DNA of 64,000 bases from Martelella alba. Its GTDB lineage: Bacteria > Pseudomonadota > Alphaproteobacteria > Rhizobiales > Rhizobiaceae. The stretch covers positions 372,001-436,000 of the forward strand of contig NZ_VHLG01000002.1 in NCBI RefSeq assembly GCF_006516955.1, given 5' to 3'. Made by a program: the position numbers and the translations under genes. Of the stretch, positions 1 to 64,000 are shown piece after piece. Below the pieces are notes generated by a model. It searched no databases, was not told where the DNA came from, and saw nothing but the letters and a program-made list of their open reading frames with translations. Numbering within the stretch: position 1 is the stretch's first letter; each line of letters starts with the position of its first letter.

Positions 1-774
1 TTAAGCGATGAGCAACGCCAGCAAGGCGTCGAAGCTCTCGTCAAGGCCGGCGTTCCCGTGATTGTCGGCACGGGCGCCGTCAACACCAAATCGGCAGCAA
101 GCCATGCAGCCCATGCTGCCAAAGTCGGTGCCAAGGGCCTGATGCTGATCCCGCGGGTTTTATCGCGCGGCTCCTCGCTCAGCGCGCAGAAGGCGCATTT
201 TTCCGCATTGCTGGAGGCCGGCGCAGGCCTGCCTGCCGTGATCTACAACAGCCCCTATTATGGCTTTGCGACCCGCGCCGAACTCTTCTTCGAACTGCGC
301 GCCAAACACGCCAATCTCGTCGGCTTCAAGGAGTTCGGTGGTAAGGCCGACATGACCTATGCGGCAGAAAACATCACCACCGGTGACGATACGCTGAGCC
401 TGATGATCGGCGTCGACACCGGCGTCTTCCATGGCTTCGTCAATTGCGGAGCCGTCGGCGCGATTACCGGTATTGGCAACGCCCTGCCGCGCGAAGTCCT
501 GCATCTCGTCACGCTTTGCGAAAAGGCTGCCACCGGCGATGCAGCCGCCCGCCGCGAGGCAAAAGAGTTGGAAGACGCGCTGATGGTGCTGTCGACTTAT
601 GATGAAGGCCCTGACCTGGTCCTGCATTATAAATATCTGATGGTGCTGAACGGTGATGAGAAATACCGCCTGCACTTCAATGAAAGCGATGCACTGAGCC
701 CCTCTCAGCAGCGCCATCTCGAAAACCAGTACGCCCTGTTCAAGGCCTGGTACGCGTCGCGCTATCCGGCCTGA
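1..774 (+). CDS. DapA-family (dihydrodipicolinate synthase-like) aldolase/deaminase, 5' end cut off
   Basis: The reading frame is open from the first base, so the N-terminus lies outside the window; 257 residues are visible. The family forms a Schiff base with a 2-oxo acid. The visible YNSPYYG carries the conserved Tyr, and VGFKEFGG carries the Schiff-base Lys. The C-terminal segment with DEGPDLVLHYK and FNESDALS resembles the branch containing 1-pyrroline-4-hydroxy-2-carboxylate deaminases of hydroxyproline breakdown more than biosynthetic DapA; that resemblance is from memory and not certain. No downstream partner on the same strand is visible, since the next gene is a DUF1127 mini-protein after about 260 bp. 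The family assignment is firm, the substrate is not. Confidence 0.8.
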   Translation, partial: LSDEQRQQGVEALVKAGVPVIVGTGAVNTKSAASHAAHAAKVGAKGLMLIPRVLSRGSSLSAQKAHFSALLEAGAGLPAVIYNSPYYGFATRAELFFELRAKHANLVGFKEFGGKADMTYAAENITTGDDTLSLMIGVDTGVFHGFVNCGAVGAITGIGNALPREVLHLVTLCEKAATGDAAARREAKELEDALMVLSTYDEGPDLVLHYKYLMVLNGDEKYRLHFNESDALSPSQQRHLENQYALFKAWYASRYPA

Positions 775-1033
775 CAGAACGGGCCGGCATGACATCAGCA
801 GAAGGGGGCAAGGTTTGTCAGCAGGCTGGGGCCGACCCGGTTCAACGCGACGGCACCGGCGACACTGCCTTCAATTTACGCAGCGTCAGACATGACTTTC
901 GCCCAGCCTTGCGCTGAGTGCATAGACGCCTTGCAGCAAAGCCACTGCCTCGTCGATGAGACCTTCGCTATATGTCAGTCAACACAGATTGATGAGCAAC
1001 AGACTAGGTTGCTCAAGAGACGGAGATTTTACG

Positions 1034-1177
1034 ATGGGCATGGCACGTTCCTTCAACAACTGGGTGAAGTATCGTCAGACCGTCAGCGAGCTCGACCGCA
1101 TGTCGACACGGGAACTGTCGGATCTCGGCATCAACCGCGAAGATATTCGCCGCGTCGCCCGCAAGGCTTCGTTCTAA
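1034..1177 (+). CDS. DUF1127 mini-protein, copy A
   Basis: 47 residues, small, basic and Arg-rich. The LDRMSTRELSDLGI segment followed by RRVARKASF is the hallmark of DUF1127 (YjiS-like) proteins. The ATG at 1034 is preceded by GAGACGGAG; an in-frame upstream ATG at 956 would add 26 uncharacteristic residues and is rejected. In Rhodobacter a DUF1127 protein (CcaF1) is co-transcribed with the CcsR small RNAs and acts in RNA processing and turnover. The same arrangement is seen here, with hairpins carrying CCTCCTCCC loops starting directly after the stop codon. The protein is identical to copy B at 2004. The function here is inferred from that precedent. Confidence 0.9.
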   Translation: MGMARSFNNWVKYRQTVSELDRMSTRELSDLGINREDIRRVARKASF

Positions 1178-1184
1178 GCTTCCC

Positions 1185-1329
1185 CCCGGCCTTCAGGGCC
1201 GGGACATCAATTCGTTGCGACGCACTCCTCCTCCCAGCGTCGCCTCGATATGGTTGACGATACTCCTCCTCCCAATCGTCAATCAACCCAATGACGCCCA
1301 CCGGATCCTCCTCCCCCGGTGGGCGTTTT
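1185..1329 (+). ncRNA. alpha-r14 / cuckoo (CcsR-type) small-RNA array A
   Basis: Four consecutive stem-loops follow the DUF1127 stop codon. A GC hairpin at 1185-1203 is followed by three hairpins that each expose CCTCCTCCC in the loop. They are 1217-1243 (GCGACGC/GCGTCGC, 13-nt loop), 1252-1284 (10-bp stem with one G-U pair, same 13-nt loop) and 1295-1325 (10-bp perfect stem). The loop is complementary to Shine-Dalgarno GGGAGGAGG. This matches the alpha-r14/'cuckoo' RNA family, in which each hairpin is an anti-SD module, usually Hfq-associated and processed from a DUF1127 transcript under stress. Structure and motif are seen directly; processing and targets are inferred. Confidence 0.85.
1295..1329 (+). 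terminator. Intrinsic terminator of unit A
   Basis: Perfect 10-bp stem CGCCCACCGG/CCGGTGGGCG with an 11-nt loop, followed by TTTT. It doubles as the third CCTCCTCCC-loop hairpin of the array. Confidence 0.85.
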
Positions 1330-1391
1330 GCTATTCTACGGACGTCATTCACGGGTTGCGTCGCATGGCTGGCAGGTCAGGCAGGCGAATG

Positions 1392-1634
1392 TCATGAGGC
1401 CCCGCGCCGATTGGCAAGCCGGCGGATTTCCTGCTCGTGAAGCTCCTTGATTTTCTGCTCATTCTCTTCTCGCTGTCGTTCTTCCTGCTCCCGCGTTGCC
1501 TCTGCCCGCGCCGCCGCCGCGGCCCGTTCCTGAGCCTCTCTATCCCGGCGCAACTGCTCGCGCGCCGCGGTATCGATGGACCTTGACCGGGATCTATCGC
1601 CATAAGGCTGAATTGCCATTTCAAAAGCTCCCAT
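1392..1634 (-). CDS. Hypothetical charged coiled-coil protein
   Basis: 80 residues between the two DUF1127 units, on the opposite strand. From about residue 22 it is a continuous Glu/Arg/Gln/Ala-rich stretch (RRDREAQERAAAAARAEATR and beyond), which predicts a single long helix or coiled coil. There is no signal peptide or membrane segment. A start at residue 6 (1619) is also possible, because GGGAG sits 8 nt before that ATG; GGAAG precedes the first ATG equally well. I recognise no family. The alternative frame over the same bases is Arg/Ser-rich and less protein-like. Confidence 0.55.
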   Translation of the reverse strand: MGAFEMAIQPYGDRSRSRSIDTAAREQLRRDREAQERAAAAARAEATREQEERQREENEQKIKELHEQEIRRLANRRGAS

Positions 1635-2003
1635 AGATTACACTTCCACGACCGTAGCCATTGAAACCGCGATAAAAAATTCTTTAATTTTAATGATGCG
1701 ACCGCAGCTGGAACTGAAAATAAAGGACTTGTGTCACGCGCTCCGCCATGCCCTGCGCGGGATATGAGCGAAATATGGCTTTCTCAAATCCACGATCACC
1801 GACAGCGCCTGGCCACAGGGCAGCTCGGGAGGGGCTGCCTGCGTTTTGCGCAGTGTCAGGCGTGGCTTTCACCCAGCCTTGCGCTGAGTGCATAGACGCC
1901 TTGCGGCAAAGCCACTGCCTCACCGATGAGACCTTCGCTATATGTCAGTCAATACAGATTGGTGAGCAACAGACTAGCTTGCTCAAGAGACGGAGATTTT
2001 ACG

Positions 2004-2147
2004 ATGGGCATGGCACGTTCCTTCAACAACTGGGTGAAGTATCGTCAGACCGTCAGCGAGCTCGACCGCATGTCGACACGGGAACTGTCGGATCTCGGCA
2101 TCAACCGCGAAGACATTCGCCGCGTCGCCCGCAAGGCTTCGTTCTAA
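2004..2147 (+). CDS. DUF1127 mini-protein, copy B
   Basis: 47 residues, identical to copy A at 1034 and with the same upstream GAGACGGAG ribosome-binding region. Retention of an identical protein next to a slightly diverged RNA array suggests recent duplication or gene conversion with selection on the protein. Its role is inferred as for copy A: an RNA-associated stress protein co-transcribed with anti-SD small RNAs. Confidence 0.9.
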   Translation: MGMARSFNNWVKYRQTVSELDRMSTRELSDLGINREDIRRVARKASF

Positions 2148-2153
2148 GCTTTC

Positions 2154-2302
2154 CCCTGGCCGTCAGGGCCGGGACATCAATTCGTTGCGACGCACTCCTC
2201 CTCCCAGCGTCGCCTCGATATGGTTGACGGTACTCCTCCTCCCAATCGTCAACCAAACCCAATGACGCTCACCGGATCCTCCTCCCCCGGTGGGCGTTAT
2301 TT
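2154..2302 (+). ncRNA. alpha-r14 / cuckoo (CcsR-type) small-RNA array B
   Basis: Same layout as array A: a GC hairpin just after the DUF1127 stop, then CCTCCTCCC-loop hairpins at 2187-2213, 2222-2254 and 2266-2296. In the second hairpin the arms are GGTTGACGGT/ATCGTCAACC against GGTTGACGAT/ATCGTCAATC in array A. The changed positions form G-U or Watson-Crick pairs in both. In the third hairpin a C-to-T change gives a G-U pair. The loops are unchanged, so selection appears to act on the exposed anti-SD motif and on the fold. Confidence 0.85.
2266..2302 (+). terminator. Intrinsic terminator of unit B
   Basis: Stem CGCTCACCGG/CCGGTGGGCG (one G-U pair) followed by TTATTTTTT. It is also the last hairpin of the RNA array. 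Confidence 0.8.
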
Positions 2303-2409
2303 TTTGTCGAATGGTTAGCCATTGGCAACGTCCGTCCGCTTCTGCCTTTGACAGGCCGCCCGCGACGACTATGTTGAAACCAGCTTCATTCACTATGATC
2401 TGGTTTGCC

Positions 2410-3759
2410 ATGACATTGACCGAAACGTCTCCCCTCACCGCCGCCTATTTTGATTTCCTCAGCCGCTGCAAGACCGGTGTCGAAGTCTGCGACTTCATCC
2501 ATCAAGAAGCGCTGAAGCATGGCTTTGCCGATGCGTCCGCAGTCCATGATGGCGGCAGGCTGAAGATCTCGCTCCGACTGAACAAGCGCTGCGGTATTCT
2601 GTTATCGATTGGCGATTTCGCCAATATCGACAAGGGATTGAAGCTTCTTGCAACCCATGTGGACAGCCCTCGTCTTGACCTGAAGCCCGCCCCGGCGACA
2701 GAGAAATACGGCATTGGCACCTTGCAGACGCGCTATTATGGCGGCGTTCGATTCTATCAGTGGGTCGGCATGCCGCTGGAATTGCATGGCCGTGGCCAGC
2801 GTGCCGACGGCACATCATTTTCCGTCCGCATCGGCCGTGAGGCTGACGAGCCGGTCTTCACCATTTCCGATCTCGCCCCGCATCTGCGCCACCAGCCGGA
2901 GGGCGGACCGAAAAACAGCACGACGATTACCGCCGAACATCTGAACCTGATCTCCGGCCTGCGCGGCAGCGACAGTGAAGCGGGGCGCCCGGCTAAGGTG
3001 TTTGAAACGCTGCTTCAGGCGCTCGATCTGAAGCCGGAAGATTTCGTGACCGGTGAGTTCGAGGCCGTGCCGGCGGTCGCACCGCGCTATATCGGTTTTG
3101 GCGGCGATCTGATCGGCGCCTATGGCCACGACAACCGCTCCTGCACCTTTGCAGCCCTTCATGCCATGTTTGATATCGATGACGAAAACGGCAATTACGG
3201 CTTCGTCTTCACCGACCGTGAAGAGGTCGGTTCGCAGGGCATTCATGGCGCTGATTCCAACATGCTGGAACGCTTCCTTTTCGAGGTGTTCGAGAAATTC
3301 GGTGACAACAATTACTTCCGCCTGCGCCGGGCAATCTCCAATTCGGTGATGGTCAGCGGCGATGTCAATGTCGCCTGCGACCCAACCTGGTCCGGGCCGA
3401 CCGATGAGAACAATAGCGGCCATCTCGGTAAGGGGGTCTGCATTGCCAAATATACCGGCGCGCGCGGCAAACGCGGCGCCAGCGAGGCGGACTCATCACT
3501 TGTTGGCCAGATGCGCAATATCATGATCCGCGAAGGGATCGCCTGGCAGCCGGGCGAACTCGGCAAGGTCGATTTCGGCGGGGGCGGCACGGTGGCGATG
3601 CATTTCACCCGCCAGGGCGTTCAGGTCTTCGACATGGGGCCGCCGGTGCTCGGCATGCATTCGCCGTTTGAAATCCTCTCTACCGAGGACCTGAAAACCA
3701 CCCGCGACGCCTATGCCGCATTCCTGAAAGACTTCACGATCGAAAACCCGATCGCCTGA
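2410..3759 (+). CDS. M18-family zinc aminopeptidase (first of a tandem pair)
   Basis: About 449 residues, usual for bacterial M18 (aspartyl aminopeptidase-like) enzymes. These are cytosolic di-zinc exopeptidases that trim N-terminal residues from peptides. Metal and catalytic motifs are visible: ATHVDSPRLD (His-x-Asp), GHDNRSC (bridging Asp), DREEVGSQG (Glu-Glu pair) and LGMHSPFE near the C-terminus (His ligand). The start is uncertain: the frame is open back to 2290, but family similarity begins near LTAAYFDFLSR, so the ATG at 2410 is chosen; no strong Shine-Dalgarno decides it. A second M18 gene follows 8 bp later, so the two are probably co-transcribed. Confidence 0.9.
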   Translation: MTLTETSPLTAAYFDFLSRCKTGVEVCDFIHQEALKHGFADASAVHDGGRLKISLRLNKRCGILLSIGDFANIDKGLKLLATHVDSPRLDLKPAPATEKYGIGTLQTRYYGGVRFYQWVGMPLELHGRGQRADGTSFSVRIGREADEPVFTISDLAPHLRHQPEGGPKNSTTITAEHLNLISGLRGSDSEAGRPAKVFETLLQALDLKPEDFVTGEFEAVPAVAPRYIGFGGDLIGAYGHDNRSCTFAALHAMFDIDDENGNYGFVFTDREEVGSQGIHGADSNMLERFLFEVFEKFGDNNYFRLRRAISNSVMVSGDVNVACDPTWSGPTDENNSGHLGKGVCIAKYTGARGKRGASEADSSLVGQMRNIMIREGIAWQPGELGKVDFGGGGTVAMHFTRQGVQVFDMGPPVLGMHSPFEILSTEDLKTTRDAYAAFLKDFTIENPIA

Positions 3760-3767
3760 GCGGATGC

Positions 3768-5024
3768 ATGAAAGTGCCAGAAATGAAACTCATTGATTTT
3801 CTCAATCAAGCCGTCAGCCCCTATCACACGGTCACGACGGCAATTGCGCTGCTGGAGACGGCCGGTTTCGAGCGGCTCATCCCGGAAGCTCCGGCAAAGC
3901 CCGGCAAGCATTACACCGTTATCGGTGGCAAGACGCTTTTTGCCTGGATTGCGCCGGAACAGGCCGATGCCTTTCACATCGTCTCTGCGCATACGGATTT
4001 CCCCTCGCTCAGGGTCAAGACCGAGCCCTATATCAGCAGGCTTGGCAGCCACTTCCTGGCCATCCACCCCTATGACGGGCCCAATCTTGCCCGCTGGATG
4101 GATCGTGACCTGAAGCTTGCCGGACGGATCTATGTCAGCGACAAGGGCCGCGTCAGGCCGAAAATGATAGCACCTGACCTTGGCTTTCGCACGATCGGAT
4201 TGCCGACGCATATGTCACCGGGCGGTGATGCGATCAACGCGCAGACCGATCTGCATGCCTTTTTCGGTACCGGCAAGGCGCTGAGCCCTGAAACATTTTG
4301 GGAAATGCTGACCGGCGACGACAACGGCCAGCCGCTGGAGCATGATCTCTATCTGCATGAGGCTGCAGGCGCATCCCATTTTGGCGTTGATGACGGCTTT
4401 GTCAGTTCCGGCCGGCTCGACAATCTGATTTCCTGCTTCTCCGCGCTTTCAGCCCTTGCCGGGACAAAATCGGCAACAGGCAACACTATCCCCATGGTGG
4501 CGCTGTTCGACGCCGAAGAGATCGGCAGCGGCACCTGGCTTGGCGCGAAGTCGCCATTGCTTGAGAACCTGCTGAAGAAGCTCGGCGGCGATGATGTCAC
4601 CGCCATGATCGGCCGTTCCGCTCAGATCTCGCTCGACGTCGCCCATGCGGTGCATCCGCTGACGCCGGAACTGTTCGACAGCCAGAAATCGCCGATGATG
4701 GCTGGCGGGCCGGTTTGCAAATATGGGATTCGCGGAAATTATGCCTATTCCGCCAATCTGATGGCCCAGATCCGGCTGCTGGCCAGCCAGATCGACTGCC
4801 CTCTGCAGCAATTCACCTATCGGGCCGACCGCGGACAGGGCGGCTCACTGGGGCCGCATTCCTCCACCGCCCTTTCGATCCGCACCATTGATCTCGGAGC
4901 GCCGATCTTCGCCATGCATTCGATCCGCGAAGTCTGTGCCGAAGCCGACGTGACCGCGACGACGGGGCTGATTTCCGCCTTTCTCGCCGCATCTGCCTTT
5001 TTCACGGGCTATGACGACGACTGA
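3768..5024 (+). CDS. M18-family zinc aminopeptidase (second of a tandem pair)
   Basis: 418 residues, a paralogue of the upstream gene. It shows the same metal-site series: SAHTDFPSLR (His-x-Asp), SSGRLDNLIS (Asp), DAEEIGSG (Glu-Glu) and FAMHSIREV (His). Similarity to its neighbour is moderate, so the two probably differ in substrate rather than being a recent duplication. An internal ATG at 3783 is an alternative start. The 3' end overlaps the convergent carrier gene at 5009 by 16 bp. Confidence 0.9.
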   Translation: MKVPEMKLIDFLNQAVSPYHTVTTAIALLETAGFERLIPEAPAKPGKHYTVIGGKTLFAWIAPEQADAFHIVSAHTDFPSLRVKTEPYISRLGSHFLAIHPYDGPNLARWMDRDLKLAGRIYVSDKGRVRPKMIAPDLGFRTIGLPTHMSPGGDAINAQTDLHAFFGTGKALSPETFWEMLTGDDNGQPLEHDLYLHEAAGASHFGVDDGFVSSGRLDNLISCFSALSALAGTKSATGNTIPMVALFDAEEIGSGTWLGAKSPLLENLLKKLGGDDVTAMIGRSAQISLDVAHAVHPLTPELFDSQKSPMMAGGPVCKYGIRGNYAYSANLMAQIRLLASQIDCPLQQFTYRADRGQGGSLGPHSSTALSIRTIDLGAPIFAMHSIREVCAEADVTATTGLISAFLAASAFFTGYDDD

Positions 5025-5959
5025 TCAGCAGGCCCGCGGTAGAAACGGCCGAGCAGAAGCGGCGTCAGATACATCGGGATCTGATAGCAGGCGATGAACA
5101 GATAAAGCGGCGCCATGATCGTCGCCGGCAGGGCTGCGAGAAACAGCATATTGTTGCGGTTGCCGGCGGAAATCGCATGGGCGGCCGCGCCATTGCGGCC
5201 AATGCCGCTCTTCATCTGGAAGATATAGGCGGCAATCTGCAGGCCGAAATTGAACAGAAACGCCGCCGCCAGCGGTGCCAGCAGCTGCATGGGTTCTTCG
5301 CGCATCGTCGTGCCGAACGCCGCCATCAGCCCGATGACGGCAAAGGCCATGGCAAAGGCGGAAAGACCGTCAACCGCAATCACATCCCGCTCGCTCAAGA
5401 CCGGTTTACAGAAATGGCGGAGCGCAAAGGCAAGCCCTGCCGCAGAACCGATGATGACAAGCAGGCGCAATGACGAAAACACCACCGCTGACGGCGCACC
5501 AAAGAGCGGCCAGAAGAAAAAGGCCGGGAGAACGGTGAGCGGCAGAAGCGCCGTGCCGACAATCAGAAGCCGGAGCGACGGCGCCGGATCATGACCGGCC
5601 ATCAGCGTCAGATTCGGGCTGCCGGAAATCGGTGAAGCGGCAGCGGCCAGCACCACGGCATTGGCAAGCGGGCCGGAAAAGCCGCAAAGCCGGAAACCAA
5701 GCGCCAGCAGACAGGGCAACGCCACCTGAAACAGAATGACAATGGAGACCGTCGTTTTCAGCCCCGAAAGCCTGCCGATGGCCGCTGAGGGGCCGATGCG
5801 GAAGGCGGCGAGAAACAGCATCACCGCCACGACCTCAGGAATATAAGCCTGCAGCGTCGCGGCAAGCGGCGGCAGGGCGATGCCGACGACAAGCCCCGCC
5901 ACAAGCACGATGCGTCCCTGCCGGGCAAGAAAGGCGAGACAGGGAAAAATCAGGGCCAT
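5009..5959 (-). CDS. BASS-type (bile acid:sodium symporter-like) membrane carrier
   Basis: 316 residues, mostly hydrophobic, with about nine or ten membrane helices and short loops. A small-residue-rich central segment (AAAASPISGSPNLTLMAG) and a late polar helix (SAGNRNNMLFLAALP) resemble the crossing-helix motifs of the BASS/NSS-like superfamily. AGGATAAGCC precedes the ATG. It lies 40 bp downstream of the TRAP large subunit on the same strand, so it is probably the last gene of the catabolic operon and may move the same substrate or a product. The family call is moderate and direction of transport unknown. Confidence 0.6.
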   Translation of the reverse strand: MALIFPCLAFLARQGRIVLVAGLVVGIALPPLAATLQAYIPEVVAVMLFLAAFRIGPSAAIGRLSGLKTTVSIVILFQVALPCLLALGFRLCGFSGPLANAVVLAAAASPISGSPNLTLMAGHDPAPSLRLLIVGTALLPLTVLPAFFFWPLFGAPSAVVFSSLRLLVIIGSAAGLAFALRHFCKPVLSERDVIAVDGLSAFAMAFAVIGLMAAFGTTMREEPMQLLAPLAAAFLFNFGLQIAAYIFQMKSGIGRNGAAAHAISAGNRNNMLFLAALPATIMAPLYLFIACYQIPMYLTPLLLGRFYRGPADQSSS

Positions 5960-5999
5960 GGCTTATCCTGCGGGCGGCTTTGACCTTGAGCAGACGGGC

Positions 6000-7313
6000 T
6001 CAAAGTCCGATCTCGCGCATATGAGATGGCAGCCAGGTCGCCAGATCCGGAAAGGCGATCAGGATAAACACCATCACCACCATGATCATGAACATCGGAA
6101 AGGCCGCCTTGGCGATGAAATTCATCTGGTGCCCGGTCATCCCCTGCATGACAAAGAGATTGAAGCCGATCGGCGGGGTGATCTGCGCCATTTCCACGAC
6201 CACCACGACGAAAATACCGAACCAGATGAAATCAATCCCCGCCTGACGGATCATCGGCTCCACCACGGCCATGGTCAGCACAACGGAGGAAATGCCATCC
6301 AGAAAGCAGCCGAGCACGATGTAGAATACCAGAAGCGCCATCAGCAATTCGAACCGGCTCAGATGCAATGAATTGATCCAGGCGGCCAGCGCCCGTGGCA
6401 GGCCGGTAAAGCCCATGGAGAGCGACAGAAAGGCAGCACCAGCCAGAATGAGCGCAATCATGGCTGAAGTCCGCGTCGCCCCCAGCAGGCTGTCGATCAG
6501 CGACTGGCGCGTCAGCGAGCCCTGCACCGCAGCCAGTACCATGGCGCCGATAACACCGAAAGCGGCGGCCTCCGTTGCCGTGGCAAAGCCGAGATACATC
6601 GAGCCGATGACCACCAGAATAAGGGTCATGACCGGAATGAGGAACCGCGACTGTTTCACCTTTTCAGCAAAGGTCATGCGGGGCTCCGGTTCTGGCCGAT
6701 AGTTTTTCGACAGTTTGGAGATGATGCCGATATAGCCCATGAACAGCGCGGCCAGGACCAGCCCCGGAACAATGCCCGCCATAAAGAGCTTGGTGATCGA
6801 TTCATTGATCGTCACGCCATAGACGATCAGGGTCAGCGATGGCGGGATCATCAGGCCGAGCGTCGCCGCCCCCGCCAGCGTGCCGATCACCAGATGTTCG
6901 GGATAGTTGCGACGCCTGAGCTCCGGCACCGACATCTTGCCGACCGTCATCAGCGTCGCGGCAGACGAGCCGGAAACGGCAGCAAAGACGGTACAGCCGA
7001 CGACATTGGTATGCAAAAGCCCGCCCGGAAGCCTGGCCATCCAGGGTGAAAGCCCCTTGAACATGTCCTCGGACAATCGCGTTCGATAGAGGATTTCGCC
7101 CATCCAGATGAACAGCGGCAGCGCCGTCAGCGTCCAGGAGGAGGAGGATCGCCAGATGATCGTCATCATGGCATCGCCGACGGGACGCGAGGTGAAGAGC
7201 TCCATGCCGAACCAGGCGACGCCGAGTAGCGCCAGCCCGACCCAGACCCCGGAACCAAGAAGAATGAAGAGGACGAAAAGAAAGACGCCGATGGGAAGAA
7301 GTTCGCTGGCCAT
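6000..7313 (-). CDS. TRAP transporter large membrane subunit (DctM-like)
   Basis: 437 residues with about twelve hydrophobic segments, the standard size for a DctM subunit, the ion-coupled channel of tripartite ATP-independent periplasmic transporters. Typical features include SGSSAATLMTVGKM followed by VPELRRRNYP, and IPPSLTLIVYG. It starts 2 bp after the stop codon of the small subunit, so the two are translated together. Together with DctP (7924) and DctQ (7316) it completes an importer for an organic or amino acid. Confidence 0.93.
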   Translation of the reverse strand: MASELLPIGVFLFVLFILLGSGVWVGLALLGVAWFGMELFTSRPVGDAMMTIIWRSSSSWTLTALPLFIWMGEILYRTRLSEDMFKGLSPWMARLPGGLLHTNVVGCTVFAAVSGSSAATLMTVGKMSVPELRRRNYPEHLVIGTLAGAATLGLMIPPSLTLIVYGVTINESITKLFMAGIVPGLVLAALFMGYIGIISKLSKNYRPEPEPRMTFAEKVKQSRFLIPVMTLILVVIGSMYLGFATATEAAAFGVIGAMVLAAVQGSLTRQSLIDSLLGATRTSAMIALILAGAAFLSLSMGFTGLPRALAAWINSLHLSRFELLMALLVFYIVLGCFLDGISSVVLTMAVVEPMIRQAGIDFIWFGIFVVVVVEMAQITPPIGFNLFVMQGMTGHQMNFIAKAAFPMFMIMVVMVFILIAFPDLATWLPSHMREIGL

Positions 7314-7315
7314 GA

Positions 7316-7855
7316 TTATTCCGCCTGCTCCTGATCTTCCGGGTTTTCCGCGATATTGGACTGGCCGGTCAGGATGAGGGTCACCAGATTGTCAACAAAG
7401 GCGAGCGCCAGAAGCACCGCGCCGACCGCAACGGGAAGCTGGACATACCAGAGCAAGGTCGCATCCTGTCCCTGGCTGATATCATGCAGCTTGCGCGACC
7501 AGTAGACGAGCTTGACCGCGTACCATGCCATATAGGTTGATGCCGCTGCAGCGATGGCAAGGCACCAGAATTCGCCGAGGAAGCGAAACCGCCCAAGCGC
7601 CGTCAAAAACAGGTTCACCCGGATATGGGTGCCGTGATTGAGCGCATAGGCAAAGGCGAGAAAGGATGAGGCCGCCATCAGATAGCCGGCATATTCCGCG
7701 CCGCCCGGAAAGATCAGCGCCGACCAGCGCGCCACCATCTGCGCGACGATGACGCCCAGCATGGCGACGAGACAGGCAGAAGCCAGATAGCCGGCAAGAT
7801 GATAAAGACCATCCAGCCCTCTGCGGATTGGATTATTGGGTGAAATTTCGAGCAT
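7316..7855 (-). CDS. TRAP transporter small membrane subunit (DctQ-like)
   Basis: 179 residues with four hydrophobic helices (near residues 18-38, 55-75, 92-112 and 140-160), matching the DctQ fold that supports the large subunit. NHGTHIRVNLF is the usual DctQ loop with His and Arg. GGGGGTAAGGC precedes the ATG. It lies between the binding-protein gene and dctM in the order P-Q-M. Confidence 0.9.
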   Translation of the reverse strand: MLEISPNNPIRRGLDGLYHLAGYLASACLVAMLGVIVAQMVARWSALIFPGGAEYAGYLMAASSFLAFAYALNHGTHIRVNLFLTALGRFRFLGEFWCLAIAAAASTYMAWYAVKLVYWSRKLHDISQGQDATLLWYVQLPVAVGAVLLALAFVDNLVTLILTGQSNIAENPEDQEQAE

Positions 7856-7923
7856 GCCTTACCCCCGACAGATCGGACAACGCCCCGGCGCGCAACAAGC
7901 GCACCGGGTTCTGTGATGGGGTG

Positions 7924-8898
7924 TCAGTTTGCCTTGTAGGCGTCGATGATCGCCTTGCCCTGATCGCCAGCGCTGGAAAGCCACTCGGTGGTCATGACCC
8001 CGCCATAGCCTTCCAGATCGGTTTTCAGCTGTTCGCTCGGCGCGGCAACGGTCATGCCGTTTTCAGCCAAGGTCTTCAGATAGCCTTCTGTCAGCGACTT
8101 GGCGGTATCCTCGCCGCGGGTTGCAGCTTCCGCACCGCAATCCATGATCGCCTTCTGGCCGGCTTCATCAAGACCGTCGAACATATCCTTGTTGACGAAG
8201 ATGACATTGCGCGGCAGCCAGGCCTGAACATCATAGAAATGATCAAGGCTTTCCCAGACCTTGCTGTCGACCCCGGTCGAACCGGAGGAAATGAAGCTTT
8301 CGGCAACACCGGTCGCCAGTGCCTGCGACAGCTCTGCTGCCTCGATCTGCACCGGAACCATACCGGCAAGCTCGGCAATGCGGGCGGTTGCCGCATTATA
8401 GGCGCGGAACTTGATGCCCTTCAGGTCAGCGGCAGAATTGATCTCTTTCTTGGTATAGAGACCCTGCGGCGGCCACGGAACCGAATAGACATAGACAAGG
8501 TTCTGCTCGGCAAGCGCTGCCTTGATGTCATCAATACCGGCCGCCCAGAGCTTGTCGGAAGCATCAAAAGAGGTTGCCAGGAACGGAATGGAATCGAGGC
8601 CGAAAAGCGGATTTTCATTGGCATGGGCCGACAGAAGCCGTTCGCCGATCGGCGCCTGCCCGGTCTGGACGGCGCGCTTGATGTCGTTACCGGCAAACAG
8701 TGAACCGTTCGGATGAACGACGATTTCCACCGCGCCATCGGTTGCAGAGGTCACGCATTCGGCAAATTTGGTGCCATTTTCAGTGTGATAATTGCTGGCG
8801 GGATAGGCCATCGGCATATCCCAGGTTTCGGCATTGGCGGCAGTTGCGGCACCAAGGCCAAGAGCTGTTGCGGCCAGAAGGCCCATCATCGTCTTCAT
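7924..8898 (-). CDS. TRAP transporter periplasmic substrate-binding protein (DctP-like)
   Basis: 324 residues. An N-terminal Sec signal peptide (MKTMMGLLAATALGLGAATA, then ANAE) gives an exported protein of about 300 residues. The segment KGIKFRAYNAATARIAELAG holds the conserved Arg that clamps the ligand carboxylate in this family. GGGGAA nine bases upstream supports the ATG at 8898 over the TTG two codons earlier. The family binds carboxylates, including amino acids and keto acids; with an adjacent amino-acid oxidase, an amino acid ligand is plausible but unproven. Confidence 0.92.
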   Translation of the reverse strand: MKTMMGLLAATALGLGAATAANAETWDMPMAYPASNYHTENGTKFAECVTSATDGAVEIVVHPNGSLFAGNDIKRAVQTGQAPIGERLLSAHANENPLFGLDSIPFLATSFDASDKLWAAGIDDIKAALAEQNLVYVYSVPWPPQGLYTKKEINSAADLKGIKFRAYNAATARIAELAGMVPVQIEAAELSQALATGVAESFISSGSTGVDSKVWESLDHFYDVQAWLPRNVIFVNKDMFDGLDEAGQKAIMDCGAEAATRGEDTAKSLTEGYLKTLAENGMTVAAPSEQLKTDLEGYGGVMTTEWLSSAGDQGKAIIDAYKAN

Positions 8899-8936
8899 GT
8901 TCAAGTTCCCCTTTTTTAATTATTGGCCGCCTCATC

Positions 8937-10187
8937 TTAAGCGAAGCGTGCCGGATCATAACGGCCAAGGTCATGATTAACCTTTTGTCCCGTCAGAATT
9001 TGCGTCAGCAGCCTTCCTGTCTTCGGGCCGCCCGTCAAGCCAATATGATGATGACCGAAGGCGAGCCAGGCACCTTTTTTCTTCGGAACCGCCCCGATCA
9101 GCGGAATACTATCGGCAGGCGCTGGCCTGTGGCCCATCCATTCGGTCTTCTCCTTGAAGGTCAGACCCGGAATGGCGGCGCGGATATTATCCATCAAAAG
9201 CCGGAACGGCGCTTCAGAGGGCGGAGCGTCAAGACCGCCGAACTCGACAATGCCGGCCAGCCGCAAACGGCCCTCCATCGGTGAGATCACGAATTTGCCG
9301 CCCGCATGCATCACCGGCGAGCGCGGCATGATATTGGGCTCCCAAAGCTCGATATGATAACCGCGCTCGCTTTCAAGCGGCACCTTGAGACCGAGCTTTG
9401 CCGCAAGCGGCTTCGACCAGGCCCCGGTCGCAATCACCACATCGTCGAAAGACAGCGTTTCACCGCCAGCCCGAACGCCGGTAACCGCGCCGTTCTCGAC
9501 CGTAAAATCGCTGACCTCCGCCTTCAAGATCTTAGCCCCTTGCGTCTCGGCATGGGCAGCAAGCGCTTTCACATAGGCACCTGGATCGATAATCATGCCA
9601 TGATCGGGCACGCGAGCGGCAAAGCCGCAATCGGCGGAGAAAACCGGGTCATAGGCCGTAAACCTGTCGCCCTCCAGCTCATCCCAATGGATGCCATGCG
9701 CCTTGCGGATACCCCAGCCGAAATTGTCGCCTTCAAAATGGGCACGGTCACGATAGACAAAGACATAGTCGGACGGCCGGATGTAACGCTCGGCTGGCGT
9801 GCCGGCGGCAAGCGCCTGATGCTCGGTCAGGCTATCACCGACAATGCCGTGAATGGCGGTCGCGATCCGTTCCACATCCCGCGCATTGGCATGAGACATG
9901 TAGCGAAGCAGCCAGGGCGCCAGTTTCGGCAGATAGGACCATTTGAGAAACAGCGGCTGGCCGGGGTCAAACAGCATGCCCGGCGCCTTCTTCATCAGTC
10001 CCGGCACCGTCACCGGCACGATCGAGGCCGAGGCCAGCACGCCGCCATTACCATAGCTGGTGCCCTCGCCCGGCCCCAGCCGGTCGATCAGCGTGACCCT
10101 GTGACCGGCACGCTGCAGCCAGATAGCGCTCGAGACGCCGACAATCCCCGCTCCGACAATGCCGATATGTCTCTTCTTTTCGTTCAT
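8937..10187 (-). CDS. FAD-dependent D-amino-acid dehydrogenase/oxidase (DadA-like)
   Basis: 416 residues. The N-terminal Rossmann motif GIVGAGIVGV (residues 8-17) binds FAD, and IDRLGPGEGTSYGNGG follows as in DadA-type DAO-fold enzymes. The C-terminal MGHRPAPADSIPLIG and FGHHHIGLTGGPKTG segments complete the FAD site. The family oxidises D-amino acids (or other secondary amines) to 2-oxo acids, passing electrons to the respiratory chain. It starts exactly where the upstream TPP-enzyme gene ends, so the two are co-translated. An adjacent racemase-family gene and TRAP importer fit import and oxidation of an amino acid whose 2-oxo acid the TPP enzyme could process. Confidence 0.88.
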   Translation of the reverse strand: MNEKKRHIGIVGAGIVGVSSAIWLQRAGHRVTLIDRLGPGEGTSYGNGGVLASASIVPVTVPGLMKKAPGMLFDPGQPLFLKWSYLPKLAPWLLRYMSHANARDVERIATAIHGIVGDSLTEHQALAAGTPAERYIRPSDYVFVYRDRAHFEGDNFGWGIRKAHGIHWDELEGDRFTAYDPVFSADCGFAARVPDHGMIIDPGAYVKALAAHAETQGAKILKAEVSDFTVENGAVTGVRAGGETLSFDDVVIATGAWSKPLAAKLGLKVPLESERGYHIELWEPNIMPRSPVMHAGGKFVISPMEGRLRLAGIVEFGGLDAPPSEAPFRLLMDNIRAAIPGLTFKEKTEWMGHRPAPADSIPLIGAVPKKKGAWLAFGHHHIGLTGGPKTGRLLTQILTGQKVNHDLGRYDPARFA

Positions 10188-11891
10188 CTATGCAACCCAC
10201 TCACTGACCGGCGCAGCTGCTTCATGCAGCGGCTGGGCAATCACATCAATCAATGTCGGGCCGTCAAATGCAAGCGCTTCCTTAAGCACAGGCTCCAGCA
10301 TTTCCGGATCTTCAACGCGGAAAGCCTTGATGCCGAAGGCGCTGGCAACCGCCGCATGGTCCGTCCGGCCGAAATCGACATTATAGAAACGCTTGCCGAA
10401 ACCGGAATTCTGCCCGGCCTTGATCCAGCCGAAGGTGGCGTTGGAAAAGACGATCGCCGTGATCGGCATGCGGTAGCGCGTCAGCGTTTCCAGTTCGCCG
10501 CAGGAAAAGCCGAAGGAACCATCTCCCATCACGGCCACTGTCTTGACATCCGGCCGGCCCGCATGCGCGCCGATCGAGGCGGCCAGCGCATAGCCGAGCG
10601 CCCCGTGGGCGCGGTTGGTGATGAAATGCCGCCCAGCGTCACGCCAGCGGTAGTGCGCCGAAAAATAGGGACAGGGCGTGCCGGGATCAGCGCAGATGAT
10701 CGCATCATCATCCAGCAGCCGCTGCAATGTGGCGATCACCCGTTCCGGGCGGATCGGCCGTTCAGAAGAGGCTGCGAGCGGCTCAAAGGCGGCAAGCTTG
10801 CCAGCCCAGGCTTCAACCGCGCGCGCCTGGCCGCCGAAAGACAGCGCCGGCTTGCGCGCTGCCACGGCATCACCAAGCGCATCCAGCGCCAGCTTCGCAT
10901 CGGCGACGATCGCCACCTCTGTCTGATAATTGGCGCCGATCACCTGCGGATCACTGTCGATATGGATGACACGGACCGATGTCTTCGGCGAACGCCAGCG
11001 CTCGGTGGTAACCGATCCCGCCCGGCAGCCGATGAAGATCACCAGATCGGCCGCATCCACGACGGCGCGGGTGGCAGCGACACCGCCATTGGAGCCAACG
11101 ACACCAACGGCCAGCGGATCGGTTTCGGCAATCGTGCCCTGACCGGAAACGGTCGTGGCAACCGGCAGGTCGAGCATGCGGGCAAGGCGCAGAAGGGCAG
11201 CCTCGGCACCCGCGATCACCGGCCCGCCGCCAGCAATCACCAGGGCGGATTTCGCCGAAAGCAGAGCATCCGCAGCCGCTTCAATCGCCGCCGGATCGGG
11301 GCCGGAGGGTTCCGCCGGGAAATGGGCATGGCGCGGATCGGCCCAGATCTCGGCCGGATCGGTCTCGCCCTTCTGGGTATCGAAGGGCAGCGCGATATGG
11401 GCCGAGCCGGGCTTGCCCGTGGTCATGGCCCTGAAGGCGGCGCGCATCATCGCCGGAACCTTGGCCGGATCGTCAATCGAACCATTCCATTTGGTCAGCG
11501 GACGCATCAGCGCCACCTGGTCGAGCTCGGTCAGCGGATAGCGCCCGCGTGCCGTGGTCGAAACATCGGTGGTAATGGCCAGAACCGGGATCGAACTTTC
11601 ATTCGCCTCCACAAGGCCCGGCAGAATATAGGTCGCACCGCCGCCCGACGGCCCCTCGCAAATGCCGGGCTTACCGGTAACACGGGCATAGGCATCAGCC
11701 ATATAGGCGGCATGACGCTCATCGCGCGTCAGGAAATGGCGGATGCCGTGATCGAGCCTCGCCAGCGCATCATAAAAGGGCAGCGTCGTGTCCCCACAAA
11801 GCCCGAACATATCGGTCACGCCATGGGCCTTGAGCATGTGAACCATGGCTTCCGCTCCGCTCATGCGGTTCGGCAATGTGGTATCTGACAT
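10188..11891 (-). CDS. Thiamine-diphosphate-dependent enzyme (acetolactate synthase / 2-oxo acid decarboxylase superfamily)
   Basis: 567 residues in the three-domain order of the POX/ALS superfamily. The N-terminal pyrimidine-binding domain has TRDERHAAYMADAYARVTG with the catalytic Glu near residue 58. The central domain is Rossmann-like. The C-terminal diphosphate domain has GDGSFGFSCGELE followed by an Asn (IVFSNATFGW), the Mg/ThDP motif. The biosynthetic ALS small subunit is absent and the gene sits in a catabolic operon, so a decarboxylase or lyase acting on a 2-oxo acid is more likely than branched-chain synthesis. It is the first gene of the leftward operon, 32 bp from the palindrome at 11924. 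Confidence 0.85.
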   Translation of the reverse strand: MSDTTLPNRMSGAEAMVHMLKAHGVTDMFGLCGDTTLPFYDALARLDHGIRHFLTRDERHAAYMADAYARVTGKPGICEGPSGGGATYILPGLVEANESSIPVLAITTDVSTTARGRYPLTELDQVALMRPLTKWNGSIDDPAKVPAMMRAAFRAMTTGKPGSAHIALPFDTQKGETDPAEIWADPRHAHFPAEPSGPDPAAIEAAADALLSAKSALVIAGGGPVIAGAEAALLRLARMLDLPVATTVSGQGTIAETDPLAVGVVGSNGGVAATRAVVDAADLVIFIGCRAGSVTTERWRSPKTSVRVIHIDSDPQVIGANYQTEVAIVADAKLALDALGDAVAARKPALSFGGQARAVEAWAGKLAAFEPLAASSERPIRPERVIATLQRLLDDDAIICADPGTPCPYFSAHYRWRDAGRHFITNRAHGALGYALAASIGAHAGRPDVKTVAVMGDGSFGFSCGELETLTRYRMPITAIVFSNATFGWIKAGQNSGFGKRFYNVDFGRTDHAAVASAFGIKAFRVEDPEMLEPVLKEALAFDGPTLIDVIAQPLHEAAAPVSEWVA

Positions 11892-11923
11892 CGGTGTTTT
11901 CCTGCACTTGTTTCTGTACGCTG

Positions 11924-11937
11924 AACTGTATACAGTT
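11924..11937. promoter_or_regulatory. Candidate GntR/FCD operator palindrome
   Basis: AACTGTATACAGTT is a perfect 14-bp palindrome between the divergent TPP-enzyme operon and the gntR gene. It resembles the TGTATACA-type sites bound by FCD-subfamily GntR regulators such as VanR. It lies 32 bp from one start codon and 66 bp from the other, where a repressor could block both promoters. Confidence 0.7.
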
Positions 11938-12003
11938 TTGCATGTTGATGGTTTTGCAGACTTGTGTCAAGGAAGGCCTTGATCTGTTTCTAAGGAGATC
12001 CCG

Positions 12004-12711
12004 TTGAGCGAAACCCGTGTCGAAGCGCTTTACACACGCGTCAAGGAAATGACCGTGAACTTCAAGCTTCGCCCCGGTGAACGCGTCAACGAGGTTGCGC
12101 TTGCCCGCACGCTGAGTGCCAGCCGCACACCACTGCGCGAGGCGCTGAACCGGCTGGTCGCCGAGCGGCTGCTTGATTTTTCCCCCGGCAAGGGCTTTTT
12201 CTGCCGCAGCCTTGATGCCCAGTCGATCTTCGATCTTTACGAGCTGCGCGCAATCCTGGAGGAATCGGCCGTGCGCCTTGCCTGCCGCCGGGCGAGCGAC
12301 GAGGATCTGGCGGCGCTGCGCGCCGGCGCTTTCGAGAATGGTCTGGTCTATGAGGACCGCACGATTGGTGAGGCAAGTGCTGCCGACGAGGCCTTCCACA
12401 TGGCTGTGGCGACGCTTTCGGGCAATGCGGAACTCTGCCGCGAACTCGACCATATCAATGACCGCATCCGTTTCATCCGCTGGGTCGACATGGCCGCCGC
12501 CGTAGTCCGCACCAAAGGTGAGCACCGGCTGATCATGGAGGCGCTGGAGCGGCGCGACGCTGACAGTGCGGCGCGCACCATGCGCAGCCACGTGGTCAAG
12601 CGCATGGATCAGATCGTTGCCTCGGTGCGTGAAGGCTATTCAAATATCTATGTTGCCGGCCCGGAAGAACTGACCGAACGCCGGCTTGAACCGGGAGACG
12701 GATCATCATGA
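12004..12711 (+). CDS. GntR-family transcriptional regulator, FCD subfamily
   Basis: 235 residues. An N-terminal winged helix-turn-helix (about residues 5-70: GERVNEVALARTLSASRTPLR, then EALNRL) is followed by an all-helical FCD ligand-binding domain (75-215). His residues in FHMAV, GEHRLI and RSHVVKR fit the metal/ligand site. The start is TTG, fixed by a strong AAGGAG six bases upstream. The TTG start may keep its level low, as is common for autoregulated repressors. It is transcribed away from the TPP/oxidase/TRAP operon with a palindromic site between them, so it is the likely local regulator, responding to the pathway substrate or an intermediate. Confidence 0.92.
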   Translation: MSETRVEALYTRVKEMTVNFKLRPGERVNEVALARTLSASRTPLREALNRLVAERLLDFSPGKGFFCRSLDAQSIFDLYELRAILEESAVRLACRRASDEDLAALRAGAFENGLVYEDRTIGEASAADEAFHMAVATLSGNAELCRELDHINDRIRFIRWVDMAAAVVRTKGEHRLIMEALERRDADSAARTMRSHVVKRMDQIVASVREGYSNIYVAGPEELTERRLEPGDGSS

Positions 12712-13421
12712 AGGCAAAGGGCGGCAAGGCGGTCTATGGCGCGTCTGTCGGGATTTTGATGCTGGAGGCGCAGTTTCCGCGTATTCCGGGCGATATGGGC
12801 AATGCTCTGACCTGGCCCTTCCCTGTGCATTACAAGGTGGTGCGCTCGGCAACGCCGGAACGCGTGGTGCTGCAGGGCGCGGAGGGCCTGCTCGATGTCT
12901 TTATCGAGGCCGCCCGCGAACTGGTCGCCGATGGCGTCGATGGCATCACCACCAATTGCGGGTTTCTGTCGCTGTTCCAGGCCGAACTGGCCGCTGCCGT
13001 ACCCGTACCGGTCGCGACCTCGTCACTGATGCAGGTTTCCCTCGTCAACCGGCTTCTGGCGCCGGGAAAGCGCGCTGGCATTCTCACCGTCTCCGGCTCG
13101 ACGCTGACGGAACAGCATCTGGCGCTCGCAGGCGTTCCCGAAGGCACGCCGATCGGCACCACCGAAGGGCTTCGAGAATTCACCCGCGTGCTGATGAAAA
13201 ACGAACTGGAGCTGGATGTCGATCTGGCGCGTCAGGACAATATCGAGGCGGCGACAAGGCTGGTATCCGATAATCCGGATCTCGGAGCCATCGTGCTCGA
13301 ATGCACCAATATGATCCCCTATGCCGCCGATATTGCCGCAACAACCGGCCTGCCGGTCTTTTCCATTGAGACCTTCGTGCGCTGGTTCCAGGCCGCGCTC
13401 GTGCCGCGTCGCTATGGCTGA
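12708..13421 (+). CDS. Aspartate/glutamate racemase-superfamily enzyme
   Basis: 237 residues with the two catalytic Cys motifs of the superfamily: TTNCGF near residue 83 and LECTNM near residue 200. The superfamily covers Asp, Glu and hydantoin racemases, maleate isomerases and arylmalonate decarboxylases, so the exact reaction is open. The ATG overlaps the gntR stop codon (ATGA) and GGGAG lies upstream, so the two genes are translationally coupled. Next to a D-amino-acid-oxidase-like gene, conversion of an L-amino acid to the D-form oxidised by the neighbouring enzyme is an attractive inference. Confidence 0.85.
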   Translation: MKAKGGKAVYGASVGILMLEAQFPRIPGDMGNALTWPFPVHYKVVRSATPERVVLQGAEGLLDVFIEAARELVADGVDGITTNCGFLSLFQAELAAAVPVPVATSSLMQVSLVNRLLAPGKRAGILTVSGSTLTEQHLALAGVPEGTPIGTTEGLREFTRVLMKNELELDVDLARQDNIEAATRLVSDNPDLGAIVLECTNMIPYAADIAATTGLPVFSIETFVRWFQAALVPRRYG

Positions 13422-13430
13422 GGCCAAATG

Positions 13431-13459
13431 AAAACGGCCGGTGGTCCCCCTCCGGCCGT
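13431..13459 (-). terminator. Intrinsic terminator of asd
   Basis: Stem ACGGCCGG/CCGGCCGT with a 10-nt loop. Read leftward it is followed by TTTTC, just after the asd stop codon. It also separates asd from the convergent racemase gene. Confidence 0.7.
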
Positions 13460-13484
13460 CCAGATGTCATTCACTGAAGAGCAA

Positions 13485-14516
13485 TCACGCAACCGCGCGC
13501 GGCTTGACCAGATTGCGCTCGACCAGAAGCTCTGCGATCTGGACTGCATTCAGCGCAGCGCCCTTGCGAAGGTTGTCGGAGACAACCCACATGACCAGAC
13601 CGTTTTCAACCGTCGCATCTTCGCGGATTCGCGAAATATAGGTGGCATCTTCGCCAGCGCATTCGACCGGGGTGATGTAACCGCCATCCTCATGCTTGTC
13701 GATGACGAGGCAACCGGGTGCCTCCCGCAGAATATCGCGGGCCTGATCGGCGGTGATCTCGTTTTCAAATTCCATGTTGACGGCTTCGGAGTGGCCGATG
13801 AAGACCGGAACGCGCACGGCGGTGCAGGTCACCTTGATCTTCGGATCAAGCATCTTCTTGGTTTCGGCCAGAACCTTCCATTCTTCCTTGGTATAGCCGT
13901 CTTCCATGAAGACATCGATATGCGGTATCACGTTGAAGGCAATGCGCTTGGTGAACTTCTTGTTCTCGATCGGATCGGCAACGAAGACGGCACGGGTCTG
14001 GTTGAAAAGCTCGTCCATGCCATCCTTGCCGGCACCGGAAACCGACTGATAGGTCGAGACGACGATGCGCTTGATCTTGGCAAAATCATGCAGCGGCTTC
14101 AGCGCAACAACCAGCTGGGCGGTCGAGCAGTTCGGATTGGCGATGATATTGCGTTTGGTAAAGCCGGAAATCGCATCCGGATTGACCTCCGGCACGATCA
14201 GCGGAACATCGGCGTCATAGCGCCAGGCCGACGAGTTGTCGATAACGACGCAGCCCTGGGCGCCAATCTTCGGCGACCACTTCTGCGAGACCGAGCCACC
14301 GGCAGACATCAGGCAGATATCGGTATCGGAGAAATCATAGTTCTCAAGGTTGGAGACACGAAGCGTCTTGTCGCCGAAGGACACTTCCGTGCCGACCGAA
14401 CGGCTGGAGGCCAGCGCGACAACTTCATCGGCCGGAAAACCGCGCTCAGCCAGAATGGCGAGCATTTCGCGTCCGACATTGCCGGTGGCACCGGCGACTG
14501 CAATCTTGAAACCCAT
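13485..14516 (-). CDS. asd: Aspartate-semialdehyde dehydrogenase
   Basis: 343 residues, the normal length. It reduces aspartyl phosphate to aspartate semialdehyde on the route to lysine, methionine, threonine and diaminopimelate. The N-terminal GATGNVGREM binds NADP. NPNCSTAQLV near residue 130 holds the catalytic Cys, and later His/Arg residues in the NVIPHID region belong to the substrate site. The ATG at 14516 gives the family's usual MGFKIAVAGATG N-terminus; the open frame extends another 51 codons upstream without family similarity. It is a single gene with its own terminator. Confidence 0.95.
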   Translation of the reverse strand: MGFKIAVAGATGNVGREMLAILAERGFPADEVVALASSRSVGTEVSFGDKTLRVSNLENYDFSDTDICLMSAGGSVSQKWSPKIGAQGCVVIDNSSAWRYDADVPLIVPEVNPDAISGFTKRNIIANPNCSTAQLVVALKPLHDFAKIKRIVVSTYQSVSGAGKDGMDELFNQTRAVFVADPIENKKFTKRIAFNVIPHIDVFMEDGYTKEEWKVLAETKKMLDPKIKVTCTAVRVPVFIGHSEAVNMEFENEITADQARDILREAPGCLVIDKHEDGGYITPVECAGEDATYISRIREDATVENGLVMWVVSDNLRKGAALNAVQIAELLVERNLVKPRAVA

Positions 14517-14772
14517 GGCTAACAGCTCTCTTTCAGTCTCTCCTCGCTGGGGCTGGAGCGAAAGGCGCTGGTTTAGCGGCCTTTCAGTCCCCGGCCGGAC
14601 CGGGGAGAGAGCGGCGTGGCCAGAGACGATCAGACGGTTTTCGTCGTCGTTTTGGCCGTTTTTGTGCAAAAAGCGGAAACAGGGAAGTCACACCCGGCAT
14701 ATTCTGCCTGGCTCATCCGTTCACCGATGATAAAATTCACCTGAAACATGGGACGCTTCCTCTGACAGGAGG

Positions 14773-15585
14773 CTAATGGCCCCTTTGCGCGCCCAAGTCA
14801 AGATACGTTTTGACTGACCGTGAAGACGCAGGGCGAGATAGATTGAACCTCAGGATCCGCAGGCCCGGTCGCGGCACAGGGAAACCACCATCGTTGAGCC
14901 TGAACAACAAGCGCCGGCGGGCAAATAAAATTGCCACCGCATAGGAAAACCATCCGCCATAGGCCAGACCCGCAACAACATCACTCGGATAGTGCGCACC
15001 GACAATCACCCGACCAACCGCAAGCCATGCAGCCGCGATGAAGAAAGCCAGCCGGTAACGCGGCAGGAAAAAGGAAAGGGCTGCAAAGAAAGCGCCGACC
15101 GTCGTCGCATGGCCGGAGGGAAAACTGGCGAAATGGGCATTGAAGGAAAAGGGCTCGAAACTGAAAATGCCATGATGGATGAATTCTGAAGGCCGTGCCC
15201 GGCCGATGACCCGCTTGATCAGATTGACCGTGATGCCCGATCCGACAATGGTGATGAGGAAAAACACCGCAGACTGTGCCAAAATCAGCGCTTGCGCCCT
15301 TGGCCGTCGCCTCACAGCCAGCCGCCACGCCACCAGAGCCAGGAGCAGGGCGGCAAGAGCGCCGACGATGATCCAGGCAGAATTGCCGAAACCGGACGCG
15401 AACGCGCCATAAATCAGCACCACCGGAGACAGGTCCTGCCGCGAAAGGCCAAGCGGCTCATCGAAAACAGCAAAGGCCAGCAATATACTCGCCAGCGTCG
15501 AAAACAGATAACCACGCCAGCTTATCCTGATATCCACACATCTGGATTGCGCTAGCTTTCCGCTGTTCCGGAATATTTTCAGCAT
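14773..15585 (-). CDS. PAP2-family membrane phosphatase (first of a tandem pair)
   Basis: 270 residues with about six hydrophobic helices. All three phosphatase signature motifs are visible: KRVIGRARP (near 123), FPSGHAT (about 154) and GRVIVGAHYPSD (about 190). Such enzymes remove phosphate from lipid phosphates, undecaprenyl diphosphate or lipid A precursors at the periplasmic face. A second PAP2 gene lies 116 bp upstream on the same strand. The C-terminal tail after about residue 235 is basic and not conserved. Confidence 0.88.
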   Translation of the reverse strand: MLKIFRNSGKLAQSRCVDIRISWRGYLFSTLASILLAFAVFDEPLGLSRQDLSPVVLIYGAFASGFGNSAWIIVGALAALLLALVAWRLAVRRRPRAQALILAQSAVFFLITIVGSGITVNLIKRVIGRARPSEFIHHGIFSFEPFSFNAHFASFPSGHATTVGAFFAALSFFLPRYRLAFFIAAAWLAVGRVIVGAHYPSDVVAGLAYGGWFSYAVAILFARRRLLFRLNDGGFPVPRPGLRILRFNLSRPASSRSVKTYLDLGAQRGH

Positions 15586-15701
15586 CGAACATTCCCGACT
15601 GAAGCCTCAACCGTCTTCTGGCACAATTTTGTAACAACAGATTGAAGTTACAGCAATTTATGCTTGCTGCCATAATATTCTGACAATTAATAGGTGTCAT
15701 T

Positions 15702-16472
15702 TCAATGTGGCAGGCAGTGCCGGCGCAGGACCGGCCGGCCCGATCTGTCTGGCGTAAAGACAAGGCGGTATCGTGAAAACAGAAGCGCCATGCAAAAGGC
15801 GACCCAGGCGCCGAAAACAAGACCTGCAGCGACATCGCTTGGATAATGCGCCCCGGCAGCGATGCGGGCGAAGCCGAAAAACAGGGCGAAGCTGACGAAT
15901 AGCGGCCGATAGCGCGGCGCAAGCATGGACATCGCCATGAAGAAAGCGCCAGCCGCCGTGGAATGGCCCGACGGGAAGCTTTGATGCGCGTAGGACATAA
16001 GGCCACCGCCGAAATGGAAAAAGCCGAGACTGTCAAAAAGCTCCGGCCGCGCCCGCCCGATCAGCCGCTTGATGATGTTGGCTGCAAACGCAGCGCTTGC
16101 CAGCGCGGCAAAGACATAGAGCGCCTGCTGCCCCAGCAGCAAAGCCGTAACCCGCTGCCTTCGGGGGCCGCCCCCTGCACTGGCGGCAAGGGCCCGGCAG
16201 GCAAAGACAAGCGAGACACTCAGAACCCACATGGAAGTCGACAGATCGGTGAGCGCGACAGCAAGCTGGCGGAAGGCAGGCAGGATACCGTCGGCAGCCA
16301 TGACCACCGGCTGGTCGAGCACGGCAAGGCACAGCACCACCAGGGTTGCACCTGGCAACAAAAATTCCGGCCAGCATGTTGCGGCAAACCTGATCCGCCG
16401 TTGCGGGCCTGGCATGAACCGGCCAGACCGCACGACCGGACGGCCGGGCGGAAAAGCGGGGCGATCGGACAT
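15702..16472 (-). CDS. PAP2-family membrane phosphatase (second of a tandem pair)
   Basis: 256 residues from the ATG at 16472, which has GAAGG eight bases upstream; longer starts back to 16526 are possible. It has the same motif series as its neighbour: KRLIGRARP, FPSGHST and ARIAAGAHYPSD, with a multi-helix hydrophobic profile. The two genes are paralogous and arranged head to tail, suggesting an old duplication. Substrate is unknown; a role in envelope lipid recycling or lipid A modification is typical for the family. Confidence 0.87.
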   Translation of the reverse strand: MSDRPAFPPGRPVVRSGRFMPGPQRRIRFAATCWPEFLLPGATLVVLCLAVLDQPVVMAADGILPAFRQLAVALTDLSTSMWVLSVSLVFACRALAASAGGGPRRQRVTALLLGQQALYVFAALASAAFAANIIKRLIGRARPELFDSLGFFHFGGGLMSYAHQSFPSGHSTAAGAFFMAMSMLAPRYRPLFVSFALFFGFARIAAGAHYPSDVAAGLVFGAWVAFCMALLFSRYRLVFTPDRSGRPVLRRHCLPH

Positions 16473-16495
16473 CGACATAGCCTTCAAAATAGATC

Positions 16496-16522
16496 GGCCG
16501 GGGCATTTATAAAGCCCCGGCC
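16496..16522. terminator. GC-rich hairpin between leuB and the PAP2 gene
   Basis: Perfect 9-bp stem GGCCGGGGC/GCCCCGGCC with a 9-nt AT loop, 26 bp after the leuB stop. It lacks a strong U-tract in either direction, so it may be a weak terminator or an RNA-stabilising hairpin. Confidence 0.5.
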
Positions 16523-16547
16523 GCAACGCTTTTGAAAAAATAGCCGA

Positions 16548-17663
16548 TCAGCCCTTCAGCTTGGCCGCAAAGGCCTTCAGCACGGCCTCACCCATTTCCA
16601 CGGTGTTCACCCGCTTGCAGCCTTCCGCCATGATATCGCCGGTGCGGTAGCCATCTTCCAGCACGGAAGCGATCGCCGCTTCCAGCGCCTCGGCCTCGGT
16701 GATCATGTTGAAGGAATAGCGCATGCACATGGCGAAGGAGGCGATCATGGCCAGCGGATTGGCGATGCCCATGCCGGCAATATCAGGTGCGGAGCCATGC
16801 ACCGGCTCATACATGGCCTTGCGCTTGCCAGTCGTTGCATCCGGTGCACCGAGTGATGCAGATGGCAGCATGCCGAGCGAACCGGTCAGCATGGCGGCGA
16901 CATCGGACAGGATATCACCGAACAGATTGTCGGTGACGATGACGTCGAACTGCTTCGGCGCACGCACCAGCTGCATACCGCCAGCATCAGCCAGCATATG
17001 CGAGAGCTGAACATCCTTGAATTTTTCATCATGAACACGGGTCACGATCTGGTTCCAGAACAGGCCAGACTTCATGACATTGCGCTTTTCCATCGAGACG
17101 ACGCGATTATCGCGTGTGCGGGCAAGCTCGAAGGCGACGGCGGCAATACGCTCGATCTCATAGGTATCATAGACCTGCGTATCGATCGCCCGCTGCTGAC
17201 CATTGTCGAGGTCGATGATTTCCTTCGGCTCACCGAAATAGACGCCGCCGGTCAGTTCGCGGACGATCAGAATATCGAGGCCTTCAACCAGTTCGGGTTT
17301 CAGCGAGGAAGAGGCGGCCAATGCCGGATAGCAGATGGCGGGGCGCAGATTGGCAAATAGCTGCATGTCCTTGCGCAGGCGCAAAAGCCCGGCCTCGGGG
17401 CGAACGTCATACGGAACGCCATCCCATTTCGGTCCGCCGACAGCAGCCAGGATCACCGCATCGGCGGCCATTGCGCGGGCCATGTCATCATCGGAGATCG
17501 CAACACCATGCGCATCATAGGCCGAGCCGCCGACAAGGCCGGTTTCGGTGACAAAGCCGGCACCGGTTTCGCGGTTCAGAAAATCGATGATCTTGACGAG
17601 TTCGGCGGTAATTTCCGGGCCGATGCCGTCACCGGGCAGAAGGAAAAGCGAGCGATTGGTCAT
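16548..17663 (-). CDS. leuB: 3-isopropylmalate dehydrogenase
   Basis: 371 residues, the usual length. It oxidises 3-isopropylmalate to the precursor of 2-oxoisocaproate in leucine synthesis, with [14 protein letters not shown] opens the protein. The substrate Arg residues lie in the [15 protein letters not shown] region, and metal-binding Asp residues in [26 protein letters not shown] five bases upstream fixes the ATG at 17663 over a GTG two codons earlier. leuD of the same pathway lies 25 kb away (42256), the usual scattering of leucine genes in alphaproteobacteria. Confidence 0.96.
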
Positions 17664-18145
17664 AGGCACCTCCCGATAGCAATAATGGGCCTCCGGCGGC
17701 GCCCGCCGGTGGCGTGCTGAATTGTTGTTCTGAAAAGCCGCCGGGGATAAGCCGCACGGCCTGTCATGGCTGGGTTCTAGACTGCACGGGGACCCAATTC
17801 AAGCCGATGCGGGCCGCTTCGGTACGCCTGCGCGTGATTCCGATCGTGAAATCGCACTGCAACGCTAATTCGACCGCCCACGACGCAAAAGCTGAACAAG
17901 GGTCAGTTTCTCCGGCCGGAGGTAATCCGACCCGCGTTTCTGCGGTGCCTCTCCATATCTCACATGAGCGATTTTAGGTTTTCCGCACGCAGTTAAGCTA
18001 GCCCGTTTGAACGCGACCGGTCAAATGATGAAGCCTGTACACAGTGCTGGAGATGGTGGCCGAACCGCTGGTTGTCATACTCTCATCCGCGGATTTGTAA
18101 CCACCTGACCATATTCGATGCGGGCTTGCCCCTCTGTAGGAACGG
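17664..18145. other. Intergenic stretch without a recognisable gene
   Basis: The first part must hold the leuB promoter. From about 17,780 on, short degenerate frames with frequent stops suggest decayed coding sequence next to the IS3 remnant. I recognise no family and see no strong hairpin or repeat. Confidence 0.4.
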
Positions 18146-18870
18146 ATGCCTGTCCCAATCTATGTCGAGAGTTCCCTATCCTTGGCGGACATCTCCGGCA
18201 TGCTGCACAGGCATGATGGATTGTTTTACGCTCGTGCTTTCCTGGCCGCCCGGCTCAAGGCTTTGGCAGACGAAAACGCCAAGCTCAAACGCCTTCTCGC
18301 CGATACGATGCTCGACAATGTCGTGCTGAAGGACCTCCCGGGAGACAACTGACGACATTGAGCAAGCAGCGAGATGCAGCGCTGCGTGCGATGCCGGATC
18401 ACAACATCTCGCAATGCCGCGCCTTCAGGCTTGTCAGTGTCGACCCGAAGACCGTCCGGCGACAACGCCCGCCGGACTGCCCGGAAGTCCGTAAGGAGAT
18501 GAAGGATATCGCCGATGTTCGTCGCCGCTTTGGTTATCGCCGGATCGGCGTCCTGCTTGAGCGCAAGGATATGATCATGAATCACAAGAAGCTCTATCGG
18601 CTCTATCGTGAAGAGGGGCTGTCGGCAAAAGGTGGGCGTGGACGCAAAAGCGCACGTGGCTCACCTTCACCGATGCCGCACATGCCAACGCCCGCTGGAC
18701 ACTCGATTTTCTGTCGGACAGCTTCGGCAGGTCCCGCCAATTCCGCGCGCTGGCGGTGATTGACGATTGCTGCCGGGAAAGCCTGTGCCTGTTGCCGATA
18801 CCAGCATTTCTGGTGCGCGCGTCGCCCCGGAAGCTTGATACACTGGTTCGTCTTTATAGAAAGGCAATCC
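18146..18870 (+). pseudogene. Decayed IS3-family transposase (OrfA C-terminus + OrfB N-terminal part)
   Basis: The end of OrfA is clear: ENAKLKRLLADTMLDN followed by VVLKD. OrfB begins 5 bp later in the -1 frame, as in IS3 elements, with RRRFGYRRIGVLL and KKLYRLYREEGLS (IS407/IS51-like). After about 18,660 the frame must shift to read NARWTLDFLSDSFGRS and the VIDDCCRE catalytic-core segment. Another shift near 18,820 is needed for LDTLVRLY. The downstream DDE core is missing. The OrfA N-terminus is also not recognisable. This is a non-functional fragment on the left edge of the autotransporter island. Confidence 0.8.
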
Positions 18871-18898
18871 CGAAAATTACAGTTCTGCTAAAGCAGTG

Positions 18899-21800
18899 CT
18901 AGAATCGGAGGCTCAGTCTCCCCGTGATGTTCTGACTGGTAACCCCATCACCGAATAAACCAGTGTAACCGATTTCGACATCAGTACGCGCATTCAGTTT
19001 CGAACTAAATCCCAGAGTGAAAACTGCTTGATCGGATGCAACTGGAAGGCCGACAATGTCGAACGGACTTCCTCCGACAAACTGCATGTGAGACGCCTGA
19101 TCAAGATTACCATAGGCGTGTCGCCAACCGATCGATGCCGCCAACTGGCTATTCTCGAGATTACGGCCCAAGTCATATGCCGTTCGCACGCCGATATTGG
19201 TCAGACCTACACTCCTGTCAGCACTATCCCGCATCAGGGCCGCTACTCCGCCATTCTCCGAGAAAGACTCACTATTCTGATAGATATAAGCCGCTCCAAG
19301 ATATGGTTCTATAGATAGATCTGTCGCTACATCAACTCGATACCCGACATCACCATAGAGCTGGAATAGGCCGACGCTATAGTCCGCACCATCCTGCTCG
19401 TTTAGCCCAGAAAAACTGATCTGCCGTTCGGCCGAGACATTTGACCAGCTATAGGCGGTGCCAACAGAAACATCGACCGCATCCCATGTTCCGCCGCCGT
19501 AAAGACCGATGGTATAATCATTGCTCGAGGCGGATGAATTCCGGCTATCAACTTTATAGTCGGAATGGCCATAACCAGCGACAATACCGAAGCGCATCGT
19601 ATCGAATAGCGGGATGTCGCCGCCCATAAAAATACCGCCGACAGGATTGTCCATTTTCGCAGCGTTGCCATTCGATTTAAGTGTGTTCCAAGAACCATAG
19701 CCCGCCGCCCAGAACATGCGGTTTTCGTCTGAAGCCTTCGCCATTTGTCCGAAAGCAGCCGGATAGTCCGGTTCATCGGCATAGTTGCTGACTTGCGAGT
19801 GCCCGGGAACTTCGGAATCGCGCTGGGCCTGATAGATGCGTCTTGAGGTTGCTTCGCGCACATATCGTGAGTTATTGATTATCGCGGCGTCAATGGTGCT
19901 GTAGATTTCTCCGGAAAGCTGATCGAGCGCCGGTCCGGCCTCGTCATCCGATAGTCCCTGAATAATTCCATAGAGCGGATTGTCTGGTCCAAGGCCGTAT
20001 ACACCATTACCGGTATTGCATTGGTTTTCCGTCATGCCATCAAGGCAAAATGTGCCGTCGCCGATCTGCGAAATATAAAGCAATACAGTCGAATCGGTAT
20101 ATGCGACATCTGCGGTCAGATAGGCTGAATCCATCTTCGCCTCTCGGTCAAAGCCGAGGGTACCATCGCCGTCACCGTCTGTTGTGGTGACCGACGCGGA
20201 CGAAGAGATAATCGTGATCTGCTCACCTTCACTGAATCCCTTGCCGTTGGTTGTCAGATAAACAGTACCACCAGCTATCGAAACAGCATCACTGGCGATA
20301 ATTTCATCATGCGTGCCATCCTCATTCCAGTTAACGTAAAGACTTGATCCAGAAGCAAAATCGAGCGAGCCGGTCCTCATCGTAGTCGCATCGGTCGTGG
20401 TGCCAACAATGATTGAACCGCCGCTGCCGATGCTAACGTCACCGAGCGAACCGGAACCTCCGAGAATGCCGGATGGTACAAAAATGGATCCTCCAAGACG
20501 GCCAGTAACGTTCAACAATCCGTCTGCTACCGTTGTTATGCCCTCAAAAGCCGAACTGTCTCCGGTCAGCGTTGTCGTTCCTGATCCACTTAGATTGAAT
20601 GCGCCTTCACCGGAAAGCTGACCTGCATAGTCGAATGTGCCCAGGTCCAGAACATTGAATTTGGCCCCCGCCTTAACGTCAACATCACCAGAGATGGCAC
20701 CGTCATGGGCGCCATCACCGAGCTGAAGCTCCCCTGCCGCAATCGTCGTTCCACCCGAATAGCTGTTCATTGCGGTCAACACCAAAGAGCCATTTCCGGT
20801 CTTCACCAGGCTGCCGCTTTCCGATGCGACATCAGAGAGAACGCCGGACAGAACCTGCTTTCCGGCCGCCACTTCAATCGTGCCACCACTGCCACCGAGC
20901 GCAAAAGAGCGTGACGTGTCAAAGCCCTGCGTGATTGCCAACGTCCCCCCGTTCAGGGTAATACTACCAGCAGCATCGCCGAGATTTGCATCGTCGGAGA
21001 CCAGCAGGCGTCCGCCGAGAACGAATGTCCCGCCCGAATAACCATTGGCATGGTCAAGTTGCAGCGTACCATCACCCGTCTTGACCAAGGCGCCGGAAGC
21101 AGTCGCAATATCATCGACAGAACCGGCCAGAACTTGAGTTCCACTCAGGACGGCAATCGTTCCACCGCCACTGCCAAGCAAAACATCCCTTGCTGTTGAG
21201 AAGCCAGTTGAAATCTGCAATGTTCCGCCATCGAGGGTCACGCTGCCAGCTGCAGCGCCGAGATTGCTATCCTGTTCAACAGCAAGGATGCCAGCAGAGA
21301 TGAAGGTTCCGCCGACATACTCATTTTGCCCTGTCAAGGTGAGTTGCCCTGAACCCGTCTTGTAGATGCCTGCAGTTCCTGCAAGCACGCTGTTGATTGT
21401 CGCGGAAATGGAGCCAGCAGGCGCATTCGGCTGGTTCACCGCAATTTCAACATAGCTGGCTCCGGACTGGGGCGTCAGGGTTAGGCTATCGCCATCTATG
21501 ATATAACCATCGGTTGCGAATTGAAGGCCGCTGACGGAAACAGGATTGGCACCGGCATCAATCTGCACTGTCCCGGCAGTCGTGCCTGCAAAAACAGCGA
21601 CCGCACCCGACGCCCATGATGAATAGCTCCCCGGAGGGTCGTCGGTCCAATTGTCGTTCGACATATTCCATATGCCATCCCCGCCGACAAGCGTGGAGCC
21701 GCGACTATCAGCATTCCAATAGAGCATATCCGGTCCCGAGACACTCAGATAGATGTTCCCCGTCGGCAGATCAACAATATTCACCTCGGACGAGGCGGCC

Positions 21801-23977
21801 ACTGTGACATATGGAACAATGTTCTTGATCGAACCTGTCAGGCCATCTGAATAAGTCATCAGATAGTAGTTGCCTTGCGTCAGCGGCAGCCCATCACTGT
21901 CCACGGTCAGAGTCAAACCAGCTGAACCATTGCCGCCAAGGACGAGATTCTCTGCTGCAAACAGGGCATTGGAATTGGGTGCAGAGGCATCAAGGTTGAC
22001 CGCAATCGTTGCCCCCTCCTCAAGCCTCAATGTGCCGGAGATTGTGAGTGTCTGTTGATGTTGCGAGCTCACAAGAGTGGCTCCATCAACGACCGTGACA
22101 TCACCGTCAACGCTCCCCCATCCTCCGAAGGTGGTGTCAGTGCTGGTGATCACGTTCGATGAAAGCCCTCCGCTTTCGCTACTGTCGCCAAGAACGAGCG
22201 CACCGGAAATGATCCTCGTATCCCCGGAAAAGGACTTCTGACCGGTTAACACCAGTGAGCCGCCACCCGTCTTCTCAAGACTGTTGACCAGGCTGCCATC
22301 TCTCATATCCACTGCGATGGTCGCCTTCGCCCCAGCGGCAACATCAATTGTCGCGACGCCGGCAGAATAGGGACTGAAGGTGAGACTGCCGCTGCCCGTC
22401 AGCTTATAGCCTTCCGGTGTGGATGGTGTCTCGAGGAACTGCAGCGCGTCGAAATTCAGGTCATCGCTGACCGTCACGATACCAGCACTCAGACCACCGA
22501 AAACACCAACGGACTGAGACCATATCCGCTCGGAGTTGGTGCTGGCCGAACTATCCGTCCAATTCGCCAGACTCGTATTCCAGGTCCCGCTGCCGCCGAC
22601 CAGCACGCCGCCATCGGCTGGATCCTCGCTACCATTCCAGTATTGCGAAATCTGCCCTGTCGATGAGTCAAGGGCCACCAGCCGCACCATGCCGCCATCC
22701 GTGAGTAGCCGATACGGCTCTGATCCGGATCCGTTAATCGAAATCGAGATCGCGGCCGGATCAAATTCTCCACTGAGGTTGCCACTATCATACTGAATAA
22801 TGTTGTAAACGCCTGATGCCCCGGTCGCATTTACGGTTATAGCGCCACCGAGTGTGAGATTGCCGGTGCTGACCAAAGGTATGTGGGAATTTGCCTGATC
22901 GAGATCTGCCAGGAACTGAAAGTCCGACGAGGCAGAACTCGCCTTGTTCAGCGTCAGCGACGTCCCAAGGCCCAGGGTTGTCCCGGCGGTACCTGTGATC
23001 ATGGTTCCTCCGTAGAAGGAAACATCACCACCAATGCGCCCTGTCCCAGTGACATTGACATTACGTTTAACTTCGGTAAGGCCAACATAGTCATCACTGA
23101 CGGAATCGATCGTGAAAGTCGACGTCGGCACCGTTGAGCTGCCGACCACCTGCAACAATGCATCGGTATCCGTTGAATGTGCGCTGGAAACGACGTTGTC
23201 GGGGGTCAAGCCGCTGTCACCGGCATAAAGATCAATATAGAGCGTACTTTGTGAATCAAGAATGATTCCACCAAGCACTGTTGATGTATTATTGGTACCT
23301 CCAAAATAGAGTGTACTTCCATCAAGAATTGATGTCGTCCCAGTATATTGCTGGTCAACGCCAAAATAAAATGAAACTCCGCCGATTATGCCAATATTAT
23401 TCGCCAGCTCGCCAGCAGTGTTGACCCCGTCAATAATAACAGCGCTACTTAACCCGCTAGAAACCATAAGATCAGGGATTTTATAGCCCTCAATATAGCT
23501 GGTTGTTCCTGTATCGGGGGCGATAGAAAGCGATCCTTGCCTGAAATTGTAGCTGCGATCACCTGAACTGCCTGAAACCTGATCCAGATGGATCTTCTCG
23601 AATTTCACCGAACCATAGACAGTGACAGCTATTGCGCCAGTATTGAGATTTGAAAAGGAAGCCGTCATGCCAGTTGTGTCTGGCCATCCGACCATGTCGC
23701 CGTAACTCACCGGCGTGCCGGTGTAGGGCGTGGCAGTCCAGCTTTCCACTGTCGTGGCCCACGTGCCATCAGTCGGATAATTCAAGGTGCCAATCCAATA
23801 AAGCGTATCGGCATAAGATGGCTTGGCTGAATAGATTTCAATCAACGTTATCAACGACAAAAAGGTTCCGGAGATCAACGTCCTCGACAGACGCCTTTTC
23901 TTCCGTTTCTGGCGACAAAAATCAATACAAGTAGTACTTTTCTCAGAAATAATATTAAAGTCTGTTGAAACGCTCAA
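18899..23977 (-). CDS. Giant type Va autotransporter adhesin-like protein 1
   Basis: 1692 residues. An unusually long basic N-region (QKRKKRRLSR at 23-32) precedes a hydrophobic core and a likely cleavage after about residue 56 (PSYA). The passenger (57-1350) is a beta-helix-type repeat protein. Trp-rich modules lie near residues 59, 446 and 752. At least four autotransporter-associated strand repeats of the GSGQLTLTGQNEYVGGT type lie near 570, 870, 965 and 1060. C1311 and C1320 may form a disulfide. A linker helix (about 1352-1380) leads to the 12-strand barrel from about 1421, ending in LSLRF. The start is TTG with GGGGGC upstream. The barrel is the most diverged of the three. Adhesion is inferred from family. 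Confidence 0.88.
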   Translation of the reverse strand: MSVSTDFNIISEKSTTCIDFCRQKRKKRRLSRTLISGTFLSLITLIEIYSAKPSYADTLYWIGTLNYPTDGTWATTVESWTATPYTGTPVSYGDMVGWPDTTGMTASFSNLNTGAIAVTVYGSVKFEKIHLDQVSGSSGDRSYNFRQGSLSIAPDTGTTSYIEGYKIPDLMVSSGLSSAVIIDGVNTAGELANNIGIIGGVSFYFGVDQQYTGTTSILDGSTLYFGGTNNTSTVLGGIILDSQSTLYIDLYAGDSGLTPDNVVSSAHSTDTDALLQVVGSSTVPTSTFTIDSVSDDYVGLTEVKRNVNVTGTGRIGGDVSFYGGTMITGTAGTTLGLGTSLTLNKASSASSDFQFLADLDQANSHIPLVSTGNLTLGGAITVNATGASGVYNIIQYDSGNLSGEFDPAAISISINGSGSEPYRLLTDGGMVRLVALDSSTGQISQYWNGSEDPADGGVLVGGSGTWNTSLANWTDSSASTNSERIWSQSVGVFGGLSAGIVTVSDDLNFDALQFLETPSTPEGYKLTGSGSLTFSPYSAGVATIDVAAGAKATIAVDMRDGSLVNSLEKTGGGSLVLTGQKSFSGDTRIISGALVLGDSSESGGLSSNVITSTDTTFGGWGSVDGDVTVVDGATLVSSQHQQTLTISGTLRLEEGATIAVNLDASAPNSNALFAAENLVLGGNGSAGLTLTVDSDGLPLTQGNYYLMTYSDGLTGSIKNIVPYVTVAASSEVNIVDLPTGNIYLSVSGPDMLYWNADSRGSTLVGGDGIWNMSNDNWTDDPPGSYSSWASGAVAVFAGTTAGTVQIDAGANPVSVSGLQFATDGYIIDGDSLTLTPQSGASYVEIAVNQPNAPAGSISATINSVLAGTAGIYKTGSGQLTLTGQNEYVGGTFISAGILAVEQDSNLGAAAGSVTLDGGTLQISTGFSTARDVLLGSGGGTIAVLSGTQVLAGSVDDIATASGALVKTGDGTLQLDHANGYSGGTFVLGGRLLVSDDANLGDAAGSITLNGGTLAITQGFDTSRSFALGGSGGTIEVAAGKQVLSGVLSDVASESGSLVKTGNGSLVLTAMNSYSGGTTIAAGELQLGDGAHDGAISGDVDVKAGAKFNVLDLGTFDYAGQLSGEGAFNLSGSGTTTLTGDSSAFEGITTVADGLLNVTGRLGGSIFVPSGILGGSGSLGDVSIGSGGSIIVGTTTDATTMRTGSLDFASGSSLYVNWNEDGTHDEIIASDAVSIAGGTVYLTTNGKGFSEGEQITIISSSASVTTTDGDGDGTLGFDREAKMDSAYLTADVAYTDSTVLLYISQIGDGTFCLDGMTENQCNTGNGVYGLGPDNPLYGIIQGLSDDEAGPALDQLSGEIYSTIDAAIINNSRYVREATSRRIYQAQRDSEVPGHSQVSNYADEPDYPAAFGQMAKASDENRMFWAAGYGSWNTLKSNGNAAKMDNPVGGIFMGGDIPLFDTMRFGIVAGYGHSDYKVDSRNSSASSNDYTIGLYGGGTWDAVDVSVGTAYSWSNVSAERQISFSGLNEQDGADYSVGLFQLYGDVGYRVDVATDLSIEPYLGAAYIYQNSESFSENGGVAALMRDSADRSVGLTNIGVRTAYDLGRNLENSQLAASIGWRHAYGNLDQASHMQFVGGSPFDIVGLPVASDQAVFTLGFSSKLNARTDVEIGYTGLFGDGVTSQNITGRLSLRF

Positions 23978-24130
23978 TTTCGCCCCCTACGATATAAATC
24001 CGAATCTATTTCGAATACAATATTCGGAATCATTGTTTAATACCTATTAAAGAATAAAAATATTGTCAATTTAATTATTTTTCCCAATATTTACTTGTTA
24101 CAGATGATAAATACACACAATATTATCAAC
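23978..24130 (-). promoter_or_regulatory. AT-rich upstream region of autotransporter 1
   Basis: About 150 bp that is overwhelmingly A/T, in contrast to the GC-rich surroundings. It contains TCCGAAT (23999) and ATTCGGA (24022) in inverted orientation and repeated AATATT blocks. Such islands in alphaproteobacteria are typical targets of silencing or regulatory proteins of the MucR/Ros type. That link is inference, and no clear -35/-10 pair stands out. Confidence 0.45.
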
Positions 24131-24315
24131 TGATAAATATTTTCAAATGAAATGAATCATATATCTTTTCATAGACTTGCGATAGCGGACGGAATGCTTC
24201 CAGCCCTTGATGCCCGCGCCCGACAACGGCATGACTTTGCAGGGCTTTGCCAGGAAGATGATCTCGCGGGGTGGTAATCCTCCCCGTTTTGGCGGGGTTG
24301 AGGATTTCAGCCGAT

Positions 24316-24365
24316 ATGCTTCGGCTTGCGGGTTTCTGCTTTCCGCGTGAAATCATTGATTCCTG
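24316..24365 (+). pseudogene. Short IS6-family-like transposase scrap
   Basis: The frame reads LAGFCFPREIIDSW, resembling the N-terminal KGFRFPREII segment of IS6-family transposases. A better-preserved relative lies at 30,970. Only about 15 residues are recognisable, so confidence is low. Confidence 0.35.
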
Positions 24366-24553
24366 GTATTATTGCCTCTCCGCATCATCTTATCGACATG
24401 CCGGGCAAGGGGCCTTCAGTCTCCGGGCAAATAATTCCGCCGAAATGACGCCATCGGCAGAAGCGCCAGAGCCTGCTGCGCGAAAGATCCGGTCAGCTGA
24501 CAGGGGGGCTGACAGAGAGGGTGAGCCGCATATGACGCAGCCATGAACCCGTG

Positions 24554-24582
24554 AGGCCGGGGCGCTGCCCGCGCCCCGGCCT
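24554..24582. terminator. GC-rich hairpin downstream of autotransporter 2
   Basis: Perfect 12-bp stem AGGCCGGGGCGC/GCGCCCCGGCCT with a 5-nt loop, 20 bp after the autotransporter 2 stop. No U-tract follows in the leftward direction, while TGTTTT follows rightward. It is the probable 3' boundary of the autotransporter mRNA. Confidence 0.55.
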
Positions 24583-24602
24583 GTTTTGCACACCTTGCCT
24601 GC

Positions 24603-27600
24603 TCAGAAGCGGATGCTAAGCTTGCCCGACACGGTCTGGCTGTCAGAACCGCCGCCGAACAGGCCGGTATAATCGACACCGAAGGACACGGTGTTGCTGA
24701 ACTGGGTTTCCCAGCCAATATTCAGCACGGCCTGGTCCTGTGCCAGGGGCGTTCCCAGTATCATCTGCGTGTCGCCCCCGGCGACAAAGCCGATATTGGC
24801 AAACGGTTCGATATCACCATAGGCATGACGCCAGCCGATCGCACCGCTTAGTTTGTTCTGGGTGGCGCCGACATTGATATCCCAGCCACCCCGAAGGCCA
24901 ATGGTCGAGTAGCCGGTATTCATATCGCTCCCCAGAACACTCAGAGCAAGAGGTCCGCCCACCTCGCCCATGTCATCCGACTGATAATGCACATAGGCAG
25001 CATCGGCATAGGGCTCAAGCCGGAAGCCGCTGCCAAAATCAAAGGTATAACCCAGACCGCCAAACAGCTGGAAGGTTCCGGCACTGTAATCGCTGTCAAG
25101 ATTATCATCGAAGTGGCTCAGATTGATGCTGCGACTTGTGGTGATATCATGCCATGTATAACTCGCGCCGAAATTGGCGCCGATGCCGCCCCAATTGCCA
25201 CCGCCATACATGCCGAAGGTGACATCATTGCTGTTGCCACTGCTGTAATGGTCGTCGGCTTTGAAGGACGAGTGACCATAGGCACCGAGGGCGCCGAGGC
25301 GAAGATTGCCGAAGGCTGCGGCATCCGCGCCGAATATGAACCCGCCGACATTATTTGATGCGCCGGCGATTCCGGCATCACTGTCCCCGTCAACGCTCGA
25401 CCATGCGCCATAGCCGGTGGACCAGAGGTCGATGCCGCTATTGGTTTCGGTGAAGCCATCGAAGGCCGGAGTCGTTGTCGCGGGCTGGGCTGCATAATTC
25501 GAGACCGTCGACATTGCCTGGCCCGCCGAAATACCACCCGAAATATCCCGCATATGCTGACCGGTCGCATCCCGCACATAACGGCTGTTTGCCACCATTG
25601 CCGAAGCCGTCGATGCGTAGATGTCACCAGACAGGATTTCCGCCGTCCTTTCTCTTTCAAGAGGATCGTCGATTGCAGCGTAGTCGAACATGAGGTCGTG
25701 CCTGCTTCCAAGTGAAATCAGGGAATTGACCGTCCGTCTGGCATTGGTTCCAAATGCGCTTTCCGCCTCCGTTGCGAAAAAATCACTATTAACGGTCAGA
25801 TCCACCTGAAAACTCTTAGCATTAAGCACCTTTAACAATCTATATTTCTGCGATTGCTGTGGCTGCACCGTAATATTATCTTTATTCACGTAGTTTATAT
25901 CATTTGTCGATTGTATCAGTGTAAATGTCGCAGGCGAACTGATTGAGCCGCCGAGTTCAACGTAAAATTCCGTGCCATCGATGGTCGCGTTCTCCGTTAC
26001 TATCTTCGATGAAGAAGCCTCGACGTCGCTGGCAATAAATTTGACTTGGCCACCTGTTTTCAAAACGAGATTATCCATAGTAGCCACGGATTTAAAACTG
26101 GCAGTCGTCGAAAAATCAAGACTGGAATTTTCTAAAACATTCACAGTTCCCAATGTCACGTTGCCGCCTAATGCCAATGTTGTTGGATAGAACGGGCTGT
26201 TATTCGAAACATTCAGCGTTCCAAGAAGTTTTGAACCATCCCCCATCTGCAGGTAGCCACCAATCATATTTGTTACGCCCTTGAAGTCGTTCTCTTTGCC
26301 GGTAATCCCGACGGTGCGGTATTCGCCGCCGAGATTCATCGTGCCTTCGCCGGACAGCTTCCCGTTGAAATCATAACTGTACTTCTGGCCCGCATCGAGG
26401 TTCAGTGTGGAGCCTTTTTTGATGGTAAAATTCGACTTCTCTGGCAATGCTAAGTTTGATTCTATATCCCACGTCGGGTCGCCAAGGCTGAGGGTCGAAT
26501 TGTTTTGAATTGTCACATTTCGATCTCCTGTGGTTTCATTGCTTGCGTCTGCCGGGGCGATGCGCAAGGTGCCGCCACCTTCGACAATCAGGTCGCTCTC
26601 AATGGCCAGCTGCGCCGTTATCTTGGCTTCAAAACCGGAAGCAACACTGATATGGACAAAAGTGTCTGGCGATAAGTCCCCAGAAAGATCGAGGACGTCT
26701 TGCGTAGTTCCAGATTCTAAGGTGTAGTTTTGCGAAAAATTCAGGCTTGCAGCAGTTATTTCGCCCTTTGTTGAGGCGTCAACGGTAACAGTTCCGGCTG
26801 CTCCAGCGAAATAGGCATAGCCACCGTCATACCAGCTGTCGTCCTGATCCAGATTGCCTTCGTAGTTCGTCCAATTCGTGGATATGGCGGTCCATGTTCC
26901 ATTACCACCGTCGCCTTTCTTTGCGCCCGGCCCAGAACCATCGGCATCCCAATAGAGGCCCGCATAGTCTGCCCCCGAGAGCAGGACGACGTAATCTTCG
27001 GAGCCTATGGTCCTTGAAGCCGTCCTGCTGAAGACGCCATTCGCGTTGTTGTAAGCTTTCAGGTCAAAGTCGGTTGCGTCCCCGATGATGTTATCATATA
27101 GGATGAGCTTGTATTCGCCGTCCGGCAGCGGCAGCGGCTGGTTTGAGTCTATCTTCAGCTCTTGTGACGCGGACAATGTTAGCGTGTTCGTTTTAAAAAG
27201 AGCCGGCGATGTGTCATTATTCAGCTTGACTTCCAGCACCGAGCCCAATGCGAATTCGAGACTGTCCGTCATTGTCATCACGCTGCCGGTTTCGCCATAG
27301 AGCGTTCCGGATTTCGAAATCGTGACTTCGCCGCCCAGTTGTCCTGTGCCGGTCAGAATGCCATCACCGTTGACAGTGGTCTTACCCGTAAAACTGGAAC
27401 TGGTCGACTCGAACACGGTCTTGCCTCTTTCGACGTTGAAAGAGCCGGAGCCGGACAGTATATTTGCAGTATCAAGCGTAATGTCCCCATTTATGCTGAA
27501 GGTGGCAAAGATTGCACCTTCGTCAATTTTTATCGCGCCACTCAGCGAGCCGTCTGCTGAGGACGTATTCAAAAGACGCAAAGTACCTTCTTTAACCTCT

Positions 27601-30600
27601 ACCGTTCCGGCCACATCATTCTTGGCGCCAAGGTCCAGCTGGCCCGGTCCTGCCTTTTTGAAACCCTGCGAACCGGTGAGTATCACGTTGACGACTGCTG
27701 TTCCGTCCTGGACATCGATTATAGGGACATTGCCAGCAACGTCCTTCAGCTCGATCTTGTCATTATCTGGGTCGTTTGGCGTCAGGAGATAGCCGGGCTC
27801 TGAAAATTGCATACCAGAAACGGAGATACTTCCATGGGTTATGCTGTCGACCGTGACAGTTCCGGCATCTTCGTCAAAAATTGCAAAATTGTCGTTCGCC
27901 CAGTATCTCTGATCGGAGCCATCCGAGTCTGACCAATCCTTTGTTTGTTGATAGTTTGGTCCGTACCATGTTCCATCGCCGCCCAACGGAGTGGAAGTGT
28001 GCTGATCCGGGTTCCAGTAATATTCTTCCCCGACATCGAGAACGGTCAGGAATAGAGAGGTTGCGTCTGTCTGCAGTACAGCGGTGTATTGGGAACTAGT
28101 ATAATGCAAATTGCTGTTCAGCGCGGCCGCGTTAACGGAACTGCCGGACTCGTATGTCATAAGATAATAGGTGCCAGATCCCAGTGTAGAACCGCCGAGA
28201 TCAATGACCGTAGTGTCATCGATGGTGGCAAGTCCCGTCACGATGATAAGCGCATCGGCAGGTTTATCATTCGGCGTTGCATGCAGAACAGCATCGAAAT
28301 TCGAGCTGCTCTCCAGGGTTATCGTTCCCAGAATTTCAAGCTTCTGCCCCTGTTCGGCTGCAATTGTCGAGTTCGATTCAACGACGACGTCTTCACCAAT
28401 TTGGCCGTATCCTGCAAGTATACCACTCTTATCAACCGTGACATCGCCGCCCAGTTTTGCTTGAATGAGGTCGAGTCTGGCTGCGGATACCGTCGTAGCG
28501 CCGTAAAATTCGCTGCTATCACTTGTGAATTTAACAATATCCAGGCTCGTATCTCCACCGACGACTCTAAAATCGCCAGAAACTGACGTTGCGCTTTTCA
28601 GGACATTGCTGAAACTCTGTGGCGTTTCTGATGGATCAATGATAAAAGTCGCACCGCTGCTGATGATGACGTTAGAGGATTTATCCAGGCTGCCGGGCGT
28701 GCTTCCGTTTCCAAGCTGCAGGGTTCCATCTTCAACATTCGTGGAGCCCTCGTAGCTGCCGGCCGAATTGATAAAGACCACGGCGCCACTACCGAGCTTG
28801 GTGAGGACGTTTATGTCAGTGCCATTATCTCTTGAGGTGCCCTTGACGATGTCGACACCGATGGTTGCTGTCACACCGGCATCGACATAAATTGTACCAT
28901 ACGTGACAGAATATGGGGTCAGAGACAGTTCACCGGTGTCACCGACATCTGTCACAAGCGTATAGGACTTGCCATCACCGGTCGCCCTGAATGTCAGCGT
29001 GCTGAACAACTGCGTGCCTTCAACAGTGACGGTGCCGCCGCTTTCACCTGCAAATATCGCCTCTGACTCGGCCCAGACCGCGTTATTGGTGCCACTTGCG
29101 TTGGTCCAGTTATTGGCGCCGATCTTCCAAGTGCCATTGCCGCCTTCTACTGTACCGTCATCTTCGTTGGTGCTGGTCGGGTCGCCATCCCAATACTGCG
29201 CAAAAGTCGGATCGGGAATGGGGGGAACAGTGCCCAAAACGACCAAACGCACCAAGTGGCTGTCCGCCAGAATATAGCCCTGAACGCCAGTTATTGTCTC
29301 TTCGAATTGATCGTCATTGAGGTTTCCGGTATAATCTATGATTGAATACACCCCGACATCGGCGTCCGAACTGAAGCTAACTATAAATTCGACACCTTTG
29401 AGGCTAAGATCATAGGTTTCAAAAAGCGCCATCTGCTTGTAGTTCTTATCGAGTTCGACTTTGATTGCAGCGACGTCCGGGTCACTGGTTCCAGTGTTGA
29501 AGTTGAGTGAACTATCGCCAAGCGTCAGCGTTGTGCCGGCTACGCCGGAAAGATAAGTGTTATATTCGAAATTGACGATACCGGATATTTTACCGTTACC
29601 GGTAAGTTGCGCTTTCTTCTTAACCGTGGTTTCTCCGGTGAAACCGGATGAATCTGAGTTAAGAACCACTATGTCGCGATCCCTGTCGTCCCCCCAAATA
29701 GTGAATGTGCCACCTAATTGCTCTTCATTCGAAATTACATTTGACGGGCCGAGCGTTGTTACTCCAAAATTGTCGATGTTGAAACTGCCACCGTCGGCGA
29801 TTTTGATCGCCCCGGCAATCGAACCGTTATCGTTGCCGGTGTTAACCTGGCCTGCACCGACAAATAGCAAAGCACCTGTATTAATGGTCGTTGCCCCGGT
29901 ATATTGCATATCTGCTTCATAGTATATTGGCGCAGTTCCGGTGATATTGATCCCATTTGCCTCGTGTCCAGCCCCATTGGTTCCATTTACAATGGCAACT
30001 GTAATCGGAATACCGTAGTCGTTAGTGTATGTACCGGTGGTTTTACTGCCATAAAATATTGTTCCGGCTGTAGCCTCACCGTCCGGAGCAATGACAAGTT
30101 TGGAATTATCGTCGTAGTCCAAGATTCGGTAAGGCTGTAGAGAACCGGCAGTATCACCGACATCGAAATTTATCGTGTCGAACCAAACCGTTTCGTACAC
30201 CGTTATTCCGGCAGTTTTGTTCGTGGATGAGCCACCTAACCCTGTCAAAAATTCTGCGACCAAGCCATGCTCATTTGTCGGCCAAACCGTGTCACCATAC
30301 CCTGTTGACTGCGTAGGCAGTGTTGAAACCCAATCTGTTAGTGGATATGACGTTGTCCACACCCCGTCGGAATTTGCGGTCGCTTCGTTACCCCACCAGT
30401 ACAAAATCGTCTGGTCAGCATGGGCCTGGGAACCAGCCACGCCCGCCAGAAGCATACTGCCCAGCGCGGTGCTGGTGAGCAGGTTCGGCAACCATCTCTG
30501 CCCGGAGGTGCGGCCCCTTTGCGGAGAAGGCGCGGCACAGACTGCTGTGCTGTGCGTTGTTTTCAACCTTTGGCGGTTCACGTTGCGATCTGTTCTAGAC

Positions 30601-30602
30601 AT
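24603..30602 (-). CDS. Giant type Va autotransporter adhesin-like protein 2
   Basis: 1999 residues, the longest gene here. The ATG at 30602 is fixed by GGGGGA six bases upstream; a further 14 codons upstream are open but unsupported. A basic N-region of about 36 residues is followed by LLTSTALGSMLLAGVAG and cleavage after about residue 62 (HA-DQ). The passenger (63 to about 1640) is Thr/Ser/Gly/Asp-rich beta-helix, with Trp-rich modules near 67, 469, 860 and 1216, and lacks Cys. A linker helix (SGDIYASTASAMVANSRYVR) precedes the barrel from about 1723, ending in GKLSIRF. The barrel is 217/277 identical (hand count) to that of autotransporter 3. Passenger similarity is confined to the Trp modules. 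Confidence 0.9.
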   Translation of the reverse strand: MSRTDRNVNRQRLKTTHSTAVCAAPSPQRGRTSGQRWLPNLLTSTALGSMLLAGVAGSQAHADQTILYWWGNEATANSDGVWTTSYPLTDWVSTLPTQSTGYGDTVWPTNEHGLVAEFLTGLGGSSTNKTAGITVYETVWFDTINFDVGDTAGSLQPYRILDYDDNSKLVIAPDGEATAGTIFYGSKTTGTYTNDYGIPITVAIVNGTNGAGHEANGINITGTAPIYYEADMQYTGATTINTGALLFVGAGQVNTGNDNGSIAGAIKIADGGSFNIDNFGVTTLGPSNVISNEEQLGGTFTIWGDDRDRDIVVLNSDSSGFTGETTVKKKAQLTGNGKISGIVNFEYNTYLSGVAGTTLTLGDSSLNFNTGTSDPDVAAIKVELDKNYKQMALFETYDLSLKGVEFIVSFSSDADVGVYSIIDYTGNLNDDQFEETITGVQGYILADSHLVRLVVLGTVPPIPDPTFAQYWDGDPTSTNEDDGTVEGGNGTWKIGANNWTNASGTNNAVWAESEAIFAGESGGTVTVEGTQLFSTLTFRATGDGKSYTLVTDVGDTGELSLTPYSVTYGTIYVDAGVTATIGVDIVKGTSRDNGTDINVLTKLGSGAVVFINSAGSYEGSTNVEDGTLQLGNGSTPGSLDKSSNVIISSGATFIIDPSETPQSFSNVLKSATSVSGDFRVVGGDTSLDIVKFTSDSSEFYGATTVSAARLDLIQAKLGGDVTVDKSGILAGYGQIGEDVVVESNSTIAAEQGQKLEILGTITLESSSNFDAVLHATPNDKPADALIIVTGLATIDDTTVIDLGGSTLGSGTYYLMTYESGSSVNAAALNSNLHYTSSQYTAVLQTDATSLFLTVLDVGEEYYWNPDQHTSTPLGGDGTWYGPNYQQTKDWSDSDGSDQRYWANDNFAIFDEDAGTVTVDSITHGSISVSGMQFSEPGYLLTPNDPDNDKIELKDVAGNVPIIDVQDGTAVVNVILTGSQGFKKAGPGQLDLGAKNDVAGTVEVKEGTLRLLNTSSADGSLSGAIKIDEGAIFATFSINGDITLDTANILSGSGSFNVERGKTVFESTSSSFTGKTTVNGDGILTGTGQLGGEVTISKSGTLYGETGSVMTMTDSLEFALGSVLEVKLNNDTSPALFKTNTLTLSASQELKIDSNQPLPLPDGEYKLILYDNIIGDATDFDLKAYNNANGVFSRTASRTIGSEDYVVLLSGADYAGLYWDADGSGPGAKKGDGGNGTWTAISTNWTNYEGNLDQDDSWYDGGYAYFAGAAGTVTVDASTKGEITAASLNFSQNYTLESGTTQDVLDLSGDLSPDTFVHISVASGFEAKITAQLAIESDLIVEGGGTLRIAPADASNETTGDRNVTIQNNSTLSLGDPTWDIESNLALPEKSNFTIKKGSTLNLDAGQKYSYDFNGKLSGEGTMNLGGEYRTVGITGKENDFKGVTNMIGGYLQMGDGSKLLGTLNVSNNSPFYPTTLALGGNVTLGTVNVLENSSLDFSTTASFKSVATMDNLVLKTGGQVKFIASDVEASSSKIVTENATIDGTEFYVELGGSISSPATFTLIQSTNDINYVNKDNITVQPQQSQKYRLLKVLNAKSFQVDLTVNSDFFATEAESAFGTNARRTVNSLISLGSRHDLMFDYAAIDDPLERERTAEILSGDIYASTASAMVANSRYVRDATGQHMRDISGGISAGQAMSTVSNYAAQPATTTPAFDGFTETNSGIDLWSTGYGAWSSVDGDSDAGIAGASNNVGGFIFGADAAAFGNLRLGALGAYGHSSFKADDHYSSGNSNDVTFGMYGGGNWGGIGANFGASYTWHDITTSRSINLSHFDDNLDSDYSAGTFQLFGGLGYTFDFGSGFRLEPYADAAYVHYQSDDMGEVGGPLALSVLGSDMNTGYSTIGLRGGWDINVGATQNKLSGAIGWRHAYGDIEPFANIGFVAGGDTQMILGTPLAQDQAVLNIGWETQFSNTVSFGVDYTGLFGGGSDSQTVSGKLSIRF

Positions 30603-30823
30603 TTCAATTCCCCCTGCAAAAAGCGCCGGCAGAGCGAGGCGCAAAGATCAATGTAATCAATTCGACAACTGACAGTATTTACAGGTATAAAATAATTCTA
30701 TTTGTATAGAATGTAATACACCCGCATGTCACTTCGTTATATATACAAAATAATATTTGGATTAAGAATAATTAATTTAAAAATATCGCAAATAGTTGCA
30801 ATTCTGCACCAATATTATCGTAG
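30603..30823 (-). promoter_or_regulatory. AT-rich upstream region of autotransporter 2
   Basis: Very AT-rich leader of about 220 bp. It holds an inverted repeat ATTCTAT-N4-ATAGAAT (30695-30712) and several TATATA/AATATT runs. Directly upstream are the 20-bp-period repeats at 30824. Regulated transcription is likely; the regulator is unknown. Confidence 0.45.
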
Positions 30824-30877
30824 TTGTATTGGGTTGCGTTAATTTGTACTTGGTTGCAATCGGTTGTATTGGCTTAT
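30824..30877. repeat. Three direct repeats with exact 20-bp period upstream of autotransporter 2
   Basis: TTGTATTGGGTTGC (30824), TTGTACTTGGTTGC (30844) and TTGTATTGGCTT (30864) start exactly 20 bp apart, two helical turns. This is the pattern of an array of regulator binding sites on one DNA face. It lies about 220 bp upstream of the autotransporter 2 start codon. Confidence 0.6.
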
Positions 30878-30954
30878 CCAGGCTTTCTTTATTCCGGACA
30901 ACCTTGCAAAATTGACTTTTCATTTTCCGTACAGATGGCGGCTGGGATGAAGGT

Positions 30955-31150
30955 TCCGACCGACACGTCCCGACTGAAGGGCTTCCGCTTTCCGCGTGAT
31001 TTCATCGCTTGAGCCGTATGGGCCTATTGCCGGCTTGCCGCGAGCACCGCTGGCATGGAGGATTGCTGGCTGAGCGCGATATTTCGCGAGCCTCGGCGGC
31101 GGTGCGCCTCTGGACGAGCCACTTCGGCTCGATTGCACGGTCCGGGAACA
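30955..31150 (+). pseudogene. Decayed IS6-family transposase N-terminal fragment
   Basis: LKGFRFPRDFIA, then after a stop codon AVWAYCRLAAS, then after a frameshift DLLAERDISRASAAVRLW and THFGSIA-like sequence match the start of IS6-family transposases (the FRFP...AVWAY...DLLAERG...VRLW pattern). The catalytic DDE core is absent. It lies between autotransporters 2 and 3. Confidence 0.7.
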
Positions 31151-31330
31151 GTGCTGACGAAACAGCGGATCAACATGCAGCAAACCCTGCCCCAAAAGAC
31201 GGGCCTTGCAGCAAGACCATCTATTGGGAGCGGCATGGTGCGGATCTCATCATGTCCTGACTGTGATACCGAGAGACAGCGATTAGGGGGGCACAATCAT
31301 TGACTCTTGGTATTACGGCCCCGGCGACAA

Positions 31331-31358
31331 GGCCGGGGGATGTTGAATACCCCCGGCC
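31331..31358. terminator. GC-rich hairpin downstream of autotransporter 3
   Basis: Perfect 9-bp stem GGCCGGGGG/CCCCCGGCC with a 10-nt loop, 25 bp after the autotransporter 3 stop. Its position equals that of the hairpin after autotransporter 2, though the stem sequence differs. There is no U-tract. Confidence 0.55.
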
Positions 31359-31383
31359 CTGCTGTCTTGACTGCATATCTGGC

Positions 31384-34300
31384 TCAAAAGCGGATATTGA
31401 GCTTTCCGGAGACGGTCTGGCTTTCATAGCCGCCGCCGAACAGACCGGTGTAATCCACGCCGATGGAAACGGTCTTGTTGAGCTCGGTAACCCAGCCCAC
31501 ATTGATAACCGCCTGATCGGAGGCCAGCGGCGTGCCCTGGATCATCTGCATATCCCCGCCCAGTGCGAAGCCGACATTGGCAAAGGGTTCGGTATCGCCA
31601 TAGGCATGGCGCCAGCCAAGAGCCCCCGTCAGCTTGTTCTGCGTCGCACCGATATCAAAATCCCATGCGCCACGCAGACCAACGGTTGTGTAGCCGGTAT
31701 TCATGTCCGAATCGAGGACCGAAAGTGCCAGCAGCCCGCCGTTTTCACTGAAGTTATCGGCCTGGTAGTGGACATAGGCGGCATCGAGGAAGGGCTCAAG
31801 GCGCACACCACCGCCCAGGTCAAACATATAGCCCACACCACCGAAGAGCTGGAAGGTCCCGGCAGAATAGTCGCTGTCGAGAGCATCATCAAAATAGCGC
31901 GACTTTATTGTGCGGTTTGTGTCGATGTCGTGCCAGGTATAGGCCGCTCCGAAATTGACGCCAATCGCGCCCCAATTGCCGCCGCCATACATGCCGAAGG
32001 TGACATCATTGCTGGTACCACTGGCATAATGATCATCGGCCTTGAAGCTGGAGTGGCCATAGGCGCCGAGTGCGCCGAGCCGGAGATTGCCGAAAGCTGA
32101 GGCATCGGCACCGAAGATGAAACCGCCGACATTGTTGCTTGCACTGGCAGTGCCGGCGGCCGTGTCACCATCAAAGCTGGACCATGCGCCATAGCCCGTT
32201 GCCCACAGATCGATGCCGCTGTTGGCTTCGCTGAAGCCGTCAAAGGCCGGTGTAGTCGCCGCCGATGGCTGGGCGGCATAGTTGGAAACGGTTGCAATGG
32301 CCTGGCCGGTGGCGATACCACCGGAGATATCGCGGATATGCTGCCCGGTCGCATCCCGCACATAGCGGCTGTTGGCCACCATTGCCGAAGCCTCAGAGGC
32401 ATAGATATCGCCCGACATGATCTGCGCAACCCAGTCGCGTTGCGCCGCGTCGGTCAATGCGAAATTGACCGGAAGACTGTGAACGCCCCCAAGGGAAATC
32501 AATGAATTGGTCATGGCAGCAGCGTTGGCTGACATCGATACGGTTGCGTCGGACAGAAATTCATCTTTCACGACAAGCTGAACGTAAAGCGATTTATTGT
32601 CGTCCGATAGTATGTCGTCGAGTTGGATCCCGTTGATTTCCTCCTGAGGCTCGAAATCCATGCCATCCCCGAGATCGATGGATTGATCCGAGCTGATGAT
32701 CAGGACCGGATCATTGGTAACCGGATTCTCGATATCTTCATGATATATAAAGATGGTGCCGTCTTGGAGACTAACCGCGCCAGTGGAATGGATATTGCTG
32801 CTCACCGGCTGTCCGTAATCGTCGGTAAAATTCGCGTAGAGGTAGAGCTCGCTATGCTCAGACTGCATAGAGAAACTGGAGACGGTTACCGTCAACATGG
32901 GATTTTGATTCTTTGAAAGATCAACTTTACCACTACTCAAAATCGAAATGTCGCCAAGATTGATATTCGTTTTGGGCAGAACCAGATACGCATCCATAAG
33001 ATCGACACCGCCAACATTGATCTGGCCCATCAGATCATTGGTGACATCCAGGGTGCCGCCGGTGATATTAACCGTCCCGCTAAATTGAGAACCGTCCCCT
33101 TTGAAATAAGTGTAACCCGAAAGCTGCTCTATCGTGTTCGTTTCTTTCGCATTCGAAGAGTATGCTACCAATTTCGTATCGAAGACGAAATTGTCACTCT
33201 CTTCCGCAGCATGGTTGAATATCAATTTTGCATCACCTCCACCGAAGTATAACCCCTCCGCCGAAAATACACCCGGTATGGTTGTAACACGCGCCGCTGA
33301 CTGAGTGTCCGGGTCTTCACCGAAAATAAGTATTCCGGTCGATTCATTCGCTTGCTCACCCAAAGTGAACGACCCATCGACCTCAAGCTCGCCGGAATTA
33401 CTCAAAATGACCTTGCCAGTACCCCCGCCGTACCCTGTAGTGAGATTACCGCTCGAACTGACCCTTGAGCCAGAGCCGTCAACCAACAGAACAGCCGAAC
33501 CATAAAACAGGCCCACGAGCGTCAGCGTTTCGAATTGCAACCGCCCACCATTTGTAACCTCTACCGTGGCGGGAGCGAGTTCATTAAAGTTCCCTACCAA
33601 AAGATAGCCTGCTGTTACTTTTGCTTTATTGGTTACGAGCAGCTTTGAAACTTGTTTTGCGTTGTCGTCTGCATCTATTGATGTGTATCCAACAACCAAC
33701 TGATAGTCCACGTCAAGAGCGCCACCATCAACACGCATGACAGCTGCGCCAGACGCCTTGGACGCATCCCAATCAAGAATATGAACATCATCTGCGGTAA
33801 GCTGGCCCTTCAGAACAACCGTTCCCTCAGACAGCTGGAACCGACCCACGACATTGTCGGAATTTGTCAAGGTCAGCTGTCCGGCGCCAACCTTTTCCAG
33901 ATCGGGGCGAGACCCGTCGGTAGACGCGATGGCGGAGGAAATCACCGCCTCGACATTGGGATCAACCGAGATCTCGGCAGTTTCACCCTGCTTGGGCGAG
34001 GGAGACAGTGTCCCTCCGGACAGAAGGTAGCTCTCCTGGTCCTGGGTCACACGGAAGTCAAGCTTGCCAAAAAGCTGCACGCCGGCCACAGTCACCGTTC
34101 CGCCCTGACTACCGGCGAAAATCGCTGTATTACCGGCTTCAAAGGGCCATTCCTGTTCGGGCGCACTTCCGTCCTGATTGGTCCAGGCCGCGTTACTCAA
34201 ACTCCAGGTCCCAGATCCGCCCGTGAGCCCATGCCCCTCATCTTCAGCGGTAGCCCCGCCATTCCAGTAAAAACCAGTTTCTTCCAGCGTTGCCCAGACC

Positions 34301-36372
34301 AGCAAGACGGCCTTTTTTGTCTCGCCTTTGATTGTGACTGTATCATACGTGATCATGTAATTTTCCGGAATCTCGTCAAAAGCACCAGAAACGCTTCCTG
34401 TATAGGTGATGATCGGATATTCTTTTTCGCTGCCTTGATGGGGACCATAGAACTGAACATTCAGTGTGCCGCCAAGTGTGACATCTCCTTCAACATCAAC
34501 CCGATCCATTGAGTTAGTCGAATTGTTTGATCCAAGCTGCATGTCAAGAACCGCTGATTTTGCCAGCGTCAGGTCACCATCCACGGTGATTACGCCATAG
34601 ATATTGCCGTCGACATCACCGGGCGAAAGAATCGGCACAGTGGAACTTGCGGTTGCAGCAAAAATTACAGAGGCCGCGTCCGCACCGACGGTCAGCGTGC
34701 CGACCGTGCCGTTTTTTCCCGCCAGCGTGCCGCCGTTGACCGTGTATGTTCCGCCCAAGGTCACGCCAGAAACATCAAGGGTGCCACCATTTATCTCGAC
34801 CGTTCCGAAATATTCGCTGCCATAAGCCTCGAAACTGGTCACCCCCGAAAGCTGCTGGATCGTATTCGTACTTGAATCCTTGCTTTCTGTTTCGATCGTA
34901 ACATCGAAGGCATAGGGATGATCAGCCGTTGCGGTGTGATTGAAGATCAGGGTTGACTGCCCCGGCCCGAATTCCAGGGTATCAACCTCCAGAGCACCGG
35001 CACTCGCCGTCGTCTCGGTCGCCGAAGGCGCAGATCCGAAAATCAGAGTTCCTTTGCCATAATGGGTGTTAAGATAGATATCATAGTAACCAAGTATGGC
35101 CGTTGAATCCGAACTATTGACCCGTGCTTTACCGCCATTGGAAAGGATCAATGTGCCATTGCCCGCATTACCGATGACCAGTTGCTGAGCACCTGAAAAT
35201 TTGTTCACAAGCTTCGAGCCGTCGCCATCGATAGTGACGGTCGAGTTGCCGCCATTGGTTGCGATCAAAAACTCACCGTCAGCAAGAAATTCGGCACCAT
35301 CCTCAATAATGGCAGTTGCATCGCCAAAATTGCCAATGTTGATATTGGTTCGCTCCGGATCGTCCTGGGTCGTCAGCTCACTCGTATCACCGCTGATATA
35401 CAGAAAGGCGGTTGAATTCTCGCCATCGGCAAACCGTATCCGCGCGGTCGCATTGTTGGCGTCTTCACCCGATTCGGCATATTTCCCGCCGTCAACAATC
35501 CACAGTTCGCCATGTCCAAATTTGCCAATGACAGAATCATGCTCGGGGACCGCCGCGACTTGCCCGTCGCCTGTGACCATGAGTTTTCCGCTTGTTCCTT
35601 TTTCAACGCCGATATTCATACCGCCACCCTGGGTGGTCTCACAGCTGCCAGATGTTCCGCAAAGCTCAAACTGGCCATAATCGATATTAACCACAGCACC
35701 ATTGCGGCCGCCAATATATACATCCGTCACGTAAATTAACCCATTGAAGTTGAGCGTTCCGTCGGTGATTTTCGTCTCGCCGGCGATAGTGCCACCATCT
35801 CCATTCGGGCTGTTCAGCGTCAGGGTGCCTCCTCCCGTCTTGGTAAAGTCTCCGCCCAGCGCCAAAGTTGACATGATCAACGCCGATTGATCTGTGCCGA
35901 CATAGATCGTCGCCGCACTGCTGCCGGAGCGCAGGTAATTGCCGGTCAGCGTATAAAAGGACGTATCGCTGCTGCTACCAATTTTCGGGAAATCAAGCTC
36001 AACGAAATATTGGTCTGACGCAAGCGTCACCGTCCCGCTTGCCGTATTGAATATCCCGGTATCTCCGGCCCACACCCCGGTCTGATTGTTTTCATCTACC
36101 CAGTTATATGCCGTCGACGACCAGGTTCCGCTGCCGCCCTTGCCGTAATTCCAGTACTGGGTTTCGTCTGCCAGAACCGGCAGCTGCCCGGGTGTCAGAA
36201 TACCGGTTGACGCCAGCACCAGCGTGCCGGTCAGCAACGTGCCCGCCCATAACCTCGCCCTGAGGCGGCTTTCCCGAGCAGAGCGATATAGGGTGCTTCC
36301 GCTTTGACGGCTTTGCCGAGGCGAAGCGGCCATTGGCTTTGCGGGATTCGTCTGTTTCTTGATAGCGTTCAT
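31384..36372 (-). CDS. Giant type Va autotransporter adhesin-like protein 3
   Basis: 1662 residues. A long basic N-region (1-41) and hydrophobic core (42-58) are followed by probable cleavage near residue 68 (VLA-DE). The passenger is organised in two similar halves. Each begins with a Trp-rich module (near 72 and 702), continues with short G-rich repeats of the VIGNAGNGTLILSNGG kind, and ends with a matching block containing LIFNH, then TNTIQQLSG or TNTIEQLSG, then GTLDV (near 477 and 1050). Two Cys (LCGTSGSC, near 239) may pair. A linker helix leads to a 277-residue barrel ending in GKLNIRF. GGGGGA precedes the ATG. The likely function is surface adhesion or aggregation, inferred from family. 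Confidence 0.9.
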   Translation of the reverse strand: MNAIKKQTNPAKPMAASPRQSRQSGSTLYRSARESRLRARLWAGTLLTGTLVLASTGILTPGQLPVLADETQYWNYGKGGSGTWSSTAYNWVDENNQTGVWAGDTGIFNTASGTVTLASDQYFVELDFPKIGSSSDTSFYTLTGNYLRSGSSAATIYVGTDQSALIMSTLALGGDFTKTGGGTLTLNSPNGDGGTIAGETKITDGTLNFNGLIYVTDVYIGGRNGAVVNIDYGQFELCGTSGSCETTQGGGMNIGVEKGTSGKLMVTGDGQVAAVPEHDSVIGKFGHGELWIVDGGKYAESGEDANNATARIRFADGENSTAFLYISGDTSELTTQDDPERTNINIGNFGDATAIIEDGAEFLADGEFLIATNGGNSTVTIDGDGSKLVNKFSGAQQLVIGNAGNGTLILSNGGKARVNSSDSTAILGYYDIYLNTHYGKGTLIFGSAPSATETTASAGALEVDTLEFGPGQSTLIFNHTATADHPYAFDVTIETESKDSSTNTIQQLSGVTSFEAYGSEYFGTVEINGGTLDVSGVTLGGTYTVNGGTLAGKNGTVGTLTVGADAASVIFAATASSTVPILSPGDVDGNIYGVITVDGDLTLAKSAVLDMQLGSNNSTNSMDRVDVEGDVTLGGTLNVQFYGPHQGSEKEYPIITYTGSVSGAFDEIPENYMITYDTVTIKGETKKAVLLVWATLEETGFYWNGGATAEDEGHGLTGGSGTWSLSNAAWTNQDGSAPEQEWPFEAGNTAIFAGSQGGTVTVAGVQLFGKLDFRVTQDQESYLLSGGTLSPSPKQGETAEISVDPNVEAVISSAIASTDGSRPDLEKVGAGQLTLTNSDNVVGRFQLSEGTVVLKGQLTADDVHILDWDASKASGAAVMRVDGGALDVDYQLVVGYTSIDADDNAKQVSKLLVTNKAKVTAGYLLVGNFNELAPATVEVTNGGRLQFETLTLVGLFYGSAVLLVDGSGSRVSSSGNLTTGYGGGTGKVILSNSGELEVDGSFTLGEQANESTGILIFGEDPDTQSAARVTTIPGVFSAEGLYFGGGDAKLIFNHAAEESDNFVFDTKLVAYSSNAKETNTIEQLSGYTYFKGDGSQFSGTVNITGGTLDVTNDLMGQINVGGVDLMDAYLVLPKTNINLGDISILSSGKVDLSKNQNPMLTVTVSSFSMQSEHSELYLYANFTDDYGQPVSSNIHSTGAVSLQDGTIFIYHEDIENPVTNDPVLIISSDQSIDLGDGMDFEPQEEINGIQLDDILSDDNKSLYVQLVVKDEFLSDATVSMSANAAAMTNSLISLGGVHSLPVNFALTDAAQRDWVAQIMSGDIYASEASAMVANSRYVRDATGQHIRDISGGIATGQAIATVSNYAAQPSAATTPAFDGFSEANSGIDLWATGYGAWSSFDGDTAAGTASASNNVGGFIFGADASAFGNLRLGALGAYGHSSFKADDHYASGTSNDVTFGMYGGGNWGAIGVNFGAAYTWHDIDTNRTIKSRYFDDALDSDYSAGTFQLFGGVGYMFDLGGGVRLEPFLDAAYVHYQADNFSENGGLLALSVLDSDMNTGYTTVGLRGAWDFDIGATQNKLTGALGWRHAYGDTEPFANVGFALGGDMQMIQGTPLASDQAVINVGWVTELNKTVSIGVDYTGLFGGGYESQTVSGKLNIRF

Positions 36373-36560
36373 AAAGGGGTCCCCCGACCTGAAAATACTA
36401 CTATAACGAGCATTCTAATTTTCGGCGTCAGTCGAAAACGACAATCTCTCGCCGGGGACGGTATTGTATAATTAAAATATTGCCAATATCGATGTAATAA
36501 AGATCAATATAATTACAATATATGTCATGAAATGGTGTTGCCGTTTTGCAACCATTACGT
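36373..36560 (-). promoter_or_regulatory. AT-rich upstream region of autotransporter 3
   Basis: The stretch about 36,460-36,540 is strongly AT-rich with runs such as GTATTGTATAATTAAAATATT, similar in character to the regions before autotransporters 1 and 2. The inferred function is a regulated promoter; no individual element is certain. Confidence 0.4.
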
Positions 36561-36733
36561 GTTGTCAGGGTCTGCTGTCAAAGTGAACAAGTGAGATCTC
36601 CACGACTGCCATCGGTCAGTGAAGTGGCCCGGGGCAACCGAGCAGGATGGATGCGTGGTTTACGGCACAGGAATTCGGCATTATGCCGTTCACGAGCGCC
36701 CATAGGACAAGCCCCCGCCGCAATCATAGCCCC
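36561..36733. other. Unassigned sequence next to IS fragments
   Basis: Open in more than one frame but without recognisable protein similarity. It probably belongs to another decayed mobile element, since IS3 and IS110 fragments follow immediately. Confidence 0.3.
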
Positions 36734-36903
36734 TGACCTGCCCCCAGATGGTCCCGCGTTTAATGTAGAGCTTGCTCGATCATATGGTGCAGGTTTATGC
36801 CAAAGGGCCGTTTCGACAAGGCGCAGATGATTGGGATGATCAAGGAACAGGCAGCCGGTCTGCCGGCCGCCGAGATTTGCCGCAAGCACGGCCTCAGTCC
36901 GGC
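36734..36903 (+). pseudogene. IS3-family element left end with OrfA N-terminal fragment
   Basis: TGACCTGCCCCCAGA at 36734 looks like an IS3-family terminal repeat. OrfA starts 63 bp later (36797): MPKGRFDKAQMIGMIKEQ followed by AAGLPAAEICRKHGLSPA, the classic helix-turn-helix start of IS3 OrfA. The gene breaks off after about 36 residues at a junction with IS110-like sequence. This is the half of OrfA that is missing from the IS3 remnant at 18.1 kb, though the two need not come from one copy. Confidence 0.75.
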
Positions 36904-37124
36904 AAGACGCCAGTCATTCACCGCATCTTCGATCGCCTGGTCAAGCGTTCTCTTCCATTCTTCTATCTGCCGGATGGCGCGTTTCAACGTCCCAAAGGCC
37001 AGTTGCTGGCGCGGATAGCCAAATTTCCGCAGCGCGTTGATCCAGCACCAGTGGATTTTGGTCCAGTCTCTCGCCCGATCGTAGCGGCATGAACGTCAAG
37101 CCCAACATAAACAATTCTTTCCAT
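36904..37124 (-). pseudogene. Decayed IS110-family transposase fragment
   Basis: Read leftward from 37124, MERIVYVGLDVHAATIGRE is the typical IS110 N-terminus with the first catalytic Asp (GLDVH). An internal deletion and frame change follow, then QLAFGTLKRAIRQIEEWK and LDQAIEDAVNDWRLA, resembling the helical middle region. It is truncated at the IS3 junction. Not functional. Confidence 0.7.
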
Positions 37125-37156
37125 GTCATCTTTCCTTTCAGGCCATGACTGGCCCA

Positions 37157-38023
37157 CTAAGGAAAACCTGCAGGCGGCGAAGCCGCAAATCGCTCACCTG
37201 GTCTAAGCTGCACAATCTTGTAGCCATTGATCTGGAGCTCAGTCAGCAGACTGGGCAGAAAATTGGCCGTGCGGGCCTGAAGATCATGCATCAGAATAAT
37301 GCCGCCGCCACGCTTCGCCAGCTTGGCCATGACACGGTTGACCAGCACCTGCTGGGAGGCCGGACGATAATCGATGGAATCGACATCAATGCCGACCGGG
37401 ATCAAATTCCGCTTGGCAACCAGGCTGTCGAGCCCCCGGCTTTCCGACAGATAGGGAAAGCGGAAGAAATGCGGCATCGCGCCTGTCGCCGCCGCGACCG
37501 CAGCAACGCCCTTGTCGATTTCCGCACCGGCCGCCGCAGGCGCCAGCTTGGAAAGATCCACATGCCCATAGGTATGGGTGCCGATCGTCTGTCCACGTCG
37601 GGCAACCTCTGCACCGATAGCAGCGTGATCATGCGCCATTGTACCGACCATGAAAAAGGTCGCCTTCACGCCGAAGGCATCGAGCGTATCGAGAATGGAC
37701 ACCGTATTCTTCGGCACGGGACCGTCGTCGAAGGTGAGGACGACTTCTTTCGGCGCCAGAACGATATCATGGGTCTGATCAACATAAATCACGCGACCGG
37801 CCAGGCCCGGTCCCACATCCTGTTGAAATGACAGCATGGGCGCGACGACCGAATGGATTGCGCCGACCTGCCGCTTTGGCGCAGGAACAGACGGGTTTGC
37901 GTTCTGACGGAGGGAAGATGGTGTCATGGAACTGACCTCAACAGCCTTCGGCCCGGCGGCATAAGCCGATAACGGAACAAGCAGCGGGACAACCAATGCA
38001 AGTGAACGAACCCAGCAAAGCAT
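37157..38023 (-). CDS. Secreted polysaccharide deacetylase (NodB homology domain)
   Basis: 288 residues from the ATG at 38023, which gives a clean Sec signal (MLCWVRSLALVVPLLVPLSA, then YAA); the open frame continues upstream without support. The deacetylase domain (about 95-270) shows TFDDGP (catalytic Asp and metal Asp), HTYGH (metal His pair), FRFPY and DVDSIDY. Such CE4 enzymes remove N- or O-acetyl groups from chitin-like polymers, peptidoglycan or exopolysaccharide. Its position just outside the autotransporter island may be coincidence. Confidence 0.9.
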   Translation of the reverse strand: MLCWVRSLALVVPLLVPLSAYAAGPKAVEVSSMTPSSLRQNANPSVPAPKRQVGAIHSVVAPMLSFQQDVGPGLAGRVIYVDQTHDIVLAPKEVVLTFDDGPVPKNTVSILDTLDAFGVKATFFMVGTMAHDHAAIGAEVARRGQTIGTHTYGHVDLSKLAPAAAGAEIDKGVAAVAAATGAMPHFFRFPYLSESRGLDSLVAKRNLIPVGIDVDSIDYRPASQQVLVNRVMAKLAKRGGGIILMHDLQARTANFLPSLLTELQINGYKIVQLRPGERFAASPPAGFP

Positions 38024-38172
38024 ATCCGAAATCAGAACCTTATGCGCGAAGGGCGGCAACTGATTCTGATAGATACCCCTCTCCTGTCCACAAGACAAAG
38101 CCATATTGCAACCAACCCCATGTAGCTGACCAACTGTTACTCCAGCGCCGCACAGGCCCTGCCGATCCCGGC

Positions 38173-39441
38173 TCAAAGAACCAGGATCGCCCGGAAATCA
38201 TTCACATTGGTCAGTGTCGGTCCGGTGATCAGCTGATCGCCGAGCGCTTCGAAAAAGCCGTGACCATCATTATTCTCCAGAGCGGCCCGCGGATCGATCC
38301 CGCACGCCCGCGCGCGCTCAAGCGTATCCGGCGTGATAACGGCGCCTGCGACCTCCTCCCGGCCATCGATACCATCTGTGTCACCTGCCAGTGCATAGAC
38401 ACCGTCAACCCCGCCAAGATCAATGGCGAGCGACAGCAAAAACTCGACATTGCGCCCGCCGCGGCCATTGCCGCGTACTGTCACACTGGTCTCCCCGCCG
38501 GACAGGATCAGTCCGGGTCGCGCCACGGGAACACCGTGATGAACACAGGAGCGGGCAATGCCGGCGTGAACAATGCCGACCTCTGCGGCCTCGCCCTCAA
38601 TCGTGTCTCCCAGCATCAATACGGTGAGGCCGGCCTTCTGCGCCGCCGCGCGGGCGGCCTCAAGCGACATGAAGGGTGTGGCGATAATCGCCTGCGTCGC
38701 GCCCTCAAGACGCGGATCATCGGGCGCTACGCAGCTGGCAGCCGGTGACGCCAGATGCTGCGCCACATGGGCCGGCAGATCGATCCGGTAGCGTTTGAGG
38801 ATCGCCCGGCAATCCGCCACCGTCGTCGTCTCGCCAATGGTCGGTCCAGACGCGATCACCGCCGGATCATCGCCAGGCACGTCCGAAATCATCAGCGTAT
38901 GGCAATGGGCTGGATGAATGGCAGCGGCAAGCCTGCCGCCCTTGATCGCCGAGAGATGCTTGCGAACACAGTTCATTTCGTCGATCGAGGCACCACAGGA
39001 AAGAAGCGCCTTGTTGACCGCGATCTGATCGGCAAGCGTCATACCTTCCGGCGGCAACGACAGAAGAGCCGAACCGCCGCCCGAAATCAGCACGATGACA
39101 AGATCATCGGCCGTCAGATCACTGACCAGCGCCAGAATGCGCCGCGCTGCCTCTTCGCCTGCCGCATCCGGTACCGGATGCGAGGCCTGAACAATCTCGA
39201 TCTTCGAACAGGGGGCTTCATGGCCGTAACGCGTCACCACGAGGCCTTCAAGCGGCCCGTTCCAGCAGGCTTCCAACGCCTCCGCCATCCGCGCAGATCC
39301 CTTGCCGGCACCGATGACGACCGTGCGTCCTTTTGGCGCTGCGGGAAGATATTTCTTCACCTGCGCCATAGGGTCGGCCGCTTCCACCGCCACCTGAAAC
39401 AGTGATTTAAGGAAGCCTTTCGGATCATCGGCAAAATTCAT
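38173..39441 (-). CDS. Glycerate 2-kinase (GckA/TtuD-like, MOFRL family)
   Basis: 422 residues. The N-terminal domain has GAGKGSARMAEA, and the middle has LISGGGSALLSLP. The C-terminal MOFRL domain contains LSGGETSVTVRGNGRGGRN and AGDTDGIDG. The family phosphorylates D-glycerate to 2-phosphoglycerate, linking glyoxylate/serine, tartrate or hydroxypyruvate metabolism to glycolysis; older annotation called it hydroxypyruvate reductase. The ATG at 39441 follows GGGGG. It stands alone, with the deacetylase downstream on the same strand after about 150 bp. Confidence 0.9.
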   Translation of the reverse strand: MNFADDPKGFLKSLFQVAVEAADPMAQVKKYLPAAPKGRTVVIGAGKGSARMAEALEACWNGPLEGLVVTRYGHEAPCSKIEIVQASHPVPDAAGEEAARRILALVSDLTADDLVIVLISGGGSALLSLPPEGMTLADQIAVNKALLSCGASIDEMNCVRKHLSAIKGGRLAAAIHPAHCHTLMISDVPGDDPAVIASGPTIGETTTVADCRAILKRYRIDLPAHVAQHLASPAASCVAPDDPRLEGATQAIIATPFMSLEAARAAAQKAGLTVLMLGDTIEGEAAEVGIVHAGIARSCVHHGVPVARPGLILSGGETSVTVRGNGRGGRNVEFLLSLAIDLGGVDGVYALAGDTDGIDGREEVAGAVITPDTLERARACGIDPRAALENNDGHGFFEALGDQLITGPTLTNVNDFRAILVL

Positions 39442-39721
39442 TCTTAAAACCCCCGGCACACGCGCAAGCCCGACGGAAGAGCCGGCAGGCACGTCGTCTT
39501 TGTGATGATGCCGAGTGTTTCACAGAAAAAGTGAGCGCTCAAGCATCTCGAAGGGAACACAACCTCGCCATGCAGCGTTTGGGTCACATGGTGGGATCAG
39601 ATCTGCGTTCGCCTCATCATGCCTGCGGCCCGAATTGTATTTCCGGACGAATGACAAGTTTTTATGAAATTCCTGATGGGGTTGATAGCCGTGGCGCAAA
39701 ATTGTAATAAAGGTATCCATT

Positions 39722-41059
39722 ATGACAGAAGCACCTGAAACTGATAAATTTCCAAGTATTGCCCTGATTTCAACCCATGGATACGTTTCTGCCGATCCGC
39801 CGCTTGGCGCCGCTGACACGGGCGGTCAGGTCGTATACGTTCTTGAACTTGCAAAAAAGCTCGCCCAGCTCGGCTATTCTGTAGACCTCTATACCCGCCG
39901 CTTTGAGGATCAGCCAGAGATTGACATTGTCGATGATCGCGTCAGGGTTGTCCGCGTCCCCTGCGGTGGCAAGGATTTCATTCCGAAAGAATATCTCTAT
40001 CGCCATCTGCTCGAATGGAGCGAGAATGCGCTGCGCTACATGCGTCGCAACAACCTCACCTATGACTTCATCAATTCACATTACTGGGATGCAGGCTTTG
40101 CCGGCATGCGCCTGTCGGAAGCGCTGGACATTCCGCATCTGCACACGCCGCATTCGCTCGGCATCTGGAAGAAGCGCCAGATGGAGACCGACTATCCGGA
40201 CCGCGCCGACCAGTTCGAAAAGGACTTCAACTTCTCTGAGCGTATTCGCTTCGAAAACCAGATCTATCGCAGCTGTGATGCCGTGATCGCCACGACCCCA
40301 TTGCAGGTCGACATGATCGTCGACGACTATTCGCTGAAGGAAGACCGGGTCTACATGATCCCGCCGGGCTATGACGATAACCGTTTCTATCCCGTATCAG
40401 CCGCCTCCCGGCAGATGCTGCGTGAAAAATTCGGCTTCACAGGCAAGACCGTTCTGTCGCTGGGCCGCCTTGCGACCAACAAGGGCTATGATCTCCTGAT
40501 TGATGGTTTCGCGATTCTGGCCGAGCGTGTTCCTGACGCCCGGCTGCATCTGGCCGTGGGCGGTGAAAATATGGACGAGCTGGAAACCCGTATTCTCAGC
40601 GAACTAAAGGATCAGGTACAGACACTCGGGCTTGAGGACAAGGTCGAATTTTCCGGCTATGTCTCCGATGAGGACCTGCCCGACATCTATCGCGCCGCCG
40701 ATCTTTTCGTGCTCTCAAGCCGCTACGAACCCTTCGGCATGACCGCGATTGAGGCCATGGCAAGCGGCACGCCGACAGTGGTGACCACCAATGGCGGGCT
40801 TTACCGCGCCATCAGTTTCGGCCGACACGCCCTGTTTGCCGATACGTTCGACAAATATGACCTCGGCATCATGATGATGAAGCCGTTCAGGCACAAGCGG
40901 CTGAATGACCGGCTGTCACGCATGGGCGCCCACAAGGCCCGCAGCCTGTTCACCTGGACAGGCATCGCCCAGCAGCTGATTTCGCTGGTCGAGGGACGGC
41001 CGATCCGCCAGTCGCTGCGCGACAGCGACTGGGCCGAACCCTGGCATGATGGCGACTGA
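39722..41059 (+). CDS. mfpsA: Mannosylfructose-phosphate synthase (GT4, sucrose-phosphate-synthase-like)
   Basis: 445 residues. The GT-B fold begins with ISTHGYVSADPPLGAADTGG followed by QVVYVLELAKKL, the acceptor and sugar-nucleotide pocket of sucrose-phosphate-synthase-like enzymes. The C-terminal donor domain has SSRYEPFGMTAIEAMASGTP with the E-x7-E motif. In Agrobacterium the orthologue joins GDP-mannose and fructose-6-phosphate to make mannosylfructose phosphate. The phosphatase gene follows 3 bp later, the same pair as in that organism. AAAGG lies eight bases before the ATG. The product mannosylfructose is a compatible solute. Sucrose-phosphate synthase is the alternative. Confidence 0.85.
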   Translation: MTEAPETDKFPSIALISTHGYVSADPPLGAADTGGQVVYVLELAKKLAQLGYSVDLYTRRFEDQPEIDIVDDRVRVVRVPCGGKDFIPKEYLYRHLLEWSENALRYMRRNNLTYDFINSHYWDAGFAGMRLSEALDIPHLHTPHSLGIWKKRQMETDYPDRADQFEKDFNFSERIRFENQIYRSCDAVIATTPLQVDMIVDDYSLKEDRVYMIPPGYDDNRFYPVSAASRQMLREKFGFTGKTVLSLGRLATNKGYDLLIDGFAILAERVPDARLHLAVGGENMDELETRILSELKDQVQTLGLEDKVEFSGYVSDEDLPDIYRAADLFVLSSRYEPFGMTAIEAMASGTPTVVTTNGGLYRAISFGRHALFADTFDKYDLGIMMMKPFRHKRLNDRLSRMGAHKARSLFTWTGIAQQLISLVEGRPIRQSLRDSDWAEPWHDGD

Positions 41060-41062
41060 GCC

Positions 41063-41803
41063 ATGAAACCACGCCTGTTTTCCTCCGATCTCGACGGCAC
41101 GCTTGTCGGCGATCCGGCCGCAACCGCCCGGTTCCGCACGGCCTTCGAGGCACTCGCTCCCGAAGACAGGCCAGTGCTGGTCTATAATAGCGGCCGGCTG
41201 ATCGATGACATGCTGGATCTGATCCCCAAAGCAGGCCTGCCGGAACCGGACTTTCTGATCGGCGGTGTCGGCACCATGCTGCATGGTCTTGGTGACAGCC
41301 GCATCGCTGATGGTTTTGCAGCGCAGATCGGCGCCGGCTTCGACGCCAGCAAGATCGCTGCGATCATGGGCGAAATTCCCGATGTCCACCGTCAGCCGGA
41401 ACGCTATCAGCACGGGCTGAAATCAAGCTGGTATCTCAAAGACGCCGATTCCGCCCGGCTGCATTCGATCGAACGCCGGCTTAAATCCGCAGGCCTCGAT
41501 ATCAAACTGGTCTATTCTTCCGCGCGCGATCTCGATGTGCTGCCGCGTGCCGCCGACAAGGGAGCGACACTCGCCTTCCTTGCTGCCCGGCTCGGCGTCG
41601 ACATGCAATCGGTTATCGTTGCCGGTGACACCGGCAACGACCGCGCCATGTTCGAGATGGATGGTGTCCGCGGCATCATCCCGGCCAATGGCTTTGACGA
41701 ATTGCGTGCGCTTGCCACCACTGAGGCGCGGGTCTACCAGGCACGCGCCGCAATCGCCGATGGCGTCATCGAGGGCCTGAAGCATTTCGGCCTGCCGCTT
41801 TGA
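41063..41803 (+). CDS. mfppA: Mannosylfructose-phosphate phosphatase (HAD, sucrose-phosphatase-like)
   Basis: 246 residues of the HAD class with a sucrose-6-phosphatase-type cap. Motif I is SSDLDGTLVGD (nucleophile Asp). Motif II lies near YNSGRL, the Lys of motif III is in the AADKGATL region, and motif IV is AGDTGNDRAMF. It removes phosphate from the product of the upstream synthase to release free mannosylfructose. The 3-bp spacing implies a two-gene operon. The symbol follows the Agrobacterium pair. Confidence 0.85.
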   Translation: MKPRLFSSDLDGTLVGDPAATARFRTAFEALAPEDRPVLVYNSGRLIDDMLDLIPKAGLPEPDFLIGGVGTMLHGLGDSRIADGFAAQIGAGFDASKIAAIMGEIPDVHRQPERYQHGLKSSWYLKDADSARLHSIERRLKSAGLDIKLVYSSARDLDVLPRAADKGATLAFLAARLGVDMQSVIVAGDTGNDRAMFEMDGVRGIIPANGFDELRALATTEARVYQARAAIADGVIEGLKHFGLPL

Positions 41804-41816
41804 TGCAACCGCACAA

Positions 41817-42074
41817 TCAGTGATCGATCGTTAGCGGACATGGCTGTGTTGATTTGATCGTAACCGCCGTTCGGCTGCCCAGACAGTCATAATAGCAAAT
41901 CTTGTTTCTGCCGCTGACTTCCTCATCCTTGCGAAGACAGGTGACCGCAAGCAGGTCGTCTCCAGCTTCAACGCTGTTCAATCCAGTTCCACTGGACAAT
42001 TGAGCACTTTCGGCCGCAGCAAATGAAGTGATCGAAGCCGCGAACAACACAATACCGAGCATTGCAGATTTCAT
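41817..42074 (-). CDS. Small secreted Cys-containing protein of unknown function
   Basis: 85 residues. The ATG at 42074 is supported by GGGGGA seven bases upstream. A clear signal peptide (MKSAMLGIVLFAASITSFA, cleavage near AAA-ES) leaves a mature chain of about 62 residues with four Cys (TCLRK, ICYYDCLG, QPCP), probably two disulfides in the periplasm. Similar short secreted proteins occur in rhizobia, but I cannot name a function. It is convergent with mfppA, ending 13 bp from it. Confidence 0.75.
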   Translation of the reverse strand: MKSAMLGIVLFAASITSFAAAESAQLSSGTGLNSVEAGDDLLAVTCLRKDEEVSGRNKICYYDCLGSRTAVTIKSTQPCPLTIDH

Positions 42075-42191
42075 CAGAATGTCCCCCAACATCACATGGA
42101 TACAATCTATTGCCCTCATAGATTGAACACTGCGAACGTAACACGCACCACCCCTAATGGCAACATCATGGATAAAGCAACCGGAAACCTG

Positions 42192-42228
42192 CAGAAAACA
42201 AAACCGGCCGGTGTCTCCACCAGCCGGT
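42192..42228 (-). terminator. Intrinsic terminator of leuD
   Basis: 11-bp stem ACCGGCCGGTG/CACCAGCCGGT (one G-U pair in the leftward transcript), 4-nt loop, followed leftward by TTTGTTTT, about 30 bp after the leuD stop. Confidence 0.85.
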
Positions 42229-42255
42229 CGAAATGAAATATCTCAGTCTCTGATT

Positions 42256-42861
42256 TCAGGCCCAGGGGCGATCGGCAGCGAGCCGGGCCTCATAGGTGGC
42301 AATATCGCCCTGCTTTTCCATGGTCAGCGAGATATCATCAAGACCGTTCAGCAGGCAGTGCCGCTTGAAGCTGTCGAGCTCGAAACTGATCGAACCACCA
42401 TCGGGACCGCTGATTTCCTGCTTTTCGAGATCAACCGTGATGATGGCGTTGGAGCCGCGCTCGGCATCGTCCATCAGCTTTTCCAGCTCTTCCGGCGATA
42501 CCTTGATCGGCAGAATGCCGTTCTTGAAACAGTTATTGTAGAAGATATCGGCAAAGCTGGTGGAGATCACACAGCGAATGCCAAAATCAGCCAGCGCCCA
42601 GGGCGCATGTTCGCGCGAGGATCCACAGCCGAAATTGTCACCGGCAACAAGGATCTTGGCCTGACGATAAGCCGGCTTGTTCAGCACGAAATCAGTATTT
42701 TCCGAGCCATCTTCATTATAACGCGCTTCGGCAAAGAGGCCCTTGCCGAGACCGGTGCGCTTGATCGTCTTCAGGTAATCCTTCGGAATGATCATGTCGG
42801 TGTCGATATTGACAACCGGAAGCGGCGCCGCAACGCCTGTAAGCTTGACGAATTTTTCCAT
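42256..42861 (-). CDS. leuD: 3-isopropylmalate dehydratase small subunit
   Basis: 201 residues, full length. It is the swivelling domain that pairs with the iron-sulfur LeuC subunit to isomerise 2- to 3-isopropylmalate in leucine synthesis. [16 protein letters not shown] and [17 protein letters not shown] are the signature substrate-loop motifs, and [20 protein letters not shown] follows. GAGGA precedes the ATG by six bases. leuC is not in the window. Confidence 0.96.
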
Positions 42862-43022
42862 GGCACGTCCTCAGCGCGTTTCTGAAGGCAGATTTTGTTT
42901 GAGAACGGGATAAAGGGCTTTTGCGCATTTTTCAATGGCAAACTGTACCTGAGGGTACGCCCATATACATTCACGATGAAAGCGCCGCGACAAAACGACG
43001 CTCCCAAAGGAACCTCTTGGCT

Positions 43023-43265
43023 CTACAGATCGATGATCTTGCCGCGACCATCATCCCAGACGCGCATGTCTTCCTGACGTGCCTGCCTGCGGCGCGCGCG
43101 CACCGGAACCGCCGAGCGCTCGAGCCGCGCGGCGAAAAGGCGCGCGAGAGACAGCACGGCAAGAACGCCAATCAGCGCAAAGCCGACAGAAGCTGCAAAG
43201 ACCGTCAGAACCGCAATAGCGGCAAGACCGACGATCGCCATCAGTACCGAACGGATATTCTGCAT
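43023..43265 (-). CDS. Small membrane protein of unknown function
   Basis: 80 residues from the ATG at 43265 (AAAGGA eight bases upstream). Two closely spaced hydrophobic segments (about 8-22 and 26-40) are followed by a basic, Arg-rich cytosolic tail (RLERSAVPVRARRRQARQED). The fold suggests an inner-membrane hairpin with charged tail. No family recognised. It lies between leuD and the malyl-CoA-lyase-like gene. Confidence 0.7.
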   Translation of the reverse strand: MQNIRSVLMAIVGLAAIAVLTVFAASVGFALIGVLAVLSLARLFAARLERSAVPVRARRRQARQEDMRVWDDGRGKIIDL

Positions 43266-43424
43266 CGTCAAAATCCTTTCACATTTGACAATCTGGCGCT
43301 TTGGCAGTTCTTTCGCAAGGGGCGAATGCAAATTTGTCTCTCTGAATAATGATCAATAAGCTGAAACAAGGTTTCGGCACCCCGCAACCGCATTACTTAT
43401 AGAAAATATGGTAGGACTAAGGCT

Positions 43425-44321
43425 ATGGACCGGATTAAGCTGCGCCGCTCTGTTTTGTGTGTTCCGGCAGTCAATCGCCGCGCGCTAGCGAAAACCGCCA
43501 CGCTCGACTGCGATGCCGTGATCTTCGATCTCGAAGACGCGGTTGCCCGCGAACGCAAGGCCGAAGCGCGCGAGAATCTCGAGCAGCTCTTCATCAACAA
43601 CCGTCCGCAGGGCAAGCTGACGGCAATCCGCATCAATCCGCTGTCGACCGATTTCGGCCGGGAAGACATGAAGGTGGCAATGGCCTGCCAGCCGGATGCC
43701 ATTCTCCTGCCCAAGGTCGAGACCGTGGCCAATGTCGCAGCCGCCAGCGCCATTCTCAACGCCAATGGCGCGCCACTGAGGGTCAAGCTGTGGGGCATGA
43801 TCGAGACGCCGGAGGGCGTGCTGAATGCCCACGCCATCGCCGGCGCTTTCTCGGTTGCATCAGGCGGACGTCTGGAGACCCTCGTCATCGGCGTCAACGA
43901 CCTGCGTTCCGAAACCGGTGTATTGCCGCAGTTCGGCCGCCCCTATCTGGTGCCGTGGCTGATGCAGGTGCTTCTGGCCGGACGGGCTTTCGGTCTTTCT
44001 GTCGTCGATGGCGTATTCAACAACTATACCAATCAGGACGCTTTCGTTGCCGAATGTATTCAGGGCAACGAAATGGGCTTTGATGGCAAGATGCTGATCC
44101 ATCCCTCACAAATTGCCGGTGCGAACCAGCATTTCAGCCCTTCTCCGGCCGCCCTTGCCGAAGCGCATGCCATCATCGCTGCTTTCGCCGCCCCGAAGGC
44201 GCAGGGCCAGGCCGTGCTGGAATTCAACGGCCGGATGATCGAACGCTTGCATCTGGAACAGGCCGAAGCGCTTGTTGCCGTTGCTGAAGGCATCGAAAAG
44301 CCTGAAGGAGACAGCCTGTGA
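43425..44321 (+). CDS. HpcH/HpaI-family CoA ester lyase (CitE / L-malyl-CoA lyase-like)
   Basis: 298 residues with the TIM-barrel signature of CitE-like lyases: FDLEDAVA (metal Asp/Glu), the RINPL substrate Arg, LPKVET, and MIETPEGVLNA (metal Glu). The C-terminal GFDGKMLIHPSQI is the CoA-side motif. These enzymes cleave or form malyl-CoA, beta-methylmalyl-CoA or citramalyl-CoA. The citrate lyase partner subunits are absent, so malyl- or citramalyl-CoA is likelier. A DUF1737 gene overlaps the stop codon by 4 bp. Confidence 0.88.
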   Translation: MDRIKLRRSVLCVPAVNRRALAKTATLDCDAVIFDLEDAVARERKAEARENLEQLFINNRPQGKLTAIRINPLSTDFGREDMKVAMACQPDAILLPKVETVANVAAASAILNANGAPLRVKLWGMIETPEGVLNAHAIAGAFSVASGGRLETLVIGVNDLRSETGVLPQFGRPYLVPWLMQVLLAGRAFGLSVVDGVFNNYTNQDAFVAECIQGNEMGFDGKMLIHPSQIAGANQHFSPSPAALAEAHAIIAAFAAPKAQGQAVLEFNGRMIERLHLEQAEALVAVAEGIEKPEGDSL

Positions 44322-44524
44322 AACTCTACCGCTTCCTCACTGGCCCCGATGATGCAAGCTTCTGCCACCGCGTCACCGACGCGTTGAACAAGGGCTGGTC
44401 GCTCTCCGGTGCGCCATCCATCTCCTTCAACCACGCCACTGGTCAGATGTATTGCGGCCAGGCCGTGGTGAAAGAGGTCGAAGGCAAGGACTATGACCCG
44501 TCGATAAAGCTCGGCGAGCAGTAA
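44318..44524 (+). CDS. DUF1737 small protein
   Basis: 68 residues starting with GTG, overlapping the lyase stop codon (GTGA), so translationally coupled. The sequence MKLYRFLTGPDDASFCHRVT with LNKGWSLSGAPSISF is the DUF1737 pattern: a short soluble beta-rich domain often beside enzymes of CoA metabolism in alphaproteobacteria. Molecular role unknown; the coupling suggests a partner of the lyase. Confidence 0.85.
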   Translation: MKLYRFLTGPDDASFCHRVTDALNKGWSLSGAPSISFNHATGQMYCGQAVVKEVEGKDYDPSIKLGEQ

Positions 44525-44552
44525 ACCGCTGCCAAATCACCGTCAGCGATGA

Positions 44553-44589
44553 CAGACGCGCCGCCGGTCTCCAGCCTGTGGCGCGTTTG
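44553..44589 (+). terminator. Terminator-like hairpin after the DUF1737 gene
   Basis: 10-bp stem CAGACGCGCC/GGCGCGTTTG (one G-U pair). The 17-nt loop can form a small inner stem. The U-tract is short and sits within the right arm. Confidence 0.6.
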
Positions 44590-44669
44590 ATATTTGTCAT
44601 TTGCCGAAATGGCCTTACCCTCTACGACTGGTATCCGGCACGAAACAGCGTCTGAGAGGATAAGGCACG

Positions 44670-45749
44670 ATGGATGTGAAAGTGATGACTGATGCGCCGG
44701 TTCTGATCGAAACGCGCGGTGCTGTCGGCCTGATCACCATCAACCGGCCAAAGGCGCTGAATGCACTCACCCATCAGATCATCTGCGACATGCATGCTGC
44801 CATCACACGCTTCGAGCACGACCCGCAGATCGCCGCCATTCTTGTAACCGGCAATGGCAGTCGCGGCCTTTGCGCTGGCGGTGATATTCGCGAGCTGCGC
44901 GAAAAAGTGCTCGCCAATGATGCCACGGCCATCGACTTCCTCGCCGACGAATACCGCATGAACGCCCATATCGCCCGGCTGGACAAGCCCTATATCGCCA
45001 TCATGGACGGGATCGTCATGGGCGGCGGGCTCGGCATTTCCGCCCACGGCTCGCACCGCATCGTCACCGAGAAGAGCCGCATTGCCATGCCTGAGACCGG
45101 GATCGGCCTTCTGCCGGATATCGGCGCGACCTGGTTCCTGTCGCTGCCCGATCACGAATTCGGCACCTATATGGGCCTTTCCGGCGCAACCGTCGGGCCT
45201 GCCGATGCGATCCGCATGAAGATCGCCGACCATTTCGTCCCCGCCTCCCGCCTTCCCCGGCTGGTCGAGGCCATCCTCGCCCTTGACGGTGAAACACTTG
45301 AACAGGCGCTCGATCCGCTGATTGCAGGCTTTGCCACCAGCCCGGCCTTTTCGCCGATCGAGTTTGAGCACCGGCTGATCGATATTGCTTTCCGTCATGA
45401 CGACGTCAGCCAGATCCTCGCCGCATTGCGCCGCGATGGCGGGGAATTCGCCCTGCAGACAGCCAGCCAGATCGAGGGGCGTTGCCCGGTCTCCGTCAAG
45501 CTGACGCTGAGGCTGATCCGTAAGGGCGGACGATCCGAGCGGCTTGAGGATTGCCTTGAACGCGAATTTGCCGCCGGTCAGAAAATGATCTTCCGGCCCG
45601 ATTTTGCTGAAGGTGTTCGCGCAACGCTCGTGGACAAGGACCGCAATCCGCACTGGAGCCCAGCCAGCCTAAGCGAGGTCGATGATGCAATGATTGATGA
45701 CCTCATACATCACGCAAACAGACGGCTTTTCCCGGCAAAGGGGCATTAA
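44670..45749 (+). CDS. 3-hydroxyisobutyryl-CoA hydrolase-like protein (crotonase superfamily)
   Basis: 359 residues, longer than ordinary enoyl-CoA hydratases and typical of the HIBCH branch. Visible are ITINRPKALNALT at the N-terminus, the oxyanion-hole segments GLCAGGDIREL and GIVMGGGLGISAHG, then MPETGIGLLPDIGATWFLS and the long C-terminal HIBCH extension. HIBCH frees 3-hydroxyisobutyrate from its CoA ester in valine breakdown. Enoyl-CoA hydratase activity is an alternative. AAGG lies upstream of the ATG. It may be functionally grouped with the CoA ester lyase upstream. Confidence 0.88.
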   Translation: MDVKVMTDAPVLIETRGAVGLITINRPKALNALTHQIICDMHAAITRFEHDPQIAAILVTGNGSRGLCAGGDIRELREKVLANDATAIDFLADEYRMNAHIARLDKPYIAIMDGIVMGGGLGISAHGSHRIVTEKSRIAMPETGIGLLPDIGATWFLSLPDHEFGTYMGLSGATVGPADAIRMKIADHFVPASRLPRLVEAILALDGETLEQALDPLIAGFATSPAFSPIEFEHRLIDIAFRHDDVSQILAALRRDGGEFALQTASQIEGRCPVSVKLTLRLIRKGGRSERLEDCLEREFAAGQKMIFRPDFAEGVRATLVDKDRNPHWSPASLSEVDDAMIDDLIHHANRRLFPAKGH

Positions 45750-45876
45750 CCCGGCAACGGGGATTTTTGAAATGCATAGAGGGCCTCATCGGTCCCGGCA
45801 TTCCAGATAATTGAATTTTTTATAATTTTTCTATTCACTAGTGTTGATCTGTTTTCAAAAACTAGGGATTTTTTTG

Positions 45877-46311
45877 ATGGGATCATCATCTTCAACATTA
45901 CAAAATGACAGAACCGCAGCAAGTGCTGGCAGGCGTGCTGACGACAGTCAGAGCATAGCCAACCAGATCAAAATGCAAGCAGTGAGAGAACGGTGCCGGC
46001 AGGGCGCTGCGGAATTTAAGCAAATGCTCGAATCGATGAGCGACGAACAATACATCAAGTTTCACAGGGGCAATGGCATCAAGGACAGCGATGAGAAAAT
46101 CCTCAGCACGCGAACCGGAGCCAGCACGTCAGCCGACCCGGGCACGACCGTTCCTCAGTCGGTGACTGGCACCTATCAGGAAGCCTCGGCGAATGTCATG
46201 TCCTTTGCCGGAAATGATTCAGGCGGGAGCTGGAACGAGGCAAAGGAAACGCCATCTGATCAAACATTCTCCGCGTCCAGCACATCCCAGAAACGTCACT
46301 GGAACGAATGA
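45877..46311 (+). CDS. Orphan Ser/Thr-rich soluble protein
   Basis: 144 residues from the ATG at 45877, which has AGGGA eight bases upstream; an in-frame GTG lies at 45841. A polar, probably disordered N-terminus is followed by a short helical stretch (IKMQAVRERCRQGAAEFKQM, then LESMSDEQYIKFH) and a long Ser/Thr/Asn-rich tail. No signal peptide or membrane segment. No family recognised. The upstream 70 bp is AT-rich, unlike the flanking genes, which hints at later acquisition. It could be an exported effector-like or regulatory protein, but nothing visible supports a specific role. Confidence 0.6.
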   Translation: MGSSSSTLQNDRTAASAGRRADDSQSIANQIKMQAVRERCRQGAAEFKQMLESMSDEQYIKFHRGNGIKDSDEKILSTRTGASTSADPGTTVPQSVTGTYQEASANVMSFAGNDSGGSWNEAKETPSDQTFSASSTSQKRHWNE

Positions 46312-46430
46312 AGTGACTGGTCATAGGGTTTTCATCCTGGACCGCTGAAGCAGGTAGCAGCATTTCAGCGGAACAGGCTCAACACCATTGGCCCGGCAGT
46401 TAGCGCTGACGATCGGGTCAATGATCCAGT

Positions 46431-46458
46431 GGCGGGGATTTGCCATGTGCTCCCCGCC
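46431..46458. terminator. Hairpin downstream of the VOC gene
   Basis: 8-bp stem GGCGGGGA/TCCCCGCC with a 12-nt loop, 28 bp after the VOC stop. No U-tract, so a weak terminator at best. Confidence 0.4.
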
Positions 46459-46485
46459 CGCTCCAAATGCTAAGTTCCGATTGTT

Positions 46486-46890
46486 TCATTCAGTTACCAG
46501 CGGTTTGAACGGCCGCAGCAGATAACCATCAGGATCGCGCACCCAGAGCTGGCGCTGGCCTTCTTCGCCATCTTCTGTGCGATACCATTTTTCTTCAGGC
46601 CCCAGCATCAGCGGCCAGTCAGCGGCGGCAAGCCGGGCAACGATCGCATCGAAATCGTCAACGGCGAGCTGCAAATTGACGCCGCCGCCGAGACCGGCAG
46701 CGACCTCATCCATGGTCCGCCCCATGCCGATTGTATCCAGCATCAGCTGCGCCTCGCCTTTCTCGAGAAAGGCAAAGCCCTCATCCGGACGGTCGTAGCG
46801 CACTGAAAAGCCGATCAGCCCGACATAAAAGGCAAGGCTTTGCTGAAGATCCCGGACGGAAAGTTCCGGGATCAGCGCATTGAACCTCAC
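46486..46890 (-). CDS. VOC-superfamily protein (bleomycin-resistance-protein-like)
   Basis: 134 residues with two beta-alpha-beta-beta-beta modules. The N-terminal IPELSVRDLQQSLAFYVGL and the C-terminal RQLWVRDPDGYLLR are the usual vicinal-oxygen-chelate motifs. Close relatives are binding proteins that sequester bleomycin-type drugs, but many members are uncharacterised enzymes. The start overlaps the stop codon of the upstream methyltransferase by 4 bp, so the two are translated together. Confidence 0.82.
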   Translation of the reverse strand: MRFNALIPELSVRDLQQSLAFYVGLIGFSVRYDRPDEGFAFLEKGEAQLMLDTIGMGRTMDEVAAGLGGGVNLQLAVDDFDAIVARLAAADWPLMLGPEEKWYRTEDGEEGQRQLWVRDPDGYLLRPFKPLVTE

Positions 46891-47903
46891 TTCACGCCCC
46901 AGAGGATCTTGAAGCGGGCATTGCGATAGTCCTCACCATGCTGGCGGCAATTCTTCGCCAGAATATCCTCGTAAGGCAGACCGCGATTGGCCACCAGCAT
47001 CAGCTTGCCGCCGGGCTTCAGCGCGGCACAGGCCGTTTCGATGATCGTCTGGCCGAGCGCCGGCTCTGCCGCCTGCCCGGCGGCGTGGAAGGGCGGGTTC
47101 ATGATGATCAGGTCATAGCGCGTCTTCACCGGCCCGGCCGTCAGGTCCTGCCAGAAATACTTGACCGGCATGTGATCAGACTTGCCGGCGAGATTGACAC
47201 GTGCCCGCTCCAGCGCCCGGTGATCGGCCTCATAGAGATCAAGCCCGCCAAGCCGTGGCGCCGTCTCGATCAGCATGGCCGAGAGATAGCCCCAGCCGGC
47301 GCCGAAATCGGCGGCCAGACCAGCGAAATCTTCCGGCAGGCGCTCGCCGAGAAGACGCGATCCCTCGTCGATCCGGTCATGGGAGAAAAGCCCCGGCACG
47401 GTGGTGAAGCGGCCATCAATCTCGACGGCGGGATGGGTGAGTGCCGCAATCGCGGCTTCAGGCTTTTCCGGACGGGCAAACCAGATCACCACGCCATGAT
47501 ATTTCGGCATCGATTCAACGCCGTCAATCAGGCCTGAGAGGCGCTTGCGCATCGACTGCACGCCCTCTTCCTTGGCACCGGCAATCACGATCAAGCCGCC
47601 GGGCACCGTGTTGGCCAGCGCATCGGCGATATGGTTTTCATTCTCGCCGCGATGCTTGGTCAACAGCACCAGCGACAGATCGAAAGGACCTTCGCCACGT
47701 TCCGGCGCAACGGAGACACCTGCGGTCTTCAGACCATCGAACAGGCTTTTCAGCGGCTGAACGGCACAGATCTCCGCACCGAAGCCCTGAGGCAGGCGGA
47801 AGCCGGGCTCGGCACCGTAAAACAGCGCACGGCCCGAAGCTGGCATGTCGAGCACGCCGTTTTCAAAGGGATGGAACAGGGTTTTCAGCGTTTCGCGAGA
47901 CAT
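46887..47903 (-). CDS. RsmC-like class I methyltransferase (16S rRNA guanine-N2 type)
   Basis: 338 residues in the two-domain RsmC/RlmG layout. A degenerate N-terminal domain (about 1-165) is followed by a catalytic SAM domain with DFGAGWGYLSAML (SAM loop), LYEADHRALERAR and IIMNPPFHAAG, the NPPF motif of N-methyltransferases acting on guanine. RsmC methylates G1207 of 16S rRNA. Whether this protein targets the same base cannot be told from the sequence. It lies just downstream of pnp, separated by that gene's terminator. Confidence 0.85.
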   Translation of the reverse strand: MSRETLKTLFHPFENGVLDMPASGRALFYGAEPGFRLPQGFGAEICAVQPLKSLFDGLKTAGVSVAPERGEGPFDLSLVLLTKHRGENENHIADALANTVPGGLIVIAGAKEEGVQSMRKRLSGLIDGVESMPKYHGVVIWFARPEKPEAAIAALTHPAVEIDGRFTTVPGLFSHDRIDEGSRLLGERLPEDFAGLAADFGAGWGYLSAMLIETAPRLGGLDLYEADHRALERARVNLAGKSDHMPVKYFWQDLTAGPVKTRYDLIIMNPPFHAAGQAAEPALGQTIIETACAALKPGGKLMLVANRGLPYEDILAKNCRQHGEDYRNARFKILWGVK

Positions 47904-47928
47904 GGCTCAACTATCCTCGATAAGGCAA

Positions 47929-47957
47929 GGGGCGCGGGCAGAAATTGCCCGCGCCCC
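47929..47957 (-). terminator. Terminator of pnp
   Basis: Perfect 12-bp stem GGGGCGCGGGCA/TGCCCGCGCCCC with a 5-nt loop, 28 bp after the pnp stop. The following leftward sequence TTGCCTTAT is only moderately U-rich. Confidence 0.7.
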
Positions 47958-47985
47958 GAAATGCAGCATGTGAAATGGGGACGCC

Positions 47986-50130
47986 TTATTCGGCGTCGCC
48001 TTCCTTCTTGCGAGCCGGCTTTTCGATTTCCTTGCCGGTTTCCTGATCAACGATCTTCATCGACAGCTTGACCTTGCCACGCTCATCAAAGCCGATCAGC
48101 TTGACCCAGACCTTGTCGCCTTCCTTGACCACATCGGTGGTCTTGGCAACGCGTTCCGGTGCGAGCTGGGAAATATGCACCAGGCCGTCGCGAGCGCCGA
48201 AGAAGTTGACGAAAGCGCCGAAATCAGCGGTCTTGACAACCGTGCCCTCATAGATGGCGTTCAGTTCCGGCTCGTCAACGATCGAGTGGATCCACTTCTT
48301 GGCGGCCTCGATTTCCTTGCCGGAGGACGAAGCGATCTTGATCGTGCCATCGTCTTCGATGTTGATCTTGGCGCCGGTCTTTTCAACGATTTCGCGGATG
48401 ACCTTGCCGCCCGAACCGATAACGTCACGGATCTTGTCAACCGGGATGTTCATCACTTCGATACGCGGTGCAAATTCGCCGAGCTGCGAACGGCTCTCGG
48501 TGATGGCCTTGGCCATTTCGCCGAGAATGTGCAGACGGCCGCCCTTGGCCTGGTTCAGCGCAACGGACATGATCTCTTCGGTGATGCCGTCGATCTTGAT
48601 GTCCATCTGCAGCGAGGTGATGCCGGAATCAGTACCGGCAACCTTGAAGTCCATGTCGCCGAGGTGGTCTTCGTCGCCGAGAATATCGGACAGAACCGCG
48701 AAGCGTTCGCCTTCCTTGATCAGGCCCATGGCGATACCGGCAACCGGCTTGGCCAGCGGCACACCGGCATCCATCAGCGCCAGCGAGGTGCCGCAGACGG
48801 TTGCCATAGAGGACGAACCATTGGATTCGGTGATTTCGGAAACCACACGCAGCGTGTAGGGGAACTGTTCGGTTTCCGGCAGCATCGGATGGACGGCGCG
48901 CCATGCGAGCTTGCCATGACCGATTTCGCGGCGGCCCGGCGAACCCATGCGACCCGTCTCACCGACCGAATAGGGCGGGAAGTTGTAGTGCAGCATGAAT
49001 TTTTCTTTGTACATGCCGGTCAGGCTGTCGACATACTGCTCGTCTTCGCCGGTGCCAAGCGTTGCGACAACCATGGCCTGGGTTTCACCGCGGGTGAACA
49101 GCGCCGAACCATGGGTGCGCGGCAGAAGGCCGACTTCAGCGGTGATCGGACGCACGGTCTGCAGATCACGGCCATCAATACGGCTCGATGTGTCGAGAAT
49201 GTTCCAGCGAACGATCTTGGCCTGCAGATGCTTGAAGACCGAAGCGATATCTTCGTCGGAATACTTCGCCTCTTCGCCTTCGGCCGGAGCGAAATGCGCC
49301 TTGACCTTGGCCTTGACGGCATCAACGGCGGCGTAACGGGACGCCTTTTCGGTGATCTTGTAGGCTTCGCGCAGCTCGGCTTCGGCAAAGGCCAGCATCT
49401 CGCCTTCCAGCGCGGAGAAATCTTCCGGCTCGAATTCGCGCGGCTCCTTGGCGGCAACTTCAGCCAGCTTGATGATCGCGTCGATCACCGGCTGGAAGCC
49501 CTTGTGACCGAACATGACGGCGCCGAGCATGATGTCTTCAGGCAGTTCCTTGGCTTCCGATTCAACCATCAAAACAGCTTCGGTCGTGCCGGCAACGACG
49601 AGATCAAGCGCCGTTTCCGGCATTTCGTCGATATGCGGGTTCAGCACATACTGACCTTTGATATAGCCAACGCGGGCACCGGCGATCGGGCCCATGAAGG
49701 GAACGCCGGAAACCGTCAGCGCGGCCGAGGTCGCAACCATGGACAGGATATCCGGGTTGTTTTCCATGTCGTGCTGCAGAACGGTGACGACCACCTGGGT
49801 GTCGTTCTTGTAGCCTTCCGGGAACAGCGGACGGATCGGACGGTCGATCAGGCGCGAGGTCAGCGTTTCGTTTTCGCTCGGACGGCCTTCACGCTTGAAA
49901 TAGCCGCCGGGGATCTTGCCGGCTGCATAGGTCTTTTCCTGGTAATTGACCGTCAGCGGGAAGAAGTCCTGGCCGGGCTTCACATCCTTGGCCGAAACGA
50001 CGGTCGCCAGAACGACGGTTTCGCCATAGGTCGCGATCACGGCGCCATCAGCCTGACGGGCAACCTTGCCGGTCTCCAGCTTCAGCGGCCGGCCGGCCCA
50101 CTCGATTTCCACGGTGTGGGTGTTGAACAT
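47986..50130 (-). CDS. pnp: Polyribonucleotide nucleotidyltransferase
   Basis: 714 residues, normal length. It degrades mRNA 3' to 5' by phosphorolysis and joins the RNase E degradosome. Two RNase PH-like domains surround a helical domain; the second carries the phosphate-binding and catalytic region ([20 protein letters not shown] and the [14 protein letters not shown] Asp cluster). A KH domain ([15 protein letters not shown]) and an S1 domain ([17 protein letters not shown]) follow at the C-terminus. AAGGA six bases before the ATG at 50130 fixes the start. It lies downstream of rpsO with a terminator between. Confidence 0.97.
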
Positions 50131-50374
50131 GTCTTGTCCTTTTTCTACTGCCCGCAACGCCTGCCCATGGCCTGGTGCTGCGGGTTCATCTCATATGACG
50201 CATCATGGGCAAGACAGCTCGCCGCTTCCGTTAAGGCGAAGCGGCCGGCAATCCTGCCCCATGACGGGTCTCTCCATGTGGCACGGCCGCCCCCGGCGGA
50301 CCGTTAATCCTCCTGCAGCGCCGCCACCTGCGCTACATGGTGCCAAAGCGCGCCCCTGGCGCGCCTTTTCAAAG

Positions 50375-50406
50375 GAAAAAGGCGGACGCGAGCGCCCGCC
50401 TTTAAA
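50375..50406 (-). terminator. Terminator between rpsO and pnp
   Basis: Leftward transcript folds AAAGGCGGGCG/CGTCCGCCTTT and continues in TTTTTCC. It sits directly after the rpsO stop, as in other bacteria where rpsO and pnp are partly uncoupled by a terminator. Confidence 0.8.
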
Positions 50407-50409
50407 AAA

Positions 50410-50679
50410 TCAGCGACGGATGCCGAGACGACCGATCAGAGCGGTGTAGCGGGCTTCGTCATTGCGCTTGAGGTAATCAAGCAGCGAACGGCGGCTGGAA
50501 ACGAGCTTCAGCAGGCCACGGCGGGAGTGGTTGTCCTTCTTGTGGTCCTTGAAGTGCTCGGTCAGATTGGTGATCCGCTCGGTCAGAATGGCAACCTGAA
50601 CTTCCGGCGAACCGGTGTCGCCTTCCTTGGTTGCGTATTCCTTGATCAGCGCGGCCTTGCGTTCAGCAGTGATCGACAT
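50410..50679 (-). CDS. rpsO: 30S ribosomal protein S15
   Basis: 89 residues, the exact family length. It binds the 16S rRNA three-way junction early in assembly. [17 protein letters not shown], then [19 protein letters not shown] and [10 protein letters not shown] are the S15 hallmarks. The ATG at 50679 has AAAGGA upstream and starts the usual MSITAERK. It precedes pnp on the same strand. Confidence 0.97.
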
Positions 50680-50857
50680 CGTGTTGTCCTTTCTGTGTAA
50701 CGAGGATTTAAAGTCGCCCCGGCCGGGATGTCGTCCAGCAGAGGTCATTCAAAAGCATATGTTGCAATGCTGGCGGTCATATAGGGCAAAAGGCAGACAA
50801 TGTCGAGTGCCGGCAGTCTGGCTGCTGCCTGTTCGCTTCGCCCCTTGGCGCAGTTCT

Positions 50858-52030
50858 TCATCCGAGAAGATTGCGGGCGACGCGCATGAAGACCCGCCCG
50901 CCGATCTCGATCAGATCATCGGGAAAAGCATAATCGGGATTGTGCAGATCAGCATTATCCGTCCCCGAACCGAGAAAGAACATCGCCGCCGGGCAGGCCT
51001 TGCCGAACCGGCCGAAATCCTCAGATGCCCGCATCGGCAGATCGCCGCGATCAAAGGCAACGCCTTCCGCCGTCAGCGCTGCAGCGAGATGGCTAACCGC
51101 TTCCTCCGCATTTTCACAATGCATGAAGATATCGTCATATTCGATTGCAACGGTCAGACCGTGGCGCAGCGACGAGGCGGTAGCAACGGCTTCGGCCTTC
51201 TGGACCAGCCCGTCCATACGGTCATCGGTCAGCGTTCTGAGCGTGGCCCAGATTTCCGCAGCCCCCGGAGCGATGCCGAAGGCCCGCTCGCCCATTTCCG
51301 CGTGGGTGACGGTTACAAGCGCAAAATCGGCCTCGCTGTGGCGGCCATGGGCAAGCGCTGCCAGCACCGGCATAATCTCAGCCAGGGCAGGCATCGGCGA
51401 AATTCCGGTATGCGGCAGCGAGGCATGGGCGGTTTTGCCGGAAAGGACAATCCGCATGCCGCGCGAGGCACAATTGACCGGTCCGGCCATCAGCGATGCC
51501 GTGCCGATCGCCATGCCCGGCTGATTGTGCAGCGAAAAGGCCATATCCGGCGCGATTTCGGCAAATTGCGGGTCTTCGATCACCGCCGCCGCCCCCGCGC
51601 CGGTCTCTTCAGCCGGCTGATAGAGCAATACGGCCCTGCCGCGCGCCGGACGCTGCCGCGCCAGCCCCGTCGCCAGTGCCGTCAGGATCGCCATATGGCC
51701 GTCATGACCGCAAAGATGGCCCTTGCCTGGCACTTCGGAGGCGTAATCGAGCCCGGTCAGTTCCTCGATCGGCAAGGCATCGAGCTCGGCGCGAAACAGC
51801 ACGGTTGGCCCCGGCTCGGCGCCTTCGAAGACAGCGGCAACACCATGACCGCCAAGACCGGTCACAAGCGCATCCGGTTTCAGCAGGCGAAGATAGGACG
51901 CGACCCTTCCGGCCGTTTGTTGCTCTTCACCGGAGATTTCCGGATGACGGTGCAGATCGTGGCGCAGTTCGATGAGATCGACAAGGTCGCGGTTGGTGAG
52001 AAACATGGGCAGGCTCGATATGATTGGCAT
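50858..52030 (-). CDS. M20-family amidohydrolase (hippurate / IAA-amino-acid hydrolase-like)
   Basis: About 390 residues from the ATG at 52030; a start at 52006 is possible. LIELRHDLHRHPE opens the catalytic domain. GHLCGHDGHMA holds metal-binding Cys and His residues, PAEETGAGA the catalytic and metal Glu pair, and a dimerisation domain (about 180-295) is inserted. Members hydrolyse N-acyl or auxin-type amino-acid conjugates. It is transcribed from the same strand as truB but beyond that gene's terminator. Confidence 0.85.
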   Translation of the reverse strand: MPIISSLPMFLTNRDLVDLIELRHDLHRHPEISGEEQQTAGRVASYLRLLKPDALVTGLGGHGVAAVFEGAEPGPTVLFRAELDALPIEELTGLDYASEVPGKGHLCGHDGHMAILTALATGLARQRPARGRAVLLYQPAEETGAGAAAVIEDPQFAEIAPDMAFSLHNQPGMAIGTASLMAGPVNCASRGMRIVLSGKTAHASLPHTGISPMPALAEIMPVLAALAHGRHSEADFALVTVTHAEMGERAFGIAPGAAEIWATLRTLTDDRMDGLVQKAEAVATASSLRHGLTVAIEYDDIFMHCENAEEAVSHLAAALTAEGVAFDRGDLPMRASEDFGRFGKACPAAMFFLGSGTDNADLHNPDYAFPDDLIEIGGRVFMRVARNLLG

Positions 52031-52090
52031 GAACCGCGCCACCTTCCTCCCCTCACAGCTGCAAAGCAAGCCCGCAGCGCCCAAGATATG

Positions 52091-52120
52091 AAAAGCCGTC
52101 CGCACCGAGATGCGGACGGC
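52091..52120 (-). terminator. Intrinsic terminator of truB
   Basis: Perfect 10-bp stem GCCGTCCGCA/TGCGGACGGC with a 6-nt loop, followed leftward by TTTT, 25 bp after the truB stop. Confidence 0.8.
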
Positions 52121-52144
52121 CTGTCACAACGTATATTGCCAGTC

Positions 52145-53077
52145 TCAACCGAAAACGCGGCGCGGCTTGAACTGGCCCTCGGCGATCTCGCCAATGGCGA
52201 TCAGCTTGCCGCCGATCGAGGCATAGGCATCCGGTTCTGCAACCGGTGCATGGGCACCGCGCAGAATGATCGGATTGCCAAGCCGCAGGCGCCGCGCCTG
52301 ATCATCATTGACCGGCACATGCGGCAGACTTGCCAGCGCTTCGGCGGTATCAAGCAGCATGGCATCAAGCGCGGCCAGCCGCTCGGCATCATCCTCGATC
52401 TCTTCCAGCGCCACCAGATCGGAAAGCGGCACCAGCATATCTTCGGCAAAGGGCGCAACGAATGGCCGACGGAGCGCCGAGATATGGCCAAAGCAGCCAA
52501 GATCGCGCCCCATATCGCGGGCCAGCGCCCTGACATAGGTGCCCTTGCCGCATTCAACTTCGAAATCGGCGGTGTTTTCATCGGGGCAGCCAATCAGCGT
52601 CAGCCGGTGAATTTCCACCTCACGGGCTGGCATCTCCACCGTCTCGCCTTCACGGGCGAGATCATAGGCGCGGGCACCGTCAATCTTGATCGCCGAGAAC
52701 TGTGGCGGCACCTGCTCGATCACCCCGGTATATTTGCCCAGAAGCACCTCGATATCGGCCTTTGACGGACGCTTTGGCGACGTTTCCGTCACCTCGCCTT
52801 CCAGATCATCAGAAGCACGCTCTTCGCCCCAGGTGACGGAGAACTCATAGATCTTGCGACCTTCCATCACATAAGGCACCGTCTTGGTGGCATCACCAAG
52901 AGCGATCGGCAGCATGCCGGAAGCCAGCGGATCAAGCGTGCCGGCATGGCCGGCCTTTTGCGCCTTGAATAGCCATTTGATCTTGGAAACGGCTTCGGTG
53001 GAGCCGAAATCAACCGGCTTGTCGAGGATCAGCCAGCCAGAAATCGGGCGGCCCTTGGGTTTTCTCTGTCGTGCCAT
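52145..53077 (-). CDS. truB: tRNA pseudouridine-55 synthase
   Basis: 310 residues. It makes pseudouridine 55 in the T-loop of tRNAs. [15 protein letters not shown] begins the catalytic domain, and [15 protein letters not shown] contains the catalytic Asp. [20 protein letters not shown] and [16 protein letters not shown] are further conserved motifs, and a PUA-like segment ends the protein. It starts 2 bp after the rbfA stop codon, so it is co-transcribed and probably co-translated with rbfA. Confidence 0.96.
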
Positions 53078-53079
53078 GC

Positions 53080-53502
53080 TCAGTCGTTATTGTCGTTGTT
53101 GTCGTCGTCTTCGTCGTGATCGAGATCGCGCACCACTTCCGGCGAACGCAGAAGTTCGTCGATTTTTGCGTAGTTGTCGAAGCTGGTATCGTCGCGGAAA
53201 CGCAGTTCCGGCATATATTTCATCTGCCTCAGTTCCGGGCTCACCCGACCGCGCAGATAGCGGGCATGGTGATTAAGGGCTGCAACAAGCGCATTGTGAT
53301 CGTGGTCGCCAAGCGGCGTCACATAGGCTGTGGCAATCTTCAGGTCGGGCGACATGCGCACTTCCGAAATCGAGATCACGGTGTTTTCGATCAGCGGATC
53401 ACGGATGTCGCCGCGCTGCAGTACCTTGGTCAATGCGGCGCGCACCTGTTCACCAACGCGCAGCATGCGCTGGGAGGGCGCCGAGGATGTAGCTCTCGTC
53501 AT
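53080..53502 (-). CDS. rbfA: Ribosome-binding factor A
   Basis: 140 residues from the ATG at 53502, giving the usual alphaproteobacterial [19 protein letters not shown] start. RbfA matures the 5' end of 16S rRNA and aids cold adaptation. The KH-like fold includes [18 protein letters not shown] and [13 protein letters not shown]. The tail is an almost pure Asp/Asn tract ([11 protein letters not shown]) encoded by GAC/AAC-type triplet repeats. It is separated from infB by 1.2 kb rather than being adjacent as usual. Confidence 0.93.
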
Positions 53503-53820
53503 TTTGGCTCTGATTCTGTCGTTTACGTGTTTGCGCTCTGTCCGCATGGAACGGGGTTCGAACCCGCCCGGACAGTTCCTAGCGTGATTGGCGGGTCGTT
53601 TAGCGCGTTGTCGCCTTCAGGTCAATCGCCGCGCGGAAGATTGGCTGCCGCCGCGTGACCATCCGCCTAAAGTCGGAAACCGCCTGAAGCGTTTGATCCA
53701 GCGCAAAGCCTCGGCAGAAATCCAGCGCTAAAGATTATCTCAACAAGCAGCAGAAGGGTCTTCAAAGCCTTTCGGAAAGTGAAAAAGAGGGAGCCATTTC
53801 ACCGCTTTAAAATTCAGTTT
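53503..53820. other. Region upstream of rbfA without a gene
   Basis: About 320 bp that should carry the rbfA-truB promoter. A long-range inverted repeat ACCCGCC/GGCGGGT near 53,565-53,600 is the only structure noted. No coding potential recognised. Confidence 0.4.
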
Positions 53821-53953
53821 CAGAACACTTCATCTTCTCCTCCTCCTTCAACTCGTGAAGTGTTCTGGCCGGCCGCCTCCCGCTCGGCCATTCTCCCTCC
53901 TCTCATATGCGGGAAACTAAAAAACGGGCCGCGCCATGCGGTCCGTTTTCGTT
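53821..53953 (+). ncRNA. Candidate trans-acting small RNA with CU-rich anti-SD loops
   Basis: On the plus strand a perfect 12-bp stem (CAGAACACTTCA at 53821, TGAAGTGTTCTG at 53856) exposes a 23-nt loop containing CTCCTCCTCC. Next comes a short stem GGCCG/CGGCC with loop CCTCCCGCT. A single-stranded TCTCCCTCCTCTC segment follows, then a terminator hairpin (53921-53949) ending in TTTTCGTTTT. This architecture (anti-SD loops, unpaired pyrimidine linker, intrinsic terminator) matches Hfq-dependent alphaproteobacterial sRNAs such as the alpha-r14/cuckoo or AbcR types. The 5' end is unknown. Structure is seen; expression and targets are inferred. Confidence 0.65.
53921..53949. terminator. Bidirectional intrinsic terminator
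   Basis: 12-bp stem AAAACGGGCCGC/GCGGTCCGTTTT (one G-T position) with a 5-nt loop. Rightward it is followed by TTTTCGTTTT, and leftward by TTTTTT. It can end both the candidate sRNA and the leftward transcript of the gene at 54026. Confidence 0.8.
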
Positions 53954-54025
53954 TTGCCCCTGTCACTGTCTTTCAGGAATTCATCGGCAAGACGCTTGAA
54001 ACCGCGTCCAGACCCGTTCGGTGGG

Positions 54026-54490
54026 TCATGGTTGAACGCCGCGCAATTGTGCACGCGGCAACCACAATTCAAGCTTCGGCGGAGCGGATCTGCTGCGCAA
54101 GCGAACCCTGGGCAGCCGGATTGGCTCTGCCTGAAGCCGGACGGACGGCCGTTCGGGACAGGGTGGCGCCGAATGCGAACGTTTTTCCATCTGCGCCCTC
54201 GGCACCAGCATCGGCCGCGCTGGAACGTCGGGTTTTCGCGCGCCCGCCTGCCACACGCCGCCAGCCGGCGGCGCTTTACCACCGCGCGGTCGGGCGGCAG
54301 GAGCATAGTCGTAATCTATCTGCGCGTAATAAGCTGAAGAGTCGTCCGGCGCCTTCAAATCTGCGGCCGTTGGCGAAAAAGCAGACGCTGATTTTGCGCC
54401 GGTGCTAGGCGGAGGCTTCGGGGCAGGTGCGGCCGGGCCGGCCAGATATCGCCAGGATGAACTGATTTCCGCGTTGAGACGATGAGACAT
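54026..54490 (-). CDS. Hypothetical Pro/Arg-rich basic protein between infB and rbfA
   Basis: About 154 residues from the ATG at 54490. The N-terminus MSHRLNAEISSSWRYLAG is followed by a Pro/Ala-rich linker and a region with SSAYYAQIDYDYAPAARP. The second half is Arg/Pro-rich and looks disordered. An overlapping frame at 54069-54254 also looks protein-like (GKTFAFGATLSRTAVRPASG), so a frameshift near 54,250 is possible. The strong leftward terminator 77 bp downstream favours a real transcript on this strand. No signal peptide, no recognised family; binding to nucleic acid would fit the composition only. Confidence 0.45.
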   Translation of the reverse strand: MSHRLNAEISSSWRYLAGPAAPAPKPPPSTGAKSASAFSPTAADLKAPDDSSAYYAQIDYDYAPAARPRGGKAPPAGGVWQAGARKPDVPARPMLVPRAQMEKRSHSAPPCPERPSVRLQAEPIRLPRVRLRSRSAPPKLELWLPRAQLRGVQP

Positions 54491-54722
54491 TTTGATATCC
54501 GCTGTTCGACAGGCAAAAAAGGAAAGCACCGGTGCCTGATTGTTCAGCCCCCCGGTTCCGGGGCCGACAGGCTGACCGCTGCTGCGAGACAGCCCGCCAC
54601 CGGACTGACCGTCTTGATCAGGCAGAAATGGCGGGCTTGGATCCGCACTGTGGCAATCGGATCTTTGAAAAAAAAATTAAATTTTCTGATAGCGCGATCC
54701 GGTAGCCGGTCGCGAAAACATG

Positions 54723-54754
54723 AAAAGGCCGATCCGCCTGCGCGGACCGGCCTT
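54723..54754 (-). terminator. Intrinsic terminator of infB
   Basis: 13-bp stem between 54725-54737 and 54742-54754 (one G-U pair in the leftward RNA), followed leftward by TTTTCATG, 25 bp after the infB stop. It ends the rimP-nusA-ylxR-infB transcript and uncouples rbfA-truB. Confidence 0.8.
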
Positions 54755-54778
54755 CCATCAACCATTACATCTGGCTGA

Positions 54779-57715
54779 TTACAGCGTGCGGGTAATGTGT
54801 TCGACGCGGAAGCACTCGATCGTGTCTCCAGCGCGGATGTCTTCGTAATTCTCGAAGGCCATGCCGCATTCCTGACCGACCGGCACTTCGCCGACTTCGT
54901 CCTTGAAGCGCTTGAGCGTCTTGAGCTTGCCCTCGTGAATAACCACGTGGTCGCGCACCAGACGGACACCGGCACCTCTTTCGACCTTGCCTTCGGTAAC
55001 ACGGCAGCCGGCGACCTTGCCGACCTTCGAAATGTTGAAGACCTCGAGGATATCCGCATTGCCGAGGAAGGTTTCGCGACGCTCCGGCGACAGGAGGCCC
55101 GACATGGCCGCTTTCACGTCATCGACCAGATCGTAGATGATGTTGTAATAGCGGATCTCGATACCAGCCTGTTCGGCCGCACGGCGCGCCTGGGCGTTGG
55201 CACGAACGTTGAAGCCGATGATCGCAGCATCCGAGGCTTCCGCAAGCGAGATATCCGATTCGGTGATACCGCCGGCCGCCGCGTGGACGATCCGGGCACG
55301 AACCTCGTCGGTACCAAGCTTGTCGAGGGCTGCCTGGATCGCTTCGACCGACCCCTGAACGTCGCCCTTGATAACGAGCGGGAATTCCTTCCGGCCCGTG
55401 TCCTGGAGCTGGCTCATCATCTGTTCGAGCGAACCGCGCGAACCCGACTGGCGGGCGGCCGCCTTGTCGCGGGCAAGCCGCTGACGGTATTCGGCGATCT
55501 CACGGGCCTTGGCTTCATTCTCAACAACCGCAAAGCGGTCACCGGCCGCCGGGGTTCCCGAAAGGCCGAGAATTTCGACAGGTGTCGACGGACCCGCATC
55601 CTTGACATGGGTGCCGCGGTCATTGACCAGTGCGCGCACGCGGCCCCACTGATCACCGGCAACGATGATCTGACCTGGCGTCAGCGTACCCTTTTGAACC
55701 AGAACCGTGGCAACGGCACCGCGACCACGGTCAAGCTCGGCTTCAATGACCACACCTTCGGCGGTCCGGTCCGGATTGGCCTTCAGGTCGAGAATTTCCG
55801 ACTGCAGCAGGATCGCTTCCAGCAGCTTGTCGAGATTCTTGCCGGTCTTGGCCGAAACCTCGACTTCCAGGGTCTCGCCGCCCATGGTTTCAACGAAAAC
55901 CTCATGCTGCAGCAGCGCGGTCCGCACCCGCTGCGGATCGGCTTCAGGCTTGTCGATCTTGTTGATCGCCACGATGATCGGAACGCCGGCCGCCTTGGCA
56001 TGGCTGATGCTTTCGATCGTCTGCGGCATCACGCTGTCATCGGCGGCAACCACCAGAATGGCGATATCTGTCGCCTGGGCACCGCGGGCACGCATCGCGG
56101 TAAAGGCGGCGTGGCCGGGCGTGTCGATGAAGGTGATCTTCTGACCATCCTGCTCAACCTGATAGGCACCGATATGCTGGGTGATGCCGCCAGCTTCTCC
56201 GGCCACCACATTGGCGTGGCGGATCGCATCCAGCAGCGAGGTCTTGCCGTGGTCGACATGGCCCATGATGGTGACGACCGGCGCACGGGAAACCATGTCC
56301 TTTTCATCATCCTCACGACCGAAGATACCCTCTTCGACATCGGATTCAGCAACACGCTTGACGGTGTGACCAAATTCGGTGGCAATCAGCTCGGCGAGAT
56401 CGGCATCGATCACATCGCCGGGCTTCATCATCTGCCCTTCCTTCATCAGGTACTTGATCACATCGACAGCCCGTTCGGACATACGCTGTGACAGTTCCTG
56501 AATGGTGATGGTTTCCGGCAGGATAACTTCACGCAGCACCTTTTCGCGCGGTTCCTGCGCCTGGGCGCGGCGGAATTTCTCCTGCCGCCGGCGCATCGCC
56601 GAAAGCGAACGTCCACGGGTCGCACCGCCATCCTCGTCGGAGGTGACAGTCGTGACCGTCAGCTTGCCACGGCGGCGTTCACCCTCGCCCTTCGGACGGG
56701 CGGCCGGCTTGGCAGCTGCATCGGGGCGCACGACCTTGCCACGAACGGCGGCCGGGCCGCGTGCGCTGCGATCGTCTTCCTCAGTTTCGCGGCGCGGCTT
56801 GCGGCCACGCGCTGCAGCATCATCGTCATCATTGGTCCGGGCGGCCGGGCGGGGGCGCTGCGCCGCGCGGGCAAGCTGCGCCTCGGCTTCAGCCGGATCG
56901 GTGACAACCTTCTCGGTGGCGCGCTGGCCATTGGCGCGCGGCGCGGGACGCGCGGCCGAACGGGCCGGCTCACCAGCAGGGCGCGCGGCCTCTGCAGCAG
57001 CGGTTTCGGCAGCAGCCTTGGCTTCTTCAGCCGCACGGCGCGCAGCTTCTGCTTCCTCGGCGGCGCGGGCGGCGTCTTCTTCAGCCTTGCGCTTGGCGTC
57101 AATTTCAGCCTGGCGGCGGGCTTCCTCGGCTTCGACGACGCGACGACGCGCTTCCTCGGCCTCGCGCGCCTGCGCTTCAATCAGCGCCCGGCGGCGGGCT
57201 TCCATCTCACCGGCAGAAAGATCATGCAAAACATTGCCGCCACGGCCGCGATTGCCATGATTGCGATCCTGACGCGAACCGTTGCCCGAACCCTGGCCAC
57301 CACGCTGGCGGTTCTGGTGATTACCCTGATTGCCGCGATCCTGACGCGGACCGCCACCCTGACGATGCTGCGGCTGCGGCGCGCGCGCTGCAGGCTGCTG
57401 CGGCTGAGGTGCCGGACGGGCAGGTGCTGCCTCGGCGCGCGCAGGTGCCGGTTCGGCAGGCTTTGCCGGTGCCGGGGCCGGTGCGGCCTGGCGCGGCGGG
57501 GCTGCGGCGGGCGCAGACTGGGGTGCTGCTACTGCTGCAGCCGGCTCATCTTCGGGTTTATGAACCCGGCGCTTGCGGGTCTCGACCACGACTGCCTTGC
57601 TGCGACCGCGGCCCATATCCTGGCGCACGGTTCCCTGGCTGACACCCGACGGCTTGAGTGTAAGAGTTTTCTTGCCCGATACGCTGAGTGTCTTGTCGTC
57701 TTTATTGTCCGTCAT
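54779..57715 (-). CDS. infB: Translation initiation factor IF-2
   Basis: 978 residues. It delivers initiator tRNA to the 30S subunit and promotes subunit joining. A long Ala/Pro/Gln/Arg-rich, partly coiled-coil N-terminal half (about 60-390) is typical of alphaproteobacteria. The G domain follows: [29 protein letters not shown] and NKIDKPEAD. Domains II to IV come next, and the C-terminal fMet-tRNA-binding module ends EHITRTL. It is the last gene of the nusA operon before the terminator at 54723. Confidence 0.97.
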
Positions 57716-57843
57716 ACGGTTCCCGTTCCTTGGGGCGAGAACCGGCTTTCAGGAAAAAGCGCGCATTCCCGCTATCTAAATCAAAAAGTGGCGTCCGGCC
57801 AAAATCCGTGACGTCGTCATTGTCTTGTCATCGCCGCGTTTCC

Positions 57844-58482
57844 TCAGCGCTTGGCACTAGGCCCTCCTGCCCGAAACCTTACGAGCATGTTTGCGCGCTT
57901 CACTACACCCTCACCGGCCTTCCCCGCAAGCGCTGCGGCGTGTTTAAACGCATTCTCGCCCAAAAGAGCGATCAATTCTTCTGTCCCGAAGGGACGAAAA
58001 GCCGGAATCTCGGTATCGAGCTCATTTGCGAGCATGAATGCCTTGCGTGCCTGATCGAGCTTGCGAACCCCGTCATCGGCCGCATCTTCGGCATGAAACA
58101 CCGCAATTGCCTGACCGGACCGGATCGCCAGATCGACCTTCGTTGAACCGGTGACAAACTCGCCGGCCTTGCGTGCCATGTGGATCATGCCGGCAAGCTG
58201 ACGGGCCAAAAGCCCGTCAACCATATCCGCCAATTCTGGCTCTGCCGTGACCTTCGCCTTCAACGCGCGGGCAAAAAGCTTTTTTTCAACCGCCTGTGCC
58301 ACGGCCCATCGTTCGGCCGTGACCCAGCAGCCCCGCCCCGGCAACTCCCGCTTGAGATCGGGAAACACCACGTCGCCGGGACCGGCGACGAAGCGGATCA
58401 GATCGTCCGGCGTGCCCGTCTGGCGGGTGACGATGCAGGTTCGCTCGTTCATCTCCGCCTCTTCATCGCGGGCAGACTCCAT
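57844..58482 (-). CDS. YlxR (DUF448) RNA-binding protein with L7Ae-like domain
   Basis: 212 residues. The N-terminal DUF448/YlxR domain (about 11-90) shows ERTCIVTRQTG and GRGCWVTAERWAVAQA. The second half (about 95-195) resembles the L7Ae/YlxQ ribosomal fold (GMIHMARKAGEFVTGSTKVD). Fusion of both is normal in alphaproteobacteria. It lies 5 bp after nusA and 128 bp before infB in the conserved order. YlxR is a nucleoid- or RNA-associated factor; the exact role is unsettled. A start at residue 11 (58452) is possible. Confidence 0.92.
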   Translation of the reverse strand: MESARDEEAEMNERTCIVTRQTGTPDDLIRFVAGPGDVVFPDLKRELPGRGCWVTAERWAVAQAVEKKLFARALKAKVTAEPELADMVDGLLARQLAGMIHMARKAGEFVTGSTKVDLAIRSGQAIAVFHAEDAADDGVRKLDQARKAFMLANELDTEIPAFRPFGTEELIALLGENAFKHAAALAGKAGEGVVKRANMLVRFRAGGPSAKR

Positions 58483-58487
58483 GACGC

Positions 58488-60146
58488 TCAGGCCTTTTCC
58501 TCGCCATCGGCTTCGGCGACGGCAACCACATCACCCTCTTCGCCGGTATCCTCGGCTTCGGCCTCTTCCTCAGCCTCTTCCGCCGCGCTGGCGAGGTCGG
58601 CCTCGGTGATCCAGCCAGCGGCCAGACGCGCCTGAACAACCATATTCTCTGCTTCAACCCGCGACAGGTCGAAGGAGGAGAGGATGCCCTCGAAGCGCTT
58701 GGTCTGACCGTTCTGGCGCTCACTCCAGCCAACCAGATCGTCAGCAGCGCAACCGGCGAAATCTTCAAGCGTCTTCACGCCATCCTCGCCGAGTGCCACC
58801 ATCATCGCCGAAGTGATGCCATCGATCTGACGCAGGTCATCAGAGACGCCCAGTGCGCGGCGCTTCTCATCCATCTCGGCTTCGAGGCGTTCGAGATATT
58901 CACGTGCGCGGGTCTGGATTTCCTGGGCGGTCTCCTCATCGAAGCCTTCGATCGAGGAGATCTCGTCAAGTTCGACATAGGCCACTTCGTCTATGGCCGC
59001 GAAGCCTTCCGAAGCGAGAACCTGACCGACCATCTCGTCAACATCCAGCGCTTCCATGAACAGCTGCGAGCGCTCGTTGAATTCCTTCTGGCGGCGCTCC
59101 GATTCCTCGTGCTCCGTCATGATGTCGATGTCCCAGCCGGTGAGCTGCGAGGCAAGGCGGACATTCTGACCGCGACGGCCGATCGCCAGCGACAGCTGCT
59201 CATCGGGAACAACAACCTCGATGCGCTCTGCATCCTCATCCAGCACCACCTTGGCCACTTCGGCCGGCTGCAGCGCATTGACGATGAAGGAAGCGGGGTC
59301 TTCCGACCAAGGAATGATGTCGATCTTCTCACCCTGCAATTCGCCGACAACGGCCTGAACGCGGGAGCCGCGCATACCGACGCAGGCGCCGACCGGATCG
59401 ATCGAAGCATCGTTGGAGACAACGGCGATCTTGGCGCGCGAGCCCGGATCACGGGCGACCGACTTGATCTGGATGATACCGTCATAGATTTCCGGCACTT
59501 CCATGGTGAAGAGCTTGACCATGAACTGCGGATGGGTGCGCGACAGGAAGATCTGCGGACCGCGCTGTTCGCGCCGCACGTCATAGACATAGGCACGGAT
59601 GCGATCACCATAGCGCGGGCTTTCGCGCGGGATCATCTCGTCGCGGCGGATAATGGCTTCGCCACGGCCGAGATCGACAATGACATTGCCATATTCGACG
59701 CGCTTGACCGTGCCGTTGACGATCTCGCCAATCCGGTCATGATATTCTTCATACTGACGATCGCGCTCGGCCTCGCGCACTTTCTGCACGATGACCTGCT
59801 TGGCAGACTGGGCGGCGATACGGCCGAAATCCATCGGCGGCAGCGGATCGGCAATAAAATCGCCGATCTTGGCTTCGGGATTGCGGTCCTGCGCCAGCGC
59901 CAGCGGGATCTGGAGGTTATAGTCCTCGGCATGATCGACCACTTCCAGCAGGCGCTGAAGGTGGATTTCTCCGGTTTTCGGATTGATGTCGGCGCGGATA
60001 TTGGTGTCCGTGCCATAGCGCGAGCGCGCCGCCTTCTGGATCGCATCGGCCATCGCCGCCAGAACGATCTCGCGGTCGATGGACTTTTCCCGCGCCACTG
60101 CATCGGCAATCTGCAACAGTTCAAGCCGGTTCGCACTCACTGCCAT
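58488..60146 (-). CDS. nusA: Transcription termination/antitermination factor NusA
   Basis: 552 residues. It binds RNA polymerase and nascent RNA to control pausing, termination and rRNA antitermination. The N-terminal polymerase-binding domain (1-130) includes LELLQIADAVAREKSID. S1 (about 135-200), KH1 and KH2 follow (DPVGACVGMRGSRVQAVVGE and LAIGRRGQNVRLASQL). C-terminal helix-hairpin repeats end in a very acidic tail (EEAEEEAEAEDTGEEGD). It starts 90 bp after the rimP stop, in the canonical operon. Confidence 0.97.
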   Translation of the reverse strand: MAVSANRLELLQIADAVAREKSIDREIVLAAMADAIQKAARSRYGTDTNIRADINPKTGEIHLQRLLEVVDHAEDYNLQIPLALAQDRNPEAKIGDFIADPLPPMDFGRIAAQSAKQVIVQKVREAERDRQYEEYHDRIGEIVNGTVKRVEYGNVIVDLGRGEAIIRRDEMIPRESPRYGDRIRAYVYDVRREQRGPQIFLSRTHPQFMVKLFTMEVPEIYDGIIQIKSVARDPGSRAKIAVVSNDASIDPVGACVGMRGSRVQAVVGELQGEKIDIIPWSEDPASFIVNALQPAEVAKVVLDEDAERIEVVVPDEQLSLAIGRRGQNVRLASQLTGWDIDIMTEHEESERRQKEFNERSQLFMEALDVDEMVGQVLASEGFAAIDEVAYVELDEISSIEGFDEETAQEIQTRAREYLERLEAEMDEKRRALGVSDDLRQIDGITSAMMVALGEDGVKTLEDFAGCAADDLVGWSERQNGQTKRFEGILSSFDLSRVEAENMVVQARLAAGWITEADLASAAEEAEEEAEAEDTGEEGDVVAVAEADGEEKA

Positions 60147-60235
60147 TGATCTGTCTCCGTCTTTTAAAAATGGGAACCGTCGGTTCCGATGTCATTCTTG
60201 TCAGGCCTTTGCCGCATCAAGCGCAGCAAAGGGCC

Positions 60236-60844
60236 TCAGTTGCTTTCGGCGCCTTCGCCATCGTCCGGCGCGCCATTTTCATTGGCCGCACGCGCCTTTG
60301 CCTGCTTGTCGGCCCTGAGCGCGTCGCGGATCAGTTCATCCGTCAAAATCAGCTTGGCATCGGACAGTGCGGAAAAGGGGATCGTCACCTCGGGGGCCTC
60401 GCCATAGGCGACGCCATCGCGCAGCAGCGTGAAGTCATCCGGCCCCGCTTCGATGATGCGGCCGCGAAAACGCTTTCGGCCATCGATCATGACCGAGGTC
60501 TCGCATTTCATCAGATGGCCCTTCCAGCGATAGAAATCCGTCTTGCGGACCATTGGCCGGTCGATACCGGGCGAGGAAACCTCAAGATTATAGGCGCGGT
60601 CGATCGGATCTTCGACATCGAGCACCGGCGAAACCGCCATGGAGACCTCTTCACAGTCCTCCACGGTCATCGTGCCATCATTGCGCTCGGTCATGATCTG
60701 CAGCGTCAGACCGTTCTGCCCGGAAAGGCGCACGCGCACCAGCTTGAAGCCCAGATCCTGCAGGACCGGCTCGATCAGATCGGCGACACGCTTGTCGATA
60801 CCCGTCTCGACGATCAGCCGTTCTTCCATCGAATTCACATCCAT
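60236..60844 (-). CDS. rimP: Ribosome maturation factor RimP
   Basis: 202 residues from the ATG at 60844, giving the usual [15 protein letters not shown]-type start; the open frame upstream has no family similarity. RimP assists 30S assembly. [20 protein letters not shown] and the core [19 protein letters not shown] are diagnostic. The C-terminal extension is Ala/Glu/Asp-rich. It is the first gene of the nusA-infB operon, preceded by a promoter-like element and a terminator-like hairpin in the leader. Confidence 0.95.
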
Positions 60845-60880
60845 TGTCGTTTCCGTTTCCGCCGGGAATTGCGCGCCAAA

Positions 60881-60912
60881 TAAAAAAGAGCGGGTCCGGC
60901 CGGCCCCACTCT
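60881..60912 (-). terminator. Terminator-like hairpin in the rimP leader (candidate attenuator)
   Basis: In the leftward transcript AGAGTGGGGCCGG pairs with CCGGACCCGCTCT (two imperfect positions), followed immediately by TTTTTT. It ends 37 bp before the rimP start codon and lies downstream of the candidate promoter at 60940-60968, so it would act before the first gene of the operon. Confidence 0.7.
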
Positions 60913-60939
60913 CCATCTGACGATCAAGAATTTTGCCGG

Positions 60940-60968
60940 GTGATACACCTGTTCTGCCCAAAATGCAA
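60940..60968 (-). promoter_or_regulatory. Candidate sigma-70 promoter of the rimP-nusA-infB operon
   Basis: Leftward TTGCAT, a 17-bp spacer, then TATCAC. Predicted initiation near 60,932 would place the hairpin at 60912-60887 about 20 nt into the transcript. Matches to consensus are partial. Confidence 0.4.
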
Positions 60969-61084
60969 GCATTTCCGAAAGGCCCTCTTTGGCGAAAAAC
61001 CGTCACGCCTATAGGCAGGCGCCATGGTATCGGCCTATATTGCCGCACCGCCAGCACAGTCGAATCGCTTTAGGGATCAAGCGC

Positions 61085-62713
61085 ATGCCGCAACCCCAGA
61101 CCTTCCTGTCACCCTTTTCCTACCCGACCTTCCGCAATATCTGGTCGGCGTCAATCATTTCCAATATCGGCGGCATGGTGCAGGGCGTGGGCGCTGCCTG
61201 GATGATGACCTCTCTGACCCCATCGGAAAATATGGTGGCGCTGGTCCAGACATCCAATACCCTGCCCGTCATGCTGTTTGCGCTTCTGGCCGGCGCGATT
61301 GCCGATAATTACGACCGCCGCAAGGTGATGCTGGCGGCGCAGATCTTCATGTGTGTCGTCTCCTTCATGCTCGCCTTCGTTGCCTTTTCAGGCCTGATCA
61401 CGCCGTGGCTACTGCTGGCCTTCACCTTCCTGATCGGTTGCGGCGGTTCTTTGAACAACCCTTCATGGCAGGCAGCGGTCGGCGATATGGTGCCCCGCGA
61501 GGAGGTCTCCGGCGCCGTGTCGCTCAATTCGGTCGGCTTCAACGCCACCCGCGTTGTCGGCCCGGCCATCGGCGGCGCGATCCTGACCTTCACCAGCCCG
61601 GCGATCGCCTTTTTAATCAACGCGCTGACCTATATTCCAACCGCCATGGCGCTGGCCTTCTGGAAAAAACCGGTCGAGGTTGACGAATTGCCGCGCGAGA
61701 AGATGGGCACGGCGATTCTCGCGGGCCTGCGCTATGCAGCCATGTCGCCAAACATCATCAATGTGCTCTGCCGCTCCGCCATCTTCGGCTTCGCCGCCGT
61801 CTCGCTTCTGGCGCTGCTGCCGGTTGTCGCCCGCGATGTGATTGCCGGCGGACCGCTGACCTACGGCATCATGCTTGGTGCCTTCGGCATCGGTGCCATT
61901 GGCGGCGCATTCGCCAATGCACCGGTGCGCGCCAGGCTTTCCGGCGAAGGCATCGTCCGCTACGCCTTTCTCATTCTGGCCGTTTCGGCAACCGTGGTCG
62001 GCTTTTCCACCAGTCTTGTGATCTCCTGTATTGCACTTTTCTTTGCCGGGGCCTGCTGGGTGATGGAATTTTCGCTGTTCAACACCACGATCCAGCTGTC
62101 GACGCCACGCTGGGTGGTCGGCCGGGTGCTCTCCTTCTACGCCACCGCCACCTTTGGCGGACAGGCGCTTGGTGCCTGGGTCTGGGGCATGCTGGCGGAA
62201 AATCACGGCATCGCCTTCTCGCTTGCCATCTCCGGCGCCACCATGATCATCGGTGCGGCCATGGGGCTCCTGTGGCGCATGCCAGGCTTCTCAAAGCTGG
62301 ATCTGTCGCCGCTCAACCGCTTCCGCACACCGGAACTGAAGCTCGACCTTCTGCCGCGCTCAGGCCCGATTGTAATCGAGCTGGAATTCGAGATCGCGGA
62401 CGAAAACACCATCGAATTCCTGCGGCTGATGTCGGACCGGCGACGTATCCGCATCCGCGACGGCGCCCGCCACTGGGCACTGATGCGCAACCTTGCCAAT
62501 CCGGATATCTGGACGGAAACCTATCATTCGCCGACCTGGGCGGATTATGTGCGCCATAACCAGCGACGGCTCCTGTCGGACGGCGATCATTTCGACCAGG
62601 TGCGCGCCATTACCCGCAACCAGACCGGCCCGAAAGTGCGGCGCATGATCGAGCGACAGGCGATCGCGCCCAAGGACGAAGTGTTCAACCGGACCTTCAT
62701 GGATACGCATTGA
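61085..62713 (+). CDS. MFS transporter (EntS-like MFS_3) with C-terminal soluble domain
   Basis: 542 residues. The first 410 or so form a 12-helix major-facilitator carrier with the loop ADNYDRRKVMLAAQ between helices 2 and 3, as in enterobactin-exporter-like MFS_3 proteins. The remaining 120 residues (from about PIVIELEFEIADENTIEFL) form a soluble domain resembling the antibiotic-biosynthesis-monooxygenase-like tail found in a subset of this family. The ATG at 61085 starts the usual MPQPQTFLSPF; earlier in-frame starts lack support. It is divergent from rimP. Substrate unknown, probably an export substrate. Confidence 0.85.
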   Translation: MPQPQTFLSPFSYPTFRNIWSASIISNIGGMVQGVGAAWMMTSLTPSENMVALVQTSNTLPVMLFALLAGAIADNYDRRKVMLAAQIFMCVVSFMLAFVAFSGLITPWLLLAFTFLIGCGGSLNNPSWQAAVGDMVPREEVSGAVSLNSVGFNATRVVGPAIGGAILTFTSPAIAFLINALTYIPTAMALAFWKKPVEVDELPREKMGTAILAGLRYAAMSPNIINVLCRSAIFGFAAVSLLALLPVVARDVIAGGPLTYGIMLGAFGIGAIGGAFANAPVRARLSGEGIVRYAFLILAVSATVVGFSTSLVISCIALFFAGACWVMEFSLFNTTIQLSTPRWVVGRVLSFYATATFGGQALGAWVWGMLAENHGIAFSLAISGATMIIGAAMGLLWRMPGFSKLDLSPLNRFRTPELKLDLLPRSGPIVIELEFEIADENTIEFLRLMSDRRRIRIRDGARHWALMRNLANPDIWTETYHSPTWADYVRHNQRRLLSDGDHFDQVRAITRNQTGPKVRRMIERQAIAPKDEVFNRTFMDTH

Positions 62714-62741
62714 AGCCTTAAAGGGGGAAGCCTTTAGGGCT
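62714..62741. terminator. Hairpin between convergent MFS and transglycosylase genes
   Basis: 11-bp stem AGCCTTAAAGG/CCTTTAGGGCT (one mismatch or wobble) fills the 34-bp gap between the two stop codons. No U-tract, but the position suits a shared terminator. Confidence 0.5.
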
Positions 62742-62747
62742 CCACAT

Positions 62748-64000
62748 TCAGCGCATCAGTTCCTTCTGCAGAGACGGCGTCGGCCAGCAGGTCTGCGGAT
62801 AGCGGTTCTTCGCTTCCCAGTCGCCGATCGAACGGCGGGTCTTGTAGCCGACCAGCCCGTCGGCGCCGCCGACATCATAGCCCATGCCCTCAAGTTTCTT
62901 CTGCATGTCGGCGACATCGGAGCGCAGCAGCGTTCCCGTCTTCTGCCAGGGCTTGACGAAGGATCCCATGCCATACTGGATCCGATCGGCCAGATTGCCG
63001 ACAAACAGCGCATAGAGATCGGAATTATTATATTTCTTCAGCACATAGAAATTGTCGGTGACGACGAATTCCGGCCCGTAGCGGCCCTGCGGCACCAGCA
63101 TCATGCCGGATTTGCGCATTTCATCGGCGGGGAAGCTCTTTCCAGCGACCCGGTTGATCCCCTGCCCGACCCAGGACGAGATGGCGCGCGCATTGTCCGG
63201 CCCTTCCTGCGCGCATGACACATTGGCTGGGATCGTCACCTCATAGCCCCAGTCACGCCCTCTGACCCAGCCGTCGCTGGCCAGATGATTGGCGATCGTC
63301 GCCATGGCATCAGGGACGGAATCCCAAACATCAATGGTGCCGTCACGATCGAAATCGACCGCATAGTTGAGAAAATTGGATGGCATAAGCTGCGGCTGGC
63401 CGAAAGCCCCGGCCCATGAGGCCTTGCGCTTGTCGAGGGGGGCAGCGCCCGACTGGACGATCTTCAACGCATCGATGAATTCGGAGCGGAACATGTCCTG
63501 ACGGCTGCCCGTCATGAAGGCCTTTGTCGCCAGCACCTGAAGGATATCGTATTTTTCCTCAACCGCGCCAAAGCTCATTTCGCGGCCCCATATGGCCAGA
63601 ACAATGCGGCCCGGAACCCCATAGCGCGCCTCGATCTGATCCAGAACCGGCTTGTACTGGCGATAGAGTTTCTGCCCGCGTTGGGCCAGATAGTTCAGAT
63701 TGTTCTCGCTGAAATAATTGCCCGGCTCGGAAAATTCCGGCTGGGTCTGGCGCCGTGTTGCCGGTGGCTTTTCGCCCGGCGGCACCAGATCGGGCAGCGA
63801 CCAGTTGATCGCAAGCCCCTTTGTCGCCTTGTCGTAGACGGCGGGTTTGATACCGGCTTTGAGCGCCGCCTTGCGCATATCGCCGGAAAGCCAGCTGGAA
63901 AATTCGGCGTTGACGCTTGCCTGACTATAGGCGAAAGCCTCAACCGCTGGCAGGACACAAAGACCGGCAGCCAGAACAAGGAGCGCAGCGAAGCGCCGGG
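62748..64000 (-). CDS. MltB-type lytic murein transglycosylase, 5' end cut off
   Basis: The frame is open to the window edge. Upstream of the first Met (63878) the codons read RRFAALLVLAAGLCVLPAVE followed by AFAYS, a signal peptide, so the true start lies beyond 64000. The SLT_2 domain includes YGVPGRIVLAIWGREMSFG (catalytic Glu), GAFGQPQLMPSNFL and NYAVDFDRDG. A C-terminal peptidoglycan-binding repeat (VADMQKKLEGMGYDVGGADG) ends the protein. It cleaves glycan strands of murein in the periplasm. Confidence 0.92.
   Translation of the reverse strand, partial: RRFAALLVLAAGLCVLPAVEAFAYSQASVNAEFSSWLSGDMRKAALKAGIKPAVYDKATKGLAINWSLPDLVPPGEKPPATRRQTQPEFSEPGNYFSENNLNYLAQRGQKLYRQYKPVLDQIEARYGVPGRIVLAIWGREMSFGAVEEKYDILQVLATKAFMTGSRQDMFRSEFIDALKIVQSGAAPLDKRKASWAGAFGQPQLMPSNFLNYAVDFDRDGTIDVWDSVPDAMATIANHLASDGWVRGRDWGYEVTIPANVSCAQEGPDNARAISSWVGQGINRVAGKSFPADEMRKSGMMLVPQGRYGPEFVVTDNFYVLKKYNNSDLYALFVGNLADRIQYGMGSFVKPWQKTGTLLRSDVADMQKKLEGMGYDVGGADGLVGYKTRRSIGDWEAKNRYPQTCWPTPSLQKELMR

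Follow-up and report, generated by a model that had tools for sequence, protein, structure and literature searches.

The small RNA NfeR1 of Sinorhizobium meliloti is the founding αr14 RNA. In the parts of the report that bear on its regulation, NfeR1 is activated by LsrB at a TGCA-N6-GCAT element (-72 to about -57), is repressed by NtrC at a TGC-N11-GCA site (-116 to -100), and is described as independent of Hfq (PMC10746234). On that description, Hfq pull-down would be poorly suited to the study of αr14 units. A different group of loci, which includes the CIN1/cuckoo loci and CcaF1-CcsR1-4 of Rhodobacter sphaeroides, carries a gene for a DUF1127 protein followed on the same strand by hairpins that display anti-Shine-Dalgarno (anti-SD) sequences. 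CcsR1-4 are four RNAs cut from one transcript, and the promoter of their operon is given as RpoHI/RpoHII in the available part of the source (PMC10253847). Small DUF1127 or orthologous genes are also activated by VtlR/LsrB in Agrobacterium (PMC7486931) and in Brucella (PMC12595884), and the VtlR box quoted for the two genera is GCAT-N3-TG-N3-T (PMC7486931); the excerpts of these reports mention no anti-SD RNA behind such genes.

LsrB control of NfeR1 and VtlR/LsrB control of DUF1127 genes thus stand apart in the portions of the literature considered here. Both lines are joined in one predicted transcript with a conserved promoter at a locus of Martelella alba. The duplicated operon found there is a known system, with the arrangement published for αr14/NfeR1 and for DUF1127–cuckoo (CIN1) loci and an apparently lineage-specific duplication. 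A literature search on LsrB/VtlR and on DUF1127–small RNA pairs, covering titles and the beginnings of abstracts, found no DUF1127–αr14 transcript with an LsrB-type promoter, which says little on novelty because the founding papers on cuckoo RNA, αr14, CcsR and CcaF1 lay outside its scope.

A duplicated DUF1127–αr14 unit in Martelella alba

We analysed a 64,000-nucleotide stretch of the M. alba genome (contig NZ_VHLG01000002.1, positions 372,001 to 436,000), hereafter called the window. Two units are located at about positions 868-1331 and 1838-2302, each composed of a promoter region, a gene for a 47-amino-acid DUF1127 protein and an RNA that scores as αr14 (Table 1). The original prediction, made from the sequence alone, had proposed two units 970 bp apart that encode the same DUF1127 protein, each followed by three hairpins exposing CCTCCTCCC. 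The spacing and the protein pair were borne out (coding regions 1034-1174 and 2004-2144, matching PF06568), as were the hairpins, whose three motifs are predicted to remain single-stranded when each RNA is folded by itself; the six anti-SD loops, said to occupy 1.1 kb, span 1.06 kb. A direct repeat of 300 nt that begins at 865 and 1835 shows 95% identity and the same 970-bp spacing. The start of the repeated unit had been put at 881 and needs to be moved about 13 bp upstream, given that homology in unit 1 extends from near 868 to about 1331 and ends past the third hairpin.

Upstream of the two units is a dihydrodipicolinate synthase-family gene that ends at 774, and downstream are two adjoining M18 aminopeptidase genes (2440-3756 and 3768-5021). 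The latter are distant relatives of each other (about 26-27% identity in BLAST segments), and a comparable close M18 pair is present in two Roseobacter contigs (L030, L031).

Table 1. Features of the two DUF1127–αr14 units (window coordinates).
Feature	Position	Strand	Basis or remark
Unit 1 NtrC-like motif TGC-N11-GCA	866..882	+	44 nt upstream of LsrB-type box; motif as given in the available part of PMC10746234
Unit 1 LsrB-type box TGCG-N6-GCAT	910..923	+	Motif match
Unit 1 -10 element CTATAT	968..973	+	TATAT 59 nt after box start
Unit 1 DUF1127 gene, 47 aa, stop included	1034..1177	+	PF06568, 55.4 bits
Unit 1 hairpin right behind stop codon	1185..1203	+	Predicted fold
Unit 1 αr14 RNA	1207..1331	+	RF02344, 113.2 bits; CCTCCTCCC loops 1227-1235, 1265-1273, 1307-1315
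Unit 2 NtrC-like motif TGC-N11-GCA	1836..1852	+	Motif match
Unit 2 LsrB-type box TGCG-N6-GCAT	1880..1893	+	Motif match
Unit 2 -10 element CTATAT	1938..1943	+	Motif match
Unit 2 DUF1127 gene, 47 aa, stop included, protein same as unit 1	2004..2147	+	PF06568
Unit 2 αr14 RNA	2177..2302	+	RF02344, 109.7 bits; CCTCCTCCC loops 2197-2205, 2235-2243, 2278-2286

The units resemble NfeR1 in having three hairpins with CCUCCUCCC loops over 123 model positions, an LsrB-type box and a -10 element at matching places, and a TGC-N11-GCA motif further upstream that corresponds to the NfeR1 NtrC site. They differ from NfeR1 in that the promoter precedes a DUF1127 gene and the RNA forms the 3ʹ part of the predicted transcript, in the sequence at -35, and in the presence of two copies of the unit that encode the same protein.

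We consider it likely that these are independent transcription units of the αr14/NfeR1 kind, activated by LsrB, that yield both a DUF1127 protein and an anti-SD RNA and that were duplicated together with their promoter. By this model, a LysR regulator of the LsrB/VtlR type would bind TGCR-N6-GCAT and activate a promoter that lacks a canonical -35 element. The transcript would be translated into the 47-aa DUF1127 protein, and its 3ʹ part would be, or would be processed to, an αr14 RNA some 123 nt long whose three CCUCCUCCC loops could pair with the Shine-Dalgarno sequences of many mRNAs and so reduce their translation during redox or nitrogen stress. Unit and promoter would have been copied together once the lineage had separated from that of Martelella sp. 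HB161492; alternatively, the copies would have been homogenised since.

Transcription of unit 1 is expected to start near 980-982. The T run that follows the third hairpin is short in unit 1 and longer in unit 2, and a scan for consensus terminators between 760 and 2450, which allowed only loops of 3-8, returned none. The hairpin immediately behind the stop codon of unit 1 is a possible processing or stabilising element; by eye, the HB161492 orthologue also has a post-stop hairpin, with altered sequence.

Origin of the second copy

Units 1 and 2 are identical at 151 of 166 positions in the promoter region, 143 of 144 in the coding region and 119 of 126 in the RNA. The corresponding values for unit 1 and its HB161492 counterpart are 103/174, 128/144 and 108/127. 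The HB161492 locus (L029) is syntenic, with a neighbouring M18 aminopeptidase that is 93% identical, and it carries a single unit at the position of unit 2. HB161492 is the only relative in which this site was located, and by comparison with its lone unit the second copy looks lineage-specific. Among the matches listed for 13 Martelella genomes, this genome alone has two over-cut-off αr14 matches within 1.5 kb. Given the high identity between units, the single unit in HB161492 and the lack of a close pair listed in other Martelella, the second copy looks recent, or else kept alike by conversion. The DUF1127 coding regions (1034-1177 and 2004-2147) are more alike than their flanks, for which conversion and constraint on the message are both candidates.

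The spacer between the units (1335-1840) has no further copy in the genome and its open reading frame (ORF) has no Pfam match, and we rejected a mobile-element origin for it on these grounds. That ORF (1395-1634, minus strand) encodes a highly charged protein of 80 aa, for which a search of 60 other genomes gave a single weak hit (E=3.1e-4).

The same genome contains a second DUF1127–RNA array, in which a unit with a DUF1127 gene and two hairpins recurs with a period of 445 bp where contigs C54 (1-1021) and C48 (1-540) end (L050, L051). Its copies are 97-99% alike, not identical, and each contig maps to a different side of the lone HB161492 unit (L034). Counting one unit that spans the contig gap, the array comprises at least four units.

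Duplication of the unit with its promoter means that output per induction should be higher, and a dosage role for the second copy is plausible. A less favoured account, which nonetheless deserves serious weight, is that the second copy is a neutral, recent tandem duplication without any dosage role. The copy is not widely kept, as the 12 other Martelella genomes show no αr14 pair closer than 1.5 kb among their listed matches, but both promoters, both proteins and all six loops have stayed intact, and the same genome has amplified a second DUF1127–RNA locus.

An LsrB-type promoter shared across Martelella

Each copy has its own promoter, in which the box begins exactly 59 nt before the TATAT of the -10 element, the full CTATAT starting 58 nt past the box start in both units. 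For comparison we used 39 fetched sequences from the 40 listed over-cut-off Martelella copies (G008:C96 was left out). All 39 units, whether DUF1127-first or RNA-first, have TAT[AC][TA] exactly 59 nt after the box start; the boxes were selected with the box motif once the pattern was already known, the -10 offset was no criterion, and the sequences are related rather than independent. The sequence CTGCC occurs between box and -10 element in 23 of the 39.

The box by itself (TGCR-N6-GCAT) is not rare, with 12 instances in the window against 11.6 expected. What is rare is its position: 26 of 2240 background stretches of 213 nt contain a box. The composite of box and -10 element is found 11 times in the 5-Mb genome and 0 times in a reversed control, and it offers a simple genome-wide pattern for the regulon. 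Nine of the 11 composites are at DUF1127/αr14 units; in one case (C48:33-96) the unit behind the composite is truncated at the contig edge. Of the remaining two, C2:53079 (L099:1501-1564) precedes a short ORF, 55 aa when read from an internal ATG, for which Pfam gave no match up to E=1 and which is a possible further regulon member, and C11:313840 ends in TTTTTATCA instead of a CTATAT-like element and may reflect chance. Rfam models at gathering gave no match at either site.

Boxes accompany 42 of the 50 Martelella motif clusters. Five clusters scored as boxless are isolated single motifs or weak two-motif matches (L049, L056-, L063-, L093- and L071), and another (L050:72) is interrupted by a contig end. 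Two more were counted as boxless and do have a box: that of L051 is 140 nt upstream of the start of a DUF1127 gene that the protein pattern had missed, and that of L065 is 126 nt upstream of the DUF1127 start. In L062, a cluster below the cut-off, a box is present with no -10 element at the expected place. When the box definition was relaxed slightly, 12 of 14 tandem loci from other genera had at least one box followed by a -10 element at offset 59, and two had none.

Relative to the NfeR1-type box TGCA-N6-GCAT, positions 910 and 1880 carry the TGCG variant, which is one base off and would lie near -72 when counted from the putative transcription start. The NfeR1 -35 sequence CTTAGAC, 17 nt before the -10 element, is absent from both units, which have ACTGCCT. 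An exact VtlR box (GCAT-N3-TG-N3-T) was sought in both promoters and rejected for lack of a match. Aligned at the same GCAT, the VtlR box differs by exactly one base in all 39 units, a comparison in which GCAT is shared by choice and only two of the three further bases are informative. Of 43 units examined, three have the motif TGC-N11-GCA at a distance of 44 nt upstream of the box, namely the two units of the window and their HB161492 counterpart, and one more has it at 42 nt; when all searched offsets are counted, the number is 13 of 43. Because so few units have it at that offset, NtrC input would be possible at this locus and not general in the genus.

The genome encodes a LysR-type protein next to the thioredoxin reductase gene trxB (L095:544-1455, minus strand), a neighbour that lsrB presumably also has elsewhere. 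This protein scores 610 bits against PDB 9HH1, which was deposited as an LsrB structure (PMC11975290), and no NCBIfam model was over its cut-off for the protein among the best 25 matches. A short DUF1127 protein, an LsrB-like regulator in the genome and a VtlR box with one mismatch are thus points of likeness to the VtlR/LsrB-activated DUF1127 genes of Brucella and Agrobacterium, as those genes appear in the excerpts at hand.

The arrangement had been assigned to αr14, cuckoo and CcsR together. Its αr14/cuckoo-type RNA behind a DUF1127 gene stands, whereas a promoter of the CcsR type does not: CTTG, as in an RpoH-type -35 element, occurs in the 8-nt stretch at the -35 position in 0 of 39 Martelella units, and an RpoH promoter was rejected on that basis. 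The alternative that the locus is an RpoH-driven operon for heat and oxidative stress like CcaF1-CcsR, with a DUF1127 protein that binds the RNA encoding it and helps RNase E to cleave between the hairpins, is accordingly improbable. It accounts for the shared order of DUF1127 gene and anti-SD hairpins, and CcaF1 is reported, in the parts of the sources available, to bind RNA and, together with RNase E, to be required for the maturation of CcsR (PMC10253847, PMC8625941). However, the box is of the LsrB type in 39 of 39 units, unlike the RpoHI/RpoHII promoter that the partial source describes for CcsR. Moreover, the three hairpins match as a single αr14 RNA, and each copy in the window corresponds to one three-hairpin RNA with its own promoter rather than to several RNAs from a common transcript. 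RNA binding by the 47-aa DUF1127 protein could still be true.

Anti-SD loops and the DUF1127 protein

The LsrB-activated αr14 model receives further support from the RNAs themselves. The covariance-model check proposed in the original prediction placed both RNAs above the Rfam RF02344 gathering score of 58.8 bits (Table 1). In their predicted folds, both have three hairpins with unpaired CCUCCUCCC on differing stems. The window contains eight copies of CCTCCTCCC, six of them within the two units, and 100 shuffles gave a mean of 0.50 and a maximum of 3. At the nine αr14 matches of the genome, full CCTCCTCCC occurs six times in the window, three times each on C52 and C53, four times in the assembled array and not on C55. 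The C52 locus (L052:5732-6734) consists of an αr14 RNA followed by two DUF1127 genes, the first of which has its own box and -10 element.

Folding was extended to 35 of the 39 fetched over-cut-off copies, excluding L040 and L047 (four motifs) and L090 and L093 (two). In all 35 three-motif Martelella RNAs, every motif is predicted to stay free of pairing at 8 or more of its 9 bases, and hairpins 1, 2 and 3 show 29, 28 and 12 distinct flank sequences across the set. RNAalifold on a MAFFT alignment found compensatory change in 10 of 24 pairs and did not recover hairpin 1, so those pairs do not include it; for this reason hairpins were additionally folded singly, anchored on the motif. When the whole precursor is folded in silico, the middle hairpin gives way to pairing with the DUF1127 message and may be disrupted in the uncut transcript, a weak prediction given that translation would disturb such pairing. 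Among the ORF starts of the window, only two have an upstream 7-mer of GGGAGGAGG, both weak, so that the window itself offers no apparent target.

Both copies of the protein match PF06568 (E=5.1e-15, against a Pfam cut-off of 23.3 bits) and have no NCBIfam match, and the HB161492 protein is identical to both. This identity and the high conservation of the coding region relative to the promoter region between copies would suit a locus that serves chiefly to make the 47-aa protein, whose targets would be other proteins, for example the sensor kinase PhoR, through which small DUF1127 proteins of A. tumefaciens work according to the available part of one report (PMC12501420), with the hairpins serving mainly as a stable 3ʹ end; that reading is improbable, because invariant loops on compensating stems are not expected from selection for stability alone and because RNA-first loci with the same promoter exist.

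Cassette number and tandem αr14 RNAs in the family

Under the LsrB-activated αr14 model, a broader and rather unlikely conjecture is that the redox regulator LsrB drives little beyond DUF1127 genes and anti-SD RNAs through a rigid design (a 14-bp box, 45 nt and a -10 element), and that this lineage tunes a global translation brake by the number of cassettes, two in the window and at least four in the 445-bp array, which recombination could alter. The natural copy-number variation among Martelella genomes makes the question of anti-SD RNA dosage testable.

The αr14 RNA is near-universal in the family, with matches in 194 of 198 genomes, 187 of them over the cut-off. Matches 267-620 bp apart were counted by eye in at least 14 other genomes among the matches listed, and runs of three occur in G169 and G194; tandem αr14 RNAs are therefore ordinary. 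Of 14 tandem loci fetched, most have DUF1127 genes located between the RNAs or behind them. Unlike the M. alba window, these loci showed neither two DUF1127 genes with an identical protein nor a second whole promoter–DUF1127–RNA repeat, as judged with a gene pattern that can miss genes. In other genera of the family, one locus has three tandem motif clusters (L087), and another (G035:C12:149477-150162) packs five weak αr14-like matches, with partial overlaps, into 0.7 kb.
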